Position numbers and translations under genes: made by a program. A DNA stretch of 64,000 nucleotides from Bacteroidales bacterium (GTDB lineage Bacteria > Bacteroidota > Bacteroidia > Bacteroidales > Paludibacteraceae). Below, in pieces: positions 1 through 64,000 of this stretch (positions are counted from its first letter, which is position 1; each line of letters begins with the position of its first letter). The stretch covers positions 1 to 64,000 of the forward strand of contig DUQG01000080.1 of NCBI GenBank assembly GCA_012837935.1, read 5' to 3'. The notes under the pieces were generated by a model, which saw only the letters and a list, made by a program, of their open reading frames with translations, did no database searches and was not told where the DNA came from.

Positions 1-2
1 AC

Positions 3-89
3 AAAACACCATTAAAAGAACTGCTAAATCCTGACGAAGAGATTCAATTCAAGCAAAATCAAAATTTCAAAGAACAATTATTATTTTAG
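3..89 (+). CDS. C-terminal end of an unidentified protein (partial)
   Basis: An open frame enters from the left edge and ends at a TAG at 87-89, leaving 28 residues (KTPLKELLNPDEE... ending QLLF). It converges on the tamL gene, with about 50 bases between the two stops. The tail is charged and shows no domain I recognise. It is not the TamB that often follows TamL, because it lies on the opposite strand. Confidence 0.45.
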   Translation, partial: KTPLKELLNPDEEIQFKQNQNFKEQLLF

Positions 90-138
90 TTAAAATCATT
101 AACAAATTAGTGCATCAGCAGTAATTTACAATCGTAAA

Positions 139-2409
139 TTAGAACGGGTATCCTATTGCTAGATTAATTGCATAATCATCTTTCGTTGGATTGGTACGCC
201 AGCGCTGCGTATGCGGAAGTGCCGGATTATGCAGTTTCATTCCCAAATCTACTCGCAAAATAAAAAATGAGAAATCAGCTCTCAAACCTACACCATACGC
301 CACACCCATTTGCCCGATGAAATCGGAAATTTTGAATACGCCACCCGGCTGAGATTCATAATCTCGGATTGTCCAAACATTTCCCATATCTAAAAACATA
401 GCACCTTCCAACTTCCAAAAAAGCTTGGAACGATATTCCATATTAAGGTCAATTTTTATATCGCCCATTTGTGTGTTGTAATCAATATAGCTTCCACTAC
501 TTTTATACGTGCCAGGTCCAAGTTGGTAAGATGTCCAACCACGCACGCTATTGGCACCGCCTGAGAAATATCTTTTTTCAAAAGGAATTAAGTAATTATT
601 CCCATAAGGCACTCCCACACCTAATCCTAAATGATACACAATTTTATTATTTCTATCAAAAATCTGATAATGCGACAGGCTAAAATCTGCTTTCACGTAT
701 TGAGCGTAGCGTATTCCAAAAATTTTATAAGCACCTTCCTCAGCTTTTTTTGTATGAAATAAATTATTTAACCCATAAAGCAAATTACCAGCCGTTTCGA
801 TTCCATAGGCATAAGTAGTGTAATTTCTTAGCGGTTGCGTGGGACGATAACCACTGTACGAGCCTTTATAGCCAGTGCTCATTATCAAGTGGTTTTGAAA
901 ATTATAGACAAAATAAGGACTCGTGCTCAGGTAATCTCGATATTCCGGCGAGATATTCGGATAGTATATATAGCTTATATTCAACACATTATAATTATGC
1001 TTAATATGTTGTCGCTCGCTCCAATTGTATCGATACCCTATGCTCGTTATGATTCCAGTATATTCACTTGGACGTTTGCGAAAGCTGTAACTTCCGTTAA
1101 TTTCCGTGTTAGCACGCACTCTACGTTTTAAATCTCTGGAAGCAAAAGGCAACAAAAAAGTAGGAAATTTTAAAGACGCATCACTTCCAAGCTCATAAGC
1201 ATGTTGGTTTCTACCTTGATACTCATAAGCCGCTCTTCCCCTAAGCGAGAACGACTCGGAACCTTTGAAAATATTTCGGTGACTGTAATTAATATTTCCC
1301 CCCAATCCCCAATACCCGGCAGAATAAGTACCTTCTACATCAGTGGACATGGACTGTAGCTTGCTGGGTGTGAGTACGATAATGGCATCAAGCTCATCCT
1401 CGGAAACTTCTCTGAAACTAATGTCCATATATCGAACGGCACTCAGCGAGTTGATAGAACTGTATGTGCGTTCAACCGCACGGTCGCTATATCTTCTATC
1501 TGGAATAATGTGCGTGCTTTGAATTAAGACGGATGGACGAATATTTCGCTTGTTTTCGTAGGTAAATTTATAGTTTTCAATCTCAAAAGTATCAAGAACA
1601 ATTTCTTCTGTTAAGTTTTCCAGCGTCTTATCCGTTTGGCTGTAAAAATGAATATTCCGGATTCTATATCTCTGAAAAGCTTTATCAAAATTGACCGTGT
1701 CGTTTATTTGTGGCTCATTTCTAACTTCCAACACCAAATCAGCTTGATGAGAATTTAACGTACTATCGGCAAAGTATTCCAAATAATCTTTTGTAAAATT
1801 AAAATAACCCTCGTTTCTGAAACGCATTGTGATACGTTGTCGTTCTTCATCAAGCACATCGCTATTGAACAGATTACCGGATTTTATTAATCCTCTGACA
1901 CTATCCGATGCTATTTCATATAATTCCGGATGCTCAATATTGACCGCATATTCCCTGATTTTGTAGGGTGTATTTGCAATCACTTTATATTTAATTTCGG
2001 CTATCTTTTCTTTGGGTGTTTTTACCTCGCTACTTACTACAGCATTCATATATCCGCGATTATAAAACAGCTTGCTGATTTGTCTTTCTGTTATTTGAGT
2101 CAGATGCGGGTCATATATAACGGGTTCCTCACCCATTTTTTTCAACTGGCGATTTATCCATTTGGTGGTATCTTTGCCGGACAAATTGTACACCCCGAGT
2201 TTGGTTTTTAAGAAACTTAAACCAAGCATTTTTGAGTTTGGAAGTTGGCGAACATAGGATTTTATTTCATCTTTTGGGATGTCTTTTGTGTCGGCAGTTA
2301 CTTGAACTTTATTTAGCAAATATTCATTTTCGGGCACATACTTCGTGGTGTTACACGCCGAAGCCAGCAACACAAGCAGTAATACAAATAAATATTTTGT
2401 TTTTTTCAT
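139..2409 (-). CDS. tamL: TamL-type BamA/Omp85-family outer-membrane lipoprotein
   Basis: Omp85-family protein: an N-terminal periplasmic part with POTRA-like repeats followed by a C-terminal 16-strand-type barrel ending in Phe, as outer-membrane barrels do. I start it at the ATG at 2409, giving 756 residues, because this begins MKKTKYLFVLLL and runs into a lipobox (LASAC) at about residue 20; the longer frame would bury that signal. Lipidated TamA relatives of this kind are typical of Bacteroidota, where they are thought to act with TamB in moving lipids or proteins to the outer membrane. The barrel motif GGANSVRGW near residue 620 is the conserved Omp85 VRG(F/Y) signature. It is divergent from the downstream methyltransferase. 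Family call is strong, substrate unknown. Confidence 0.88.
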   Translation of the reverse strand: MKKTKYLFVLLLVLLASACNTTKYVPENEYLLNKVQVTADTKDIPKDEIKSYVRQLPNSKMLGLSFLKTKLGVYNLSGKDTTKWINRQLKKMGEEPVIYDPHLTQITERQISKLFYNRGYMNAVVSSEVKTPKEKIAEIKYKVIANTPYKIREYAVNIEHPELYEIASDSVRGLIKSGNLFNSDVLDEERQRITMRFRNEGYFNFTKDYLEYFADSTLNSHQADLVLEVRNEPQINDTVNFDKAFQRYRIRNIHFYSQTDKTLENLTEEIVLDTFEIENYKFTYENKRNIRPSVLIQSTHIIPDRRYSDRAVERTYSSINSLSAVRYMDISFREVSEDELDAIIVLTPSKLQSMSTDVEGTYSAGYWGLGGNINYSHRNIFKGSESFSLRGRAAYEYQGRNQHAYELGSDASLKFPTFLLPFASRDLKRRVRANTEINGSYSFRKRPSEYTGIITSIGYRYNWSERQHIKHNYNVLNISYIYYPNISPEYRDYLSTSPYFVYNFQNHLIMSTGYKGSYSGYRPTQPLRNYTTYAYGIETAGNLLYGLNNLFHTKKAEEGAYKIFGIRYAQYVKADFSLSHYQIFDRNNKIVYHLGLGVGVPYGNNYLIPFEKRYFSGGANSVRGWTSYQLGPGTYKSSGSYIDYNTQMGDIKIDLNMEYRSKLFWKLEGAMFLDMGNVWTIRDYESQPGGVFKISDFIGQMGVAYGVGLRADFSFFILRVDLGMKLHNPALPHTQRWRTNPTKDDYAINLAIGYPF

Positions 2410-2442
2410 TGCTAAAAAATATACATTTCCTAAAATTCTTTT

Positions 2443-2451
2443 GCAAATATA
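2443..2451 (-). promoter_or_regulatory. Probable -7 promoter box for tamL
   Basis: On the minus strand this reads TATATTTGC, a perfect match to the Bacteroidetes -7 consensus TAnnTTTGC, 34 bases upstream of the tamL ATG. No clear -33 TTTG was found at the usual distance, so the call rests on the -7 box. Confidence 0.4.
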
Positions 2452-2515
2452 CGTTTTATTCTCGTTTTCTTTGTTAGTTTTGTGGTACAATTATTTCTAA
2501 CTAAGCAACAACCGT

Positions 2516-3271
2516 ATGTTATCTAAAACGAAAATAAAGTGGATTAATTCTCTCGAACGCAAAAAAAATCGAGATGCAGAAAGGGTTTTTGTGGCAGAAG
2601 GACTGAAAATCGTTTCTGATTTGTTGCCGTTTATGAAATGCCGTTTGCTGGTTGTAACTGAAAATATCAAGACAAATAAAATAGTACAATATGCCGATGA
2701 AATCGTAGAAATCGGGCAAGCAGATTATAAAAAAATAAGTTCTCAAAAGTCGCCTCAGGGTGTGCTGGCTGTTTTTGAAAAACCTCGTTTTAAGGTAGAA
2801 TTAGACGAAATCACAGATAAGCTGATTTTAGCATTGGATGATATTCAAGATCCGGGAAATTTGGGAACTATTATCCGCCTTGCTGATTGGTTTGACATTA
2901 GTGATGTTTTTTGCTCTCACCACACCGCGGATGTTTTTAACCCAAAAACCATTCAATCTACGATGGGTGCTATTGCTCGGGTGCATGTGCATTATGTTGA
3001 TTTGGCTGAGTTCCTTGAAAAAATGAAAACAAAAATGCCGATTTATGGTACATTTATGGATGGAAAAAACATCTACACCGAAAAACTAAGCAAAAACGGC
3101 ATTATAGTAATGGGAAATGAAGGAAACGGCATTTCTCCTGAAATTGAAAAAATTATTAGCGACAAAATCACAATACCGAACTTTGCTACTGATGAAGTTA
3201 GTTCTGAGTCACTGAACGTAAGTGTTGCTACTGCAATTGTGGTGGCGGAATTTAGAAGAAAGTTTTTGTAA
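2516..3271 (+). CDS. TrmH/SpoU-family RNA 2'-O-methyltransferase
   Basis: SpoU-class (SPOUT) methyltransferase of 251 residues, transferring methyl from S-adenosylmethionine to a ribose 2'-OH in rRNA or tRNA. The N-terminal substrate-binding part has the motif KIKWINSLERKKNRD. The knotted catalytic domain has all three family motifs: DDIQDPGNLGTIIRLADWF (motif 1, with the catalytic Asn-Arg), IVMGNEGNGIS (motif 2) and SSESLNVSVATAIVVAEF (motif 3). The length fits RlmB/TsnR-like enzymes; the exact target nucleotide cannot be told from sequence. It is followed 19 bases later by a small membrane-anchored protein. Confidence 0.9.
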   Translation: MLSKTKIKWINSLERKKNRDAERVFVAEGLKIVSDLLPFMKCRLLVVTENIKTNKIVQYADEIVEIGQADYKKISSQKSPQGVLAVFEKPRFKVELDEITDKLILALDDIQDPGNLGTIIRLADWFDISDVFCSHHTADVFNPKTIQSTMGAIARVHVHYVDLAEFLEKMKTKMPIYGTFMDGKNIYTEKLSKNGIIVMGNEGNGISPEIEKIISDKITIPNFATDEVSSESLNVSVATAIVVAEFRRKFL

Positions 3272-3290
3272 AACAACCAAAAATAGAATT

Positions 3291-3755
3291 ATGCGTAAAA
3301 AAAGAAAATCCGGTCTAATTGTGTTTTTGCTGCTGATTGCGGTAGCAATGTTTGCTTATTTTACCAATCCTACCGAAAATATGCACCGTAAAGCTGCCAG
3401 TGAGAAAATTAATATAGCGGTAGCGAAAACACTTGATAAATATGGTCTAAGCGATAGTGCGCTTGGTGCTTTGGGTACAGAAATGACCAAACCATTTATT
3501 GCAGTTTTAGTAGAACAGCACGTGAGTTCAAAGAATTATTATCTCTTTTCCACTACGCAAGTGAATCTGGATGGTAAAAGTCAAATTATCGGTGTGGGTG
3601 TGTTCAATAAAGTTTTTATATCCAATAAAGTGGACGAAATTTTAGAGCGTGAAATCGACAACTACATCAACAAAAAAATACAAAGCATTAAAATTCCGGG
3701 AATTAATTTGGATGAACTTCTGAAAGATTTAGAAATCGAAGGCTTATCACTCTAA
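3291..3755 (+). CDS. Small membrane-anchored protein, DUF4359-like
   Basis: A 154-residue protein beginning at the ATG at 3291; a longer frame would overlap the methyltransferase and put a charged stretch before the signal. Residues 8-27 form one transmembrane or signal segment (GLIVFLLLIAVAMFAYF), followed by NPTENMHRKAA and a segment YYLFSTTQVNLDGKSQIIGVG. The combination of one N-terminal anchor, an NP(T/S) motif and a central 'GIGVF' strand resembles DUF4359 proteins, a family of unknown role. Its stop overlaps the 3' end of convergent proB by nine bases. No function can be assigned. Confidence 0.7.
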   Translation: MRKKRKSGLIVFLLLIAVAMFAYFTNPTENMHRKAASEKINIAVAKTLDKYGLSDSALGALGTEMTKPFIAVLVEQHVSSKNYYLFSTTQVNLDGKSQIIGVGVFNKVFISNKVDEILEREIDNYINKKIQSIKIPGINLDELLKDLEIEGLSL

Positions 3756-4829
3756 GTATAGATAATCATAGTGAACGAGCGGTTTCTGATTTTTCTTTCC
3801 GATCATCTGAGCCGCTTTTTCGCTACCGAATTGTGCCTTTCCCACTCCCAGAAATTCACCGTTTTCATCGAGTATTTTTACTAAATCATCTTTCTCCCAT
3901 TTCCCATTTATTCTTATCACACCTATTGGCAGAAGACTTACAGCTCTTTCGCCACAAAGTGCCTTTACTGCATTTTCATTGATGATTAGCTCACCTTTTG
4001 CAAAACCGTCGCTGTGAGCAATCCATTTTTTCACACTTGACACATTCGATTTTTCCCCGATGAAATGAGTAGAAATCGTATCTTTTTCGCTATCAAGTAA
4101 GTTTATTAAGATATTCTCTTTTTTGCCGTTGGCAATGTAAACGTCGACACCTTCTTCGGCTATTTTCTGAGCAATGGAAGTTTTCGTTTGCATACCGCCT
4201 CTGCCAAAACTCGATTTAGATGTTTGGATAAATAGAGAAAGTTCGTCCTCTTTTCTGATTTCCCGAATAACCGTTGAATTTTTATCGGCGGGATTTCCGT
4301 TATAAACACCGTCAATATTACTTAAAATAATAAGCGCTTCCATATACATCATCGAGGCAATCATTCCGGAAAGCTCATCATTATCCGTAAACATCAGTTC
4401 CGAAATGGACACCGCATCATTTTCATTCACGATTGGAATTACGCCGTTTTCAAGCATCACACGCATACAGTTACGTTGATTAAGGTAGTGATTTCGTCCG
4501 TCAAAGTTCGTTTTTGTGGTTAAAACCTGTCCTACCACAATGCCGTGTTCTCTGAAAAGCTCCCAATAATGATTAATCAGTTTTGCCTGTCCCACGGTGG
4601 AAAAAAGTTGCCGCTGCTCTACCACATCAAGTTTTTTCGATGGTTTCAGCACACTCCGCCCCGAAGCCACCGCACCCGATGAAATCAGAATAATCTCTAC
4701 TCCTTTTTTATGCAAAAAAGCAATTTGATCAGCAAGTGCAGACATACGCGTAATATCCAACGTGCCATCTGCACGAGTGATTACATTACTACCTACTTTT
4801 ACCGCTATCTTTTTATGACGTAACTTCAT
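3747..4829 (-). CDS. proB: Glutamate 5-kinase
   Basis: Phosphorylates L-glutamate to glutamyl-5-phosphate, the first step of proline synthesis. The amino-acid-kinase domain shows KVGSNVITR (phosphate loop), ISSGAVASG, NENDAVSISE and LSNIDGVYNGNP, with the lysine/glycine loop FGRGGMQTK; residues about 275-360 form a PUA domain (GVIRINGKWEKDDLVKILD). I start it at the ATG at 4829, just after the stop of the cyclase gene (4834-4836), giving 360 residues, the usual length; two earlier in-frame ATGs at 4856 and 4847 are possible. proA is not adjacent in this window. The gene is translationally close to the glutaminyl cyclase gene upstream. Confidence 0.93.
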   Translation of the reverse strand: MKLRHKKIAVKVGSNVITRADGTLDITRMSALADQIAFLHKKGVEIILISSGAVASGRSVLKPSKKLDVVEQRQLFSTVGQAKLINHYWELFREHGIVVGQVLTTKTNFDGRNHYLNQRNCMRVMLENGVIPIVNENDAVSISELMFTDNDELSGMIASMMYMEALIILSNIDGVYNGNPADKNSTVIREIRKEDELSLFIQTSKSSFGRGGMQTKTSIAQKIAEEGVDVYIANGKKENILINLLDSEKDTISTHFIGEKSNVSSVKKWIAHSDGFAKGELIINENAVKALCGERAVSLLPIGVIRINGKWEKDDLVKILDENGEFLGVGKAQFGSEKAAQMIGKKNQKPLVHYDYLYLE

Positions 4830-4833
4830 TTTC

Positions 4834-5841
4834 TTAAGGAATTTCATTGTACACAATGCTCAAAACTGTCGTTCCTACCGCATTTAATGTGCTTTTATCA
4901 ATATTCTCCATCGTGTCGTTTACGGTGTGCCAATAAAAACCGAATCCGGTATCCGAGTTTTTTTCCTGTTGAATAATATCAATGGAAGGGATTCCACCAA
5001 TTTGATTCACATAAAGATGGTCATCGGTAATTGCTCCGCCCGTTTGGTTGATAAAATAATTGCTAAAGCCTAATTCAGCCGCTTTTTGCCAAACTTTATC
5101 CACTAAATATTTAGCGTACATATCTGATATTTGCTCGCGATAAAATTTCGCACCTTTTGCACCTACCATATCCAGCAGAATTCCGTATTTCGCCCGATAA
5201 CCTGCTTTATGTTTATTTGCCGACCAATATTGACTTCCAAGACACCACGAATCGCTTGTTTCCTGAGTTACCATATCATTCGGCGCACCATAATCTTCCG
5301 CATCAAAAAAGATAATATCTACACCTACTGTCGGTTTTTGGATATTGAAAATCCGTGCCATTTCCAGCAAAACACCCACGCCACTTCCGCCGTCATTTGC
5401 ACCTAAAACAGGTTTCTTATAATTTTCCGGATTGCTGTCGTGATCTGCCCAAGGTCGCGTATCCCAATGTGCAAAAAGTAAAATACGAGTTTCTGCTTCG
5501 GGATTATACGAACCAATAATATTTTTCGCTTTCAGCATAGTACCATCAAAAGCTCTCACATCGGCTTTTTGTACCATCACTTCCGCACCGAAATTTTTAA
5601 GCTGTTGTTCTAAATAATCAGCACAAGCCGTATGCTGCGGTGTGTTTGGCACTCGCGGACCAAAATCAACTTGCTTCTGAATAAAAAAGTAGGCACTATC
5701 TGCTGAAAAAGCAGGATGCGATACCAAAGTCGTTTCGGTTGACTTGTCGGAATTTTCATTATTGCTCGACTTAGTTGTTTTAGTACAAGATGAAGCTAAA
5801 ATCGTCAGCATTGAAATTGCTATAATAAATTGACGTAACAT
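4834..5841 (-). CDS. M28-fold glutaminyl-peptide cyclotransferase (lipoprotein)
   Basis: Cyclises N-terminal glutamine to pyroglutamate on exported proteins. The 335-residue product has a lipoprotein signal (LASSC, Cys about 19). The fold is the M28 zinc peptidase type, with the motifs FAHWDTRPW, GANDGGSGV (zinc Asp), FFDAEDYG (zinc/catalytic Glu), WCLGSQYW and FYWHTVNDTMENID (zinc His). This arrangement matches the animal-type (type II) glutaminyl cyclases described from Porphyromonas and Tannerella, where signal-peptidase cleavage commonly exposes Gln. An aminopeptidase role is the main alternative. It is followed directly by proB. Location should be the periplasmic face, anchored by lipid. 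Confidence 0.82.
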   Translation of the reverse strand: MLRQFIIAISMLTILASSCTKTTKSSNNENSDKSTETTLVSHPAFSADSAYFFIQKQVDFGPRVPNTPQHTACADYLEQQLKNFGAEVMVQKADVRAFDGTMLKAKNIIGSYNPEAETRILLFAHWDTRPWADHDSNPENYKKPVLGANDGGSGVGVLLEMARIFNIQKPTVGVDIIFFDAEDYGAPNDMVTQETSDSWCLGSQYWSANKHKAGYRAKYGILLDMVGAKGAKFYREQISDMYAKYLVDKVWQKAAELGFSNYFINQTGGAITDDHLYVNQIGGIPSIDIIQQEKNSDTGFGFYWHTVNDTMENIDKSTLNAVGTTVLSIVYNEIP

Positions 5842-5940
5842 ATTCTTCTAATTATTGATTTGGAAAGCAAAGATACTACTTTTCCATAAAAAATACCCGA
5901 ATATTACTATCCGGGTATTTTCAAATAATCTGTTTCTATC

Positions 5941-6657
5941 TTAGAAAGTCCATTTCGCTCCCAAGGTCGGACATACTTTCAATCCGGCTACCGTGCCAAA
6001 ATTGGTTGAAACTTCTATCTCAGAACCAAGAGAAAAGTTTTTTGTAAAATTATACCAGAGTTGTGGCTCAGAGATAAAAACAAACTTCGTATCTTTTGGA
6101 ACTGCTAACACCTCGCCACGACCGTTTGTAAAATTGGTATTATCTTCTCTCCAAAAATCAGCAAAACCACCAAAAGTTAATTTATTTTGGAAGAAATTCA
6201 GTGTCCATACACCGGTAAGTTGGAAGGATGCCTGATTTTTCCCTGCAATATATTTATAAAGAACTTTAAAATTTAAAAGTTTTGTAAAGTCTTCGCTGTG
6301 CCATCCGTAATCCAATCCTGCCAAGTAAGAATTATTAATTGGGAAAGCCGGACTTCCTGCATTCTTTCCACCCACCAAAAATCCACCATTGTACTCTATT
6401 TGTGCACTCAAAGGCGTTTTACCCAACGTGAAACAACGAGCTATCTCCATATAAGCCAGCGATGGGTGTTTTTCCTTACCCATATTGTAATCAAAATCCA
6501 CAAACATAAATGTATTGCCCCAGTCATCGAGCCTGAACATCTCAAAAGTGGTAGTTACATAATTTCGGTCTTTACCAAAATCGTAGTGTACTTGTAGGTT
6601 TTGTGCCGAAAGTGATACACAAAACAAAATAGCTGAAAATAGTAATGCTTTTCTCAT
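5941..6657 (-). CDS. DUF5020 family outer-membrane protein
   Basis: A 238-residue exported protein. The ATG at 6657 starts a clear signal peptide (MRKALLFSAILFCVSLSAQ, cleavage after SAQ). The mature part is rich in alternating aromatic and polar residues, for example LQVHYDFGKDRNYVTTTFEMF and NTFMFVDFDYNMG, and ends with W-T-F, all as expected for a small beta barrel. I recognise it as DUF5020, a Bacteroidetes family with a resemblance to Tsx-like nucleoside channels; the substrate is not known. It stands alone, with a long AT-rich spacer upstream. Confidence 0.75.
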   Translation of the reverse strand: MRKALLFSAILFCVSLSAQNLQVHYDFGKDRNYVTTTFEMFRLDDWGNTFMFVDFDYNMGKEKHPSLAYMEIARCFTLGKTPLSAQIEYNGGFLVGGKNAGSPAFPINNSYLAGLDYGWHSEDFTKLLNFKVLYKYIAGKNQASFQLTGVWTLNFFQNKLTFGGFADFWREDNTNFTNGRGEVLAVPKDTKFVFISEPQLWYNFTKNFSLGSEIEVSTNFGTVAGLKVCPTLGAKWTF

Positions 6658-6905
6658 TTCTTCATTATTTTTAATTAATAAATGCAAAGGTATTTTTAAA
6701 TTTTATTTTTAACAATACTTTCATTGTTATTTTTGCACTCCTGTCATTTTTAAAGCCACACTCACTATCAAATAATAGGAATAGCATTTTATCAGCTTTT
6801 TCACATAAAACTCTTTTATTTATGACATAAAGTCAATTTTCTGCGCATTTTAACATTTTTTATAACCAAAAAGCTCGAAAATATGTTTTATAACCTAATT
6901 TTTTT

Positions 6906-6937
6906 TTTGTTAAAGAGCTCTATTTGTCGTTACTTTG
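6906..6937 (+). promoter_or_regulatory. Candidate promoter for a small RNA
   Basis: TTTG at 6906-6909 and TACTTTG at 6931-6937 are separated by 21 bases. The upstream element fits the Bacteroidetes -33 box; the downstream one is one base short of TAnnTTTG. It faces right, into a spacer with no plus-strand gene. Confidence 0.35.
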
Positions 6938-6943
6938 TACATA

Positions 6944-7031
6944 CTAAAAAGCAACACAATCTTTTTTATACCTTAAGAGATAACTAATGCCTATAAAAGG
7001 AACTGATTTAAGAGAGTCAGTTCCTTTTATT
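6944..7031 (+). ncRNA. Candidate intergenic small RNA with intrinsic terminator
   Basis: Downstream of the candidate promoter lies about 50 bases of A-rich sequence and then a perfect 12-bp hairpin (arms 6995-7006 and 7017-7028, AAAAGGAACTGA with its complement, 10-base loop) running into U-rich sequence. There is no open frame of useful size on this strand and both neighbours are on the other strand, so the hairpin ends no known gene. A transcript of about 85-90 bases is the simplest explanation. It has not been matched to any known RNA family. Confidence 0.35.
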
Positions 7032-7123
7032 ATTATGTTTATTTTCTCATTCAGAAATAACTTACACAAAAACTATCGTAATTTCAGAACAAGGTAATAT
7101 TCAAAGGTAATATTCATAAATGA

Positions 7124-7156
7124 AAAGAGGATGCTCTATATTGAAACATCCTCTTT
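7124..7156 (-). terminator. Intrinsic terminator after the DUF2007 gene
   Basis: Perfect 10-bp stem (AAAGAGGATG at 7124-7133, complement at 7147-7156) with a 13-base loop, followed on the minus strand by TTTTCATTT. It lies 30 bases beyond the stop of the gene at 7187. Beside it is a short direct duplication (AAGGTAATATTCA twice, 7091-7116). Confidence 0.6.
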
Positions 7157-7186
7157 CTATTTGTTACAGCGATGCAACAATGCCTC

Positions 7187-7570
7187 TTAAATTTCAAAAT
7201 CCGCACCGCAGTTATTACAATGATATTTTTGTTTTACATTGCCAAAAGCGGATGATGAAAACAAACTAATAATCATAATTCCCACTACTTTCAACATGTT
7301 TTTCTTAGGTTGTTGAGTTACATCTGCCGAATTGCAAGATGTACAATGTACGCTACGGTCGTTGGCATTAATAACTTTCAAAGCTCGCTCGGCATCCGCT
7401 TCATTTACCAATATCTGAATACCACTACCCATAGCACCATTCATATTGGGATAAAGCGAAGTGTAATTCTCATTGGAAATAATGCTGTCTATACCTTCGT
7501 TTGCTAAGTTTCCTTGAATTAGTTTGGCTTCAACGGAATTATTGCAAGATGTAAGAATAACTGTTTTCAT
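7187..7570 (-). CDS. DUF2007 protein with a split zinc ribbon and one membrane segment
   Basis: A 127-residue protein. Residues 1-70 (MKTVILTSCNNSVEAKLIQGNL... RALKVI) are the small ferredoxin-like DUF2007 domain, often labelled 'putative signal transducing protein'. The C-terminal part carries two Cys pairs, CTSC at about 76-79 and CNNC at about 118-121, the knuckles of a zinc ribbon; between them is a hydrophobic stretch (MLKVVGIMIISLFSSSAF) that could be a membrane helix. Function is unknown. The gene is monocistronic by its spacing and has its own terminator. Confidence 0.7.
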   Translation of the reverse strand: MKTVILTSCNNSVEAKLIQGNLANEGIDSIISNENYTSLYPNMNGAMGSGIQILVNEADAERALKVINANDRSVHCTSCNSADVTQQPKKNMLKVVGIMIISLFSSSAFGNVKQKYHCNNCGADFEI

Positions 7571-7643
7571 GATTTTAAGGGTTTTTATTCACTACAAATT
7601 TAAGGATTTTGAATAAATAAAACAATAGTTTCAGTTAAAAAAA

Positions 7644-7672
7644 CCAGCGGCTGGCTTAGAGCCAGCCGCTGG
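7644..7672 (-). terminator. Strong intrinsic terminator of aspA
   Basis: A perfect 13-bp, GC-rich stem (CCAGCGGCTGGCT, loop TAG, then its complement) 14 bases past the aspA stop, followed on the minus strand by a run of seven T. The core GGCT-N3-AGCC is shared with a palindrome at 54274-54304 that is not at a gene end, so the terminator may derive from a repeated palindrome family. Confidence 0.75.
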
Positions 7673-7686
7673 GTAAGAATAATAAG

Positions 7687-9123
7687 CTATTTCTTCAAAT
7701 CCACCTTTGATGGTTTTACCATATTTTTCGGATCTAAAATTGTATCTAACTCTTCTTTCGTCAATAGTTTTTTATCCAATACTAGTTGATAAACACTTCC
7801 GCCTGTTTCAAGTGCTTCTTTCGCTACTTCTGTGCTGTTGGCATAACCGATATAAGGTTTCAGCGCCGTTACAATTCCGATAGAATGTTCCACAGTTCGG
7901 CGACAATGTTCTTCATTAGCTGTAATGCCATCTACACACTCTACTCGCAGCGTATCGCAAGCACGTACAAGCCATTGACAAGATTCAATCACACTTTGTA
8001 CCAATACAGGTTCCATTACGTTTAACTCAAGTTGAGCTGCTTCTGATGCCAATGTTACCGTTAGGTCGTTTCCGGCAATTTTAAAGCACACTTGATTAAC
8101 CACTTCGGGAATTACAGGGTTTACTTTCCCCGGCATAATGGAAGACCCCGGTTGTTTGGGTGGCAAATTTATTTCCGACAATCCGGCTCGTGGTCCTGAT
8201 GCCATCAAACGAAGGTCGTTACAGATTTTAGAAAGACGAATAGCAAGCATTTTTAATGAACCCGAATAGGCAACCATCGCCGAAGTATCGTGCGTAGCAG
8301 CAATCAGATTGTTCGCCAGAGTAATATCCCAGCCTGTAATTTCTTTGATGTGGCGAGTGCAAATTTCAGCGTACCCCGGCTCGGCAGTAATACCTGTTCC
8401 GATAGCCGTAGCACCCATATTGATAACCAAATATTCTTCTGCTACATGGTTAAGGCGCTCCAACTCGCTACGCATAGCATCTGCAAAAGCACCGAACGAC
8501 TGACCCAATGTCATAGGTACAGCATCCTGCAACTGCGTACGACCCATTTTTATAATATCTTCAAACTCTTTTTCTTTCTTTTCAAAAGAAGCAATAAGCT
8601 TTTCAAGAGAAGTTTTCACCATCTCGTGAAGCATATAAAGTCCCAAATGCATGGCTGTTGGATAAGCGTCATTGGTAGATTGTGCCATGTTGATATGGTC
8701 GTTCGGATGGCAAAATTTGTAATCGCCACGCTCTTTCCCCATAATTTCCAAAGCACGATTGGCAATCACTTCGTTGGCATTCATATTTACACTTGTGCCT
8801 GCACCGCCTTGTACCAAGTCAATTGGAAAATGTTCGTGATGCTTTCCGTCCATCAACTCACGACAAGCTTTAACAACAGCATTTTTTATCTCGTCAGAAA
8901 CAAGTCCAAGCTCATGGTTGGCAAGAATAGCACCCATTTTCACTATTCCAAGAGCTTTGATAAGCGTAGGATAATCAGATAGCAACTGCCTGCTGATGTC
9001 AAAATTTTCAATGCAGCGCAATGTTTGTATTCCAAAAAGTGCTTCTACTGGAACTTCTTTATCGCCGAGTAAATCGTGTTCCATACGAACTTTTCCGCTT
9101 GTTTCAAATTTATAAGGTCTCAT
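7687..9123 (-). CDS. aspA: Aspartate ammonia-lyase (aspartase)
   Basis: Reversibly converts L-aspartate to fumarate and ammonia, feeding fumarate respiration in anaerobes. The 478-residue protein belongs to the fumarase/aspartase superfamily and has the signature loop GSSIMPGKVNP with the catalytic Ser, plus QGGAGTSVNMNANEV, HPNDHINMAQSTND and GRTQLQDAVPMTLGQ. The wording GGAGTSxNMNxNEV and the length favour aspartase over class II fumarase. The start at 9123 gives a 13-residue N-terminal extension; ATG at 9084 (MEHDLLGDKEVP) would match the usual N-terminus. It ends in a strong terminator. Confidence 0.92.
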   Translation of the reverse strand: MRPYKFETSGKVRMEHDLLGDKEVPVEALFGIQTLRCIENFDISRQLLSDYPTLIKALGIVKMGAILANHELGLVSDEIKNAVVKACRELMDGKHHEHFPIDLVQGGAGTSVNMNANEVIANRALEIMGKERGDYKFCHPNDHINMAQSTNDAYPTAMHLGLYMLHEMVKTSLEKLIASFEKKEKEFEDIIKMGRTQLQDAVPMTLGQSFGAFADAMRSELERLNHVAEEYLVINMGATAIGTGITAEPGYAEICTRHIKEITGWDITLANNLIAATHDTSAMVAYSGSLKMLAIRLSKICNDLRLMASGPRAGLSEINLPPKQPGSSIMPGKVNPVIPEVVNQVCFKIAGNDLTVTLASEAAQLELNVMEPVLVQSVIESCQWLVRACDTLRVECVDGITANEEHCRRTVEHSIGIVTALKPYIGYANSTEVAKEALETGGSVYQLVLDKKLLTKEELDTILDPKNMVKPSKVDLKK

Positions 9124-9175
9124 AATGATTGTGTTTTTATAGTTTTATTTCCATTGAAGTTAATTAGATTCTCAA

Positions 9176-9829
9176 TTAAAGCTTAATCTTCCCATCCTTC
9201 ATCTCAATAGTTCGGTCGCAGAGATTAGCCAATTCTACATCGTGTGTTACAATGACTTCGGTCAAGCTGAATTTATCCCGTAGTTCAAATAGCAGCTTAT
9301 GCAATTCCACTTTGTTTTGAGAGTCAAGGCTTCCCGAAGGCTCGTCGGCAAGGATAAGGGATGGATTATTAATCAGTGCACGAGCTACTGCCACACGCTG
9401 TTTTTCCCCACCGGAAAGTTCGGACGGTTTATGTTCCATTCTATCGGAAAGTTGTAAAAAGTCGAGTAATTCTTTCGCTCTTGCTGTTGCTTTCCGAATA
9501 TCTGTTTTTCCGATTAAAGCGGGAATAATCACATTTTCGAGTGCGGTAAATTCCGGCAAAAGCTGATGAAACTGGAAAATAAACCCAATGTGTTTATTTC
9601 GGAAAACGGAAAGTCTATCGGCACTCAACTTACTCACATTGACCCCATTTATCACAACATTTCCCTCGTTAGGTTTGTCAAGCGTACCAATAATTTGTAG
9701 TAAAGTGGTCTTCCCTGCACCACTCGGTCCCACGATGGATACAATTTCCCCCTTTTCAACGGATAATTCCACGCCTTTTAAGACTTCAAGGTCACCAAAA
9801 GATTTACGAATATTTTGTGCTTTAATCAT
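9176..9829 (-). CDS. lolD: LolD-like lipoprotein-release ABC transporter ATPase
   Basis: A 217-residue ABC ATPase of the MacB/LolD subfamily. It has Walker A (GPSGAGKTT), the Q-loop ([18 protein letters not shown], typical of LolD), the signature LSGGEKQR, Walker B (LILADEPSG) and the H-loop (VIVTHD). LolD powers extraction of outer-membrane lipoproteins from the inner membrane with LolC/E-type permeases, none of which is adjacent here; orphan lolD genes are common in Bacteroidetes. A different MacB-type export role cannot be excluded. Confidence 0.85.
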
Positions 9830-9977
9830 ATAAGTTTATTTTTAATATTTTTATGTTGAAAACAAAAAAGTAAGCTCAAATAGATATAATCATAATTTCA
9901 CTTACTCAGCTACTTTCAACAAAATCATTCAAATTTACAAAATAAATATTTTCTAAAAAAGAAATCGTTAAGTTTTA

Positions 9978-10706
9978 TTACTGAACAGTAGCGTTTCCGG
10001 CTAATTCCCTAATTACTACTGACGAAAGATACAAACCAAACAAAGCCGGCATATAAGAAATCGTTCCTGTCGTTGATTTTTTGTATTTCTCATCGGTTTC
10101 AATCACACTTTTCTTATCACTAGCCTCAGTTGAATAGACTACCTGAACACCACTTTTTACCCCCTGTTTCGCCAATCGTTGTCGCACAGAACGTGCCAGC
10201 GAACAGTAGTTGGTTTTGGAAATATCATCTATTTTTACTTTTGTAGGGTCAACCTTGGCTCCGGCACCCATAGCAGAAACCACTTTTATCCCCATTTCAA
10301 CGCAAGATTTCAGCAAAAAGACCTTAGGCGAAAGCGTATCAATACAATCCACCACATAGTCAAAATTCCCTTTGCTCAGGATTTCAACTGTATTACTTTC
10401 ATCCATCCAATCGGCAATAAGCGTTAAATTTACCTTAGGATTAATATCTTTCAATCGAGCTGCAAGTACTTCGACTTTTGGTTGGTTAACGGTAGAATTT
10501 AGAGCAATTATCTGTCGGTTGATATTCGTAATGGAAACCGTGTCGCTGTCAATCAGCGTAAGATTACCCACTCCGGCACGACAAATCATCTCTGCCGCCA
10601 TGCCACCCACTCCACCTAAACCCACGATGAGAACGGATGATTTGGTCAATCTAGCCACTCCTTCCTTGCCAATTAGTAATTCAGTGCGTTGTTTCCAGTC
10701 AGACAT
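9978..10706 (-). CDS. tcdA: tRNA threonylcarbamoyladenosine dehydratase (E1-like)
   Basis: ThiF/MoeB/E1-superfamily enzyme of 242 residues that uses ATP to cyclise t6A37 in ANN-decoding tRNAs to ct6A. The adenylate-binding loop GLGGVGGMAAEMICRAGVG, the acidic-Arg motif LIDSDTVSITNINRQ and the SAMGAG strand are intact. The lack of a CxxC zinc pair and the short length separate TcdA from MoeB/ThiF. tsaE, another gene of t6A synthesis, lies elsewhere in the window at 26979. Confidence 0.88.
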   Translation of the reverse strand: MSDWKQRTELLIGKEGVARLTKSSVLIVGLGGVGGMAAEMICRAGVGNLTLIDSDTVSITNINRQIIALNSTVNQPKVEVLAARLKDINPKVNLTLIADWMDESNTVEILSKGNFDYVVDCIDTLSPKVFLLKSCVEMGIKVVSAMGAGAKVDPTKVKIDDISKTNYCSLARSVRQRLAKQGVKSGVQVVYSTEASDKKSVIETDEKYKKSTTGTISYMPALFGLYLSSVVIRELAGNATVQ

Positions 10707-10712
10707 TTTTTA

Positions 10713-10805
10713 GTGTTTGATGTTGGGTGTTTGATGCTTGATGTTTTCCCGAAACCGTTTTGCTCTTAGGGATTTCGCTACGCTCAAGATGTTGGATGTA
10801 TCATC
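10713..10805. repeat. Degenerate word-repeat spacer (TTTGATGTTGGGTG type)
   Basis: The spacer between tcdA and the YgjP gene is built from imperfect reiterations of words such as GTTTGATG and TTGGATGT. Similar text on either strand occurs at 17190-17230 and 18171-18222. It looks like decayed tandem sequence, not a regulatory site. Confidence 0.4.
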
Positions 10806-10892
10806 TGTCATCACACTCAACTTGTTTTTTTATTTTGTCGCAAAGTTAATCCTTTCATAACAATAAAAATAAAAGCATGTCGAAATATTTAC

Positions 10893-10901
10893 TAATTTTG
10901 C
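10893..10901 (+). promoter_or_regulatory. -7 promoter box immediately before the YgjP-type gene
   Basis: TAATTTTGC is a perfect TAnnTTTGC match ending only 7 bases before the ATG at 10909. Transcription would then begin at or next to the start codon, suggesting a nearly leaderless message. Confidence 0.4.
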
Positions 10902-10908
10902 AAAAGGT

Positions 10909-11628
10909 ATGCAGGCAATTCTATCAAAATACTCTGACAAAGACTTTGGCACGATTGTTTTCAAACGAAGTAATCGAGCCAGACGAATGAATATCAAAGT
11001 TTTTGCGGAACGCTTGGAAATTATTTTACCGTATGGTTTTTCTGAAATGGATGGAATGCAATTTCTCAACAGCATCAGAGAAAAGTTGCGGAAGCAGCAA
11101 ACGAAAGTTTCTCAAAAATCTAATTCCATTCTTATAACAGAAGAAAAGCCGCTTCAAACACTGACTTTTGTTGTACATGTGAAAAAAGTGGAACGGAAAG
11201 ATGTTTTTTCATCGTTGAAATCGGGTGTTTTGACCATTGAGTATCCTGATTTTTTAGAAGAAAAAGACTCCAAAACACAGCTATATTTTTGGAACAGTAT
11301 CAACTACTTTCTCCGAAAAGAAGCTAAACGGATTTTGCCTTATAGAACATATGAATTGGCAAAAAAATACGGTTTCATTTTCTCAGATGTAAAAATTCAA
11401 TCATCAAAAACACGCTGGGGAAGTTGCAATCAGAAAAAAATTATTAATTTTTCTTTTTATTTGCTACTTTTACCGCAACATTTGATAGATTATGTAATTC
11501 TTCATGAACTTTGCCATACCAAAGAGATGAATCACAGTCCAAAGTTTTGGGAATGGATGGATAAAGTAACCGATGGAAAGGCAGAAAATATGAGAAATGA
11601 GTTGAAAAAGTATGCAATACCGCAATAG
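10909..11628 (+). CDS. YgjP-type (WLM/DUF45) metallopeptidase-fold protein
   Basis: A 239-residue protein of the YgjP/DUF45 family. The C-terminal half carries the zinc motif HELCHTKEMNHSPKFWEWM (HExxH plus a downstream His), preceded by the family stretch SSKTRWGSCNQKKIINFSF and YVILHEL. The N-terminal part (KRSNRARRMNIKV) is the usual beta region, which supports the start at 10909. E. coli YgjP has been linked to nucleotide hydrolysis and others call the fold a metalloprotease; the true substrate is uncertain. It sits upstream of dgt, 141 bases away, so nucleotide metabolism is possible but unproven. Confidence 0.82.
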   Translation: MQAILSKYSDKDFGTIVFKRSNRARRMNIKVFAERLEIILPYGFSEMDGMQFLNSIREKLRKQQTKVSQKSNSILITEEKPLQTLTFVVHVKKVERKDVFSSLKSGVLTIEYPDFLEEKDSKTQLYFWNSINYFLRKEAKRILPYRTYELAKKYGFIFSDVKIQSSKTRWGSCNQKKIINFSFYLLLLPQHLIDYVILHELCHTKEMNHSPKFWEWMDKVTDGKAENMRNELKKYAIPQ

Positions 11629-11737
11629 CTGGAAGTTGGAAGAAGGAAGAAAGAAGCGGGAAGATAGTAGGTTAAAGACTGATAGACTTTTTCAGACCGT
11701 CAGACAAAATAATAATTAATCAATAATATAGCTCAAA

Positions 11738-11760
11738 ACTCCCCCTGCGGGGTTGAGGCT
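11738..11760. repeat. C/G-rich palindrome copy A (upstream of dgt)
   Basis: CTCCCCCTGCGGGGTTGAGG, a shortened copy of the CCCC...GGGG family, nine bases before the dgt start codon. Its hairpin would cover the ribosome-binding region of dgt. Confidence 0.6.
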
Positions 11761-11769
11761 AACATATCA

Positions 11770-13086
11770 ATGAACTGGCAAAAACTTCTTACACCGATAC
11801 GACTTGGTCAAGAAAATTTTCATGACCGAGCGAGAGATAATCGTAATCAGTTTCAACGGGATTATGACCGATTAATATTTTCGGCTCCATTTCGCCGTTT
11901 GCAGAACAAAACACAAGTTTTCCCGCTACCGGGCAGCGTGTTTGTTCACAATCGGCTTACACACAGTTTAGAAGTGGCAAGCGTAGGTCGTTCGCTGGGG
12001 ATGAATGTGGCTGAAGCTCATCGAAACGAAAACATCAAATACCTCGATGAAATCGGTGCAATTGTATCGGCTGCATGCTTGGCTCATGACCTTGGAAATC
12101 CACCTTTCGGACATTCCGGCGAGGCAGCAATTGCTACCTACTTTTCAGAAGGTGAAGGAATTTTTCTCAAAGGTAAACTTACAGAAAATCAATGGACTGA
12201 CTTTATCCGATTTGACGGAAATGCCAATGCTTTCAGACTGCTTACACATCAGTTTAACGGCAGACGACCGGGTGGTTTTGTGCTCACTTACAGCACATTG
12301 GCTTCTATTGTAAAATATCCATATGCATCTATTGATGCAGATGAGCGTAAACAAAAATTTGGGTTCTTTACATCGGAAGAGGAAAATTATAAGCGGATAG
12401 CCGATGAAATGGGAATTCCTCGACAAAAAAACAACCCAAATCGATACGTTCGCCATCCTTTAGTTTATTTAGTAGAGGCAGCAGATGATATTTGCTATCA
12501 AGTGATGGATATAGAGGATGCGCATAAGTTGAAAATTCTAACCACGAACGAAACGAAAGAGCTTTATTTTCGATTTTTCACAGAAGAGAGACTACGAAAA
12601 ATAAAGGAAGTCTTAGCGACAGTAAGCGATGTTAACGAGCAAATTGCCTATCTTCGTTCGTCGGTTATCGGACAGTTGGTAAGCGAGTGTAGTCAAGTGT
12701 TTTTAGAGAATGAAGCAACAATTATGAGTGGCGACTTTGAAGATTCATTAATAAAAAATATTCCTGCTCATAGTGCAGAAGCCTATAAACTTTGTGCCGA
12801 CCTCTCAAAGAAAAAAATCTATCGTTCACAAGAGGTTCTTGATATAGAATTGGCGGGTTATAAGATTATACGCACACTTATAGAACACTTTGTTGAGGCA
12901 GTATTGCATCCCGAGAAAATCTATTCCAAACAACTGTTAAACCGTATTCCGGAACAATATGATATATACAACCCGACTACTTACGGAAAAGTACAAGCCA
13001 TATTGGATTATATTTCCGGAATGACAGATGTTTATGCGTTGGATTTGTACAAAAAAATTACAGGAATAAGTGTGGCGAATGTGTAG
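11770..13086 (+). CDS. dgt: Deoxyguanosinetriphosphate triphosphohydrolase (dGTPase)
   Basis: HD-domain enzyme of 438 residues that hydrolyses dGTP (and related dNTPs) to the nucleoside and triphosphate, limiting dNTP pools. Metal ligands are visible in HNRLTHSLEVASVGRSLG and in the HD motif CLAHDLGNPPFGHSGE; VEAADDICYQVMDIEDA supplies the later Asp. The N-terminal DRARDNRNQFQRDYDRLIFSAPFRRLQNKTQVF is the hallmark of the Dgt family. A C/G palindrome lies just upstream of the start. It converges on rodA with a 14-base gap. Confidence 0.92.
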   Translation: MNWQKLLTPIRLGQENFHDRARDNRNQFQRDYDRLIFSAPFRRLQNKTQVFPLPGSVFVHNRLTHSLEVASVGRSLGMNVAEAHRNENIKYLDEIGAIVSAACLAHDLGNPPFGHSGEAAIATYFSEGEGIFLKGKLTENQWTDFIRFDGNANAFRLLTHQFNGRRPGGFVLTYSTLASIVKYPYASIDADERKQKFGFFTSEEENYKRIADEMGIPRQKNNPNRYVRHPLVYLVEAADDICYQVMDIEDAHKLKILTTNETKELYFRFFTEERLRKIKEVLATVSDVNEQIAYLRSSVIGQLVSECSQVFLENEATIMSGDFEDSLIKNIPAHSAEAYKLCADLSKKKIYRSQEVLDIELAGYKIIRTLIEHFVEAVLHPEKIYSKQLLNRIPEQYDIYNPTTYGKVQAILDYISGMTDVYALDLYKKITGISVANV

Positions 13087-13100
13087 AAAACAGGTTTTGA

Positions 13101-14549
13101 TTATATCTGCTTTCGTGCCGCATCCAAGCGTAACAAAATAAACAGCATCAGCGTAAAACTCCAGAGCGACGAACCTCCGTAACTCAGGAACGGCAGCGGG
13201 ATACCAATTACAGGCATCAAACCGATTACCATCCCGACATTAACCATCAGGTGGAAAAAGAAAATACTTGCCACGCTATACGCATAAACTCGATTAAAAA
13301 CATAGCGTTGCCTTTCAGCTATGCGAATTATCCGCAAAAGCAAAAATAGATAGACCAAAATAAGTGCCGTAGAACCTAAAAAACCCCATTCCTCGCCTAC
13401 CGTGCAAAAAATAAAATCGGTGTCTTGCTCCGGAACGTATTTCAGTTTGGTTTGCGTGCCGTTTAGATAGCCTTTACCAAACAACCCTCCCGAACCGATG
13501 GCAATTTTGGATTGGTTTACATTATAGCCTGCACCTCGAGGGTCTTGCTCCATATTCAGCAACACTTTAATACGACTTTGTTGGTGCGGTTGTAGCACTC
13601 GGTCAAAAAGGTAATCGGCTGAAAATGTAAAGACAATAGCTCCCAATGAAATCAACATAAGCAGCAAATACTTTTTGAAACGCTTAATACGAGCAATAAT
13701 AAACCAGTAGATACAGGATAAAAATACAGCTAAAATAGCTACGTAATCATAGTTGATAGGCAACCAAATATTCAACACGTAAGAAATCAAAGCAACACCC
13801 AATACGCCCAATAGCAAGACCAAAGCCTCTTTGCGATGCGAATTAAAAAAGAATGCATAAACAAACTGGATAAGAAGCACCAAACCCATAGCGAGAACCA
13901 TCCCGAGAGTGCCACTGTCAGCTTGAATAGGCACTTCGCTAAACCCGATAGCAAGCACAAACAGCGCTACAGCAAGCACTCCCAAAAGAAGCACTAACCC
14001 GCTCATTCCTTCCCTATAAAACATCAACAAGAACGAAGCAAACACCAAAGCACTTCCTGTCTCTTTCTGTAATACAATCAGCATGAAAGGAATACCAATG
14101 ATTATGCCTAAAGGAATCATATCTTTCCATCCTCTCAACTTGTAATTGTAGGCACTCATAAATTTGGCAAGAGCAAGTGCAGTCGCTGTTTTAGCGAGTT
14201 CGGCTGGTTGAAAACTTACCGGACCAAAAACCAACCACGAACGTGAACCTTTTACATCTGTTGCCAGAAAAATGGTAGCTATAAGCAGAAGTATGACGAA
14301 GCCATAAAAGAAGTAAGCAAAGTAATTGTAAATTCGTGAATCGAGTAAAAGAATAATTCCTCCCAATCCTATCGCAGTAAGAACCCATACGAATTGCTTT
14401 CCGGTACGATTGCCGAAATCGAAAATGCTCGACTGGTCGAAATCGTAGCTTGCACCGTATATATTCAACCACCCAAAAACAACCAGAAATAGGTAAATCC
14501 CTATTACAGTCCAGTCTAAAGCATATTTTATGTTAGTATCTCTTCGCAT
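13101..14549 (-). CDS. rodA: RodA, SEDS peptidoglycan glycosyltransferase
   Basis: Integral membrane glycan polymerase of the Rod elongation complex, acting on lipid II with PBP2. The 482-residue protein has many hydrophobic helices and the SEDS motifs ATDVKGSRSWLVFGPVSFQP, KETGSALVF, GGLFGKGYLNGTQ and EQDTDFIFCTVGEEWGF, and ends with GIPLPFLSYGGSS. It is longer than the E. coli protein (370) because of an enlarged central membrane region around residues 200-290, which I have usually seen in Bacteroidetes RodA. The first 17 bases overlap the end of mrdA, indicating coupled translation as the last gene of the mre cluster. Confidence 0.93.
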   Translation of the reverse strand: MRRDTNIKYALDWTVIGIYLFLVVFGWLNIYGASYDFDQSSIFDFGNRTGKQFVWVLTAIGLGGIILLLDSRIYNYFAYFFYGFVILLLIATIFLATDVKGSRSWLVFGPVSFQPAELAKTATALALAKFMSAYNYKLRGWKDMIPLGIIIGIPFMLIVLQKETGSALVFASFLLMFYREGMSGLVLLLGVLAVALFVLAIGFSEVPIQADSGTLGMVLAMGLVLLIQFVYAFFFNSHRKEALVLLLGVLGVALISYVLNIWLPINYDYVAILAVFLSCIYWFIIARIKRFKKYLLLMLISLGAIVFTFSADYLFDRVLQPHQQSRIKVLLNMEQDPRGAGYNVNQSKIAIGSGGLFGKGYLNGTQTKLKYVPEQDTDFIFCTVGEEWGFLGSTALILVYLFLLLRIIRIAERQRYVFNRVYAYSVASIFFFHLMVNVGMVIGLMPVIGIPLPFLSYGGSSLWSFTLMLFILLRLDAARKQI

Positions 14550-16368
14550 TTGGATTAATTACTCTTCGTGAATACTCTTCCACCATTTCGGGGCGAGTCA
14601 TTTTCTTTGTTAAATAAAGTTCCATCATCAAACTGGAAATCGGTGCAGCCCAAGTAGCACCAAACCCGGCATTTTCCACCATTACCGCAACTACAATTTG
14701 GGGATTTTCTCTAGGCGCATAACCGATAAAAAATGCATGGTCTTTCCCTTTGTTATTCTCCACTGTTCCTGTTTTTCCGCATACGACTACTCCTGGAACT
14801 TTGTAGTGACGTCCCGTACCAAACTCACTCACTCGCCACATTCCCTCATCTACAATATCGAAATACTCCTTGTCAATCGGCAGCACATGCTTGTGAGTAA
14901 GCATACTGTCGGCTTTATTAAGATGCGGAGTAATGTAGTAACCTTTGTTGGCTATCACCGCCGTAGCATTCGCCAGTTGCAACTGTGTAACGTTTACTTC
15001 TCCCTGCCCAATGGCAAGCGAACGAACAGTCAATGCACGCCATCCGGTTTCGCCGTACCATCTGTTAAAATAATCAATTGAAGGGATATTTCCGCTGCTC
15101 TGCTGATAAATATCGGAATCTTCAAACTTATGCCCAAAACCAAATTTCATAATTAAATTACGCCAAGCATTGTAATTTTTCTTGAAATTGGCATTTTTAT
15201 GTCCATATCCTTCTTTTTCTATCGTAGAACGGAACGTATGCCAGAAATATGGATTACAACTCTGCTCAATGGCATTCAGAAGCGTAATAGACGACCCGTG
15301 CGAGTGCGAACAACGAATAGGCGAAGAACCTTTACCATTGCAATAAAAACGGGTATCAAGATTAATTCCTCCCAGCTCTAAACCAACTAAAGCTTGAAAG
15401 GTTTTAAATGTAGAACCGGGTGAATAGGTAGCCTGTGTAGCACGGTTGTAAAGCGGTTTCAGCGGGTCATTGAGCAGCATATTATAGTTCTTGGAACGTT
15501 CACGTCCTACCAAAAGTGCCGGATTAAACGTAGGATTGGATACCATTGCCAAGATTTCTCCCGTTTTAGGTTCAATAGCAACAATGCTGCCCACTTTACC
15601 ACTTAGCAGTTTCTCACCCAATAATTGAAGCTGAATATCAATCGTAGTTTTCAGATTTGTTCCGGCTTTAGGTGCAATGTCTTTTGCGCCATCTTCATAA
15701 CGCCCCTTAATTCTTCCTTTTGCATCACGCAGCAGAATTTCCACCCCTTTTTCCCCACGCAAATCCTTCTCATAAGTATATTCCAGTCCATCTCGTCCGG
15801 CATAGTCGCCCGGATCATAGTAATCATCATTTTCAATCATCTTAGGCGTAACTTCCCCAATGCTACCCAGCACATGTCCTCCGGCAGAATAACGATACTC
15901 CCGCAACGTACGTGTTTGAATGTAAAATCCGTTGTATTTGTACATGGATTGTTGCACGGCAGCCACATCTTGAATCTCAAGCTGAGTCATAAAAATCTGA
16001 GGCGTAAGCGAGGAATAGGAAGGATTTTTATCTCGATTTCTTACCTCTTTCATCCTTTTTTCAAAAAACTCACGTGTAATTTTCAAATCTTCACAAAAGG
16101 ATAGAGTGTCAAAATTCTGAATTTCCCGATAGATAAAAGTAATGTCGTAAGCAGGCTTGTTGTACACCAACAGCGAATCATTTCGGTCGTAAATCAGTCC
16201 ACGTGGCGGGAATATGGTTTTATTCAAAAAAGCATTGCTCGCAGCTCCTTTTTTATATTTATCCTCCACAATCTGCAACGAGAAAAGTCGAAGAATATAT
16301 ATAACAGCGATAGCTATCATGATGATAGCTACCACGGAACTTCTTTTTTGAAATTTGTCATTTATCAT
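14533..16368 (-). CDS. mrdA: Penicillin-binding protein 2 (elongation transpeptidase)
   Basis: Class B PBP that cross-links peptidoglycan during lateral growth. The 611-residue protein has one N-terminal membrane helix (about residues 10-30), the PBP dimer domain with FPPRGLIYDRNDSLLVYN, and the transpeptidase domain. Active-site motifs are SPGSTFK (Ser about 317), SCN (about 368) and CGKTGT (about 530). It begins two bases after the mreD stop and overlaps rodA, so it is firmly inside the mreB-C-D-mrdA-rodA operon. Confidence 0.94.
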   Translation of the reverse strand: MINDKFQKRSSVVAIIMIAIAVIYILRLFSLQIVEDKYKKGAASNAFLNKTIFPPRGLIYDRNDSLLVYNKPAYDITFIYREIQNFDTLSFCEDLKITREFFEKRMKEVRNRDKNPSYSSLTPQIFMTQLEIQDVAAVQQSMYKYNGFYIQTRTLREYRYSAGGHVLGSIGEVTPKMIENDDYYDPGDYAGRDGLEYTYEKDLRGEKGVEILLRDAKGRIKGRYEDGAKDIAPKAGTNLKTTIDIQLQLLGEKLLSGKVGSIVAIEPKTGEILAMVSNPTFNPALLVGRERSKNYNMLLNDPLKPLYNRATQATYSPGSTFKTFQALVGLELGGINLDTRFYCNGKGSSPIRCSHSHGSSITLLNAIEQSCNPYFWHTFRSTIEKEGYGHKNANFKKNYNAWRNLIMKFGFGHKFEDSDIYQQSSGNIPSIDYFNRWYGETGWRALTVRSLAIGQGEVNVTQLQLANATAVIANKGYYITPHLNKADSMLTHKHVLPIDKEYFDIVDEGMWRVSEFGTGRHYKVPGVVVCGKTGTVENNKGKDHAFFIGYAPRENPQIVVAVMVENAGFGATWAAPISSLMMELYLTKKMTRPEMVEEYSRRVINPNAKRY

Positions 16369-16370
16369 TT

Positions 16371-16871
16371 TTATTTCCTAAAAAAAGACATTACGCCCAA
16401 AATTAGTAAAATGGTAACAAGTGAACTGATCAAAATTTTTGGTGTCAAGAGCAGTATGTTTACAAACGAGAATGACTCAACCAAAAACAACACCGTATGA
16501 TGAATCAATACAAGAATAACTACATATTTTACATAGCCTGTTACGCCAAAAGTCCTAAATGAAGGTGTTACGTTTGTCATCTCTTCAGCAGAAACGAATA
16601 AATTGAAAACTGGACGACGTAGAAATGCGGCAAAAACTGTGGCAAAAGCATGCATTCCCATCGTATTGTTAAACATATCAATAATAAGTCCAATAAAAAA
16701 TGCAAGCAACAAAACTCCACCACGTGGGGTGTGAATAGGCAAAGAAAGAATAAACAAAATATAGAGCATCGGACTTACATAGCCCAAAAACTGAATATTG
16801 TCCAGCACAAAAATCTGTACCAACACTACCAGTATAAAGCGTAATATATTTTGTAAAACTAATTGCTGCAT
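16371..16871 (-). CDS. mreD: Rod-shape determining protein MreD
   Basis: Small membrane protein of 166 residues with about five hydrophobic helices and the MreD motif PRGGVLLLAFFIGLIIDMFNNTMGMHAFA (quoted across its conserved core). It links MreC to the synthases RodA and PBP2. The downstream neighbour mrdA starts two bases after its stop. Upstream, the expected close junction with mreC is broken by a MITE-like element of about 257 bases; mreD may therefore need readthrough or a promoter inside that element. Confidence 0.88.
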   Translation of the reverse strand: MQQLVLQNILRFILVVLVQIFVLDNIQFLGYVSPMLYILFILSLPIHTPRGGVLLLAFFIGLIIDMFNNTMGMHAFATVFAAFLRRPVFNLFVSAEEMTNVTPSFRTFGVTGYVKYVVILVLIHHTVLFLVESFSFVNILLLTPKILISSLVTILLILGVMSFFRK

Positions 16872-16882
16872 TTTAATTATTT

Positions 16883-17140
16883 AGGGTTTGCTGAAAAAGT
16901 TTTAGGCATGTCAGATACAAGACGCCAAAGCGTAGATGTATAAACATACTTCAAGCTGAAGGCGGCGAAGTAGATGGCGTGCGTAAAACTAACGAAATTT
17001 AGACTTTATTTTTCATTTTGATTGTTATAAAAACTGCAAAGCTTTTTAATACTTTCACCTAAAACCTTTGCACTTATCTGCTTGTAAGAAATAGCTAACT
17101 TTATTATTATCAATTAAATGAGAGTTTTTCAGCAGACCCT
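16883..17140. mobile_element. MITE-like non-coding element between mreC and mreD
   Basis: The element is bounded by inverted repeats GGGTTTGCTGAAAAA (16884-16898) and TTTTTCAGCAGACCC (17125-17139), which match at 14 of 15 positions. Short ATTT copies flank both ends and could be a target duplication. Inside are about 225 bases with no useful open frame. The GGGTCTGCTGAAAA-type ends are those of a transposase-bearing insertion-sequence group, so this is probably a transposase-less derivative or an internally deleted remnant. It interrupts the otherwise tightly packed mre operon. Confidence 0.65.
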
Positions 17141-17238
17141 ATTTATATAATTCGTATTCCATTGATGTTTAACACCTTCGGTAAAACCTGAATAACCGAA
17201 CGTCCAAACGAATAAACATCCAAACATGAAACACGAAA

Positions 17239-18096
17239 CTACTTCTTCTCTTCTTGCAAACCCGAATTTTCCAAGGCAGTCTGTTCTTCGTAATTCTTGT
17301 AATTTATCACTCTCACGTGGGTCAATGTTCGGAAATCCACCGCCAATTTTACTTGAATATTGTAGTATGGGTCACTTTCTTTGATATTAAAATCATTGAC
17401 TGTTCCTACCATTATCCCTTCGGGAAATGCTTTGAAACCGCCTGTTATAAGCGTATCACCCAAACTAAACCTCACGTGCCGAGCAATGTCGTTCAGTTTG
17501 GCATAGCGGTAATCTTTCCCATCCCAAACCAGCGGACCGTAGTAATTGTTTTTCTTAAACTTCGTAACAATAGTTGATTTTGGGTGAAGAATGGGAATAA
17601 CTTTAGCAAAGTTTTGCGATACCGACTCTACAATTCCTACAATTCCATTTTCACCAATCACGCCCATATCGGGTTTAATGCTGTCTTTTGAACCTTTATT
17701 GAGCGTAATGTAATTTTGCACTTGGTTCGTAGTAATTCGAATTACTTTGGCAGAAATGTAGCTGTACTCCCTTTCCGGTGAGATACGTGCATTTTTCCAA
17801 CCGGCCAAACTTGACGAATCGGTTAACGAATAGAGTTGATTTTCCAGTTCGGTAATGCGATTGGAGAGCAATGTGTTCTCCTCAGCTAAGTTTTTATTTG
17901 ACTCACGAAGTTTGAAAAACTCAACTACCTGATTACTTGCTTCAAACATTTTGCCCGACACTGCATTCGTAGAAGATAGCAAAACACTGCGCTGATAGCC
18001 TTTATTTCGAGCTATCAACACAATGGCAATGATTTCCAAAAATATAAACAGGAAAACCACGCTGTAACGAACAAGGAAATTTATCAGGTTTTTCAT
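17239..18096 (-). CDS. mreC: Rod-shape determining protein MreC
   Basis: A 285-residue protein with a short cytoplasmic N-terminus, one membrane helix (about residues 9-28, YSVVFLFIFLEIIAIVLIA), a periplasmic coiled coil (about 60-95, RESNKNLAEENTLLSNRITEL) and two beta domains with GSKDSIKPDMGVIGENGIVG and SLGDTLITGGFKAFPEG. It is the periplasmic scaffold that activates PBP2/RodA. The C-terminus ends in a short charged tail. Confidence 0.92.
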   Translation of the reverse strand: MKNLINFLVRYSVVFLFIFLEIIAIVLIARNKGYQRSVLLSSTNAVSGKMFEASNQVVEFFKLRESNKNLAEENTLLSNRITELENQLYSLTDSSSLAGWKNARISPEREYSYISAKVIRITTNQVQNYITLNKGSKDSIKPDMGVIGENGIVGIVESVSQNFAKVIPILHPKSTIVTKFKKNNYYGPLVWDGKDYRYAKLNDIARHVRFSLGDTLITGGFKAFPEGIMVGTVNDFNIKESDPYYNIQVKLAVDFRTLTHVRVINYKNYEEQTALENSGLQEEKK

Positions 18097-18107
18097 TCAC
18101 AAAAGGA

Positions 18108-18141
18108 AGACGGTCATGTTATTTTTACAACACGACCATCT
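18108..18141 (-). terminator. Hairpin between mreB and mreC (attenuator-like)
   Basis: On the minus strand, AGATGGTCGTGTT pairs fully with AACATGACCGTCT (13 bp, two G-U pairs) around an eight-base AT loop, followed by a weak T tract (CCTTTTG). It lies in the 127-base gap between mreB and mreC and could reduce transcription past mreB, letting MreB exceed the membrane subunits. Confidence 0.45.
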
Positions 18142-18223
18142 TTCATACAAAATTGTTCTTTTATACCAAATAGCTAAACATCTGAACGCCCGGACAAAAA
18201 CAACATCCAACATCCGACATCAT

Positions 18224-19243
18224 CTATCTCAACAAGAACGGATATTTATCTACATTTTTTAGTGCAATACCGGTACCACGAGCTACTGCATGCTGTGGGT
18301 CTTCCGCCACGTGAAATTTAATATTTAGCTTGTCGGTCAATCGTTTGTCCAATCCACGAAGCTTTGCACCACCTCCGGCCAGATAAATACCTTGTTTCAC
18401 AATATCGGCATATAACTCCGGCGGTGTTTGCTCCAACGCACTTAGCACCGCTGCTTCAATTTTTGAAACTGATTTCTCCAAGCAGTGAGCAATTTCTTGG
18501 TAAGAAACAGGCACCTCCATTGGCAATGCAGTCATACGGTTAGGTCCGTGTACCACATAATCTTCCGGTGCTTCTTCCAAGTCGGTAAGAGCAGCACCAA
18601 CATTGATTTTTATTTGTTCTGCCGTGCGTTCGCCCACTTTGATGTTGTGCATACGTCCCATATACTCCATAATGTCAGAAGTAAGGTCGTCTCCGGCAAT
18701 ACGGATAGATTTATTGGATACGATGCCACCAAGAGAAATCACGGCAATTTCAGTTGTACCACCACCTATATCCACAATCATACAGCCCGATGGTGCTTCC
18801 ACATCAATACCGATACCGATAGCAGCTGCCATTGGTTCGTATATCATGTAAATCTCTCGTCCTCCGGCGTGCTCAGCTGAGTCACGAACCGCACGAATCT
18901 CTACCTCTGTACTTCCTGATGGAATACAAACTACAATTTTCAATGTAGGCGAGAAAAGTTTATTTCGAGATGGAATCATTTTGATAAGCCCACGCATCAT
19001 AAGCTCGCAAGCGTAAAAATCAGCAATCACACCATCGCGAAGCGGACGTACCGTGCGAATTCCTTCGTTCTCTTTTCCTTGCATCTGACGCGCTTTTTCG
19101 CCGATAGCAATCAGCTTATCGGTACGCTTATCCAGTGCCACAACCGACGGCTCATCCACCACAACTTTATCATTTTGAATAATTATCGTGTTAGCCGTAC
19201 CAAGGTCCATGGCTATCTCTTGTGTAAATGAAAATAGTCCCAT
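18224..19243 (-). CDS. mreB: Actin-like rod-shape protein MreB
   Basis: Bacterial actin of 339 residues that forms membrane-bound filaments guiding the elongation machinery. The nucleotide-binding motifs are DLGTANTII (phosphate 1), DIGGGTTEIAVISLGG (phosphate 2) and LAGGGAKLRGL (adenosine). The N-terminal MGLFSFTQEIAMD resembles the amphipathic start of MreB. It heads the shape cluster; the spacer to purH upstream is repetitive. Confidence 0.95.
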   Translation of the reverse strand: MGLFSFTQEIAMDLGTANTIIIQNDKVVVDEPSVVALDKRTDKLIAIGEKARQMQGKENEGIRTVRPLRDGVIADFYACELMMRGLIKMIPSRNKLFSPTLKIVVCIPSGSTEVEIRAVRDSAEHAGGREIYMIYEPMAAAIGIGIDVEAPSGCMIVDIGGGTTEIAVISLGGIVSNKSIRIAGDDLTSDIMEYMGRMHNIKVGERTAEQIKINVGAALTDLEEAPEDYVVHGPNRMTALPMEVPVSYQEIAHCLEKSVSKIEAAVLSALEQTPPELYADIVKQGIYLAGGGAKLRGLDKRLTDKLNIKFHVAEDPQHAVARGTGIALKNVDKYPFLLR

Positions 19244-19244
19244 A

Positions 19245-19404
19245 TTTTTATTTTAGGTTTACGATTTTAGATTTACGATTGTTCTCTAAAATCTTCTGTT
19301 TAATTATTTGTTTATATATTTTATGTATTTTATATTCTTGTCTAACTTGTCTAATAGTCTTTTACCTTCCGACTACCATCTCCCGTCTTCTATCTACCCT
19401 ACAG
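19245..19404. repeat. Word-repeat spacer between purH and mreB
   Basis: Contains TTTACGATTTTAGATTTACGATT next to mreB and then a pyrimidine-rich stretch that, read on the minus strand, has words like GGGAGATGGTAG, GGAAGGTAAAAGAC and TTAGACAAG repeated. Very similar words follow the YgjP gene at 11630-11700. No gene is seen here. Confidence 0.45.
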
Positions 19405-19405
19405 A

Positions 19406-20926
19406 TCAATGTTTAAAATGTCTGATTCCGGTAGTTACCATGCTCATGCCTTTCTCGTTGCACACAGCAATGCTCTCATCATCTTTTACCGAACCTCCTG
19501 GTTGAATTACAGCAGTAATACCCACATCTCCGGCGATTTTCACACAATCCGGGAATGGGAAAAATGCATCCGAAGCCATCACAGCACCCTCCAATTCAAA
19601 ATCGAACGATTGAGCTTTTTCGATAGCGTGATTCAGTGCATCCACTCGTGATGTTTCTCCTACTCCACTTGCAATCAACTGTTTATTTTTTGCCAAAACA
19701 ATAGCGTTTGACTTAGAATGTTTCACAATTTTATTCGCAAAAAGCATATCCTCCACTTCTTCTTCCGTAGGCTCTTTATCAGTTACGATTTTCAAGTCAT
19801 CTTCCGTTTCAATGTAAGTATCGCGTTCTTGCACCAATACACCATTCAGCGCAGAACGGAATTGACGAGCCGGAACTTTGTTGTCTTCAAGCACCAAGAT
19901 AATACGGTTTTTCTTTTGTGTAAGCACTTCCAACGCATCCAAATCATAATCCGGCGCAATAATTACTTCGAAAAACAGTTTGTTTATTTCTTCTGCTGTT
20001 TCTTTATCCACCACCGCATTGGTTATAAGCACACCGCCAAATGCTGAAACTGGGTCGCCTGCCAAAGCCGCCAACCATGCATCTTTCAGCACCGGACGAG
20101 AAGCCAATCCGCAAGCGTTGTTGTGCTTCAAGATAGCAAAAGTAATATCTTCAAAATCATTTATTAGATTTACTGCTGCATCAATATCGAGCAAGTTGTT
20201 ATAAGAAATTTCTTTACCGTGAAGTTGCTCAAACATTTCATCGAACTTTCCAAAGAAAAAACCTTGTTGATGCGGATTTTCGCCGTAGCGAAGCGCCTTG
20301 GAATTATCGGCTGTAGAGCGGAATGCACTTGCATGGTCTCCATCAAAAAAGTTGAAAATAGCTGAATCATAGTGCGATGAAACAGCAAAAGCCTCTTTGG
20401 CAAACCAGCGACGCTCTTCAAGCGTGGTTTCGGCACCGTTTTGTTCAATTAATTCATAAAATGGTGCGTACTGTGCTTTGGATGCTAAAATTACCACATC
20501 TTTGTAGTTTTTGGCTGCTGCACGAATCAGCGAAATACCGCCTATATCTATTTTTTCAATCACATTGGCTTCATCTGCACCAACTGCCACTGTCTCTTCA
20601 AATGGATACAAATCCACGATAACTAAGTCAATCTGCGGTATTTCATATTTAATTAACTGCGCTTTGTCCTCTTCCAATTCTCTACGTGCCAGTATTCCGC
20701 CAAACACTTTCGGATGAAGTGTTTTTACTCTTCCACCCAAAATGGAAGGATAGGAAGTAAGGTCTTCTACCGCTTCGCAAGGATAACCCAGCGATTCAAT
20801 AAATGATTTTGTTCCGCCTGTAGATAGAAAACTAACGCCTTCTTCGTGAAGTTTTTTCACAATTAAATCCAGTTTATCTTTGTGATATACAGAGATTAAT
20901 GCTCGTTTGATTTGTCTTTTTTCCAT
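19406..20926 (-). CDS. purH: Bifunctional AICAR transformylase / IMP cyclohydrolase
   Basis: Catalyses the last two steps of de novo IMP synthesis. The N-terminal cyclohydrolase domain (residues about 1-190) shows RALISVYHKDKLD, STGGTKSFIESLG and GGRVKTLHPKVFGGIL. The transformylase domain carries KALRYGENPHQQG, HNNACGLA, DPVSAFGGVL and the C-terminal SDAFFPFPDCV and AVIQPGGSVKDDE. At 506 residues it is slightly shorter than the E. coli enzyme (529) but no key motif is missing. Confidence 0.95.
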   Translation of the reverse strand: MEKRQIKRALISVYHKDKLDLIVKKLHEEGVSFLSTGGTKSFIESLGYPCEAVEDLTSYPSILGGRVKTLHPKVFGGILARRELEEDKAQLIKYEIPQIDLVIVDLYPFEETVAVGADEANVIEKIDIGGISLIRAAAKNYKDVVILASKAQYAPFYELIEQNGAETTLEERRWFAKEAFAVSSHYDSAIFNFFDGDHASAFRSTADNSKALRYGENPHQQGFFFGKFDEMFEQLHGKEISYNNLLDIDAAVNLINDFEDITFAILKHNNACGLASRPVLKDAWLAALAGDPVSAFGGVLITNAVVDKETAEEINKLFFEVIIAPDYDLDALEVLTQKKNRIILVLEDNKVPARQFRSALNGVLVQERDTYIETEDDLKIVTDKEPTEEEVEDMLFANKIVKHSKSNAIVLAKNKQLIASGVGETSRVDALNHAIEKAQSFDFELEGAVMASDAFFPFPDCVKIAGDVGITAVIQPGGSVKDDESIAVCNEKGMSMVTTGIRHFKH

Positions 20927-20953
20927 TTTTATTAAAAATCTTTATTTCGGAGT

Positions 20954-20962
20954 GCAAAGTTA
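20954..20962 (-). promoter_or_regulatory. -7 promoter box for purH
   Basis: Reads TAACTTTGC on the minus strand, a perfect TAnnTTTGC, 28 bases upstream of the purH ATG. The -33 element is not evident at standard spacing. Confidence 0.5.
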
Positions 20963-21186
20963 CAAAAAATCATTGAGTTAAGCTCTATTTTCAATGGGAT
21001 TTTAGTTTTCTTTGTGAATAAGTAAAATTCATACTGTCAGTGCAACGGGTTTATTGCATACCAATTATCACGAACCATCGTTGGTTTAGGGAGGTTTGTT
21101 GAAACTCTGTTATATTGTAATTAAGATGGAGGAGGTTTATGTTCTTTTCAGACATTCCGATTAATTTGGTTTTTATAAATGTAAAA

Positions 21187-21432
21187 TTACTTCTCAGCAA
21201 TTTCTGCACTTACCTTATTTTTTGCAAAAAACAAATGATAAATCTGTACTGTGCAGACAGCCAAGTTTGAAATTACAATTGGCCACGCTGAAAGCAAAAA
21301 GCCATACACTATGAAAAATGTACATGCTATTAAATTAATTGTTCGTACAACTGTCATTTTTTTCGGAATAAACGAAACGACCAGCAAAGCCATAGCAATA
21401 TAACCGAATATATTTGTCAAAATATTATCCAT
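21187..21432 (-). CDS. Small three-helix membrane protein (SemiSWEET/YgjV-like)
   Basis: An 81-residue, strongly hydrophobic protein with three predicted helices (about 5-22, 30-48, 52-70) and a PKK motif after the first (SFIPKKMTVVRTINLIACTF). The three-helix plan resembles a single SemiSWEET repeat or half of YgjV-like inner-membrane proteins. It is monocistronic. Transport of a small sugar is only one possibility; function is unknown. Confidence 0.65.
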   Translation of the reverse strand: MDNILTNIFGYIAMALLVVSFIPKKMTVVRTINLIACTFFIVYGFLLSAWPIVISNLAVCTVQIYHLFFAKNKVSAEIAEK

Positions 21433-21562
21433 AAAAATCTTTTTTATTAATGTTAAGCCGACAAATATAGAAATTTTTTATGAAATGTTTATTGGATTTG
21501 GTTCTAGACATTGAATTTCAAATAAAAATTTTAATTTAAACGTTAAACTCTTAATTCGTTTA

Positions 21563-21592
21563 TTGTTAAAACTATGAAACTTCGTAACTTTG
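21563..21592 (+). promoter_or_regulatory. Bacteroidetes-type promoter for the DUF2891 gene
   Basis: TTG at 21563-21565, 19 bases, then TAACTTTG at 21585-21592: a near-perfect -33/-7 pair, 25 bases before the ATG at 21618. Confidence 0.6.
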
Positions 21593-21617
21593 TAGGTTAA
21601 ATAAATTTTTGCCGAAA

Positions 21618-22727
21618 ATGAGAAAAGTTCTTTTCATACTTCTAATAGCAAGCATGGGATTACACACACAGAATCAGTCGGTTTTTAATGAAGAAATGGC
21701 TATAAAACTGGCTCAATTACCACTGAAAAGCATTAATCGGGAATTTCCGAACAAACCTGGACATGTCTACAATAATCCTACTGAGGTGAATCTTTCGCCA
21801 AGTCAGTTACACCCTGTATTTTACGGAAGTTTTGACTGGCACAGCAGTGTGCATGGACATTGGATGCTCTTGCGTGTGTTACGAACTTTTCCAGAAAGTA
21901 AAATCACAAGTGAAATCGTGCAAGTTTTGGATAATTCATTTCAGTTGGAGAAGATGAAAGTGGAAGCAGAATATTTCTCAAAATATGAAAATGCACGTAT
22001 TTTCGAACGAACATACGGTTGGGCTTGGTTGTTGAAGTTGGACAATGAGTTGATGGAATGTAAGCATCCCAAAGTGCGCGAATGGCATAATAACTTACAA
22101 CCACTGACCGAGGTAATTGTAGATTTATGGAAAACATATCTTCCCAAGCAAACCTATCCGGACAGAACAGGCGTACATCCAAATTCAGCTTTTGCACTAA
22201 ATTTTGCTCTAGAATGGGCAAGAAATAAAAATGATAGGGAGTTTGAGAATGCCTTAATTAAAAAGGCATTGAAATTTTATGGAAACGAAGTAAACACACC
22301 GGCATATTTAGAACCAAACGGCGCCGATTTTTTCTCGCCCTCGTTGCAAATTGCTTCGTTGATGAGTAAAATTTATTCTGAAAAGGAATTTGCAAAATGG
22401 TATGATAAATTCCTTACAAAAAAGAGTTTTGCAAATCTTTGCAAAATACCGGTTGTAAGTGATTTGTCTGATTACCAAACTGTCCATTTAGTAGGATTAT
22501 CTTTTTCAAGAGCTTGGTGCATGAAAGATATTGCGACAGCATTACCCAAAAACAATAAAAAAAGAAACATATTGAATAATACAGCTGATAAGCTGATTAA
22601 CAATGCTTTACCTCTTTTGTTCGCAGGAAATTATGGTGGTGATCACTGGCTGGCAAGTTTTGCTTTGATGGCATTACAATCTCCAACTTCTCAAGATGAG
22701 GCGAACTACAAGATAGATAATAAATAA
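21618..22727 (+). CDS. DUF2891 family exported protein
   Basis: A 369-residue protein beginning MRKVLFILLIASMGLHTQ, a signal peptide; I prefer this ATG to the TTG nine bases earlier. The body is mostly helical and contains HPVFYGSFDWHSSVHGHWMLLR, FERTYGWAWLLKLD and GADFFSPSLQIASLM, the conserved stretches of DUF2891. The many conserved His/Asp/Trp and the alpha-toroid look suggest a carbohydrate-active or metal-binding enzyme, but no activity is established to my knowledge. It is transcribed from its own promoter. Confidence 0.78.
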   Translation: MRKVLFILLIASMGLHTQNQSVFNEEMAIKLAQLPLKSINREFPNKPGHVYNNPTEVNLSPSQLHPVFYGSFDWHSSVHGHWMLLRVLRTFPESKITSEIVQVLDNSFQLEKMKVEAEYFSKYENARIFERTYGWAWLLKLDNELMECKHPKVREWHNNLQPLTEVIVDLWKTYLPKQTYPDRTGVHPNSAFALNFALEWARNKNDREFENALIKKALKFYGNEVNTPAYLEPNGADFFSPSLQIASLMSKIYSEKEFAKWYDKFLTKKSFANLCKIPVVSDLSDYQTVHLVGLSFSRAWCMKDIATALPKNNKKRNILNNTADKLINNALPLLFAGNYGGDHWLASFALMALQSPTSQDEANYKIDNK

Positions 22728-22803
22728 GAAAATATCCCCCCTACATTTAGAGAAAAGTGTAATAAGGATTTAACCAAAAGAATACGAAACTAAATTAACA
22801 TCA

Positions 22804-22826
22804 AATTCCCCATTAGAAAAAAGGGA
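22804..22826. repeat. Degenerate C/G palindrome copy B (upstream of mnmG)
   Basis: ATTCCCCATTAGAAAAAAGGG lies ten bases before the mnmG ATG. A further half-copy (TCCCCCCT) is at 22735-22742. The match to the family is imperfect. Confidence 0.35.
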
Positions 22827-22835
22827 TAGAAATAT

Positions 22836-24710
22836 ATGGATTTTAACTACGACATAATAGTGATAGGTGCCGGACACGCGGGCTGTGAGGCTGCGACAAC
22901 GGCGGCTAATTTAGGGTCAAAAACCCTACTTATCACTATGGATATGAATAAAATTGCTCAGATGAGCTGCAATCCGGCTATTGGCGGAATTGCTAAAGGT
23001 CAGATTGTCAGAGAGATAGATGCATTAGGCGGACAAATGGGAATAGTAACGGACAGAACGGCTATTCAGTTTCGCATGCTCAACCGCTCGAAAGGTCCTG
23101 CTATGTGGTCGCCACGCTCACAAAGCGACCGTATGCAGTTTATTCATGAGTGGACAAAAATAGTTTCCAACACCGATAATCTATATATTTGGCAAGATAC
23201 GGTTACGAAATTTATATTTAAGAATGGTGCTGTGGTAGGAATAAAAACTGCGCTCGGTGTGGAGATGCACGCCAAAGCCGTAATACTTACTGCCGGAACT
23301 TTTCTTACCGGATTAATGCACGTAGGAACAACACAGATAGCAGGCGGACGGGTTTCGGAACCTGCATCCTACGGAATTACCGAACAGCTTAAAGAAATGG
23401 GTTTCACTACCGACCGAATGAAAACTGGTACACCGATGCGAATTGATGAGCGAAGTATTGATTTTTCAAAATTAACCGAACAACCGGGCGATATAGATTT
23501 TCATAAATTTTCTTACCTGAAAGAAGTAAAAAGGGAGCTTCCGCAACGCAGTTGTTGGATTACCTTTACAAATGAAAAAACCCACGAAATTCTAAATCAA
23601 GGTTTGGAATTTTCACCGCTTTATAACGGTCAAATCCAAAGCATCGGACCAAGATACTGTCCAAGCATCGAAACAAAAATTGTAACATTTGCAGATAAAA
23701 CTTCGCATCAGCTTTTCCTTGAACCGGAAGGCGTTCACTCTACCGAATGGTACATCAATGGCTTTTCATCTTCTCTCCCACTTCAAACTCAAATTGAAGC
23801 GGTGCATACTGTTCCCGGATTGGAAAATGTGCAACTATTTCGTCCCGGATATGCCATTGAGTACGACTTTTTTGACCCGACACAATTGACACATACGTTG
23901 GAAACGAAACGAATTAAAAACCTGTTTTTCGCAGGACAAGTAAATGGAACTACCGGCTACGAAGAAGCAGCCGGACAAGGAATGATTGCAGGAATTAATG
24001 CACATATCAACATCCACGGTGGAAAAGAATTTGTTCTTCACAGAAATGAAGCTTATATCGGTGTGCTGATTGATGACTTGGTAACAAAAGGTGTGGACGA
24101 ACCGTACCGAATGTTTACTTCGCGTGCCGAATATCGCATTTTACTACGTCAGGATAATGCAGATGAACGACTGACTGAAAAAGGATATAATTTGGGTTTG
24201 GTAGATAAAAATCGATTTGAGCAATACAAAAACAAAAGAGAAGAAATGAACTCTTTGATGGATTTTCTAAAAAATAAATCCATCAAGCCAAACGATATAA
24301 ATGCGTTTCTTGCTTCCAAAAATTCATCGGAATTATCACACGGTTGTAAACTTGCCGATTTAGTTTTGCGTCCGCAACTCGATATTTATAGTTTAGCAAA
24401 AGCAGTTCCTTCGTTAAAAAATAAGATTGAAAATATCTCTGAAATCAGAGAAGAAATTGTAGAAGCTGTGGAAATTATTTTGAAATACGCGGGATATATT
24501 GATAGAGAAAAAATGATTGCAGAAAAACTACATCGTTTGGAAAATATCCAAATCAAAGACAAATTGGATTATGAAAACATCCTTTCTCTTTCAACCGAAG
24601 CTCGTCAAAAACTAAAAAAGATAAATCCGGAAACAATCGGTCAAGCAAGTAGAATTCCGGGAATTTCCCCGAGTGATGTAAATATACTTCTGGTAATGAT
24701 GGGAAGATAG
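22836..24710 (+). CDS. mnmG: tRNA uridine-5-carboxymethylaminomethyl modification enzyme MnmG (GidA)
   Basis: FAD-dependent partner of MnmE that installs (carboxymethyl)aminomethyl groups on U34 of certain tRNAs. The 624-residue protein has the FAD site VIGAGHAGCEAATTAANLG, the GidA signature MSCNPAIGGIAKGQIVREID, AEYRILLRQDNADERLT and a C-terminal helical MnmE-binding domain ending RIPGISPSDVNILLVMMG. In many bacteria this gene sits near the origin with parAB; two parS-like sites follow it directly here. Confidence 0.96.
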   Translation: MDFNYDIIVIGAGHAGCEAATTAANLGSKTLLITMDMNKIAQMSCNPAIGGIAKGQIVREIDALGGQMGIVTDRTAIQFRMLNRSKGPAMWSPRSQSDRMQFIHEWTKIVSNTDNLYIWQDTVTKFIFKNGAVVGIKTALGVEMHAKAVILTAGTFLTGLMHVGTTQIAGGRVSEPASYGITEQLKEMGFTTDRMKTGTPMRIDERSIDFSKLTEQPGDIDFHKFSYLKEVKRELPQRSCWITFTNEKTHEILNQGLEFSPLYNGQIQSIGPRYCPSIETKIVTFADKTSHQLFLEPEGVHSTEWYINGFSSSLPLQTQIEAVHTVPGLENVQLFRPGYAIEYDFFDPTQLTHTLETKRIKNLFFAGQVNGTTGYEEAAGQGMIAGINAHINIHGGKEFVLHRNEAYIGVLIDDLVTKGVDEPYRMFTSRAEYRILLRQDNADERLTEKGYNLGLVDKNRFEQYKNKREEMNSLMDFLKNKSIKPNDINAFLASKNSSELSHGCKLADLVLRPQLDIYSLAKAVPSLKNKIENISEIREEIVEAVEIILKYAGYIDREKMIAEKLHRLENIQIKDKLDYENILSLSTEARQKLKKINPETIGQASRIPGISPSDVNILLVMMGR

Positions 24711-24742
24711 ATTTAGTTAGCAGTTTATAGTAAAATAGTTTT

Positions 24743-24758
24743 TGTTCCACGTGGAACA
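24743..24758. promoter_or_regulatory. parS centromere site 1
   Basis: TGTTCCACGTGGAACA, a perfect 16-bp palindrome matching the widely conserved ParB-binding parS sequence. It lies in the mnmG-uvrC spacer, 33 bases after the mnmG stop. Confidence 0.85.
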
Positions 24759-24910
24759 AAAGAGACATAAAACTTTGATTATCTGCAAAGTAAAAACAAA
24801 AGACTTAATGAAACCTAAACTAATCCTAACTTCTTAATGTTTTCCATTCTAAAAAAAATCAAAACTTGATTAAGATATTAAGAACACCAAATGATGTTTA
24901 GAAACATATT

Positions 24911-24926
24911 TGTTCCACGTGGAACA
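24911..24926. promoter_or_regulatory. parS centromere site 2
   Basis: A second, identical copy of TGTTCCACGTGGAACA, 168 bases after site 1 and 37 bases before the uvrC start codon. Confidence 0.85.
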
Positions 24927-24963
24927 TTTTTCAACAAAAGCACTTTTGTAAACCCTTGTAATA

Positions 24964-26781
24964 ATGAAATTATCTTTAAAAGAACAGATTGCTTTACTTC
25001 CGGAAACACCGGGAGTATATCAATATTTCAATAAAAAAGATGAGATTATTTATGTGGGAAAAGCAAAAAACTTACGTAAAAGAGTTAGTTCTTATTTTAC
25101 AAAAACACACGATACGCCAAAAATTAGGGTGCTTGTTAAAAACATTGCTTATCTTAGATATATAGTTGTAGAAACGCCGGAAGATGCACTTTTATTAGAA
25201 AATAATCTGATAAAAGAATATATGCCCCGATACAACGCAATGCTAAAAGATGGAAAGACCTATCCAAGTATTTGCATTACGAAAGAAGAATTTCCGCGAA
25301 TATTTAAGACAAGAAATATAGATAAAAAGATTGGCGAGTATTATGGTCCCTACAGTTCGGTTTGGACAATTAATGCCATCTTAGATATTATTCACAGATT
25401 GTATAAAGTGAGAACCTGCTCGCTAGCACTAAACGAAGAAAAAATAGTTGAAAATAAATTCAAAGTTTGCTTAGAATATCACATCAAAAACTGTAAAGGA
25501 CCTTGCGAAGGTTTGGAAAATAAGGAAGATTACAACCGAGACATCGATGAAATCAGACAGATAATTAAAGGGGATGCGAACGAAATCAGTAAGATGCTAC
25601 TTGAGAGAATGAAGAATTTAGCATCTGAATATCGTTACGAAGAAGCCAATGAAGTCAAGCAAAAATACGAACTGATTGAAAATTATAAAGCAAAATCAAT
25701 CGTTGCTAATTCAGTGGTAAATAATACGGATGTATTCGGATACGAAGAAGATGAAAATTCTGCTTACGTGAATATTTTGCGAGTTTCAAAAGGGGCAATA
25801 ATTCAAGGATACACCATTGAATATCGAAAGCAATTGGACGAAACAAAGGAAGATATTTTAGCAACTGCAATAGTGGAATTGCGCAATAAATTAGAAAGTG
25901 ATTCCAAAGAAATTGTACTCCCCTTCCCTATTGACTTTGAACTTTCGAATGTGAATTTCATAATTCCGCAGCGTGGTGATAGAAGAAAACTGCTCGATTT
26001 ATCTACTCAAAATGTAAAGCAATACAAACTTGAAAAACTGAAAAGAGCGGAAAAACTGAATCCTGATCAAAGAGCGATTCGCATACTTTCAGAAATTCAG
26101 GAAAAGTTGCAGTTGGAAAAAATACCGATGACCATCGAGGCTTTTGATAACTCAAATATTTCGGGAACGAGTGCGGTGGCAGCTTGTGTTGTTTTCAAAA
26201 AAGGAAAACCGAGCAAAAAAGATTATCGAAAATATACTATCAAAACTGTTGAAGGTCCGGATGATTACGCATCAATGCAAGAAGTGGTGCGAAGAAGATA
26301 CACCCGAATGATTGAAGAAGGTAATACCCTACCCGACCTGATTATTGCCGACGGTGGAATTGGTCAGATGGAAGTGATTCGGAAAGTGGTGGAAGATGAA
26401 CTCAATTTAAAAGTTCCGATTGCCGGACTTGCCAAAGACGATAAGCATAAAACCCGCGAACTACTTTTCGGATTTCCGCCAAAATCAATCGGGATGAAAC
26501 CGAACGAAATGCTTTTTAAATTGCTAGCCAATATTCAGGAAGAAGTCCATCGTTTTGCGATAAAATTTCATAGAGACAAGCGAAGTAAAAAACAGACTGC
26601 TTCCGAACTCGATAATATCAAAGGAATTGGCAAAGTAACCAAAAATAATCTGATTAAGCATTTTAAAAGCGTAAAACGAATTAGAACAGCAGAATTTGAA
26701 GACATAGAAAAAATTATCGGAACTCACAGAGCATCAATTATTTACAATCATTTTCACCCTGAGTTAAAGCCGCGAGAGTGA
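24964..26781 (+). CDS. uvrC: Excinuclease ABC subunit C
   Basis: Dual-incision nuclease of nucleotide excision repair, 605 residues. In order: the GIY-YIG domain (LPETPGVYQYFNKKDEIIYVGKAKNLRKR across residues 13-41), a Cys-rich linker (CLEYHIKNCKGPCEG), the UvrB-binding UVR motif (ANEVKQKYELIENY), the RNase H-like domain (FDNSNISGTSAVAA and LIIADGGIGQME) and a C-terminal helix-hairpin-helix pair (LDNIKGIGKVTKNNL). All catalytic regions appear intact. Confidence 0.96.
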   Translation: MKLSLKEQIALLPETPGVYQYFNKKDEIIYVGKAKNLRKRVSSYFTKTHDTPKIRVLVKNIAYLRYIVVETPEDALLLENNLIKEYMPRYNAMLKDGKTYPSICITKEEFPRIFKTRNIDKKIGEYYGPYSSVWTINAILDIIHRLYKVRTCSLALNEEKIVENKFKVCLEYHIKNCKGPCEGLENKEDYNRDIDEIRQIIKGDANEISKMLLERMKNLASEYRYEEANEVKQKYELIENYKAKSIVANSVVNNTDVFGYEEDENSAYVNILRVSKGAIIQGYTIEYRKQLDETKEDILATAIVELRNKLESDSKEIVLPFPIDFELSNVNFIIPQRGDRRKLLDLSTQNVKQYKLEKLKRAEKLNPDQRAIRILSEIQEKLQLEKIPMTIEAFDNSNISGTSAVAACVVFKKGKPSKKDYRKYTIKTVEGPDDYASMQEVVRRRYTRMIEEGNTLPDLIIADGGIGQMEVIRKVVEDELNLKVPIAGLAKDDKHKTRELLFGFPPKSIGMKPNEMLFKLLANIQEEVHRFAIKFHRDKRSKKQTASELDNIKGIGKVTKNNLIKHFKSVKRIRTAEFEDIEKIIGTHRASIIYNHFHPELKPRE

Positions 26782-26879
26782 AATATTTCAAAGAAACAGA
26801 CTAACTGACCGTGAAAAATGGCGATAAAAACAAGATAAATCAGATAAAAAGTAAAAATAAGTTAAAAACAGCACTATCT

Positions 26880-26899
26880 AAATTATCTATTATAGATAA
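26880..26899. repeat. AT-rich perfect hairpin upstream of tsaE
   Basis: ATTATCTA-TTA-TAGATAAT in the 197-base uvrC-tsaE spacer. It could be an operator or chance in AT-rich sequence; nothing else is seen there except short repeats of AAAAAAAGTAA. Confidence 0.3.
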
Positions 26900-26978
26900 T
26901 CTAAAATAGATAAAACTACTACTTAAAAAAAGTAACCTAAAAAAAGTAATTTTTCATTTCTAATTATTTTAAAAAAAT

Positions 26979-27410
26979 ATGCTAACAATTCTAACGATAC
27001 GAAATTTACATACCATAAAATTTACAGCGAAACAATTTGTTACGCACCTAAAAAATAACCCGGAAAAAGTTTACTGCTTTAACGGAAAAATGGGTGCAGG
27101 AAAAACTACATTTATAAAAGCCATTTGTGAAGAGATGGGCGTGCAGGAAACTGTAAACAGTCCCACTTTTTCCATTGTCAATGAATACGAAGCCAAAGAT
27201 GGAAAAATTATCTATCATTTCGATTGCTATAGAATAAATTCAATACAAGAAGCCTTGAATATGGGTGCGGAAGAATATCTGTACAGCGGAAATTATTGCT
27301 TTATCGAATGGGCTGAAAATATTGCTTCTATCCTACCCAATGATGCTGTAATGGTAGAAATTGAAGAAGTAGAAAATGAAGTGCGGATGGTTACGATAGA
27401 TGCCCCCTAA
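26979..27410 (+). CDS. tsaE: TsaE, ATPase for tRNA t6A synthesis
   Basis: P-loop ATPase of 143 residues required with TsaB/C/D for threonylcarbamoyl-adenosine on ANN-decoding tRNAs. It has Walker A GKMGAGKTTFIKAI, the T-(S)PTFSIVNEY motif, HFDCYRI and the W in CFIEWAENI. Homologues stop shortly after the last beta strand; here the final residues DAP and the TAA stop are contributed by a C/G palindrome element starting at 27401, so the C-terminus has been re-cut by the insertion. Confidence 0.92.
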   Translation: MLTILTIRNLHTIKFTAKQFVTHLKNNPEKVYCFNGKMGAGKTTFIKAICEEMGVQETVNSPTFSIVNEYEAKDGKIIYHFDCYRINSIQEALNMGAEEYLYSGNYCFIEWAENIASILPNDAVMVEIEEVENEVRMVTIDAP

Positions 27411-27450
27411 ATTGGCTACCGCCGAACGTTGTTTCCTCAAGGGGGACTTT
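27401..27450. repeat. C/G palindrome copy C (supplies the tsaE stop codon)
   Basis: GCCCCCTAAATT at the left and CTCAAGGGGGACTTTTT at the right, the C5/G5 arms separated by 33 bases. The codons GCC CCC TAA of tsaE lie within the left arm. Confidence 0.6.
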
Positions 27451-27474
27451 TTGACAGCAAAAAAATGTCCTAAA

Positions 27475-27654
27475 ATGAAAAAATCAAAAAGAAAAAACAA
27501 TATCATCAAAGACGCTCTTAAACAGGCAAGAAAAGAAAGCCGTGAAGCTGAAATAAAAACTCATGGCAAGCCGATTAATCACACAAAGGTACAAGTATCT
27601 AAAAAAGCCTATAAACGCGATAAAAAGGTTGATTTAGATAATATAGACATATAA
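27475..27654 (+). CDS. Small basic conserved hypothetical protein
   Basis: A 59-residue, lysine/arginine-rich protein (MKKSKRKNNIIKDALKQARK... ending DNIDI) starting at the ATG at 27475. A longer in-frame start at 27400 would translate the inserted palindrome and is unlikely. Similar short basic proteins are found in other Bacteroidetes, with a KKAYKR-type motif near the end (SKKAYKRDKK). The charge suggests RNA, ribosome or DNA binding. Function unknown. Confidence 0.6.
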   Translation: MKKSKRKNNIIKDALKQARKESREAEIKTHGKPINHTKVQVSKKAYKRDKKVDLDNIDI

Positions 27655-27684
27655 TTGCAGTATTAACCTTTTTAAAACTAAAAT

Positions 27685-28260
27685 ATGAAAAAAATAATCA
27701 TAATATTTGTAGCAATTATTTTAAGTTTGAACTTAATGAATGCACAAAAACAAAGACTCTCAATTGGATATGGTGTTTACGGTCTTGAAGATTTATTTTT
27801 GACCCTATCTTTTTTATCTTCTAATATCTCAACCGGAACAGTAGAAGGTAATACAGACCCTTCATGTATCGTTGGACCATTAACAATTAGTTATCATCGT
27901 GTCCTTGAACTATATGAAAGATTCTCTTTTGGAGGATCATTAACTTACGACCATTATAAATACGCATCAAGGGAAAATAATAAAGATGTATTCGGATTTA
28001 ACTCATTTACATTAGCACCGGAGGGAAAATTTAAATATCTAAATCCGGAAAATAAATTTAATATATATGCTTTAATTGGAATGGGATGCACAGTTTTATT
28101 CTTTAATAATTATAAAGATAAGCATACGGATACAATAGGACATTTGAATTTACAATTTACGCCACTTGGACTTGAATACGGTAGAAATGTGAAAGGATTT
28201 TTAGAATTGGGTGTTGGTTACAAAGGTATTATTAGCGGTGGAATTTCAGTAAGTTTATAA
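27685..28260 (+). CDS. Exported small beta-barrel-like protein, unknown
   Basis: A 191-residue protein with a signal peptide (MKKIIIIFVAIILSLNLMNAQ). The mature part has alternating hydrophobic and polar residues, with strands such as FSFGGSLTYDHYKY and FLELGVGYKGIISGG, in the style of an eight-stranded outer-membrane barrel. I do not recognise the family. It ends at a bidirectional terminator shared with convergent dusB. Confidence 0.6.
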   Translation: MKKIIIIFVAIILSLNLMNAQKQRLSIGYGVYGLEDLFLTLSFLSSNISTGTVEGNTDPSCIVGPLTISYHRVLELYERFSFGGSLTYDHYKYASRENNKDVFGFNSFTLAPEGKFKYLNPENKFNIYALIGMGCTVLFFNNYKDKHTDTIGHLNLQFTPLGLEYGRNVKGFLELGVGYKGIISGGISVSL

Positions 28261-28267
28261 AAAATTG

Positions 28268-28300
28268 CCCTAATCTTTTCTGTAATAGATAAGATTAGGG
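28268..28300. terminator. Bidirectional terminator between the barrel gene and dusB
   Basis: Perfect 10-bp stem CCCTAATCTT / AAGATTAGGG with a 13-base loop; T-rich on the plus side and following TTTT on the other. It serves two converging genes. Confidence 0.65.
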
Positions 28301-28302
28301 AT

Positions 28303-29274
28303 TTATATTTTCACACTGTCAATTATCTCAAAAAGTTCCTCTTTTGTAGTAGCTCTAAGCATAGCAATCCGCGTATCTCTAAAATGTGGAATGCCTTTAA
28401 AAGTTGGACTTGCAGCCAAATGTCGGCGAGAATGAAGAATTCCTCTACGTTCATCCAACCAATCAATGGAATTAAGCACGTGCTGCTTTAATATCTCTTT
28501 TTGTTCCTCAAAACTCAAAACATCCGTAGTAGTTCCGTTTTCTAAATATTGACGTACTTCAGCAAAAATCCATGGTCGCCCTATACTTCCACGACCTATC
28601 ATTACCGCATCTACACCGTATTTATCAAAACATTCCTTAGCACGTTCACCTGTTGTAACATCACCATTTCCAATAATCGGAATTTTCATTCTTGGATTGT
28701 TTTTCACTTCCCCAATCAAAATCCAATCTGCCTCACCTTTATACATTTGAGAACGAGTACGTCCGTGAATACACAAGGCTTGAGCACCACAATCTTGAAT
28801 TTGCTCTGCTAAATCAACAATTATCTTACTATTTTCATCCCATCCTAAGCGGGTTTTAACTGTTACAGGCTTATTAACTGCTTTGACAACCACAGTAATT
28901 ATTTCCAACATTTTAGGAATATCACGCAACAATCCCGCACCTGCACCTTTGCTTGCTACACGTTTTACAGGACAACCAAAATTCAAATCAATAATATCCG
29001 GATTGGCTTCCTCAGCAATTTTGGCAGCTTCTGCCATTGCATCCGGCTCACGTCCGTAAATCTGAATAGCTATCGGACGTTCCTCATCGTGCAAGGTAAG
29101 TTTTTGTTCCGTACGTTTCACATTTCGTATCAATGCATCCGCAGAAACAAACTCAGTATAAACCATATCCGCACCGAATTTTTTGCATAAAAGTCGAAAT
29201 GCAGGATCGGTAACATCTTCCATAGGTGCTAGAAAAAGTGGTTTGTCAGGAAATTTTATATTAGCGATTTTCAT
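28303..29274 (-). CDS. dusB: tRNA-dihydrouridine synthase (DusB type)
   Basis: FMN-dependent reductase of 323 residues that makes dihydrouridine in tRNA. TIM-barrel motifs include LAPMEDVTDPAFRLLC, QIYGREPDAMAEAA, DLNFGCPVKRVASKGAGAGLL with the catalytic Cys, CIHGRTRSQMYKGEADW and IGNGDVTTGE, followed by the C-terminal helical recognition domain. DusB is the usual form in this phylum. Confidence 0.92.
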   Translation of the reverse strand: MKIANIKFPDKPLFLAPMEDVTDPAFRLLCKKFGADMVYTEFVSADALIRNVKRTEQKLTLHDEERPIAIQIYGREPDAMAEAAKIAEEANPDIIDLNFGCPVKRVASKGAGAGLLRDIPKMLEIITVVVKAVNKPVTVKTRLGWDENSKIIVDLAEQIQDCGAQALCIHGRTRSQMYKGEADWILIGEVKNNPRMKIPIIGNGDVTTGERAKECFDKYGVDAVMIGRGSIGRPWIFAEVRQYLENGTTTDVLSFEEQKEILKQHVLNSIDWLDERRGILHSRRHLAASPTFKGIPHFRDTRIAMLRATTKEELFEIIDSVKI

Positions 29275-29414
29275 AAGTTCTAAATAAAAAAGATAATTCT
29301 AAGCAAAATAAACTGCGTAAAAGCAGAATATTTACAAAAATAGCCTAAAATAACGTGTTTATAAACAAATAAACTGTAAATTTGTTTGATTTTCAAAAAT
29401 GTAAGTAAATTCAA

Positions 29415-30734
29415 ATGAACAAAATAGAATTAAATAATAAGAAAGAATTCCCCCTTCAGGGGGTTAGGGGGCCTTTAAGTAGAAAAGACATAGAAATAAT
29501 GGCGCCTGCAGGTAGTTGGGAAAGTTTGGCTGCAGCGATAAAAGCGGGTGCAAATTCGGTCTATTTTGGGATTGAAAACCTAAATATGCGAAGCAAATCG
29601 AGCAGTAATTTCACTACGGAAGATTTGCGGAAAATTGTAGCAATATGTCAAGAAAACAACGTAAATAGTTACCTGACCGTAAACACCATTATTTACGACG
29701 AAGATATTTCATTGATGCGTGAAATTATCGATACAGCAAAAGAAGTGAATGTTACCGCGATTATTGCATCAGATGTAGCAGCAATGATGTATGCATCAAG
29801 TATTGGTGTGGAAGTGCATCTTTCAGTACAAACAAACATAACTAATGTGGAATCGTTGAAATTTTATGCACAATTTGCCGATGTGGTAGTATTAGCACGT
29901 GAATTAAATTTGAAGCAAGTGGCTGCAATTCATAAAGCTATTGTAGATGAACAGATTAAAGGCAAAAATGGCGAGCTAATTCGTATTGAAATGTTTGCTC
30001 ACGGTGCACTTTGTATGGCTGTTTCAGGTAAATGTTATTTGAGCCTTCACGAAAAAAATCTTTCAGCGAATCGTGGTGCTTGTAATCAAATCTGCCGTCG
30101 TGGATATATTGTAAAAGATAAAGACAGTGAAGTTGAGTTAGAGATTGATAATGAATATATTATGTCGCCAAAAGACTTGAAAACTATCGGTTTTTTGGAT
30201 GAAATGATTGAAGCGGGTGTGCGAGTTTTCAAAATTGAAGGACGTGCCCGTGGACCTGAATATGTAAAAACTGTGGTAGAATGTTACAGCGAAGCAGTGG
30301 ATGCAGTTCTGAATGATGAATTTACCGAAGAAAAAGTAGAACAGTGGAATAAGCGTCTTTCTAAGGTATTTAATCGCGGATTTTGGAATGGATATTACCT
30401 TGGACAACGACTCGGAGAATGGAGCAAAAACTACGGTTCGGAAGCTACACATCGTAAAGTTTATGTGGGAAAAGTAACTAATTATTACAATAAAATTGGT
30501 GTAGCAGAGATTTTACTTGAAGCTCAAAACTTGAAAGTTGGCGATGAAATTCTAATTACAGGAGAAACAACTGGTGCTTACGAAGATATTGTAGAAGAAT
30601 TACGTTTTGAACTTAAACCTGTTCAGGAAGTAAAAAAAGGCGATTTATTCTCGTTAAAAACCGATGAACTTGTTAGACGAAATGATAAAGTTTATAAGAT
30701 AGTGGAAGCGAGTAAGATAAAAAATAGACAGTAA
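29415..30734 (+). CDS. U32 peptidase-family protein (TrhP/YegQ type)
   Basis: A 439-residue protein with the U32 fold: IMAPAGSWESLAAAIKAGANSVYFG at the N-terminal TIM barrel, FAHGALCMAVSGKCYLS, and Cys residues in NRGACNQICRRGY that likely bind an iron-sulfur cluster, then the C-terminal beta domain. Relatives YegQ (TrhP) act in tRNA U34 5-hydroxylation, which is more likely than proteolysis. Residues 11-21 (EFPLQGVRGPL) are encoded by a C/G palindrome copy inserted in frame before the first conserved strand; homologues start about there, so a downstream start is possible. Confidence 0.85.
   Translation: MNKIELNNKKEFPLQGVRGPLSRKDIEIMAPAGSWESLAAAIKAGANSVYFGIENLNMRSKSSSNFTTEDLRKIVAICQENNVNSYLTVNTIIYDEDISLMREIIDTAKEVNVTAIIASDVAAMMYASSIGVEVHLSVQTNITNVESLKFYAQFADVVVLARELNLKQVAAIHKAIVDEQIKGKNGELIRIEMFAHGALCMAVSGKCYLSLHEKNLSANRGACNQICRRGYIVKDKDSEVELEIDNEYIMSPKDLKTIGFLDEMIEAGVRVFKIEGRARGPEYVKTVVECYSEAVDAVLNDEFTEEKVEQWNKRLSKVFNRGFWNGYYLGQRLGEWSKNYGSEATHRKVYVGKVTNYYNKIGVAEILLEAQNLKVGDEILITGETTGAYEDIVEELRFELKPVQEVKKGDLFSLKTDELVRRNDKVYKIVEASKIKNRQ
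29447..29476. repeat. C/G palindrome copy D (in frame at the U32 N-terminus)
   Basis: ATTCCCCCTTCAGGGGG followed by TTAGGGGGCCTTT: the best-preserved single copy. It is open in the frame of the U32 gene and adds about ten residues. Confidence 0.75.
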
Positions 30735-30838
30735 GTTCAAATTTAGATAAGAGTTCTGAGTTTCGAGTATTGAGTAACAGACTGACTTTAAGCCATTCGG
30801 CGGTTTATTTCATCTATTATATTGTTTTGTATAATATT

Positions 30839-31243
30839 TTAACTAATCTCAATATCGGGTCGTAACCGTTCGATATTTTCAACAAAACTTACCGTTTCAC
30901 GTGGAACGAAAACTCTATTTTTATTCATTCCGTAATAAATATTTATTCGATAAGGCGAGCTCTTGGGTTCGCCTTTTTCTATCTCTTCTATTATGATTTT
31001 CTGAATGGATTGGATAGGAATTTCCTTGCAGGTATAAAAACCGTATTTAATTTTTAAAGATTCATTTTCGAGAATATAATGATAGTTTGAAAAGAAATAA
31101 ACAATCAATCCTTCCAAAATAAGATAAGCTAAAATTAACCAAAATGACTGTTTGGATATAATCAAAATTAGCACGGCAACTAAAATTGCCGTGCTAATAA
31201 TTATAATTTCTGTTAGTTTATTTCCTTTATAATAGATTTTCAT
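30839..31243 (-). CDS. Two-helix membrane protein with a PH-like C-terminal domain
   Basis: A 134-residue protein with two adjacent hydrophobic helices (about 12-50, IIIISTAILVAVLILIIS then LILAYLILEGLIVYFF) and a C-terminal beta domain (YHYILENESLKIKYGF... NRVFVPRETVSFVENI) like bacterial PH domains of the YdbS/YdbT style. Its start overlaps the upstream 43-residue ORF by four bases (ATGA), so the two are co-translated. A parS site is contained in its coding sequence at 30893-30908. Function unknown. Confidence 0.65.
   Translation of the reverse strand: MKIYYKGNKLTEIIIISTAILVAVLILIISKQSFWLILAYLILEGLIVYFFSNYHYILENESLKIKYGFYTCKEIPIQSIQKIIIEEIEKGEPKSSPYRINIYYGMNKNRVFVPRETVSFVENIERLRPDIEIS
30893..30908. 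promoter_or_regulatory. parS-like site 3 (inside a gene)
   Basis: CGTTTCACGTGGAACG differs from the two perfect sites only at the ends and at one inner base, and the inner change (TTTCACGTGGAA) is also found in natural parS sites. It encodes VPRETV of the membrane protein. Confidence 0.65.
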
Positions 31244-31371
31244 TTATCAAAAAGTTTCTCAATTCGTGGAATCAATCTTACCAATAACTCATCACTCGTT
31301 ATGGCTCGATGATAATCTTCATCGGGTTCATAAATGTAATAGTCAGTTAAATTTTCTACAATATCACTCAT
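31240..31371 (-). CDS. 43-residue acidic ORF between Fic and the PH-like protein
   Basis: ATG at 31371 ([20 protein letters not shown]... IEKLFDK). It overlaps the fic stop by eight bases and the next start by four, which is strong evidence for translation. The product is acidic and has no domain I know. A small protein coupled to fic could be an antitoxin or accessory factor, but the Fic enzyme already carries its own inhibitory helix. Confidence 0.5.
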
Positions 31372-31912
31372 CTTTCTTATACCCTTCATAATAGTAAGAT
31401 TGCTCGATTCCTTTGAAAATAATTTCTCTGTTATGAATATCATCTGTTAGATTTTCAAAAAGCAATACTCTGATTTCTAAATCATTGACAAAACTTCTTT
31501 CCATAGCCTGCAAGTATAGATTTTTATCTACTTTTTGCCAATCAACCATTTTTTGCAATCTTGATTTCAACATCAAATCCAACCAAATCCGCATAGTTCT
31601 GCCATTGCCTTCCATAAACGGATGCGCAATATTCATTTCAACGTACTTCTCAATTATCTCTTCAAATGAATTTTCAGGCATCTGTTCTATTTTCACTAAA
31701 ATCTCTTTCAAATACAAGGAATTAGCAAAACGAAATCCACCTTTTGAAATATTTTTTATACGAATTTCCCCTGCAAAATCATATAAGCCGGCGAATAAGT
31801 ATTGATGAATTTGCTGTAAACCTTTGAAAGTACCAACTTCAAAAGTATCAATTGCACCACTTTCAAATAAGTGATAAGCTTTTTCTAAACTTAATTTATC
31901 AATGTTTCTCAT
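31364..31912 (-). CDS. fic: Class III Fic protein (AMP transferase)
   Basis: A 182-residue FIC-domain enzyme that transfers AMP from ATP to hydroxyl side chains of target proteins. The active-site loop is complete: [15 protein letters not shown] (HPFx(D/E)GNGR). The C-terminus carries the self-inhibitory helix motif SYYYEG, the (S/T)xxxE(G/N) signature at the C-terminal position that defines class III Fic proteins such as NmFic, which AMPylates DNA gyrase. The enzyme should therefore be autoinhibited and regulated by oligomer state. It leads a three-gene cassette with overlapping ends. Confidence 0.88.
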
Positions 31913-31946
31913 TTGCTGAATTCGTATAAAATCGTGTTAATTGTCG

Positions 31947-32885
31947 CTACGACATTTCCAACATTCTTACGATTGGTCTAACAGCTTTTTTCTGTAGTTC
32001 ATCATCAATCAGAATTTCAGGTGTTTCATCGCGCAAGCAGAGATAAAGTTTTTCCAACGTATTTTTACGCATAAATATACATTCATTACAAGCAGTGCAC
32101 GAACCTTCTTCAACTTCCGGTGGAACAGGAATAAATGTTTTTTCAGGATTATTTTTTTCCATTTGATGAATAATTCCACTTTCAGTTACCACTAAAAATT
32201 TATTTTTATCTGATTTTGTAGAATAATCTAAAATTCCTTGTGTACTTCCTACATAATCAGCCATTTTAAGAATAGTCGATTTACATTCCGGGTGTGCAAG
32301 AATTTCCGCATCGGGATTTTCTTGTTTTAGTTTGCTAAGTTTTTCAACAGAAAATTGCTCGTGAACGTGACAAGCACCATCCCAGAGTAACATATTTCTA
32401 CCCGTAACACTATTAATATAACCACCTAAATTTCGGTCGGGACCAAAAATAATTTTCTCATTTTCAGGAAGTTGGTCAACTATTTTCTTGGCGTTTGTAG
32501 ATGTAACCACTATGTCTGTCAATGCTTTAACTGCAGCCGAAGTATTTACATAACTTACTACTGTATGGTCGGGATGCGCTTTTACAAACTTCTCGAACTC
32601 ATCTGCAGGACAGCTGTCAGCCAACGAACATCCTGCATCTAAATCCGGAATCAACACTTTTTTATCCGGCGAAAGAATTTTAGCTGTTTCACCCATAAAG
32701 TGCACACCGCAAAGCACAATAATATCAGCATCGGTTTTAGCTGCTTTTTGAGCCAAAGCCAAACTATCCCCTACTACATCTGCAATATCTTGGATATCTG
32801 CGGTTTGATAAAAGTGAGCCATAATAATGGCATTTTTCTCTTTTCTCAAGCGATTAATTTCTGAAATATATTTTTGCTTGTCCAT
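31947..32885 (-). CDS. nadA: Quinolinate synthase A
   Basis: Condenses iminoaspartate with dihydroxyacetone phosphate to quinolinate in de novo NAD synthesis, using a [4Fe-4S] cluster. The 312-residue protein shows AHFYQTADIQDIADVVGDSL, the first cluster Cys in VLCGVHFMGETAKIL, and the last in EEGSCTACNECIFMRKN; the middle cluster Cys falls in HVHEQF-adjacent sequence (WDGACHVHEQF). nadB and nadC are not next to it. Confidence 0.93.
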   Translation of the reverse strand: MDKQKYISEINRLRKEKNAIIMAHFYQTADIQDIADVVGDSLALAQKAAKTDADIIVLCGVHFMGETAKILSPDKKVLIPDLDAGCSLADSCPADEFEKFVKAHPDHTVVSYVNTSAAVKALTDIVVTSTNAKKIVDQLPENEKIIFGPDRNLGGYINSVTGRNMLLWDGACHVHEQFSVEKLSKLKQENPDAEILAHPECKSTILKMADYVGSTQGILDYSTKSDKNKFLVVTESGIIHQMEKNNPEKTFIPVPPEVEEGSCTACNECIFMRKNTLEKLYLCLRDETPEILIDDELQKKAVRPIVRMLEMS

Positions 32886-33321
32886 TTTTTTCGACTTTTC
32901 AAATTATAATAATATTAATATTTTATTTTTTTAAAACTTAAATAATGATGATAATAGCCTGTTGATAGCGTTGAAAAATAATTTACTTAAAATTTGCTTT
33001 TTTCGATATTAAAATTTTGAATATAGATTATAAACAATTAAAAAATGATAAAGTTCCTATTTTTAAGCCTTTTACAGATTTTATTAACATCCTGTTGAAA
33101 TTTTATTCATTCATATTTTTTTCTAAAAAACTGCGAAAAATAGTTTGAAACCCGTGTTAAAAATTCAATGAAAGTTTCGGCTAAGTTTTTTGTTTTTCTA
33201 AAAATCATTCGGGTATTGAAAATAATTTCCGAAAATCCAAATGAACTTGTAATATTTCTTTCGGTAGTTATTACAAAGTTATTAACAATGTTTCAAAATC
33301 ACTACAACAAAGACTTTGGCT
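32886..33321. other. AT-rich spacer without a supported gene
   Basis: 436 bases between nadA and the SDR gene, very A/T rich, with poly-A and poly-T runs. A 70-codon frame at 33168 overlaps the SDR 3' end and has no sign of being real. No promoter, repeat or RNA could be supported. Confidence 0.5.
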
Positions 33322-34137
33322 TTACGAATAAACCATATTTATTAAGTTTAATCTCAACTTATAAGGTAGCAACCCGCTAACTACACAAATAGCTTTGTAC
33401 TGCAATCCCGGAATTACCCTTGATTTCATTTTTTTACGCTCAATTTGTTTTACAATCGCTTTGGCAATTGATTCGGCCGACATACCGTTTTGTTCATCAA
33501 TTTCCATTTTATCAACCGCTGTTTTCATTCGCTTATAGTAAGCTGAATTTTCATTTTGTGATGCATCGGTATATTTTCTTGAACTTGTAAAATCCGTTTT
33601 CGTATCACCCGGAAGTATGGTACAACACTGAATACCAAATGGTTTCACTTCCATAGTCAAAGCATCCATCATTAGCAAAAGTGCTGATTTTGCTGCACTG
33701 TAAAATGCCTGATACGGAACAGGAATTACCGCAGCAACCGATGATACGGCAATTACTTTGCCAAATCCTTGCTTGCGAAATATCGGCAGGCAGGCTTGAA
33801 TTACTTTTACAGAACCGAAAAAATTAGTTTCAAGTTGATACTTTACTTCGTCGGAAGCAGTATCTTCGATGGAGCCGGCTATTCCATTACCTGCATTACT
33901 GATTACGGCATATAATTTTCCATTTTCCTGAATGATTTTATCCACGGCATTTTTCACGGTCGTTTCATCGTTTACATCCATTTTAATAGGAATAATTTCT
34001 CCGCCGTTCGAAGATTTTTGAGCTTGTCCCCCACCCCTTCGCGAGCCGGAATATACCTGATAACCTTTGTTCATCAGCATTTCAGCTGTTGCCAATCCGA
34101 TGCCGGAACTTCCGCCTGTAAGTAATATAGCTTTCAT
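33322..34137 (-). CDS. Short-chain dehydrogenase/reductase
   Basis: Classical SDR of 271 residues: NAD(P)-binding TGGSSGIGLATAEML, the NAG motif (ISNAGNG), the catalytic Ser in AVSSVAAV and Tyr/Lys in YSAAK. GSRR after strand 2 suggests NADP preference. Substrate cannot be predicted. The loop after SRR is glycine-rich (GGGQAQKSSNGG), encoded by CCCCCACCCC on the plus strand. It stands alone. Confidence 0.85.
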   Translation of the reverse strand: MKAILLTGGSSGIGLATAEMLMNKGYQVYSGSRRGGGQAQKSSNGGEIIPIKMDVNDETTVKNAVDKIIQENGKLYAVISNAGNGIAGSIEDTASDEVKYQLETNFFGSVKVIQACLPIFRKQGFGKVIAVSSVAAVIPVPYQAFYSAAKSALLLMMDALTMEVKPFGIQCCTILPGDTKTDFTSSRKYTDASQNENSAYYKRMKTAVDKMEIDEQNGMSAESIAKAIVKQIERKKMKSRVIPGLQYKAICVVSGLLPYKLRLNLINMVYS

Positions 34138-34404
34138 TTGTGATTTGGTTAATTAGTAAATTAATTGATAAAAGCTTTCAATTACAAAAATACTCATTTT
34201 TAATCGAATATGTTTATTTTTTTAAAAACTAAGACTATATGTATAAGGAAAATCGAAGGAAAATTAAGCTTATTTAGCTATCTAACAGATGATTTTGATA
34301 AAAATATGTAAAAGTTGAATTAAATAAGATTGTATTTGTTATTTAATTAATATCTTTACAGTTATTAAAAAATTTCAAAATATTAATCTCAATTTATTGA
34401 ATTT

Positions 34405-36738
34405 ATGAAAAAAATACTATTGATTTTTGCAGCTTTTACTTTTAGTCTAAGTTCTTTATTAGCTTCCCAAGGGGATATTAAAATTACTGCTGCTACGGTA
34501 ATTCAAGACAATAATTTTTCCGGAAGAGGAAATGATAACGAAGAAATTCTGAGACTGGAATTGACTACCAAAGGAAATACTTCTGTTGCATTTGAAAAAT
34601 TGGTAATGAATCTGAATGGAACTACCGATATTAATGAGGTTGAAGAGGTTAAAATTTACTCAAGTGGAAATTTTTCTAAATTCGATCCACGTAAACCACT
34701 TGCAGCCGGTGCAACACTTTTAGGTACAGCAACTCCACAAGAAGGCGAAATAACTATTTCACTGGACGGAGATATTGTGCCGGGTATCAATCATATTTGG
34801 ATAACTTACAAAGTAAAAGAGACAGCTAAAGAGGGAAATCAACTGGATGCAGAAGTAATTTCTATTGCTACGAGTGCTGAAAATTATATATTTGAAAATG
34901 GAAATCCCGATGGAAGTCGTGAGATTTTACTAAGAAGAACATTGGTATATGCGCCAGGTGATTATGGGTCGAAAAACTATCGCATTCCGGCTCTAACAAC
35001 TGCTGCTGACGGTTCGCTTGTAATTTTAACAGATAAGAGAAAATACAATGTGGTTGACTTACCTGAAGATATTGATGTGGTGGCGAACCGAAGTACAGAC
35101 GGCGGAAAAACTTGGTCGGAACCTGTTTTAGTAGCGCAAGGTCAAGGACATGGCAAAGGTTACGGTGATGTGGCAGTGATTACCTCAAATACCGGAATAT
35201 TAGTAGCACTTTACGTGGGTGGAAATGGAATATGGAAATCTAATCCGGAGCATATGAGTCGCACTTATATGTCAAGAAGTGCTGATCACGGCGTAACTTG
35301 GACTCCTCCGAAAGACATCACACCATTTATTTACGGTCCGGAATGTACAGATCTTGTTCGTGCAAAGTGGCCCGGTTTGTTCTTCGGTTCCGGTCATGGT
35401 TTATGTACTCGTGATGGTAGATTGATGGCAGTAGTAGCGGTACGTGAGCCGGGAATGAACGGATTGCAAAATTATGCAGTTTATTCCGACGATGATGGCG
35501 AAACGTGGCAAGTTTCGGAAAGAGCTATTATTGGCGGCGATGAAGCGAAGGTTGTGGAGTTAAATAATGGCGATATTCTGATGAGTAGTCGTATATTTGG
35601 CAACAGACTTTGGGCAAAATCTTCCGATGGCGGTATAACTTGGGGACCAAGAAACAGTTGGAAAGAGATCTGGGGAAATGCTTGTGATGCTGATATTATT
35701 CGCTATACATCTACAAAAGACGGTTATGAAAAAGATAGGATTTTACACACTTTACCCAACCACAGCACCCGTAGAAATGTAACTATGTGGATAAGCTATG
35801 ATGAAGGAACAACTTGGCCTGTGAAGAAAACCATTGCTTCAAATGAATCTGCTTATTCATCTCTTACTATTTTACCTGATGGAACAATTGGTGTTTACAT
35901 CGAAGAAAACGAAACAGAGCCATACAAAATGTATTTTTTGAACTTCTCATTGGATTGGCTGACAGATGGTGCAGATAGCTATATTCCTTTGGGAAAAGAA
36001 ACGAAAGTGGTAGGACAACCTGAAATTTCATTGGCTTCAGGAAGGTATGCACCACCTCAAACAATTACATTATCAACAGCTACAAAAGAAGCATCTATTT
36101 ACTATACGTTGGATGGTTCAACACCCAATAAAAACGCTACTTTATATACAGAGCCGATAGTTCTGAAAGAATCAGCTGCTTTGAAAGTGATTGCAATTAA
36201 AGAAGGAATGGCAAACAGTGTTGTATCTGCAGCAGATTACACGATTGGTTATCTTATTCCTGTACAAAATAGAGGTGTTGTGTCGGATAGATTTTTAACA
36301 AAAATAAAAACTAAAAAAGCTGTAAAGAATATTAATTATACTAGCTCTGCTCCACCTGCTTCTCATTATATTTATCACAAAGAGGCTGCTGTTTCAGCTG
36401 CACGAGGTAAATCTTTTAACTTAAATATAACCGCAAGTCCCGACAAAAAAGATGGTATGCAGTGGTGTCAGGCTATTATTTTGGTTGACTGGAATCAAGA
36501 TTTTGATTTTGCAGATGAAGGAGAACGAATTGCAATTATTGGAGATAGAGAAACAGATAATAGTGCAACAGTAATGAATGTATCGCAAAAAATAACTGTA
36601 CCCCAAACAGCAAAATTAGGTAGAACTAGAATAAGAGTGATTTATACAGATGCTTGGCGTCCGGCGAATTATGCGGACTTAGGAGAAGATCCTGTAGATA
36701 AAGGACGTGTGCACGATTTTGATTTAATAGTAAAATAA
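34405..36738 (+). CDS. Exo-alpha-sialidase (GH33), no sorting domain
   Basis: Releases terminal sialic acid from glycans. The 777-residue protein has a signal peptide (MKKILLIFAAFTFSLSSLLAS), a BNR-associated N-terminal sandwich (about 22-180), and the six-bladed sialidase domain (about 185-535) with the Arg-triad motif YRIP, acid Asp region DLPEDID, and five Asp boxes (STDGGKTW, SADHGVTW, SDDDGETW, SSDGGITW, SYDEGTTW). After it come a chitobiase-type C-terminal sandwich (YYTLDGSTPN) and a GEVED domain (VDWNQDFDFADEGERI). It ends directly after GEVED, without the T9SS domain present in its tandem paralog, so its final location (periplasm or medium) is unclear. Confidence 0.92.
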   Translation: MKKILLIFAAFTFSLSSLLASQGDIKITAATVIQDNNFSGRGNDNEEILRLELTTKGNTSVAFEKLVMNLNGTTDINEVEEVKIYSSGNFSKFDPRKPLAAGATLLGTATPQEGEITISLDGDIVPGINHIWITYKVKETAKEGNQLDAEVISIATSAENYIFENGNPDGSREILLRRTLVYAPGDYGSKNYRIPALTTAADGSLVILTDKRKYNVVDLPEDIDVVANRSTDGGKTWSEPVLVAQGQGHGKGYGDVAVITSNTGILVALYVGGNGIWKSNPEHMSRTYMSRSADHGVTWTPPKDITPFIYGPECTDLVRAKWPGLFFGSGHGLCTRDGRLMAVVAVREPGMNGLQNYAVYSDDDGETWQVSERAIIGGDEAKVVELNNGDILMSSRIFGNRLWAKSSDGGITWGPRNSWKEIWGNACDADIIRYTSTKDGYEKDRILHTLPNHSTRRNVTMWISYDEGTTWPVKKTIASNESAYSSLTILPDGTIGVYIEENETEPYKMYFLNFSLDWLTDGADSYIPLGKETKVVGQPEISLASGRYAPPQTITLSTATKEASIYYTLDGSTPNKNATLYTEPIVLKESAALKVIAIKEGMANSVVSAADYTIGYLIPVQNRGVVSDRFLTKIKTKKAVKNINYTSSAPPASHYIYHKEAAVSAARGKSFNLNITASPDKKDGMQWCQAIILVDWNQDFDFADEGERIAIIGDRETDNSATVMNVSQKITVPQTAKLGRTRIRVIYTDAWRPANYADLGEDPVDKGRVHDFDLIVK

Positions 36739-36797
36739 TCTCTCTCGGTTATTTGTTTATCAAAATAGCTTTTTCATAAAATAATTCATTTTTTAAC

Positions 36798-36841
36798 AAA
36801 CTACAAATTGCACAGAAATTGGTGTAATTTGTAGTTTTTTT
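36798..36841 (+). terminator. Intrinsic terminator after sialidase 1
   Basis: Perfect 12-bp AT-rich stem AAACTACAAATT / AATTTGTAGTTT with a 16-base loop and a run of T, 60 bases after the stop. Confidence 0.65.
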
Positions 36842-36946
36842 AGATTTTGATAATAAATACATATCTGAAAATAATGATGAAAAAACACGTTTAATAAAAA
36901 ATTCTTGTTAAATATGAGTTAATTTTAAAATAATTAACCATATTGC

Positions 36947-36977
36947 TTTGGAATTTTTATTTTTATTAGTATCTTTG
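36947..36977 (+). promoter_or_regulatory. Promoter of sialidase 2
   Basis: TTTG (36947-36950), 19 bases, TATCTTTG plus C (36970-36978): a textbook Bacteroidetes -33/-7 pair, 47 bases upstream of the ATG. Confidence 0.75.
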
Positions 36978-37024
36978 CAAACATTAAAATTATCAGAGTA
37001 TTAACAAGTTAAATTATTAAACTT

Positions 37025-40000
37025 ATGAGAAAATTATTATTCTTTTTTGTGGCTTTTTCTTTAAGCCTAGGTTCAGTATTTGCTCAAAGTGGCAAGTATC
37101 TGGAGTTTGACGGATCAAGTAGGTATATGAAGATACCTCACCATTCCGACTTTAATGTTACTGCAAGTGAAAGCTTTACAATAAGCATGTGGGTGTATGT
37201 TCCCGATATTCCTAGTGGTGCGGATGGTCGTTATTTAGCAAAACGTTGTACCAATACTGCAATTAATAAATCCGGTTATGAGTTTATTGGTGCATATAGA
37301 ACAGATCAGTTTTTTGGTACTAACTCTCCCGGCACAACCGGAACTCATGCGCTGTCTAAATGGTCATCAGGTCAAGCCGGAAAATGGACTCATATTGCAT
37401 TCGTAGTGGATAAAACAACCGAAAATGCTTACCAATACGTTGATGGTGAGGAAGTGGCTACTAGTAGTGGCGCCAATGTTTCCAATTGGGTTGTTGATAA
37501 TACTTTTGATGTCTATATTGGTTGTGGTCTGAGAGGTGATAATCAAGATTTGACCTATTTTAATAAATTTTATGCTGATGATATTCGTTTTTGGAAAAGA
37601 GCACTTTCAGCCAGTGAAATTGTAGCAGATCAAACAGCGACAGTAACTGCTGCTACAGATGGTTTAATCGCAGCTTATGATTTTGAAAATATCAGTGAAG
37701 ACAATATCGTTGAAGATATTAAAGGAAATCACCCGGCTACACTTGTAGGATTCCCTACTAAGGGGAATATTGAAATTACCGGTTCTACCGTAGTTCAAGA
37801 TAATAACTACTCCGGAAGAGGAAATGACAATGAAGAAATTCTGAGACTGGAATTGACTACCAAAGGAAATACTTCAGTTGCATTTGACAAATTGGTAATG
37901 AATATGAATGGAACTACCGATATTAATGAAATTGAAGAGGTTAAAATTTACACAACCAGAACTTCTTCTAAATTCGATCCACGTAAACCACTTACCGGCG
38001 TTGCAAAACTTTTGGCTACGGTAGCTCCTCAAGAAGGTGAAATGACAATTCCACTAGATGGAACTATTACACCGGGTATCAATAATATTTGGGTAACTTT
38101 CAAAGTAAAAGAGACAGCTAAAGAAGGAAATCAATTGGATGCAGAGGTAATTTCTATCTCAACAGAATTAGAAACTCATACATTTGAAAATGGGAATCCT
38201 GCCGGAAGTCGTGAAATTATGCTTAGAAGAACCTTGGTTTACGGTCCTGGTGATTACGGTTCTACAAACTATCGTATTCCGGCTATTACAACTGCTGATG
38301 ATGGCGCACTTGTAATTTTGACAGACAAGAGAAAATATAATTCGGGTGACCTGCCACAAGACATTGATATAGTAGCCAATAGAAGTATTGATGGTGGAAA
38401 AACCTGGTCCGAGCCGATTTTAGTAGCTCAAGGCACCGGATATGGCAAAGGTTTCGGTGATGTGGCTGTTATTAAATCGAATACCGGAAAATTAGTTGCA
38501 TTATACGTGGGAGGAAATGGATTATTTTATTCTGTTCCTACTAATTTGATTCGCACTTATATGTCAACAAGTGATGATAATGGACAAACTTGGACTTCTC
38601 CAAAAGATATTACATCACAGATTTACGGTCCTGAATGTTCAGACCCTGTTCGTTCACAGTGGCAAGGTTTATTCTTTGGTTCAGGTCATGCTTTGTGTAC
38701 TCGCGACGGCAGACTAATGGCTGTAATAGCTGTTCGTGAACCGGGAATGAATGGATTGCAAAACTATGCTGTTTATTCAGACGATGATGGTGAAACATGG
38801 CATGTGTCAAATAGAGCAATTGTAGGCGGTGATGAGGCTAAAGTAGTAGAGCTGAATAATGGCGATATCTTAATGAGTAGTCGTACAAGTGGAAACAGAC
38901 TTTGGGCAAAATCATCTGACGGCGGTGTAACTTGGGGTTCAAAAAACAACTGGCCGGAAATAACCGGAAATGCTTGTGACGCGGATATTATTCGCTATAC
39001 ATCTACTGTAGATGGTTATGATAAAGATAGGATTTTACATACTTTACCAAATCATAGTGCTCGTAGAAATGTAACGATGTGGATAAGCTACGATGAAGGA
39101 ACGACTTGGCCTGTTAAGAAAACCATTGCTCGAAACACATCAGCCTATTCATCTGTTACTATTTTGCCTGATGGAACAATCGGTGTATATGTAGAGGAAG
39201 ACGAAAATGCACCTGCATACAAAATGTATTTCTTAAACTTCTCACTGGATTGGCTGACGAATGGTGCGGATAGTTATACAGCAGCAGGTACAGAGGTTGT
39301 AGCACAGCCAGAAATTTCATTGGAATCAGGAAAATACGATCCACCTCAAACTATTACTTTGACAACTGCTACGGAAGGAGCTTCTATCTACTATACACTA
39401 GATGGTTCAACACCCAATAAAAACGCTACGTTATATACTGAGCCGATTGTATTGGAAGAATCAGCCACTTTGAAAGCGATTGCAATCAAAGAAGGAATGG
39501 CAAATAGTACTGTTGTATCAGCAACTTACACGATTGGTTATGTTATTCCGGGACAATATATGGCTGTTGGTCCGGATAGATATTTGACCAATGTAACTAC
39601 AGAAGACGGTATAGCCAATATAGATTATGCAGCTTCAGCTGCACCTGCTTCTCACTACATTTATCACAAAGAGACCTCAGTTTCTGCTGTTCAAGGAAAA
39701 ACATTTAAGCTTAATCTTACAGCTTTACCTGATCAAGCAGATGGTTTGCAATTCTGTCAAGCAATTATTTTGGTTGACTGGAATCAAGACTATGATTTTG
39801 CAGATGAAGGGGAGCGAATTGCAATTATCGGAAATAGAGCAACAAACAATAGTGCTACTGTGATGAATATATCACAAGCGATAACTATTCCCGCTACAGC
39901 AAAATTAGGTAAAACCAGAATAAGAGTGGTATATAGTGATGCTTGGCGTTCAACATCTTATAAAGATTTAGGAGAAGATCCTCTACACAAGGGACGTATG

Positions 40001-40303
40001 TATGATTTCAATTTAATAGTAGAAGATGGAACATCCGTAAATGATGTGTTAGCTTCTGAATTACGTGCATTCCCAAATCCGGTTAAAGATTTTGTAAATG
40101 TAGTATTGCCAAAGAGCGGTAATTACACGCTTACGCTAAATAATTTGGAAGGAAAAACCATTGAAACAAGAAATATTCGTATAAATCAAGAAGGCGAATA
40201 TAGACTTGATTTAACTTCATTCTCAGCTTCTACAATGATATTGAATGTAAAACACGAAAGTGGTTTTGAAAAGTCAATAAAATTGATGAAACAAGGGAAA
40301 TAA
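37025..40303 (+). CDS. Exo-alpha-sialidase (GH33) with LamG-like domain and T9SS sorting domain
   Basis: A 1092-residue secreted enzyme. In order: signal peptide (to SVFAQ), a concanavalin A/LamG-like domain (about 22-245, KYLEFDGSSRYMKIP, FYADDIRFWKRALS), BNR-associated sandwich, GH33 domain with YRIP, DLPQDID and Asp boxes (SIDGGKTW, SDDNGQTW, SDDDGETW, SSDGGVTW, SYDEGTTW), chitobiase-type sandwich, GEVED domain (VDWNQDYDFADEGERI) and a type A T9SS sorting domain (about 1015-1092, LRAFPNPVKDFVNVVL... SIKLMKQGK). The extra lectin-like and sorting domains suggest surface attachment or release by T9SS. The shared core is nearly identical to sialidase 1 over long stretches. Confidence 0.94.
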   Translation: MRKLLFFFVAFSLSLGSVFAQSGKYLEFDGSSRYMKIPHHSDFNVTASESFTISMWVYVPDIPSGADGRYLAKRCTNTAINKSGYEFIGAYRTDQFFGTNSPGTTGTHALSKWSSGQAGKWTHIAFVVDKTTENAYQYVDGEEVATSSGANVSNWVVDNTFDVYIGCGLRGDNQDLTYFNKFYADDIRFWKRALSASEIVADQTATVTAATDGLIAAYDFENISEDNIVEDIKGNHPATLVGFPTKGNIEITGSTVVQDNNYSGRGNDNEEILRLELTTKGNTSVAFDKLVMNMNGTTDINEIEEVKIYTTRTSSKFDPRKPLTGVAKLLATVAPQEGEMTIPLDGTITPGINNIWVTFKVKETAKEGNQLDAEVISISTELETHTFENGNPAGSREIMLRRTLVYGPGDYGSTNYRIPAITTADDGALVILTDKRKYNSGDLPQDIDIVANRSIDGGKTWSEPILVAQGTGYGKGFGDVAVIKSNTGKLVALYVGGNGLFYSVPTNLIRTYMSTSDDNGQTWTSPKDITSQIYGPECSDPVRSQWQGLFFGSGHALCTRDGRLMAVIAVREPGMNGLQNYAVYSDDDGETWHVSNRAIVGGDEAKVVELNNGDILMSSRTSGNRLWAKSSDGGVTWGSKNNWPEITGNACDADIIRYTSTVDGYDKDRILHTLPNHSARRNVTMWISYDEGTTWPVKKTIARNTSAYSSVTILPDGTIGVYVEEDENAPAYKMYFLNFSLDWLTNGADSYTAAGTEVVAQPEISLESGKYDPPQTITLTTATEGASIYYTLDGSTPNKNATLYTEPIVLEESATLKAIAIKEGMANSTVVSATYTIGYVIPGQYMAVGPDRYLTNVTTEDGIANIDYAASAAPASHYIYHKETSVSAVQGKTFKLNLTALPDQADGLQFCQAIILVDWNQDYDFADEGERIAIIGNRATNNSATVMNISQAITIPATAKLGKTRIRVVYSDAWRSTSYKDLGEDPLHKGRMYDFNLIVEDGTSVNDVLASELRAFPNPVKDFVNVVLPKSGNYTLTLNNLEGKTIETRNIRINQEGEYRLDLTSFSASTMILNVKHESGFEKSIKLMKQGK

Positions 40304-40322
40304 TCTGATAGTTTTATAATTC

Positions 40323-40358
40323 AAAAAGGGGGACATAGCAATATGTTTCCCCTTTTTT
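40323..40358 (+). terminator. Intrinsic terminator after sialidase 2
   Basis: AAAAAGGGGGACAT and ATGTTTCCCCTTTTTT form a near-perfect hairpin with a short loop and a T run, 20 bases after the stop. Confidence 0.7.
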
Positions 40359-40465
40359 ATTTTTTAACTCTATTTGCGAAAATTTCGTACTAAAAGCAGA
40401 TTCAACTATTTTTCTTTCTATAAAATATCACTACTTTTGAAACCTCTAAGAGATTACGGAGAAAT

Positions 40466-40546
40466 ATGATTAAAAAACTTTCCTACATACTATTTTCACT
40501 ATCTATTATTTTAATATTTGTTGCTTGCAAATCAGACGAAACATAG
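40466..40546 (+). pseudogene. N-terminal scrap of a lipoprotein gene
   Basis: ATG at 40466 after a purine-rich ribosome site (GGAGAA) encodes 26 residues with a clean lipoprotein signal (IIFVACKSDET pattern: LIFVACKSDET) and then stops at TAG, 40544-40546. The frame stops where an unrelated TolC-type sequence begins in another frame. It is the 5' end of a deleted gene or, less likely, a tiny real lipoprotein. Confidence 0.5.
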
Positions 40547-40824
40547 AGCAAGAGGTTAGAAATCTTGTGTCGAATCTAACAAGCAGCTTAAAACGTCTGC
40601 AGTTGCTCGAAAAGAACCTGACGATTGCCGAAAAAAGTTTTGAAATCACACGTCAGCGCTTTTCCGATGGCGATATCGACAGTCAATCGCTCGCGCTGGA
40701 ACGTAATCGTCTGAATAATGCCTACGTTTCGCACCTAAATGCCTATATCAATTATCAGATGCAGCTTGCCGATTTGATGCGACGGACTTTCTACGATTTT
40801 AAAAATAATAGGGAAGTGAGGTAG
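40537..40824 (+). pseudogene. C-terminal remnant of a TolC-type outer-membrane efflux protein
   Basis: About 95 residues (RNIEQEVRNLVSNLTSSL... TFYDFKNNREVR) are the last coiled-coil part of a TolC/OEP family protein, which is normally over 400 residues. The beta-barrel strands and the first helical hairpins are missing and there is no proper start; the frame is joined out of phase to a lipoprotein 5' end. No MFP or RND pump genes are nearby. A deletion that fused two unrelated genes explains the structure. Confidence 0.75.
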
Positions 40825-40980
40825 GAAAGAACAAGGAGAAAAGAACAAGGAGCAAAGACGATGTGAAAGATAAAATATGAGAGATGAGAAATGAAACCTG
40901 CCTACGGCAGGCAGGGATGGAAGACGCTAGATGGTTTATTGTGATTTTTTTCTTTATAATATGTATTCTTTGGTATAGGA

Positions 40981-41011
40981 AATTCCCCCTTTAGGGGACC
41001 AGGGGGCAGTT
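40981..41011. repeat. C/G palindrome copy E (supplies the argE stop codon)
   Basis: ATTCCCCCTTTAGGGG followed by ACCAGGGGGCAG. On the minus strand the last argE codons, CPLVP and TAA, are read from it. Confidence 0.75.
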
Positions 41012-42052
41012 CAACAACTCAAAATAAATCTCAATCGCCTGCTCTATTTCATAGATTTCAATAAATTCATCGGCGGTATGTGAGCGGGATGATTTTCCGG
41101 GACCGATTTTTACGCTCGGAAACGACATAAGAGCTTGGTCGGAAAGGGTAGGGGAACCGAAAATTTCTCTACCTATTTTTTTTGCTTTCGCAACAATCGG
41201 GTGGTCAAGTGGAGTAGCGGATGAACTTAATCGGGTTGAACGTGGCTCAGCATCGCATGTTACGTGCTTTTTTATCTCTTCTAAAATTTCTTGATTGGAA
41301 TAAAGTTCGTTGCTGCGAATATCCACTACAAATGTGCATTTATCAGGCACTACGTTATGTTGCGTTCCGGCATTGATTTGCGTTACTGACATTTTTACTT
41401 CGCCTAAAAAATCCGATTTTTTCTCAAAACGGTAATTCCTGAACCATTCAATATCTTGTAAAGCCTTGTAAATGGCATTTTCGCCTTCATTTCTTGCAGC
41501 GTGTCCGGCTTTCCCGTGAGCGGTGCAGTCCAGTACCATCAGCCCTTTTTCCGCCACGGCAAGTTGCATTTCTGTCGGTTCGCCCACCACGGCAAAATCA
41601 ATTTTCGGTAGTTCTTTCAGCAATAATTCTATGCCGTTTTTTCCCGAAACTTCTTCTTCGGCTGTGGCTGCGAAAATTAAGTTGTAAGGTTGATTATTTT
41701 GTGAAAGCAAGAAAAATGTATGAAGCAGAGATACTACGGAAGCTCCGGCATCGTTACTGCCCAAACCATAAATTTTTCCATCGATTTCAGTCGGTGTAAA
41801 CGGGTCTTTTGTCCATCCTGTAACGGGTTTTACCGTGTCAATATGAGAGTTTAAGAGTAGGGTAGGGCGGCTGCTGTCAAAACCATTTGCCACTGTCCAC
41901 ACGTTGTTTTGTAGCCTTGAAACTGTGTAACCTTTCTCTTCGATGTATTTCTTAATCAAATCAGCACAATGCTCTTCTTCCCTGCTATACGAAGGGATTT
42001 CAATCATCTTTTTCAGTAAGGAAACAGCGTCTAATGAGTGATTTGTGAACAT
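40991..42052 (-). CDS. argE: M20 deacylase, N-acetyl(succinyl)ornithine/citrulline deacetylase
   Basis: Zinc-dependent M20 hydrolase of 353 residues. Metal ligands and catalytic acids are visible in NSHIDTVKP (His, Asp), SNDAGASVV (bridging Asp), ATAEEEVSG (catalytic Glu pair), VGEPTEM (Glu) and SHTADEF (His). Location beside argB and argF' points to removal of the N-acyl group from acylated citrulline or ornithine in arginine synthesis; DapE-like substrates are the alternative. The last five residues (CPLVP) and stop come from a palindromic element. Confidence 0.85.
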   Translation of the reverse strand: MFTNHSLDAVSLLKKMIEIPSYSREEEHCADLIKKYIEEKGYTVSRLQNNVWTVANGFDSSRPTLLLNSHIDTVKPVTGWTKDPFTPTEIDGKIYGLGSNDAGASVVSLLHTFFLLSQNNQPYNLIFAATAEEEVSGKNGIELLLKELPKIDFAVVGEPTEMQLAVAEKGLMVLDCTAHGKAGHAARNEGENAIYKALQDIEWFRNYRFEKKSDFLGEVKMSVTQINAGTQHNVVPDKCTFVVDIRSNELYSNQEILEEIKKHVTCDAEPRSTRLSSSATPLDHPIVAKAKKIGREIFGSPTLSDQALMSFPSVKIGPGKSSRSHTADEFIEIYEIEQAIEIYFELLNCPLVP

Positions 42053-42088
42053 CGAAGTTGGTTTATTTAAATTTAATACAGAGAAAAT

Positions 42089-43195
42089 TTATTTATATAT
42101 TTCGATAAGCTTTTTTAATAATTCTTCACCTCTCAAATTTATTGCTAATATTTTCCCATTTTTATCCAATAGAAAATTTGAAGGTATTGACGTTATCCCA
42201 TATTTTTTAGCTACATCATTTTCCCATCCTTTTAAGTCAGAAACTTGAATCCAATTAAGGTTATCTTTTTTTATAGCATTGAGCCAATTTTCTTTTTTTG
42301 TATCCAATGAAACAGCAATAATTTCAAAACCCTTGCTTTTATAACTCTCATAAACCTTTTTTAAATTTAGATTTTCTGCTCTACAAGGTCCGCACCAACT
42401 TGCCCAAAAATCAACTAATAAGTATTTGCCTCTTAAAGATTCTATATTTACTATTTTACCGGTAGAATCTGGTTGAGAAAACGTCAATGGTTGAGTTGTT
42501 AACTTGTCAATTTCAAATAATTGATATTGTATTTCCTTTCCAATTGAATGTTGTCTTAAATTGGCTGAAAGGCTATTAAAGATATTTCTTGAATGTTCTT
42601 TATCAATGGATTGACTAACTATCGAGAGCTGATTTAAACTTTCAAAACAATTAGGATACTTTTGTATAAAAGCAAGTCTGACCGAAAGTTGCTCTTTTTT
42701 GAGTAATTCGTACTGACTTTTAAATCTTTGAGCCTTAATTGTATCCTTCTGTTCATTTGCCTTGGAAATGCTATCGACGATTTGATTGTTTTTTCTAATC
42801 AATGGATTCAATACAAAGCTTAGAGAATCAGATAATTTATTATCTATTGAGCCTGAAACCTTAGCTTCCCATATGGCGTCAGCATTACCAGAAAAAGTCA
42901 ACTTGGAATTATTATCTAAAATAAATGGTTTCCAGCCTTTGCCATTTTTAATTAATATTGAATAATAATTTGTTTCATTTACACGACCATGTAAATAAAA
43001 TTCTTCATTATGAACTACACAAGAATCAAGTAAAATAACTTTTGAATCACTTTTCATTCCATTACCTCGTTGAGTGAGGTATAATTGTTTGCCCTCTGCA
43101 TTTAGCATTGTCCCTCTAATCTCATATCCATTAGATTCTTGACCTTTAGTAACAATAGCAAAAAAAATGAAAATTATAAATGTAAGTTGTTTCAT
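42089..43195 (-). CDS. TlpA-like thioredoxin-fold protein with DUF4369 domain
   Basis: A 368-residue exported protein (start ATG 43195: MKQLTFIIFIFFAIVTKGQ). Residues about 20-120 match DUF4369 (YEIRGTMLNAEGKQLYLTQ), then a helical linker, then a thioredoxin domain (about 235-368) with active site FWASWCGPCR and cis-Pro in SIPSNFLLD. It likely reduces periplasmic disulfides. This design is a Bacteroidetes speciality. Its place between argE and argB, with 36 bases to argE, is odd; operon membership is likely but a link to arginine is not. Confidence 0.85.
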   Translation of the reverse strand: MKQLTFIIFIFFAIVTKGQESNGYEIRGTMLNAEGKQLYLTQRGNGMKSDSKVILLDSCVVHNEEFYLHGRVNETNYYSILIKNGKGWKPFILDNNSKLTFSGNADAIWEAKVSGSIDNKLSDSLSFVLNPLIRKNNQIVDSISKANEQKDTIKAQRFKSQYELLKKEQLSVRLAFIQKYPNCFESLNQLSIVSQSIDKEHSRNIFNSLSANLRQHSIGKEIQYQLFEIDKLTTQPLTFSQPDSTGKIVNIESLRGKYLLVDFWASWCGPCRAENLNLKKVYESYKSKGFEIIAVSLDTKKENWLNAIKKDNLNWIQVSDLKGWENDVAKKYGITSIPSNFLLDKNGKILAINLRGEELLKKLIEIYK

Positions 43196-43283
43196 ATCAG
43201 TCTTTTTAGTATGGTTACTAACAACGAATTTTACAAAGAGTTTCAACTATTTATTTTGTTACAAAACTTTGTTAAAGCACTCT

Positions 43284-43303
43284 AAATCCGCAATTGCGGA
43301 TTT
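43284..43303. repeat. 20-bp perfect palindrome after argB
   Basis: AAATCCGCAATTGCGGATTT in the argB-TlpA spacer. On the plus strand it is followed by a T-rich run, but no plus gene ends here; on the minus strand there is no U tract. It may be a repeated palindrome or a weak processing hairpin. Confidence 0.45.
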
Positions 43304-43361
43304 CCTCTTTTTTCTTTGTTTTAGATTTATCTGTGTCTCTGTGTTGATAAATTACTAAAAA

Positions 43362-44144
43362 TTACAGTTTTATCTTCGTTCCCGAATTTTCATCTTTTAT
43401 CAAATCAGCTCTTGTGATTACCACTTCATCCACACCGGCTTTCAGTGCATCAAAGGAATTTTCAAGTTTGGGTATCATTCCGCCGGAAATAACTCCCTCA
43501 GCCACAAGTTTTCCAAACGATGCTTGGTTGATATGGTCGATTACACTTTCGTCGTCGTTTTCATTGGCTAAAACGCCCTTTTTTTCAAAGCAAAAAACCA
43601 ACTTTACATCAAAGAATTTTGCCAATGCTTTTGCAGCTTCTGCCGCAATGGTATCGGCATTAGTGTTTAGCAAATTGCCTTTTTTGTCGTGTGTCAAAGG
43701 TGCAAGAACAGGCGTAATCCCCTTTTCAATCAAATCGGCAAGCATAGCACCGTTAACTTCCTTTACATCGCCCACGTAGCCGTAATCTACATCTTTCACG
43801 GGACGTTTTTCACTTCGCATATAATTCAGGTCGGCTCCTGTCAGTCCCAATGCATTCACATCCAAAGCCTGCAAGCCCGTAACGATATTTTTATTCACCA
43901 AACCGCCGTAAACCATTGTAACTACTTGTAACATATTGCGGTCGGTAATCCGGCGACCGTTTACCATTTGGGTTTCCATGCCCAGTTGCTCAGCCAATGC
44001 TGTAGCGGAACGTCCACCGCCGTGTACAAGCACTTTGTTGCCTTTTATTTCAGAAAAATCCGTCAGTAGTTGTTTCAGCGTTCGCGGGTCTTCAACAATT
44101 TTTCCGCCGACTTTTATAATTTTCAGTTGTCTTTTATTGCTCAT
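43362..44144 (-). CDS. argB: Acetylglutamate (N-acylglutamate) kinase
   Basis: Second step of arginine synthesis: phosphorylation of N-acetyl- or N-succinyl-glutamate. The 260-residue amino-acid kinase has IIKVGGKIVED (phosphate loop), LVHGGGRSATALAEQLG, NGRRITD (acyl-glutamate site), NTNADTIAAEAA and VISGGMIPKLENSFDAL. I chose ATG 44144 (MSNKRQLKIIKVGG) over one six codons upstream. Given the succinylornithine-type argF' nearby, the substrate may be N-succinylglutamate. Confidence 0.9.
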   Translation of the reverse strand: MSNKRQLKIIKVGGKIVEDPRTLKQLLTDFSEIKGNKVLVHGGGRSATALAEQLGMETQMVNGRRITDRNMLQVVTMVYGGLVNKNIVTGLQALDVNALGLTGADLNYMRSEKRPVKDVDYGYVGDVKEVNGAMLADLIEKGITPVLAPLTHDKKGNLLNTNADTIAAEAAKALAKFFDVKLVFCFEKKGVLANENDDESVIDHINQASFGKLVAEGVISGGMIPKLENSFDALKAGVDEVVITRADLIKDENSGTKIKL

Positions 44145-44195
44145 TTTCGAAATCATTCTCAATCAGAAAAATCATACAAATCACCGTTTAGACTT

Positions 44196-44768
44196 TTAAT
44201 ATTGCACCAACGAATGTACATCCAATGCTTCATCCAGTCGAGTAATTCCTTCCAGTTCAAGAAGTTCAATCAAAAAGCTTACATAAATCGGGTTGTCGCC
44301 AAATTTGCGAAGCAATTGTAGCGATGCGTTGGCACTTCCTCCGGTAGCGAGCAGGTCGTCGTGAAGCAAAATCACATCATTCGGCTCGATGGCATCTTTG
44401 TGAATTTCCAATCCATCCACACCGTATTCCAGTTCATAATCCACTCGATAAGTATCGGCAGGAAGTTTGCCCGGCTTGCGAAGCAGGATAAATCCGGCGT
44501 TCAGTTTGTAAGCCAAAATACTGCCAATCACAAAACCGCGACTTTCCACACCTACTACCTTTGTAATTCCTTTATTTTTATAGTAATCATAAAGCGTATC
44601 AGCCATTATTTGAAGCACTTCTGCATCTTTCAAAGCCGTTGTAATATCCTTAAATTGAATACCGGGTTTCGGAAAATCGGGAATATTGCGGATATGTTTT
44701 TTGATTAAGTCTGAACATGCTTCCCAACTCATCGGTGTAGCGTGTGTGTCAAGATTTGATTTTGTCAT
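44196..44768 (-). CDS. apt: Adenine phosphoribosyltransferase
   Basis: Salvages adenine to AMP with PRPP. The 190-residue protein shows the family N-terminal PDFPKPGIQFKDITT, VVGVESRGFVIG, LLRKPGKLP and the PRPP site VILLHDDLLATGGSANAS. Here it lies between argB and argF', which is unusual; the gaps are 51 and 69 bases, compatible with one transcript. Confidence 0.92.
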   Translation of the reverse strand: MTKSNLDTHATPMSWEACSDLIKKHIRNIPDFPKPGIQFKDITTALKDAEVLQIMADTLYDYYKNKGITKVVGVESRGFVIGSILAYKLNAGFILLRKPGKLPADTYRVDYELEYGVDGLEIHKDAIEPNDVILLHDDLLATGGSANASLQLLRKFGDNPIYVSFLIELLELEGITRLDEALDVHSLVQY

Positions 44769-44827
44769 TTTTTATAAATTAAATTTTAAATCTGTTTATT
44801 TGTAATAATACTTTGAACAATAAGACT

Positions 44828-44856
44828 ATTTCCCCTTTTAGGGGTTAGGGGCTGTT
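44828..44856. repeat. C/G palindrome copy F (supplies the argF' stop codon)
   Basis: ATTTCCCCTTTTAGGGG followed by TTAGGGGCTG. The last argF' codons (APNP, TAA) are read from it on the minus strand. Confidence 0.75.
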
Positions 44857-45800
44857 TCCAACATCCTTTTAATTACTGTTTGTGCCGATATTTCACGATT
44901 GGCTGCTTCTTGAATAACAATGGATTGCGGACTTTCAATAACTTCATCCGTAACAATCATATTTCGGCGAACAGGTAAGCAGTGCATAAAATAGGCGTTG
45001 TTTGTTACTGCCATTTGTCTTTCTGAAACTGTCCACGAGCGGTCGGTAGAGAGAATTTTACCGTAATTCGGGTCTTGATAAGCCGCCCAGTTTTTAGCAT
45101 AAATAAAGTCAGCCCCTTCAAAAGCCTTCATTTGGTCGTATTCCACACGTGCACTACGAGCAAATTTTTCGCTCAATTCATAGCCTTCGGGATGCGTGAT
45201 AACGAAATCCACATCAGCTTCATTCATAAAATCCGCAAAAGAATTGGGTACGGCCTGTGGAAGTGCTTTCGGGTGCGGTGCCCAGGTCAAAACCACTTTC
45301 GGACGAGCGGTACGTTTATATTCTTCTATTGTAATTAAATCGGCAAATGCCTGCAACGGATGACTTGTAGCACTTTCCATGCTGAAAACAGGCTTGCCGG
45401 AATATTGGATAAACTGATTTAAGATAGTTTCCTGATAGTCAAATTCTTTGTCTTCAAACTGTGCAAAAGCTCGCACACCGATAATATCGCAATAACTGCC
45501 CATCACGGGGATAGCTTCCAGAATATGTTCTGATTTGTCGCCATCCATAATTACGCCACGCTCAGTTTCAAGTTTCCACGTACCTTGATTGATATCAAGT
45601 ACCATTGTATTCATTCCTAGGTTCATTCCGGCTTTTTGAGTACTTAAGCGAGTACGCAAACTTGAATTAAAAAACACCATCAACAAGGTTTTATTTTCGC
45701 CCAAATGTTTGTAAGCATAGCGATTTTTCTTGATTTCAAGTGCTTCTTTTACGGCATTTTCTAAGTTGCCAAGGTCAAAGACATTAGTATAGGTTTTCAT
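44838..45800 (-). CDS. argF': N-succinylornithine (or N-acetylornithine) carbamoyltransferase
   Basis: Carbamoylates an N-acylated ornithine, the Bacteroidetes variant of the arginine pathway. The 320-residue protein has the carbamoyl-phosphate loop SSLRTRLST, GDKSEHILEAIPVMG, MESATSHPLQAFADL, LTWAPHPKALPQAV and MHCLPVRRN, matching the B. fragilis enzyme style and not ornithine transcarbamylase (no HPxQ-SMG motif). From memory, a Glu at the site aligned with Ser of DKSEH marks the acetyl form, so Ser would favour succinyl; this alignment is by eye. C-terminal APNP is element-derived. Confidence 0.9.
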   Translation of the reverse strand: MKTYTNVFDLGNLENAVKEALEIKKNRYAYKHLGENKTLLMVFFNSSLRTRLSTQKAGMNLGMNTMVLDINQGTWKLETERGVIMDGDKSEHILEAIPVMGSYCDIIGVRAFAQFEDKEFDYQETILNQFIQYSGKPVFSMESATSHPLQAFADLITIEEYKRTARPKVVLTWAPHPKALPQAVPNSFADFMNEADVDFVITHPEGYELSEKFARSARVEYDQMKAFEGADFIYAKNWAAYQDPNYGKILSTDRSWTVSERQMAVTNNAYFMHCLPVRRNMIVTDEVIESPQSIVIQEAANREISAQTVIKRMLETAPNP

Positions 45801-45863
45801 TTACGATTTACAATTTTAGATTTACGATTGAGAAAAGAAAATTTTCTCAAAGAATTTGAAAAG

Positions 45864-45872
45864 GCAAATTTA
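45864..45872 (-). promoter_or_regulatory. -7 promoter box for the argF' cluster
   Basis: TAAATTTGC on the minus strand, a perfect consensus, 64 bases upstream of the argF' ATG; the gap contains a TTTACGATTTTAGA-type repeat. Confidence 0.5.
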
Positions 45873-45945
45873 CGAAAAATATATGAGAAAGGATTGAGTT
45901 AAAGGATTTAGATTTTTGTTTGTCAAACTTTGCTTAGAGCAAATT

Positions 45946-46332
45946 TTATCTTCTTTCCGCGATAATCATCAGTGCTTCTTCTCGCAGAAAATCGGGCAGT
46001 TGGATATTTCGAAGTTGCAAACTGCGAAGCCACGGTGCCACATCGCTTTCTTGCATGGAATAAAATACGTCAGAAATAGCATCTATCTGTTTTTTTGAAT
46101 AATTTACAGGCGAAATTCCTGCCAATGCATCCAACTCTTCATCATCAAAATACTCAATTTTTGTATTGATTATTTGCAAGTTATCGCGCTCGCAAACTTC
46201 GTGGGCACCGCAACATTCGGCATCTTCATTGATAACAATATCAACTTTCTCGTCTTTGCCTTTCCGATTGATATAGGTGGCAAGAAAAACGGTAAGTCCT
46301 ACAAAAACTAATATTAAAATTAATGCAAACAC
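45946..46332 (-). CDS. Small membrane-anchored protein with a CC...C motif
   Basis: A 128-residue protein: N-terminal helix (residues 2-20, FALILILVFVGLTVFLATY), then basic residues, then a conserved-looking cluster ECCGAHEVCE at about 39-48 that could bind a metal, and an acidic helical C-terminus (YFDDEELDALAGI). I know similar short proteins in Bacteroidales, sometimes labelled phospholipase without good reason. Function unknown. Confidence 0.65.
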   Translation of the reverse strand: MFALILILVFVGLTVFLATYINRKGKDEKVDIVINEDAECCGAHEVCERDNLQIINTKIEYFDDEELDALAGISPVNYSKKQIDAISDVFYSMQESDVAPWLRSLQLRNIQLPDFLREEALMIIAERR

Positions 46333-46413
46333 CCTAGGTAAAATTTAAGATTGACGATTGTAGATTTTAGATTGTGATATTATTGTAATTGCAAACTGTT
46401 TTACTTTTATATC

Positions 46414-46422
46414 GCAAAGTTA
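46414..46422 (-). promoter_or_regulatory. -7 promoter box for the CC...C membrane protein
   Basis: TAACTTTGC on the minus strand, 82 bases upstream of the ATG at 46332. The stretch between holds TTTAGATT-type word repeats. Confidence 0.4.
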
Positions 46423-46611
46423 GAAAATAAACTTCAATATTGCGTTTTTTAATGTTGATTTCTTGTGTTTTACACAATAAAACAGGGTTTTTGGGGTTTT
46501 TTTAGTTACCCGTACAACTACAAAGAAACAAGTTTTCAGGGGTTTGGGAACACATTAATCATAAAATCTATTATTTTAATAGTGGCTAATAAGAGTTTTT
46601 CTCAATATAAA

Positions 46612-49600
46612 TTGTTCAAGGACTTACCCATTTCCCCATTAAAAGGAATTGGGATTGCACTGCTTTTGCTTGTATTTATCGGTTGCTCGACCAATAAAAA
46701 CACAAGTACAACGCGTCGATATCGGGCAATGCTGACAAAGTACAACATTGCTTTTAACGGAAATATGAGTTACAAGGAAGGTATGGACAACATCGCGAAA
46801 GCCAATAAAGACGACTATTCGCAGATTATCCACTTGTTTCCCATCAGCAATCATAACACCGCATCGAGTGCCGCGGGAAATATGGACCGTGTGATTGAGA
46901 AAAATCGCAAAGCCATCAAACTGCATTCCATCAAAAAGAAACCTGAGCGGGATTACCGCAAAATGCGTGACCCGAAATATCAGGCTTGGTACAATCAGAC
47001 CGAGTTTAACCCCGAACTTCGCAAAGCGTGGATACAACTGGGAAAGGCGGAATTTCATAAAGGCGATTTTCTCGGTTCGGTGGGTACGTTTTCCTACATC
47101 ACTCGCCACTACGCATCCGTTCCCGAAGTGGTTTCCGAAACGCAGATTTGGATGGCACGGGCGTACAGTGAACTTGACTGGCTCTACGAAGCGGAAGATG
47201 TGTTGAAAAAAATTAAAAAAGAGCACATTGCACCGCAAAATAACGGTTTGTACGCATCTGCCTGGGCTGATTTGCTGATAAAACAGAACGAATACAAACA
47301 GGCAATTCCTTACCTGAAAACAGCGATTGAAGTCGAAAAAAATAAAAAACAGCGAGCTCGTTTTAATTACGTGATGGCACAACTGCTGGAAAAAACGGGC
47401 GACAAAGAAGGTGCGATTGAGCATTATTCTCGTGTAATCAAGACATCGCCACCTTACGAGATGGATTTCAACGCGCGTATCAGTCGGGTGCAACTGCTTT
47501 CGAAAAATTCGGCAAGCGTGGAAAGAGAGCTGAAACGGATGGCTCGCAACCGCAATAACAAGGATTATTTAGACCAAATTTATACGGCATTGGGCAATAT
47601 TTTTCTCAATGAAAAAGACAGTGCCAAAGCCATTGAATATTACAATCTTGCTATTGAAAAAAGTACCCGAAACGGTGTAGAAAAGGGCGTTTCGCTGGTA
47701 ACGATGGGCGATTTGTACTACAAAAAACGTGAGTACGTAAAGGCGCATCCGTTTTACGACGAAGCTGCAAAAATTTATACCAACGAATACGATGATTTTG
47801 AGCGGATTAGCCACCGTTCAGAGATTTTGGCGGACTTGGTAAAAGAGTACGAAGTGGTTCATTTGCAGGATAGTTTGCAGGCTTTGGCGAATATGTCAGA
47901 AAAAGATAGACTACTGGCTATCAATCGGGTAATTGACAAGATAAAAGAAGACGAGAAAAAGGAAGCAGAAGAAAAACTGATTGCTCAAAATCGAATGGAC
48001 GACGATTTTGCTATGCCGATGCAGCCGATTGGCGTGGGTGCGGGCGACTGGTATTTTTACAATCCGATGAACGTGAACAATGGAAAAAATGAATTCCGTC
48101 GTCGTTGGGGAAATCGGAAATTGGAAGACAACTGGCGACGTTCCAACAAATCGGCATCGCTGTTTACTGAAACCACGGAACTGCAAGATAGCACCCTGCA
48201 AGTTTCGGACAGCACGATGATTGCGGGAAATGATACGACCGCCATTTCTGACCCGAATATTCCGCAATTTACCCAAACTTCGGACAAGAAAAGTGTGGAT
48301 TATTACCTGGCTCTAATTCCATTTACACAAGCTCAGAAAGAAAAATCGAACGAGCAAATTGCCACGGGATTGTATAATATGGGGTTTGTGTATAAAGATA
48401 AAATTGAAGATTATCCGCTGGCTTACAAGATTTTTGCAGAATTCCAAAAGCGCTTTCCGACGGACGAACGCATTTTAGAGACGCTCTATCATCGTTTCCT
48501 TTTGGCATCGAAAGAGAACAATCCGACGCTTGCCGACCAATTCCGCAGTGAGATTTTAGCAAATTACGCCGACAGCAAATACGCCGAAATGCTTGCTGAC
48601 CCGAATTTTATCCGCAATCAGCAACGGATGTTTGAAGAGCAGGATTTTATTTACGGCGAAACTTACACGGCATTTACAAAGAGCGATTACAAAACCGTTT
48701 TTGCCAACACGGAAGAGATGAAACGGAAGTTTCCGCTTTCCAATCTGCTGCCACAATTTGAGTTCTTAAACACGCTCAGCATCGGGAAAACAGAAGGTTC
48801 GGAAAAATTTGAAGCGTCGCTGAATGCGTTGGTTGAAAACTATCCCGAAAGCAGTATCGGTGCGATGTCTAAGGATATTTTGGCATTGCTGAAACAGGGA
48901 AATATCGCTCAGCAAGGGAAAACTTTCGGCTCGCTTTTGACCAAACGAGAGCAGGAAAATCTGACACCCGAAGAGAAAGAAGCACAAAGTTTTTCTGAAA
49001 CGAAATTTACACCGCATCGGATGATGTTAATTACGGATGCCGACGATGATGCGATTAATAAATTGCAGTACAATTTGGCGATTTTCAACTTTTCGCGGTT
49101 TATGATTAAGGATTTCGGGTTTCAGTTGACGCAGGTGGATGCTGAAAGACGAGCGCTTTCGGTAATGAATTTGGCATCGTACAACGAAGGTATCTGGTAC
49201 CAAAATTCGCTTGCGACGGATGCGGAACTGGTTAAGCAAATGGAAGAAATGCATGTTGAGCAAGTGATAATTTCGGAAGATAATTTCGGAAAACTCCGCA
49301 CTATTTTCACGCTGGATGATTATCTGGCATTTAACGAAGAAGTGCTAAGCAAGGACGTTCCAATGGCATTATTGACTGCTGATGAAACACCAATTGTAGC
49401 AGAGAAAAAACAGACTACGGTAGAGATTATTGATGGAACGAAGTTACCCCCTATCCGCGTGATGGAAGAGCAGAAATCAGAAACTGAACATAAAAAAGAA
49501 GAGACAGTTCAAAATGTAGAGCAATCGAAAGCGGTATCTCAAAATCGGAATATTTCTATCCCGACTGAAATGGGCTCACAAAAGCAAGCTACAACTCAAC

Positions 49601-50295
49601 AGCAAACAGTTGCTCAAAACAAACCTGATGAACAAGTAAAACCTGCTCAACAGAAACAGACTGAAACGAAAAAAGCAAAAGAGATTGAAACCGTAAAACC
49701 GACAGAGAAAAAAGAAGTTGAGCAGCCGAAACAAGCGGAACAAAAAGCAACTGAAACGGAAAAACCAAAAGAAAAGGAAGCACAAAAACCTACTCAAAAA
49801 CAGCAAGCGGAACAGCCAAAACAAAAGGAACAAAAATCAATTGACGTTCCAAAATCAGAAGACGGCGGTCAGAGAATAATTGCTGCAAATCCCCCAACAA
49901 GAGGCGAAGGGGATTTATATAAAAATCTCTACGCTTACGAAGCCAATGCACCGCATTTTGTAGCGTTTTACATTCCGCGAGGCGGGCGATTTGATTTTGA
50001 GCAAGTAAAGAAAGCACTCGACGATTACAACGCTGCCAATTACGCCACGATGAATTTAAAGGTTACGTTAGAGGAATTTGGACGGGAAAGTATTATCTTT
50101 GTTAGTAGATTTTCTGATGCAAATGTGGCAAAATCGTATTTCTTGCGTATGCTGAAAGAACCGACAATCAGGCAAGCCACTTCGGGAATGAATAAACGAA
50201 ACCTGATAACCACACGCGACAACCTGAACACGATGCTGCATAATAATGCGTTGGATGTGTATTTTGAGTTTATGAGGGAATATTACCTGAAATAA
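46612..50295 (+). CDS. porW: PorW/SprE-type TPR lipoprotein of the type IX secretion system
   Basis: Large lipoprotein (1227 residues from the TTG at 46612) with lipobox FIGC (Cys 25) and the opening STNKNT...YNIAFNGNMSYKEG, which I recognise as PorW/SprE. TPR helices fill about 60-430 and again 590-700; a Gln/Lys/Glu-rich, probably disordered linker spans about 990-1095; a C-terminal domain (HFVAFYIPRGGRFDFEQVKKAL) ends it. PorW/SprE links the T9SS motor to the outer-membrane translocon. No ATG precedes the lipobox: GTG at 46582 and GTG at 46465 are other choices. C/G palindromes overlap both the signal region and the linker end. porX follows. Confidence 0.85.
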   Translation: MFKDLPISPLKGIGIALLLLVFIGCSTNKNTSTTRRYRAMLTKYNIAFNGNMSYKEGMDNIAKANKDDYSQIIHLFPISNHNTASSAAGNMDRVIEKNRKAIKLHSIKKKPERDYRKMRDPKYQAWYNQTEFNPELRKAWIQLGKAEFHKGDFLGSVGTFSYITRHYASVPEVVSETQIWMARAYSELDWLYEAEDVLKKIKKEHIAPQNNGLYASAWADLLIKQNEYKQAIPYLKTAIEVEKNKKQRARFNYVMAQLLEKTGDKEGAIEHYSRVIKTSPPYEMDFNARISRVQLLSKNSASVERELKRMARNRNNKDYLDQIYTALGNIFLNEKDSAKAIEYYNLAIEKSTRNGVEKGVSLVTMGDLYYKKREYVKAHPFYDEAAKIYTNEYDDFERISHRSEILADLVKEYEVVHLQDSLQALANMSEKDRLLAINRVIDKIKEDEKKEAEEKLIAQNRMDDDFAMPMQPIGVGAGDWYFYNPMNVNNGKNEFRRRWGNRKLEDNWRRSNKSASLFTETTELQDSTLQVSDSTMIAGNDTTAISDPNIPQFTQTSDKKSVDYYLALIPFTQAQKEKSNEQIATGLYNMGFVYKDKIEDYPLAYKIFAEFQKRFPTDERILETLYHRFLLASKENNPTLADQFRSEILANYADSKYAEMLADPNFIRNQQRMFEEQDFIYGETYTAFTKSDYKTVFANTEEMKRKFPLSNLLPQFEFLNTLSIGKTEGSEKFEASLNALVENYPESSIGAMSKDILALLKQGNIAQQGKTFGSLLTKREQENLTPEEKEAQSFSETKFTPHRMMLITDADDDAINKLQYNLAIFNFSRFMIKDFGFQLTQVDAERRALSVMNLASYNEGIWYQNSLATDAELVKQMEEMHVEQVIISEDNFGKLRTIFTLDDYLAFNEEVLSKDVPMALLTADETPIVAEKKQTTVEIIDGTKLPPIRVMEEQKSETEHKKEETVQNVEQSKAVSQNRNISIPTEMGSQKQATTQQQTVAQNKPDEQVKPAQQKQTETKKAKEIETVKPTEKKEVEQPKQAEQKATETEKPKEKEAQKPTQKQQAEQPKQKEQKSIDVPKSEDGGQRIIAANPPTRGEGDLYKNLYAYEANAPHFVAFYIPRGGRFDFEQVKKALDDYNAANYATMNLKVTLEEFGRESIIFVSRFSDANVAKSYFLRMLKEPTIRQATSGMNKRNLITTRDNLNTMLHNNALDVYFEFMREYYLK
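46628..46655. repeat. Degenerate C/G palindrome copy G (porW signal region)
   Basis: CATTTCCCCATTAAAAGGAATTGGGATT, similar to copy B; it encodes PISPLKGIGI just before the hydrophobic core of the signal peptide. Confidence 0.4.
49887..49916. repeat. C/G palindrome copy H (in frame in the porW linker)
   Basis: AAATCCCC and GGGGATTT are perfect arms around CAACAAGAGGCGAA, encoding ANPPTRGEGDL at the border of the disordered linker and the C-terminal domain. Confidence 0.5.
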
Positions 50296-50465
50296 ATTTA
50301 CGATTTTGGATATACGATTTTAGATTTAATTATAATGCAAATTACACAATCCCGATAGTCCATGGACACAAATTGTCTGAACTATAATTGTATATTTTTA
50401 AAATTGGACTATATTAACAGAAATCAATCGTAATTCTAAAATCGTATATCGTAAATTAATAAGTT

Positions 50466-52007
50466 ATGAACCGAATACTTTGGGCTGACGATGAAATGGA
50501 CCTTTTGCGTCCGTATGTGATTTTTCTGGAAGAGAAAGGTTACGATGTATCTACCGTTACCAACGGGAAAGATGCCATTGACCTTGTGCAGAAAGAGAGT
50601 TTTGATATTATTTTTCTGGATGAAAATATGCCGGGGCTGAGCGGACTGGAAACGCTTACGCAAATCAAAGCCATTGACCCGAATGTGCCGCTTGTGATGA
50701 TTACCAAAAGCGAGGAAGAGGACATTATGAATATGGCTATCGGGAATAAAATTGCCGATTACTTGACTAAACCTGTCAATCCGAGCCAAATCTTGCTCAC
50801 GCTGAAAAAAAACATCCACAAACGCGAAATCGTTACCGAACACACCACAAGTACTTATCAGCAGGAATTTCGAAATATCGGGATGCAGATTTCGGACAGC
50901 CTGACGTGGGAAGATTGGGTGGAAGTTTATAAAAAGCTGGTTTTTTGGGAACTGGAACTTGCCGAAGCGGACAATAATATGGACGAAATGCTGCGGATGC
51001 AAAAAGACGAGGCAAACAGCACGTTCAATAAATTTATCAAGAAAAATTATATGGATTGGATGGAAAACCCCGAAAACCGTCCGATGATAAGTCCCGAACT
51101 GATTAAAAACAAGGTATTCCCGCTGCTCGATAAGGGCGAGAAAGTTTTTCTGGTGGTGGTGGATAATTTCCGCTACGACCAATGGCTTGTTATCCGTGAA
51201 CTGCTAAGCGAATTTTTCACTTTTACCGAAGAAGAAACTTATTGTAGTATTCTGCCAACCGCCACGCAATACGCTCGAAATGCGATTTTTTCGGGATTGA
51301 TGCCTTTGCAAATTCAGCAGATGTTTCCCGAACTTTGGGTGGAAGAAGAGGACGAAGAAGGAAAAAACATTCACGAAGAAGCTTTGTTGCAGACGCAGTT
51401 TGACCGTTTCAGACGGAAGAATACCTTTTCATTCAATAAAATTTTTGAAAGCAGTTACTGCCAAAAAGTAATTGAGCAACTGCCACGCCTGGCAAACAAC
51501 GACCTGAACGTGATAGTGCTAAACTTTATCGACATGCTTTCGCACGCACGCACCGACAGCAAAATGATGCGTGAACTTGCCAACGACGAGAAAGCCTACC
51601 GTTCACTGACGCTATCGTGGTTCCGCCATTCAGCAACATACGATTTATTCAAAGCCATTGCACAAATGGACTGCAAAGTAATTGTAACCACCGACCACGG
51701 CACTATTCAGGTAAATAATGCCGTAAAAGTCGTAGGTGATAAAAACGTGAACACCAATCTTCGTTACAAAGTGGGTAAAAATCTGAGTTACAACAAAAAA
51801 GAAGTCTTTGAAATCCTGCATCCGCAAAAAGCCGGACTGCCAAGTCCCAATATCAGTTCAGCCTATATTTTTGCAGGGAAAGATGACTTTTTTGCCTATC
51901 CGAATAACTACAACTACTACGTTAGCTACTACAAAAGCACATTTCAACACGGTGGTATTTCAATGGAAGAGATGATTATTCCGGTAGTAACGATGGAGGC
52001 TAAGTAA
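50466..52007 (+). CDS. porX: PorX, T9SS response regulator with PglZ domain
   Basis: A 513-residue two-component regulator. The receiver domain (1-120) has the acidic pocket ADDE, phospho-acceptor Asp in FLDENMPG and Lys in LTKPVNP. A helical linker follows, then a PglZ domain of the alkaline-phosphatase superfamily (about 200-513) with VVDNFRYDQW, Thr in LPTATQYARNAIFSGLMP, IDMLSHARTDSKMM, VTTDHGTIQVN and FQHGGISMEEMIIPVV, the expected zinc ligands. PorX controls T9SS genes in P. gingivalis with the kinase PorY and an ECF sigma factor and has nucleotide phosphodiesterase activity. It lies 170 bases after porW. Confidence 0.95.
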   Translation: MNRILWADDEMDLLRPYVIFLEEKGYDVSTVTNGKDAIDLVQKESFDIIFLDENMPGLSGLETLTQIKAIDPNVPLVMITKSEEEDIMNMAIGNKIADYLTKPVNPSQILLTLKKNIHKREIVTEHTTSTYQQEFRNIGMQISDSLTWEDWVEVYKKLVFWELELAEADNNMDEMLRMQKDEANSTFNKFIKKNYMDWMENPENRPMISPELIKNKVFPLLDKGEKVFLVVVDNFRYDQWLVIRELLSEFFTFTEEETYCSILPTATQYARNAIFSGLMPLQIQQMFPELWVEEEDEEGKNIHEEALLQTQFDRFRRKNTFSFNKIFESSYCQKVIEQLPRLANNDLNVIVLNFIDMLSHARTDSKMMRELANDEKAYRSLTLSWFRHSATYDLFKAIAQMDCKVIVTTDHGTIQVNNAVKVVGDKNVNTNLRYKVGKNLSYNKKEVFEILHPQKAGLPSPNISSAYIFAGKDDFFAYPNNYNYYVSYYKSTFQHGGISMEEMIIPVVTMEAK

Positions 52008-52055
52008 ACGGAGTCTGAACGGGGATTTTAGTGTAGTTTTGAGGATAAGAAACAC

Positions 52056-53288
52056 TTAATTGCCCTTCTTTTTCCTTCCCGAAAAACTCATCACAAATCC
52101 CACAACTAATAAACTACCGCCAACAATAAAGGCATAAATTCCTGCTCTATCGGCGTATGTGTCTTTCATAAATGCAACGATTTGCGGACCGATAATTCCG
52201 CCTACTCCCCATGCAGTAAGTAGTGCGCCGTACAATGACGACATTAGCTTACTGCCGTACATATCTCGCGTAAGTGATGGTAAAACACCGAAACCGCCAC
52301 CGTAGCAAAGCAATACCACACAAACTAGTATGGAAAATACAATTGGTTCGCGCACGAAAACCAGCACGCCGAAAATCACAGCTTGTAAAGCTAACAAAAT
52401 ACGGAAAGTTTGAATACGTCCTATTTTATCGGAAATACTTCCCCAGAAAAATCGTCCTAGTCCATTGAAAATAGAACTTACGGCTATCAGCGTAGCACCT
52501 GCCGATGCCAGCGATGCGATGATATTTGCATCCGAGAAATCGGTTCCGACTGGCAATTTTGCTCGCAGCATATCTTGTAATAGGGGAGACTGAAACGATA
52601 TAAAAATCATTCCTGCCACAATGTTAATCATAAAAATCAGCCAAATAGTGATAAATGATTGAGTTTTGATGTATTTGGCAAGAGGGATTTTTTCAGCTCT
52701 CTTTTCGGTTGATTTTTCGCTCGGAGGAAGTTGTAGAAAATAAGCTAAAATTGGAATTAGAACAAGCATCACAATTCCAACGTAATAGAAGGTTGTGCTA
52801 AGGCTTTCTCCCGAGATTTTCAAGAAAAACGGCGCAAGAAGTTTAGACATCAGCAATGCACCCAGTCCAAATCCCATTACTACCATGCCTGTTGCCAATC
52901 CTTGTTTTTCAGTAAACCATGCCGAAACGGTTGCAACAGGTGTTACGTAAGCCATACCCAACCCAATTCCACCAAAAACACCAAAGCCTAAGTAAAGCAA
53001 TATAAGTGACTGGTTAGCCAATGCAAATCCGGAAATAAGATATCCCAGCGCATAAAGCACTCCGCCTAGCATAGCCAATTTTCTGGGACCGTACACAGGC
53101 ATTTTACGTCCTGCCCAGAATGCTGTTACGCCTAGCATAAAAATAGCTAAACTAAATGCCCATGCGGTTTGAGTGTTACTCCACGAAGTTAATTCGGTAA
53201 TCGGTGTTTGGAAAAAACTCCATGCGTAAACTGTTCCCAGAAACAATTGGATAAATGTACCAATTATAGCAATAAACCATTTTTTCAT
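52056..53288 (-). CDS. OFA-family major facilitator (oxalate/formate antiporter-like)
   Basis: MFS transporter of 410 residues with 12 predicted helices. The N-terminus (LFLGTVYAWSFFQTPI) and helix 2-4 text (GVFGGIGLGMAYVTPVATVSAWF, GLATGMVVMGFGLGAL) are typical of the OFA group, whose members exchange small carboxylates; the actual substrate is not evident. It converges with porX (48-base gap) and its neighbour upstream is another transporter in the same direction. Confidence 0.85.
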   Translation of the reverse strand: MKKWFIAIIGTFIQLFLGTVYAWSFFQTPITELTSWSNTQTAWAFSLAIFMLGVTAFWAGRKMPVYGPRKLAMLGGVLYALGYLISGFALANQSLILLYLGFGVFGGIGLGMAYVTPVATVSAWFTEKQGLATGMVVMGFGLGALLMSKLLAPFFLKISGESLSTTFYYVGIVMLVLIPILAYFLQLPPSEKSTEKRAEKIPLAKYIKTQSFITIWLIFMINIVAGMIFISFQSPLLQDMLRAKLPVGTDFSDANIIASLASAGATLIAVSSIFNGLGRFFWGSISDKIGRIQTFRILLALQAVIFGVLVFVREPIVFSILVCVVLLCYGGGFGVLPSLTRDMYGSKLMSSLYGALLTAWGVGGIIGPQIVAFMKDTYADRAGIYAFIVGGSLLVVGFVMSFSGRKKKGN

Positions 53289-53330
53289 AGTTAATATATT
53301 TTTATTATTAGTCTGAAATATAATTCAAAG

Positions 53331-54245
53331 TTAGTTAGACCCTCTTTTCTCTTTAAAAAACAGTGTCCCAATAACCCCAAAAATCACCATCAATCCCCCT
53401 ATGATATGAAAAGTGTATAGTCTCTCATTAAGTATTAGCACGCCGCTGAAAATAGTAATTATAGGACTCAGGTTGTTGAAAATAGCAACTTGCGATGCCG
53501 GAATAACCGCCAGTGCATAATTACTAAAAAAAGAAGTGAACATAAAAGAGAGAATACCCAGATAAAAAATCGACCAAAGAAAACTGCTTTCTTTGAACGG
53601 GTCATAAAATTGGCTTATCGTGCCTGCTTTTATATGTCCAAAAATGGCAATTAAATTAAAAACTACACAGGCTGTCAGGGTCATAAAGAAACTTATATCG
53701 AGTGTGTTATAATTTTTGTTGATTTTTCGAGCTAGAGTGTAGTAGGTTACTACTGAAATCATTGAGAGTAAAATCAGCACGTTTCCTTTCAAATTGTTGT
53801 TACCACCATCCAATCCTGTTTTCAGTAAGATATATACAATTCCGGAAACTGAAAGGAGAATGCTGATTATTTGTTTGATATTACTTTTTTCTTTCAAAAA
53901 TATTGATGCAACGATAACGGTCAGTATAGGCATCATTGCTAATAAAATCCCGGCTTGGGAAGCTGTGGTGTGTTTTAGCCCTTCTGTCTGCAAAGTGAAA
54001 AACAGTATTGGGTAAGGAGTTGATAAAACCAATAACGGAAGAATCTGCTTAAAAGAGAATCTGGGAAATTTTACTTTCCCGAAAGTATATGCCACCAGCA
54101 TTCCCAGTGTACCGACCGAAAATCTGTGTGCCAGCAAGTCGGATGTATTTGCTGAGCGCAATGCAATAATCACAAACATAACCGAAAGACCTGTAATCAG
54201 CGTACCGAGTGTAAGTCCGATATATGCTTTATGTTCTTTTTTCAC
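53331..54245 (-). CDS. EamA/DMT-family transporter
   Basis: A 304-residue membrane protein with ten predicted helices in two EamA repeats (HKAYIGLTLGTLITGLSVM... and NVLILLSMISVVTYYTLA). The motif TTASQAGILLAMMPILTVIVA in the first repeat and PASQVAIFNNLSPIITIF in the second are typical. Such carriers export amino acids or metabolites; no substrate call is made. It sits 42 bases upstream of the OFA carrier. Confidence 0.85.
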   Translation of the reverse strand: MKKEHKAYIGLTLGTLITGLSVMFVIIALRSANTSDLLAHRFSVGTLGMLVAYTFGKVKFPRFSFKQILPLLVLSTPYPILFFTLQTEGLKHTTASQAGILLAMMPILTVIVASIFLKEKSNIKQIISILLSVSGIVYILLKTGLDGGNNNLKGNVLILLSMISVVTYYTLARKINKNYNTLDISFFMTLTACVVFNLIAIFGHIKAGTISQFYDPFKESSFLWSIFYLGILSFMFTSFFSNYALAVIPASQVAIFNNLSPIITIFSGVLILNERLYTFHIIGGLMVIFGVIGTLFFKEKRGSN

Positions 54246-54273
54246 CGTAAATATTAAAAATAGTTATGTAGCA

Positions 54274-54304
54274 CCCACCGACTGGCTTTAAGCCAGTCGG
54301 TGGG
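54274..54304. repeat. GC-rich palindrome of the GGCT-AGCC family
   Basis: CCCACCGACTGGCT, loop TTA, AGCCAGTCGGTGGG: a perfect 14-bp stem. It lies upstream of the EamA gene, not at a gene end, and its core matches the aspA terminator hairpin at 7644-7672. Confidence 0.65.
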
Positions 54305-54344
54305 TTTATCTCACAAATATACATTCTCAATTTCAAAAAACCAA

Positions 54345-54378
54345 AAACCGCTGAAAATCTTTTGACCTTCAGCGGTTT
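54345..54378. repeat. 11-bp hairpin in the repeat-filled gap
   Basis: AAACCGCTGAA and TTCAGCGGTTT with a 12-base loop, followed at 54394-54411 by TCCCGATAGATATCGGGA, another short perfect palindrome of a type common in Bacteroidetes spacers. Confidence 0.5.
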
Positions 54379-54483
54379 AATCGTAAATCTTCCCGATAGA
54401 TATCGGGACTAAAAAATGACTTTAAACCTATGTGTTACTATATGAAGAAACTAACAAAAACTATGTGTCAAAATTAGGAACAA

Positions 54484-54571
54484 TTACTGATTGTCATAAT
54501 ATTTTTCATTGGTGGTAAGTAATTCTTTCCCTTTAATGTCGTAGCGTTGAGCAGGATACAAAATGTACCTT
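54484..54571 (-). pseudogene. Possible 3' remnant of a gene
   Basis: On the minus strand a stretch reads RYILYPAQRYDIKGKELLTT-type protein text and ends EKYYDNQ with a stop at 54484-54486; an in-frame stop cuts it off about 28 codons upstream and no continuation was found. The composition looks protein-like, so it may be the tail of a gene lost from this 610-base gap. Confidence 0.3.
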
Positions 54572-54797
54572 TTTTATTGATGCTTATAAGTACTGCAACC
54601 AACCAAGGCTACATGCGATTTGTTGCGTTGAAGAATGAAAGACAAACTTTTAATAATTGCAAGCATTTAACAACGGGACGAACGGACTTGAAGCCGTTAG
54701 TACCTACCTAAATCAAATAATATTTTATATTTAGAAGCAAATGCGAATATACATATAAAAAATCTACTCGGGGCGCGACTATAATTGAGCGTATTAC

Positions 54798-54831
54798 AAA
54801 GAAGGACAACCCATGCGGATTGTCCTTCTTT
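54798..54831 (-). terminator. Intrinsic terminator of the ECF sigma gene
   Basis: AAAGAAGGACAA / TTGTCCTTCTTT, a perfect 12-bp stem with a 10-base loop, 25 bases beyond the sigma stop; T-rich on both sides. Confidence 0.7.
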
Positions 54832-54855
54832 TGTGTTTTTTCTAAAAGCTGCCGA

Positions 54856-55359
54856 CTACCTGTAATCTTTCAGTTGTTCCTGCAATCTTTTTCTCGCCAA
54901 GAAAATACGACTTTTCACCGTACCAATCGGCAAGTTCATTTCACGCGCAATTTCCTCATACTTATACCCTTGAATATGCATAGAGAAAGGTATGCGGTAC
55001 TCGTCAGCAAAAGAATTAATGCTGTTACTAATCTCAGCTACAGAATAAGCACCGTCCGGTGTTTCAAATCCGGAGTTTTGAGGTAAATTTAAGAGGTGTG
55101 AATCTTCGGTGCGGTCAAATATCGTCTGACTTCTAACAACTTTACGATAGTTATTTATAAAAATATTCTTCATAACAGTCAACACCCAACCCTTGAAATT
55201 CACATTGTCTTTAAACTTATCTTGATTATCCAAAACCTTCAAGGTGGTTTCCTGCAACAAATCTTCGGCATCCTCTCGGTTTAGCGTCAAGGAAAATGCA
55301 AAATTTAGCATATTGCTTTGGAGTGCTAATAATTCTTTTTCAAATTGTAAGTCTTTCAT
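54856..55359 (-). CDS. ECF RNA polymerase sigma factor
   Basis: A 167-residue group 4 sigma factor. Region 2 (about 12-85) shows LLALQSNMLNFAFSLTLNREDAEDLLQET and NFKGWVLTVMKNIFINNYRK; region 4 (about 110-160) has EYRIPFSMHIQGYKYEEIAREMNLPIGTVKSRIFLARKRL (quoted across the helix-turn-helix). No anti-sigma gene follows, as in the stand-alone ECF group of Bacteroidetes. One such factor, SigP, works with PorX in P. gingivalis, but identity with it cannot be claimed. Confidence 0.9.
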   Translation of the reverse strand: MKDLQFEKELLALQSNMLNFAFSLTLNREDAEDLLQETTLKVLDNQDKFKDNVNFKGWVLTVMKNIFINNYRKVVRSQTIFDRTEDSHLLNLPQNSGFETPDGAYSVAEISNSINSFADEYRIPFSMHIQGYKYEEIAREMNLPIGTVKSRIFLARKRLQEQLKDYR

Positions 55360-55512
55360 TTTAGTTTTGTTGTGTGTGAATAGTAAGCTAAAACGAATCC
55401 TTTTGAAAAAATTTGCTTCTCTCGCTTGAGTAGCAGAATGAATCTCAGTTTTTAATACTGAATTAGTTGTTTTCTAAAAAGAACTCTTGGAAAATAGTGT
55501 GTCAATTTCAAT

Positions 55513-55551
55513 GCAAAAATACAATTTTAATTCGCAATTTCACTATATTTG
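55513..55551. promoter_or_regulatory. Divergent -7 boxes between the sigma gene and nfeD
   Basis: Minus strand: TATTTTTGC at 55513-55521 for the sigma gene. Plus strand: TATATTTG at 55544-55551 for the NfeD gene. Both fit TAnnTTTG; the -33 elements are unclear. Confidence 0.4.
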
Positions 55552-55615
55552 TAAAAAATTATTTATAACATCATCAAAGGTGCCATACACCGAAAGTTAA
55601 AAATAAAATAATCGT

Positions 55616-57016
55616 ATGAAAAGGATTCTCATTCTTCTGTGTCTGATTATTACTGCTTTATTGACACACGCCAATATATATGGCAACAACCAAGCCAAAA
55701 CAACCTTTTTTTCCATCGACCTGAAAAAGAACGTGGGAAGCACCACATGGCTTTATATCCAAAAAGGATTTGAAGAGGCGAAAACCCTGAATGCCAACAC
55801 TATAATCATTGAGATGAATACGTACGGCGGCGAGGTTGGATTTGCAGATTCTATTCGGACAAAAATTCTAAACTCTGACATTCCTGTCATAGTTTTTATT
55901 GACAATAATGCCGCATCTGCCGGAGCGCTTATTTCAATTGCTTGCAAAAAAATCTATATGCGCAAGGGTGCCACTATTGGTGCTGCTTCCGTGGTTGACC
56001 AAACCGGACAAAAACTTCCCGACAAATACCAATCTTACATGCGTGCTACCATGCGTGCAACCGCAGAGGCTCACGGCAAAGACACCATTATCATGGGGAA
56101 TGATACGATTTATAAATGGAAACGCGACCCGCTAATTGCTGAAGCGATGGTGGATGAACGAACCGTTGTAGAAAACGTTACCGATTCCGGCAAAGTGCTG
56201 ACTTTCACTACCGAAGAAGCTATCAAACACAACTACTGCGACGGAATGGCAGAAAACATCAAAGAAGTCATCAAGAGTGAAATTGGTAATGCGGAGTATG
56301 AACTGGTAAAATTCAAACCAACCACTTGGGATGACATTAAAGGCTTTTTGCTAAGTCCAATTTTCCAAAGCATTTTGATTATGCTGATTATTGGCGGTAT
56401 TTATTTTGAACTTCAAACACCGGGAATTGGATTTCCGCTTGTGGTGGCGATTACGGCAGCATTACTTTACTTCGCACCGCTCTATATCGACGGTCTGGCT
56501 GAGCATTGGGAAATTCTATTATTTATAATTGGTATTATATTGATTGTCTTGGAGATATTCGCCTTTCCCGGATTTGGTGTTGCGGGTATTAGTGGAATTG
56601 TACTGGTTGTGGCGGGATTGGTACTCAGTCTGATTGGCAATATAAAATTCAATTTCCAACCTGTAAGTGGCGACGATTTTACTCGCGCTACATTAACCGT
56701 TATCGGTGGAATGTTATTCGGATTTGGTGCAACTATTTACCTAAGTAATAAAATAGGCACCAAAGGCATTTTCAAACGTCTGGCACTTGATACCACGTTG
56801 GATAATAAAGAAGGTTACTTGGGTGTTCCGCTTGAAACTCAAAATGTAGTTGGAGAGTCAGGCATTGCTTCCACCGTTCTACGACCATCGGGCAAAGTTC
56901 GTATTGGCAATAAAGTTTATGATGCCGTTTCCATCAACGGTGCATTTATAGAAAAAGGAACTGAAATTAAAATTGTAAAATACGAAGCGGGACAAGTTTA
57001 TGTGGAAAAGAAATAA
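55616..57016 (+). CDS. NfeD/ClpP-class membrane serine protease
   Basis: A 466-residue protein with a signal peptide (to about residue 23), a ClpP-like protease domain with catalytic Ser in NNAASAGALIS and general-base Lys in LPDKYQSYMRA, then a cluster of membrane helices (about 240-380) and a C-terminal NfeD OB-fold (GIASTVLRPSGKVRIGNKVYDAVS). This full-length form (protease, membrane, OB) is known to cleave hydrophobic C-termini of stomatin-like partners; no stomatin gene is adjacent. Divergent from the ECF sigma gene. Confidence 0.9.
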   Translation: MKRILILLCLIITALLTHANIYGNNQAKTTFFSIDLKKNVGSTTWLYIQKGFEEAKTLNANTIIIEMNTYGGEVGFADSIRTKILNSDIPVIVFIDNNAASAGALISIACKKIYMRKGATIGAASVVDQTGQKLPDKYQSYMRATMRATAEAHGKDTIIMGNDTIYKWKRDPLIAEAMVDERTVVENVTDSGKVLTFTTEEAIKHNYCDGMAENIKEVIKSEIGNAEYELVKFKPTTWDDIKGFLLSPIFQSILIMLIIGGIYFELQTPGIGFPLVVAITAALLYFAPLYIDGLAEHWEILLFIIGIILIVLEIFAFPGFGVAGISGIVLVVAGLVLSLIGNIKFNFQPVSGDDFTRATLTVIGGMLFGFGATIYLSNKIGTKGIFKRLALDTTLDNKEGYLGVPLETQNVVGESGIASTVLRPSGKVRIGNKVYDAVSINGAFIEKGTEIKIVKYEAGQVYVEKK

Positions 57017-57219
57017 TCTCTCTTTCAGACCCGTAATCCAAATATATTTCCCATTGTCAAACAGTCTTTTTTATCTGTTTCTTTTTCGTTTTCCTTTTTT
57101 TGAATTGATAAAGAACATAGCAAGCAGAACGACAGTTTTCTTGCCTAAAAATAGTTTTCGTGGTACGTCTGATGTAAATAAACACACGGAAACTATATTA
57201 AAACTATTCACTCACTAAC

Positions 57220-58662
57220 ATGTCGCCAATTGCAGTCATCATAACCATTTCCGCTTATTTTATTGTTTTGTTCGGCGTTTCGTATATAGCAGGACGCAAG
57301 GCGGATAATGCCGGATTTTTTATTGGGAATCGAAGTTCAAAATGGTACATGGTAGCTTTCGCCATGATTGGTGCCACCATTTCGGGAGTTACATTTATGT
57401 CCGTGCCGGGCATGGTTGACCCGAAAGCATTTTCCTATATGCAAATGGTGCTCGGCTTTTTCGTGGGACAACTTATTATTTCATTTGTGCTAATTCCTGT
57501 TTTTTACAGGATGAAACTTTTTTCCATTTATGAATATCTGGATGAACGATTTGGCGTGAGTTCGTACAAAACAGGAGCTTGGTTGTTCTTTGTTTCCAAA
57601 GTTTTGGGAGCATCAGTTAGGCTGTTTTTAGTTTGCGTGTTCTTACAACTGATGGTTTTCGGACCGCTTAATATCCCTTTTATTTTCAACGTGATAGTAA
57701 CTGTAGCTTTGGTTTGGCTTTATACGCGTCAAGGCGGAGTGAAAACACTGATTTGGACTGATTCGTTGAAAACGCTTGTCTTAATTCTTTCGGTTATCTT
57801 GACGATTTATTATATCTCTAAAAGTATGAGCATGGATTTTTCGGGAATGATTGGCGGAATTCGTGAGAGCGAACTTTCCCGCACTTTCTTTTTCGATAAT
57901 CCGAAAGAGCCTACCTATTTTTGGAAACAGTTTTTGGCAGGAATTTTTACAATGATTGCCACAACAGGACTTGACCAAGATTTTATGCAGCGAAATTTAA
58001 GTTGTAAAAACCCGCGCGATTCGCAGAAAAACATTATCACAAGTGGATTGGTGCAATTGGTAATCAACTTACTGTTCCTGATGCTTGGTGTGCTGCTTTA
58101 CCTTTTCATCGACAGCAAAGGCATTGCTCGTCCCGCAAAAAGCGACGAACTTTTCCCGATGGTAGCCACACAAGGATATCTGCCTATGATTGTGGGAGTT
58201 TTATTTATTATCGGACTGATTTCATCGGCTTACGCTGCTGCCGGTTCGGCACTGACAGCACTGACAACTTCGTTTACGGTCGATATTCTGGGCATTAAAG
58301 ATAAAACAGAAGAAGAAATAAAATCCACCCGCAAAAAAGTTCATATCGGAATGGCGGTGATAATGGGTGTGGTGATTTTTGTCTTTAACACCTTGAATAA
58401 CACAAGTGTAATCGATGCGGTTTATATTTTGGCAAGCTACACCTACGGACCTATTTTAGGGTTGTTTGCTTTCGGAATTTTGACAAAACGCGCTGTGCGA
58501 GATAAATTTATTCCGTATATTGCTGTTCTTGCACCGATATTTTGCTTTTTCTTGCAAAAACTGACAATCAGCTTATGGAGTTTCCATTTCGGATATGCCT
58601 TGATTATCGTTAATGCGTTGGTTACAATGCTGGGGATGTGGATATTTGCACCAAAAGATTAG
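57220..58662 (+). CDS. Sodium:solute symporter (SSS family)
   Basis: A 480-residue protein with about 13 membrane helices. SSS signatures are DNAGFFIGNRSSKWYMVAFAMIGATISGVTF (read across helix 1-2), FYRMKLFSIYEYLDERFG and the sodium-site segment ISSAYAAAGSALTALTTSF. Substrate cannot be read from sequence; SSS members carry sugars, amino acids or sialic acid, and two sialidases lie 17 kb away, but there is no direct link. Confidence 0.88.
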   Translation: MSPIAVIITISAYFIVLFGVSYIAGRKADNAGFFIGNRSSKWYMVAFAMIGATISGVTFMSVPGMVDPKAFSYMQMVLGFFVGQLIISFVLIPVFYRMKLFSIYEYLDERFGVSSYKTGAWLFFVSKVLGASVRLFLVCVFLQLMVFGPLNIPFIFNVIVTVALVWLYTRQGGVKTLIWTDSLKTLVLILSVILTIYYISKSMSMDFSGMIGGIRESELSRTFFFDNPKEPTYFWKQFLAGIFTMIATTGLDQDFMQRNLSCKNPRDSQKNIITSGLVQLVINLLFLMLGVLLYLFIDSKGIARPAKSDELFPMVATQGYLPMIVGVLFIIGLISSAYAAAGSALTALTTSFTVDILGIKDKTEEEIKSTRKKVHIGMAVIMGVVIFVFNTLNNTSVIDAVYILASYTYGPILGLFAFGILTKRAVRDKFIPYIAVLAPIFCFFLQKLTISLWSFHFGYALIIVNALVTMLGMWIFAPKD

Positions 58663-58777
58663 TTGTAAATAGAACACTGATTACGCAGATAACACGAATG
58701 TCCACAAATTTTTAATAAAATATTTTGTGTTAATTTGCGACATTTGTGTAATTTGTGTTCAAAAAATCAATAGTAGA

Positions 58778-59632
58778 ATGAAATTCAAACTAACCACATT
58801 TTTTATTATTTTCCAAATTGGTTACCTGTTTGGAATTGAACCCTTCCGCTTCGCTTTGCTGACTGATTTGCATATTACGCAAAACACAACAGCAGTGGAA
58901 GATTTGGAGAATTCTGTTCGGCAAATAAACAATACGCCGATCATTGAATTTGTACTGGTAACAGGCGATATAACGGAGTTTGGTGATAGTGTTTCGTTGG
59001 AAAAAGCGAAAGAAGTACTTGATAAATTGTCTGTTCCCTATTACATCACTTCGGGCAATCATGAAACGATATGGAACGATTCGGAACATACTGATTTTGC
59101 AAAGATTTTTGATGATAATAAGTTTGCTTTTCAGCACAAAGGCGTCTGGTTTTTCGGATTTAATACTGGACCGTTTTCGCGAAAGGCTGACGGACACGTT
59201 TCCCTGCAAGATATTAGGTGGCTGAAAAACAAATTGAAGAAAATTAACAAATCGACACCGATTATTCTTGCCACTCACTATCCGCTTCAACACGGCGATG
59301 TGGACAACTGGCAAGAACTGACCGATGCAGTGAAAACGCATAATATTCGGGCTGTTTTGGGTGGGCATTATCATCGCAATGCTATCTTTTCATACGACGG
59401 CATTCCGGGTTTGATAAATCGCTCAAATCTACGAGGCAAAGACAATGTGGGCGGTTATTCCATCTATTCCGTAACGGCGGATAGTTTGATTGTTTACGAA
59501 CAAATCATTGGTGGGGAGCCACAACCTTGGGCAGAACTTTCCATGAAGGAGAGCTATTTTACTCAAAAAAAGTGTAGTAAGAAATTAACCATTTTCAACA
59601 GAAAGAAAACAGACAAAATAATCACAAAATAA
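58778..59632 (+). CDS. Exported calcineurin-like metallophosphoesterase
   Basis: A 284-residue protein from ATG 58778 with a signal peptide (MKFKLTTFFIIFQIGYLFG). All five metal motifs are present: DLHIT, GDITEFGD, GNHET, ATHYPL and GGHYHR. Substrates of this family include nucleotides, phospholipids and phosphoproteins. The upstream spacer has a TTTGTGTAATTTGTGTTC word repeat; a start at 58727 inside it is unlikely. It is followed after nine bases by the glycosyltransferase. Confidence 0.87.
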   Translation: MKFKLTTFFIIFQIGYLFGIEPFRFALLTDLHITQNTTAVEDLENSVRQINNTPIIEFVLVTGDITEFGDSVSLEKAKEVLDKLSVPYYITSGNHETIWNDSEHTDFAKIFDDNKFAFQHKGVWFFGFNTGPFSRKADGHVSLQDIRWLKNKLKKINKSTPIILATHYPLQHGDVDNWQELTDAVKTHNIRAVLGGHYHRNAIFSYDGIPGLINRSNLRGKDNVGGYSIYSVTADSLIVYEQIIGGEPQPWAELSMKESYFTQKKCSKKLTIFNRKKTDKIITK

Positions 59633-59641
59633 ATCTCAAAA

Positions 59642-61111
59642 ATGACAACATCCAATAAAGGAAAAATAAATTGCTTTATTCCTTTTGCCGACAAAAAACA
59701 GGCGAAAAAAACCATTCAAGGATTGCGTGCAAGCAGTTTAGTAAATAAAATTTATTTGCTGGCAAGCGAAAACACAACAGAGCAAGTCGAAGGGTGTAAA
59801 GTACTAAAAATCAAAGCACTCAATGCAAGTAGCACCATAAAAACCATCAATCAACATGCCAATGCTGATTTTACATTGTTTTACAACAAATACACTACGC
59901 TGGAATTGGGTTATTTCGCATTGGAGCGGATGATACATATTGCTGACGACTGCGGAGCGGGAATGGTTTATGCCGACCATTATAAAATCGTTGGCGACAC
60001 CAAAACCAATGCACCGGTTATTGATTATCAGCTTGGTAGCTTACGTGATGATTTTGATTTTGGTTCCGTGATGGTTTTCAAATCCGAAGCTTTTCGTAAT
60101 GCAGCGAGCAGACTGAAAGCCGATTATGAGTTTGCCGGATGGTACGATTTGCGTTTGAAACTTTCGCAAAAACACCTGCCAATACACATCAACGAATATC
60201 TCTACACCGAAGTAGAACATGACACTCGAAAAAGTGGTGAGAAGATTTTTGATTATGTTGACCCGAAAAACCGTGCCGTTCAAATCGAGATGGAACAAGC
60301 TTGTACAGAGCATTTGAAGGAAATTGGCGGATATTTGAAACCGGAATTTAAGCAGATTGAATTCTCAGAAGGCGATTTCGAGTTTGAAGCTTCGGTAATT
60401 ATTCCGGTACGTAATCGGATAAAAACCATAAAAGATGCCATTAAATCGGTTTTGATGCAGAAAACGGACTTCAAATTTAACCTGATAATTGTGGATAATC
60501 ACTCAACCGACGGCACTACGGAAGCCATTCAAGAATTTGCTACCGATGAGCGATTAATTCACGTTATCCCTGAGCGACACGATTTGGGTATCGGTGGTTG
60601 CTGGAATGTAGGCGTACACCATCCGAAATGCGGGAAATTCGCTGTTCAGCTCGATAGTGACGATGTGTACAGCGATGAAAACACCTTGCAGACGATGGTT
60701 GATGCATTTTATGAACAAAACTGTGCGATGGTTGTCGGCACTTACATGATGACCAATTTTGATATGGAAATGATTCCGCCGGGTATTATTGACCACCGCG
60801 AATGGACACCCGAAAACGGCAGAAACAATGCTTTGCGTATCAATGGATTGGGTGCACCACGAGCATTTTACACACCTTTACTTCGTGAAATAAAAGTTCC
60901 TAACACAAGCTACGGCGAGGACTACGCACTTGGATTGCGTTTCTCTCGTGAATACCAAATTGGACGCGTGTATGACGTGGTTTATCACTGTCGCCGCTGG
61001 GAAGGTAATTCTGATGCATCGTTGGATATTGTGAAAATGAACGGAAACAACTTGTACAAAGACAGAATTCGTACTTGGGAATTGATGGCAAGAATGAAGA
61101 TGTCTAAATAA
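59642..61111 (+). CDS. Two-part protein with C-terminal family 2 glycosyltransferase
   Basis: A 489-residue cytosolic-looking protein. Residues 1-235 resemble a degenerate nucleotidyl/glycosyltransferase fold ([36 protein letters not shown]). Residues about 250-489 are a GT-A family 2 domain: [33 protein letters not shown], the DxD motif in [10 protein letters not shown], and ED in [12 protein letters not shown]. It precedes the DUF4922 and SpoIID genes by 26 and then minus 4 bases; I believe the same trio recurs in Bacteroidales, pointing to a shared, undescribed glycan pathway. Confidence 0.82.
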
Positions 61112-61137
61112 TAATTTATTAGGCTTTAAGGATAAAA

Positions 61138-62148
61138 ATGACAAATACAGTTGAACAGTTATTGATTGAACAGTTAGCTATCTGGGAAACGGCTCGAAAT
61201 AATTTCGAAGCTCTGAAACAGGTAAAAACCAAAGAGTTAAACGTGAACGGAGCCAAATTCTACGTTCAGTTTAATCCGGCTCGGATTGTTTCGTCAGGTG
61301 CAAAGGTTGATGCCAAAAGCATTCAAGAGCGAAAATGTTTTCTCTGTGCAGAAAATCGTCCGAGAGAACAGGTAGGTTTAAAAGTCCCCCTTGGGAAATT
61401 TAGGAGGCAAGAAAGGCTTTACAGCATTTTGGTTAATCCGTTTCCAATTTTTCCGAAGCATTTTACCATTCCGGATATGGTGCATAAACCGCAACTGATT
61501 TTGTCTCGTTTTGGTGATATGCTGGATTTGGCGGAATATATGAAAGATTATGTGATTTTCTACAACGGTCCGAAATGCGGTGCATCAGCACCCGACCACG
61601 TTCATTTTCAAGCCGGAAACAAAGGATTTCTGCCGATTGAAAAAGAATGGAAAAAGCATATTGAAGCGACCATAATTGATAACGACAACATCAAACTACA
61701 TAAGGTAAATTACGGTTTTCCTTTATTCCTTTTTGAAACAAACGACAAAAAGAAAGGAATTGAGCTATTTAAAAAGATTTACAACGCACTTCCACTAAAT
61801 GACAGCGAAACAGAGCCAATGATGAATATTCTAGTCTGGGTGGAAAGTCCCGAAACTCAAAAAAAGTCCACTTCCTTTCCCCTTTTGGGGAAAGTCCCGA
61901 AGGGGATAGGGGCTGGGGGATTTAGGGGGGCAATTATCCCACGAGCCAAACATCGTCCCGACTGCTATTTTGCCGAAGGCGAAAAAAATATTTTGCTTAG
62001 TCCGGCATCGGTCGATTTGGGCGGTGTGCTAATTACACCGTTAGAAAAAGATTTTGAAAAAATAACGGCTGAAGATGTAGCTGAAATTTTAGCCGAAGTT
62101 TGTTTTGATGAAAAAACTTTCAAAAAAGTAATTCAAAAAATCCAATGA
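61138..62148 (+). CDS. DUF4922 protein, HIT-like nucleotidyltransferase fold, with two in-frame palindrome insertions
   Basis: A 336-residue protein of the DUF4922 family, related to GalT/ATP adenylyltransferase. Key parts: CFLCAENRP (CxxC), VNPFPIFPKHFTIP, and the HIT-like active site GASAPDHVHFQAG. Later PRAKHRPDCYF and SPASVDLGGVLITPLEKDFEKI are conserved. Two segments look foreign: residues about 82-91 (VPLGKFRRQE) and about 246-265 (FPLLGKVPKGIGAGGFRG), both encoded by C/G palindromes and lying in loops. The reading frame is kept open, so the protein may still function. It overlaps the next gene by four bases (ATGA). Confidence 0.82.
   Translation: MTNTVEQLLIEQLAIWETARNNFEALKQVKTKELNVNGAKFYVQFNPARIVSSGAKVDAKSIQERKCFLCAENRPREQVGLKVPLGKFRRQERLYSILVNPFPIFPKHFTIPDMVHKPQLILSRFGDMLDLAEYMKDYVIFYNGPKCGASAPDHVHFQAGNKGFLPIEKEWKKHIEATIIDNDNIKLHKVNYGFPLFLFETNDKKKGIELFKKIYNALPLNDSETEPMMNILVWVESPETQKKSTSFPLLGKVPKGIGAGGFRGAIIPRAKHRPDCYFAEGEKNILLSPASVDLGGVLITPLEKDFEKITAEDVAEILAEVCFDEKTFKKVIQKIQ
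61383..61408. repeat. C/G palindrome copy I (in frame in the DUF4922 gene)
   Basis: AGTCCCCCTTGGGAAATTTAGGAGG: left arm intact, right arm decayed. The usual GGGGG is reduced to GGG and GGAGG. Confidence 0.55.
61875..61931. repeat. C/G palindrome copy J (in frame in the DUF4922 gene, long form)
   Basis: CTTTCCCC-TTTT-GGGGAAAG is a perfect hairpin (61875-61894), followed by GTCCCGAAGGGGATAGGGGC and then TGGGGGATTTAGGGGGGC. The G-rich side has four runs of G, so it could also form a quadruplex. Confidence 0.75.
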
Positions 62149-63821
62149 CGCAAGAACCAAAACTTACGGTCGGAATTATGTTTGAGCCGGAAATCAATTT
62201 TTCCCTGCTCGGCAAATACACATACGAAGGACAAACTGTTTTAGGCATACAACATGTTGCTTATGCAAACGGCAAAATAGCCTGGAACGGCAAGTTGTAC
62301 GATGAATTGCTTTTCACACCGCAAGATGAAAAAACCGATGCTTTTGAACTGATAGACGTAACTATTGGCATTGAGTTTCACTGGGAACGAAAAGAAAATC
62401 AGCGATTTACAGGTGCTTTGAAAATCATCGTAGAAAATGAAAAACTGACCGCAATCAACGTGATTTCGGTGGAAGATTATCTGACAAGCGTAATTTCGTC
62501 GGAAATGAGTGCCACCGCATCACTCGAACTGCTTAAAGCTCACGCAGTTATTTCAAGAAGTTGGGTGTTAAGCCCAAAGATACCTGCCCCCCACCCCCCT
62601 AAAGGGGGAGTTAAGAGCGCGTATCCACCTTTGTACTCGCGATTAAAGGAATTGGCTCTTAAACACCGTCACAATCCTACAGATGCAGAGAGTTTTCTTT
62701 GGGAAAACTTAAAAGGGAAAAATCTGGATGGGTATAAATTTAGAAGACAACACATAATAGACGACTGCATTGTTGACTTTGTTTGTTTAAGTGAAAGATT
62801 AATTATTGAGGTTGATGGAAAATATCACGATGAACCTGATGTACAAGAATACGATAAACTTCGTACTCAACTACTGAATAGAAACGGCTACAAAGTTATT
62901 CGATTTACAAATGAAGAAGTGTTGTTTGAAATTGAAAAAGTTCTTAATAGCATAAAATCTGAATTGCACACCAATACTCCCCCTTCAGGGGGCGGAGGGG
63001 CTGGTCTTATCTGGTACGAACGAGATGCTCACACTAACTTCGACGTTTGTGCAGACGATCACTGCCAACGTTATCAGGGGATTACACGTGCATCTACCGA
63101 AATTGTAAAGCAAGCAATAGCCGAAACTTGCGGTCAGGTTTTGACTTACGAAGGAAAAATTTGTGATGCTCGTTTTTCTAAATGTTGCGGTGGTGTGTTT
63201 GAAGAATTTCAAAACTGCTGGAACAATATATACTATCCCTACTTGCGCAAAACAAGAGACTATAAATCAGACACTTCCATTCCGGATTTGACTATCGAAA
63301 GTGAAGCAGAAAAATGGATTAGAACTTTGCCGGAAGCTTTTTGCAACACGAAAGACAAGCAAATTCTTTCGCAAGTTTTGAATAATTACGATCAAGAAAC
63401 CACCGACTTTTATCGCTGGAAAGTAGCCTACTCGCAAAAAGAACTTTCGGAACTAATCCTAAAACGTTCCGGTGTGGATTACGGTAAAATTATTGATTTA
63501 CTGCCAATTGAGCGGGGAACTTCCGGACGATTAATCAAGCTGAAAATCATTGGAACAAAGAGAACACGCACTATTGGTAAAGAACTTGAAATCAGACGAA
63601 CACTTTCCGAAAGCCATCTTTACAGTTCGGCTTTTGTGGTGGATAAGGAATTTTCTGTAGATAAAGAAATTCCTTCCAAATTTATCCTAACTGGTGCCGG
63701 ATGGGGACACGGCGTGGGACTTTGCCAAATCGGTGCTTCTGTGATGGGTGAAATGGGATACGACTACAAAGAAATTTTGGAACATTATTATCCTGATAGT
63801 GAAGTGTCTAAACTGTATTGA
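62145..63821 (+). CDS. SpoIID/LytB-domain protein interrupted in frame by a DUF559 nuclease element
   Basis: A 558-residue open frame. Residues 1-145 and 288-558 together form a Bacteroidetes SpoIID-type protein of about 416 residues: VEDYLTSVISSEMSATASLELLKAHAVISRSW, then WYERDAHTNFDVCADDHCQRYQGITRAS, CCGGVFEEFQ and GWGHGVGLCQIGA near the end (all read in pieces). SpoIID proteins cleave or remodel glycans of peptidoglycan. Between them, residues about 146-287 are unrelated: C/G palindromes at both ends and a DUF559 endonuclease domain. The frame runs through the whole insertion. Whether the host protein still folds or is a pseudogene is unknown. It is the last gene of the GT2-DUF4922-SpoIID trio. 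Confidence 0.85.
   Translation: MTQEPKLTVGIMFEPEINFSLLGKYTYEGQTVLGIQHVAYANGKIAWNGKLYDELLFTPQDEKTDAFELIDVTIGIEFHWERKENQRFTGALKIIVENEKLTAINVISVEDYLTSVISSEMSATASLELLKAHAVISRSWVLSPKIPAPHPPKGGVKSAYPPLYSRLKELALKHRHNPTDAESFLWENLKGKNLDGYKFRRQHIIDDCIVDFVCLSERLIIEVDGKYHDEPDVQEYDKLRTQLLNRNGYKVIRFTNEEVLFEIEKVLNSIKSELHTNTPPSGGGGAGLIWYERDAHTNFDVCADDHCQRYQGITRASTEIVKQAIAETCGQVLTYEGKICDARFSKCCGGVFEEFQNCWNNIYYPYLRKTRDYKSDTSIPDLTIESEAEKWIRTLPEAFCNTKDKQILSQVLNNYDQETTDFYRWKVAYSQKELSELILKRSGVDYGKIIDLLPIERGTSGRLIKLKIIGTKRTRTIGKELEIRRTLSESHLYSSAFVVDKEFSVDKEIPSKFILTGAGWGHGVGLCQIGASVMGEMGYDYKEILEHYYPDSEVSKLY
62582..62613. repeat. Left inverted copy of the C/G palindrome (element K)
   Basis: C-rich orientation at the left edge of the nuclease element. 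Itself internally palindromic (CCCCCCT-A-AAGGGGG). Confidence 0.75.
62976..63005. repeat. Right inverted copy of the C/G palindrome (element K)
   Basis: G-rich orientation at the right edge, the same orientation and near-identical sequence to single copies D, E and F. Confidence 0.75.
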
Positions 63822-63837
63822 AATAAAAGTGTATATA

Positions 63838-64000
63838 ATGGCTATAAGTTACACAAATAGAAAAAAGGACAAGTTTTTTGCTAAAATGATTTTATCAAAA
63901 AAGGGTACTATTCGTTATTATCCCGTTAAAGATAATCCAGAATTAAATCAAAATGAAATTGCTGAAAAATTACCCGATAATTTTGAATTCTATGAACATC
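63838..64000 (+). CDS. N-terminal part of a conserved hypothetical protein (cut by window end)
   Basis: ATG at 63838 opens a frame of 54 codons to the window edge: MAISYTNRKKDKFFAK... KLPDNFEFYEH. The opening SYTNRK and the later (I/L)P-x-(G/N)FEFYE pattern resemble a conserved hypothetical family that begins with a short strand-rich repeat. Function unknown. It follows the SpoIID gene by 16 bases. Confidence 0.6.
   Translation, partial: MAISYTNRKKDKFFAKMILSKKGTIRYYPVKDNPELNQNEIAEKLPDNFEFYEH

Follow-up and report, generated by a model that had tools for sequence, protein, structure and literature searches.

Palindromes translated within a DUF4922 gene and their possible relation to in-frame DUF559 nuclease cassettes in conserved genes of Bacteroidota

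The DUF4922 gene in the window (the whole stretch of 64,000 nucleotides analysed here) had been proposed, in a sequence-only reading, to carry two palindrome copies translated in frame, which raises the question of how palindromes came to lie within this coding sequence. The presence and the frame of both copies were borne out by a match to the palindrome consensus, by repeats elsewhere in the genome, and by translation, whereas copy A proved degenerate (Table 1). Copy A, AAGTCCCCCTTGGGAAATTTAGGAGGCA, departs at 3 of 28 positions from the consensus AAGTCCCCCTTGGGGGATTTAGGGGGCA, which was typed by hand for the window search; no other stretch of the window matches this consensus with three mismatches or fewer. 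It is translated as KVPLGKFRRQ, at exactly the residues that had been named. Copy B consists of a 29-nt core, TTTGGGGAAAGTCCCGAAGGGGATAGGGG, followed by GGGGGATTTAGGGGGGC, the usual 3' end of the palindrome. At up to three mismatches the places at which the core occurs in the genome include site B, and a backwards control gave 0. RNA folding of four palindrome stretches placed none of them clearly above its shuffles (z 0.99, -0.44, -0.83, and 0.39). This result and the degeneracy of copy A would suit a reading of the inserts as chance GC-rich expansions or assembly errors, but that reading is barely credible: no match to the consensus at up to three mismatches was found in 100 dinucleotide shuffles, the core of copy B recurs in the genome, and the cassettes described below recur in records of named strains, e.g. 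Flagellimonas marinaquae JCM11811 and Dysgonomonas sp. 521.

Table 1. Positions of the palindromes, the nuclease cassette, and their host genes in the window
Feature	Position	Strand	Evidence
DUF4922 gene, 336 aa, with palindrome copies A and B in frame	61138-62148	+	PF16269, E 3.5e-63
Palindrome copy A, degenerate, residues 82-91	61382-61409	+	3 mismatches to consensus; 0/100 shuffles; 0/28 aligned orthologues
Palindrome copy B, composite repeat, residues ~243-265	~61864-61931	+	29-nt core at 4 genome places; +22 residues
SpoIID/LytB-domain gene, 558 aa, nuclease cassette in frame	62145-63821	+	Pfam SpoIID in two stretches with DUF559; TIGR02669 over cut-off
Cassette left end, inverted palindrome	62582-62611	-	Inverted-repeat pair I1, 30 nt, 83% complementary
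DUF559 nuclease domain fused in frame to SpoIID	62640-62966	+	PF04480, E 7.3e-36, no internal stop
Cassette right end, palindrome	62976-63005	+	Inverted-repeat pair I1

Orthologues with the same residues would have spoken against insertion and were therefore looked for. PF16269 gave 34 matches in 61 genomes, from which 30 loci were fetched and 29 aligned, L084 being missed by the motif filter, and the window's own gene was compared with the 28 others. Palindrome-like residues at site A or B were found in none of them. Compared with the same-genus orthologues L063 and L069, the segment at site A is 8 residues longer and site B has the net gain given in Table 1. Small extra lengths occur among the orthologues, with 4 residues at site A in L086 and 6 at site B in L064; the DNA of the sites was inspected in 6 of the 30 loci, and that of L064 lacks G/C runs at site B. 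The expectation that both inserts form loops stands in so far as the two sites lie between conserved blocks of the alignment, but the single-sequence structure model (pLDDT 32.5) is too poor to place them. As in-frame palindromes absent from orthologues, the two copies agree with the analogy to Rickettsia palindromic elements (RPEs) that had been drawn for them. In five relatives (L070, L076, L081, L086, and L091) DUF4922 and SpoIID form one open reading frame; in the window they are adjacent genes.

The SpoIID gene had been counted as the site of a third insertion. An insertion is indeed present, but it is not a bare palindrome: it is a nuclease domain bounded by palindromes, in the order inverted palindrome, DUF559 nuclease, and palindrome (62582-63005). 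A suggested hotspot for insertion can be kept solely in the sense of nearness, since the DUF4922 copies lie 0.65-1.2 kb from a cassette with similar palindromes. The suggested alternative, that such inserts are tolerated only in this pathway, failed, as nuclease cassettes with similar ends were found in 17 unrelated host families and a palindrome is also translated in a U32 peptidase gene. The earlier interpretation as a whole is thus partly supported. The U32 peptidase gene lies at 29415-30734 of the window (PF01136, E 2.1e-66); its palindrome copy, at about 29450-29475, reads EFPLQGVRGP near the N terminus, given the listed start. At the SpoIID site itself, the DUF4922 loci allowed 15 other relatives to be read, none of which has DUF559 there. 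The site is filled in the same-genus genomes G004 and G005 (L038 and L092), and a Bacteroidaceae MAG (L167) has DUF559 in the same SpoIID loop. Among three species the nuclease at this site shows dN of 0.09-0.11 versus dS of 0.82-1.81 and is under purifying selection.

The window's own genome has exactly three PF04480 matches, all of them stop-free inside host frames (551, 569, and 1281 aa); one host is SpoIID, and the other two are PrmC and IleRS. On the two sides of the insert, the ileS model aligns over positions 5-557 and 562-857 and the PrmC model over positions 4-85 and 89-252; at most a few host residues were lost at either. Each of the two enzymes is the sole match over the cut-off in a genome that is 99.3% complete, and to judge from these matches the fused IleRS and PrmC must serve unless another enzyme stands in. 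Around the cassettes in PrmC (L001) and in UvrA (L094), stacked palindrome copies were observed, giving long translated linkers.

The occurrence of such cassettes was then surveyed across the phylum. PF04480 is present in 28 of the 61 genomes (own included), where 44 matches reached E 1e-19 or better and 21 of these were in-frame inserts. With 19 fused domains as seeds, a further search gave 80 named loci, 63 of them in frames of at least 300 aa, a fraction biased upward because the query contained fused domains only and a motif pattern was applied. An even draw of 148 genomes of the phylum yielded 142 PF04480 matches, 3 of them own; among the other 139, 26 matches in 22 of 147 genomes lie in frames of at least 300 aa, which is an upper bound because some long frames may be natural fusions. 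The total collected was 80 distinct fused ORFs in 17 host families, namely IleRS (18, two sites), RecG (14), LeuRS (13), MetH (9, three sites), ValRS (7), SpoIID (4), UvrA (3), Gmk (2), and a DegT-family aminotransferase (2), with single cases in PrmC, chorismate synthase, an epimerase/Polysacc_synt_C protein, tRNA nucleotidyltransferase (PolyA_pol), IspG, MazG, TruB, and a GNAT protein. This number, which equals that of the named loci by coincidence, results from 83 fused ORFs by subtraction of four duplicates (L120/L094, L122/L040, L134/L098, and L155/L034, each pair counted once since contigs of equal length with identical flanking residues were judged the same) and addition of L047. Rows with weak or partial PF04480 matches and rows without the search motif were left out. 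L044, L047, L048, L055-L060, and L106 were read separately, whereby L047 was recognised as a further in-frame insert; L056, L057, and L059 look like C-terminal fusions of a different kind. The host names of 43 fused proteins derive from clustering with Pfam-scanned ones and from signature motifs. DUF559 is at the protein end in five of the 80 (both Gmk, IspG, TruB, and GNAT), where a fusion is unremarkable.

In the two aminotransferases, which come from different genera, the DegT profile is split at the same site, positions 155-156. A methionine synthase of a Flavobacterium sp. MAG (L168, 1277-4792) shows two DUF559 stretches by Pfam and NCBIfam, and this single host gene therefore holds two nuclease domains, which flank the B12-binding domain. 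The records with fused ORFs are almost all titled as Bacteroidota, the exceptions being an Ignavibacterium MAG (L132) and a Limnohabitans MAG (L163). The RecG insert of the latter groups with Flavobacterium difficile (support 95) though the record is titled betaproteobacterium, and our guess is mis-binning.

The scanned hosts, judged by profile scores, mostly appear to be whole enzymes. Scores exceeded the curated equivalog cut-offs (given second) for LeuRS L188 (900.9, 548.4), IleRS L123 (976.4, 621.4), ValRS L144 (1084.5, 704), RecG L151 (906.4, 711), MetH L142 (1196.1, 1010.85), UvrA L040 (865.1, 729.8), and Gmk L190 (210.3, 160.45). The sister models NF001503 for UvrA and NF007024 for MetH were missed by the fused hosts, and the two fused aminotransferases reached no NCBIfam cut-off.

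Presence of the cassette is patchy, and empty sites were read directly in LeuRS, where the insertion site is the stretch NWIGRSEGAE...FTTRPDT. The survey covered the best-scoring 30 loci from 37 genomes, a sample that for this reason favours empty sites; among the 25 readable loci, 24 were empty (30-49 residues) and one was filled. Four more filled sites were found through the DUF559 search. Within the 37 genomes a filled site is known in three (G005, G017, and G038), each of which has a single strong LeuRS match. The LeuRS site of L230 (G019) has normal length and contains C-rich DNA reading IHLPLHLSLTD, similar to the left end of the L039 cassette; it is possibly the scar of a lost cassette. 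A structure model of a LeuRS fusion (L188 with seven relatives) reached a mean pLDDT of 51.2 and a pTM of 0.30 and is too weak to lean on; its block means are 60-80 over the nuclease part (about residues 361-460), with residues 328-358, 458-466, and 471-483 below 50.

An insert of some 140 residues in conserved parts of essential enzymes should be risky, and removal of the cassette by a route that has escaped recognition, be it protein processing, RNA splicing, or ribosome bypassing, as in inteins, introns, and byp elements, would avoid that risk. We regard such removal as very unlikely. No intein domain was among the Pfam matches (E to 0.001) of the 37 fused proteins, out of 80, that were scanned, and no Rfam intron family was found in positions 61000-64000 of the window and in eight loci. 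The Rfam matches in that part of the window were two weak ones (E 0.33 and 0.83), both upstream of the cassette, and the eight loci gave Flavo-1 RNA alone (L193, 3253-3342), likewise upstream of the cassette. Moreover, the frame is open throughout the cassette and the nuclease shares the frame of its host.

The inserted domains belong to DUF559 by a PF04480 profile score over the cut-off and by the nuclease residues they have kept. The residues E, W, D, E, D, and H, among which the catalytic ones lie, are present in 79 of 79 fused rows; the search motif partly preselected the E, D, and H of ExDGxxH but had no bearing on the first E, the W, or the D of VDF. Of the 36 free-standing DUF559 rows, 35 have the first E, and the remaining five residues are found in all 36. 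Against the Protein Data Bank, the DUF559 profile matched 3hrl (1.6e-30) and, at E 3.4e-7, 3r3p, which is entered as 'Mobile intron protein'. The latter match relates the nuclease by sequence to a homing endonuclease, since 3r3p is I-Bth0305I, a member of the Vsr-like EDxHD family; DUF559 itself appears to be a PD-(D/E)XK-type nuclease. In the 14 RecG loci (L141, L149-L152, L159-L161, L163, L172, L174, L191, L194, and L197), mostly from Flavobacteriaceae, the nuclease residues are intact. Matching palindromic ends are absent from 12 of these 14 cassettes while the nuclease is kept, and a domesticated nuclease is possible there.

The two ends of a cassette match each other. Compared as inverted repeats, the left and right flanks of the same cassette scored 15.9 on average versus 8.8 between different cassettes, and 0 of 5000 permutations were as high as observed. 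For 49 of 79 cassettes (RecG, 2 of 14) the score of the ends lies beyond the 99th percentile of shuffles, and in 22 of the 79 the cassette's own right end is the best partner overall. The relatedness of the nucleases tracks the host site rather than the genome. In a 115-row DUF559 tree, which is based on few columns and leaves 57 of 112 inner branches unresolved, host sites cluster with 36 changes versus a shuffled mean of 73.6 (0 of 200), and the RecG inserts form one group with a support of 92. In 45 of 70 cases a nuclease shares its host site with its nearest relative (mean of 8.5 and maximum of 23 in shuffles), and 0 of 14 share their genome with it, which leaves recent jumping within a genome unsupported. 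Independent double hits at the IleRS and SpoIID sites were not borne out either: in AU tests a single origin was not rejected for the two same-genus IleRS inserts or the four SpoIID inserts (p 0.63 and 0.57), the quick tree being beaten by both constrained trees. In the 329 same-site pairs, DUF559 is more alike than the host in merely 13, and recent transfer is therefore not favoured. From this site-faithful relatedness and the AU results it follows that descent or homing at a fixed site dominates, and jumps between genes look occasional.

Vertical descent with loss would be compatible with these data, as would homing. DUF559 could be a useful domain tethered to its host, inherited vertically and frequently lost, with the palindromes being merely good linker sequence. 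The single RecG group with its intact nucleases and mostly unmatched ends, the clustering of host sites, the purifying selection at the SpoIID site, and the 316 of 329 pairs in which hosts are more alike than nucleases all agree with this. Nevertheless it is quite unlikely in view of the spread over 17 unrelated host families, the patchy presence within a genus, and the frequency of inverted-repeat ends beyond the 99th percentile of shuffles.

This brings us back to palindromes that stand alone. The genome contains 31 strict palindromes, a pattern outside which the DUF4922 copies and the SpoIID ends fall. Six of the 31 flank or adjoin the PrmC and IleRS cassettes, and the remaining 25 are either outside open frames of at least 150 aa or at most 11 residues into one. 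As these 25 solo copies avoid gene interiors, solo copies deep within a gene, such as those in DUF4922, are unusual here. The partner of the palindromes was sought by co-occurrence, whereby kinship was ignored except for leaving out the window's genus, and overlapping readings and cassette-flanking copies were counted. The palindrome class co-occurs with DUF559: among the 61 genomes, 14 of the 22 that have DUF559 at E 1e-19 or better carry it, as do 4 of the 39 that lack such a match (p 2e-5), and outside the genus the counts are 8 of 16 versus 3 of 37 (p 0.0014). At a threshold of at least three palindrome matches, the corresponding p values are 2e-5 and 0.002. The class is absent from 8 of the 22 genomes with DUF559, and the four genomes that have it without a strong DUF559 match are G001 (23 matches), G030 (6), G018 (2), and G039 (2).

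An alternative partner is the Y1 transposase. In that case Y1 (RAYT-type) transposases would move the palindromes as ordinary REP-like repeats, the DUF4922 copies would be RPE-like insertions, and DUF559 would be a passenger. Intragenic REPs and in-frame RPEs have already been described (PMC3733652 and PMC10969869), the window's own genome has seven Y1_Tnp matches and strict palindromes mostly outside genes, and one copy of the composite B repeat has a weak Y1 match (C50:27838) at a distance of about 1.2 kb. With at least three palindrome matches an association with Y1 was observed (12 of 37 genomes with Y1 versus 2 of 24 without, p 0.03), but it was lost outside the genus (p 0.22), and at one match Y1 was predictive neither overall (14 of 37 versus 4 of 24, p 0.09) nor outside the genus (p 0.33), where DUF559 predicts the palindromes at both thresholds. 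In addition, no CCCC..GGGGATTTAGGGG palindrome was found up to 1.5 kb on either side of the seven Y1 loci. As the sole partner of the palindromes, the Y1 transposase is weakly supported at best (p 0.03-0.33), and the explanation by Y1 as a whole is unlikely. The comparison points to DUF559 rather than RAYT as the partner, and because the palindrome class tracks DUF559 more than RAYT, the DUF4922 copies are best read as nuclease-less forms.

We therefore consider it rather probable that homing-endonuclease-like cassettes invade coding sequence without splicing and that the DUF4922 palindromes are nuclease-less copies or remnants of them. A cassette would sit in frame in a conserved, often essential gene, and the nuclease would hence be made as a domain of the host protein, with the palindromes translated as Pro/Gly-rich linkers. 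Its spread would resemble that of a homing endonuclease gene: the nuclease would cut the uninterrupted allele, and occasionally another site, and repair would then copy the cassette into the cut site, the palindromes perhaps serving as functional ends. Unlike inteins and introns, such a cassette would dispense with a recognisable splicing part, and the host protein would tolerate it. The DUF4922 copies may be what is left of former cassettes, or else short copies that the same machinery has moved; sequence similarity and nearness suggest this tie between them and the cassettes. The chances are about even that the broader description also applies, that is, a selfish element of Bacteroidota that places a homing-type nuclease as a permanent domain in essential proteins, free of splicing and with its palindromic ends as linkers, the solo palindromes being its minimal or leftover form.

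Nucleases related to a homing enzyme sit in IleRS, LeuRS, or PrmC proteins that are the sole ones found in their genomes, and signs of splicing are absent. If the cassettes home, a parasite of essential genes needs no splicing. The palindromic repeats of Bacteroidota would gain a candidate mover, and natural insertion points and linkers, already tested by evolution, would be at hand in aminoacyl-tRNA synthetases and other core enzymes. Among the matches listed from the open literature, which includes few subscription papers or preprints, no description of in-frame DUF559 cassettes was found. In Legionella, a segment with a transposase and DUF559 is a recombination hotspot, according to PMC12308824.

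Several known systems share part of this arrangement. RPEs occur in frame in Rickettsia genes and REPs occur inside genes, as described in PMC10969869 and PMC3733652, and solo translated palindromes are therefore of a known kind: like these elements, the short palindromes found here lie in frame in unrelated genes. The likeness is one of arrangement, the phylum is different, and similar palindromes here also bound a translated nuclease, which goes unmentioned for RPEs in the accessible text. With inteins that carry homing endonucleases, the cassettes share an in-frame nuclease inside conserved essential genes and recurrent sites, but a splicing domain is lacking in the fused proteins scanned and the cassette appears to stay in the protein. 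The EDxHD homing endonuclease I-Bth0305I, which the DUF559 profile resembles through the match to 3r3p, is treated among group I intron endonucleases in PMC3943268, whereas no intron was found around the DUF559 cassettes scanned, for which homing is proposed from sequence. REP/RAYT systems (REPINs) likewise have many solo copies and palindromic ends in inverted pairs. Here, however, the partner appears to be a nuclease of presumed PD-(D/E)XK type instead of a Y1 transposase, as favoured by the co-occurrence with DUF559. The system behind the DUF4922 palindromes is a strong candidate for a homing-endonuclease parasite of a new, splicing-free type.
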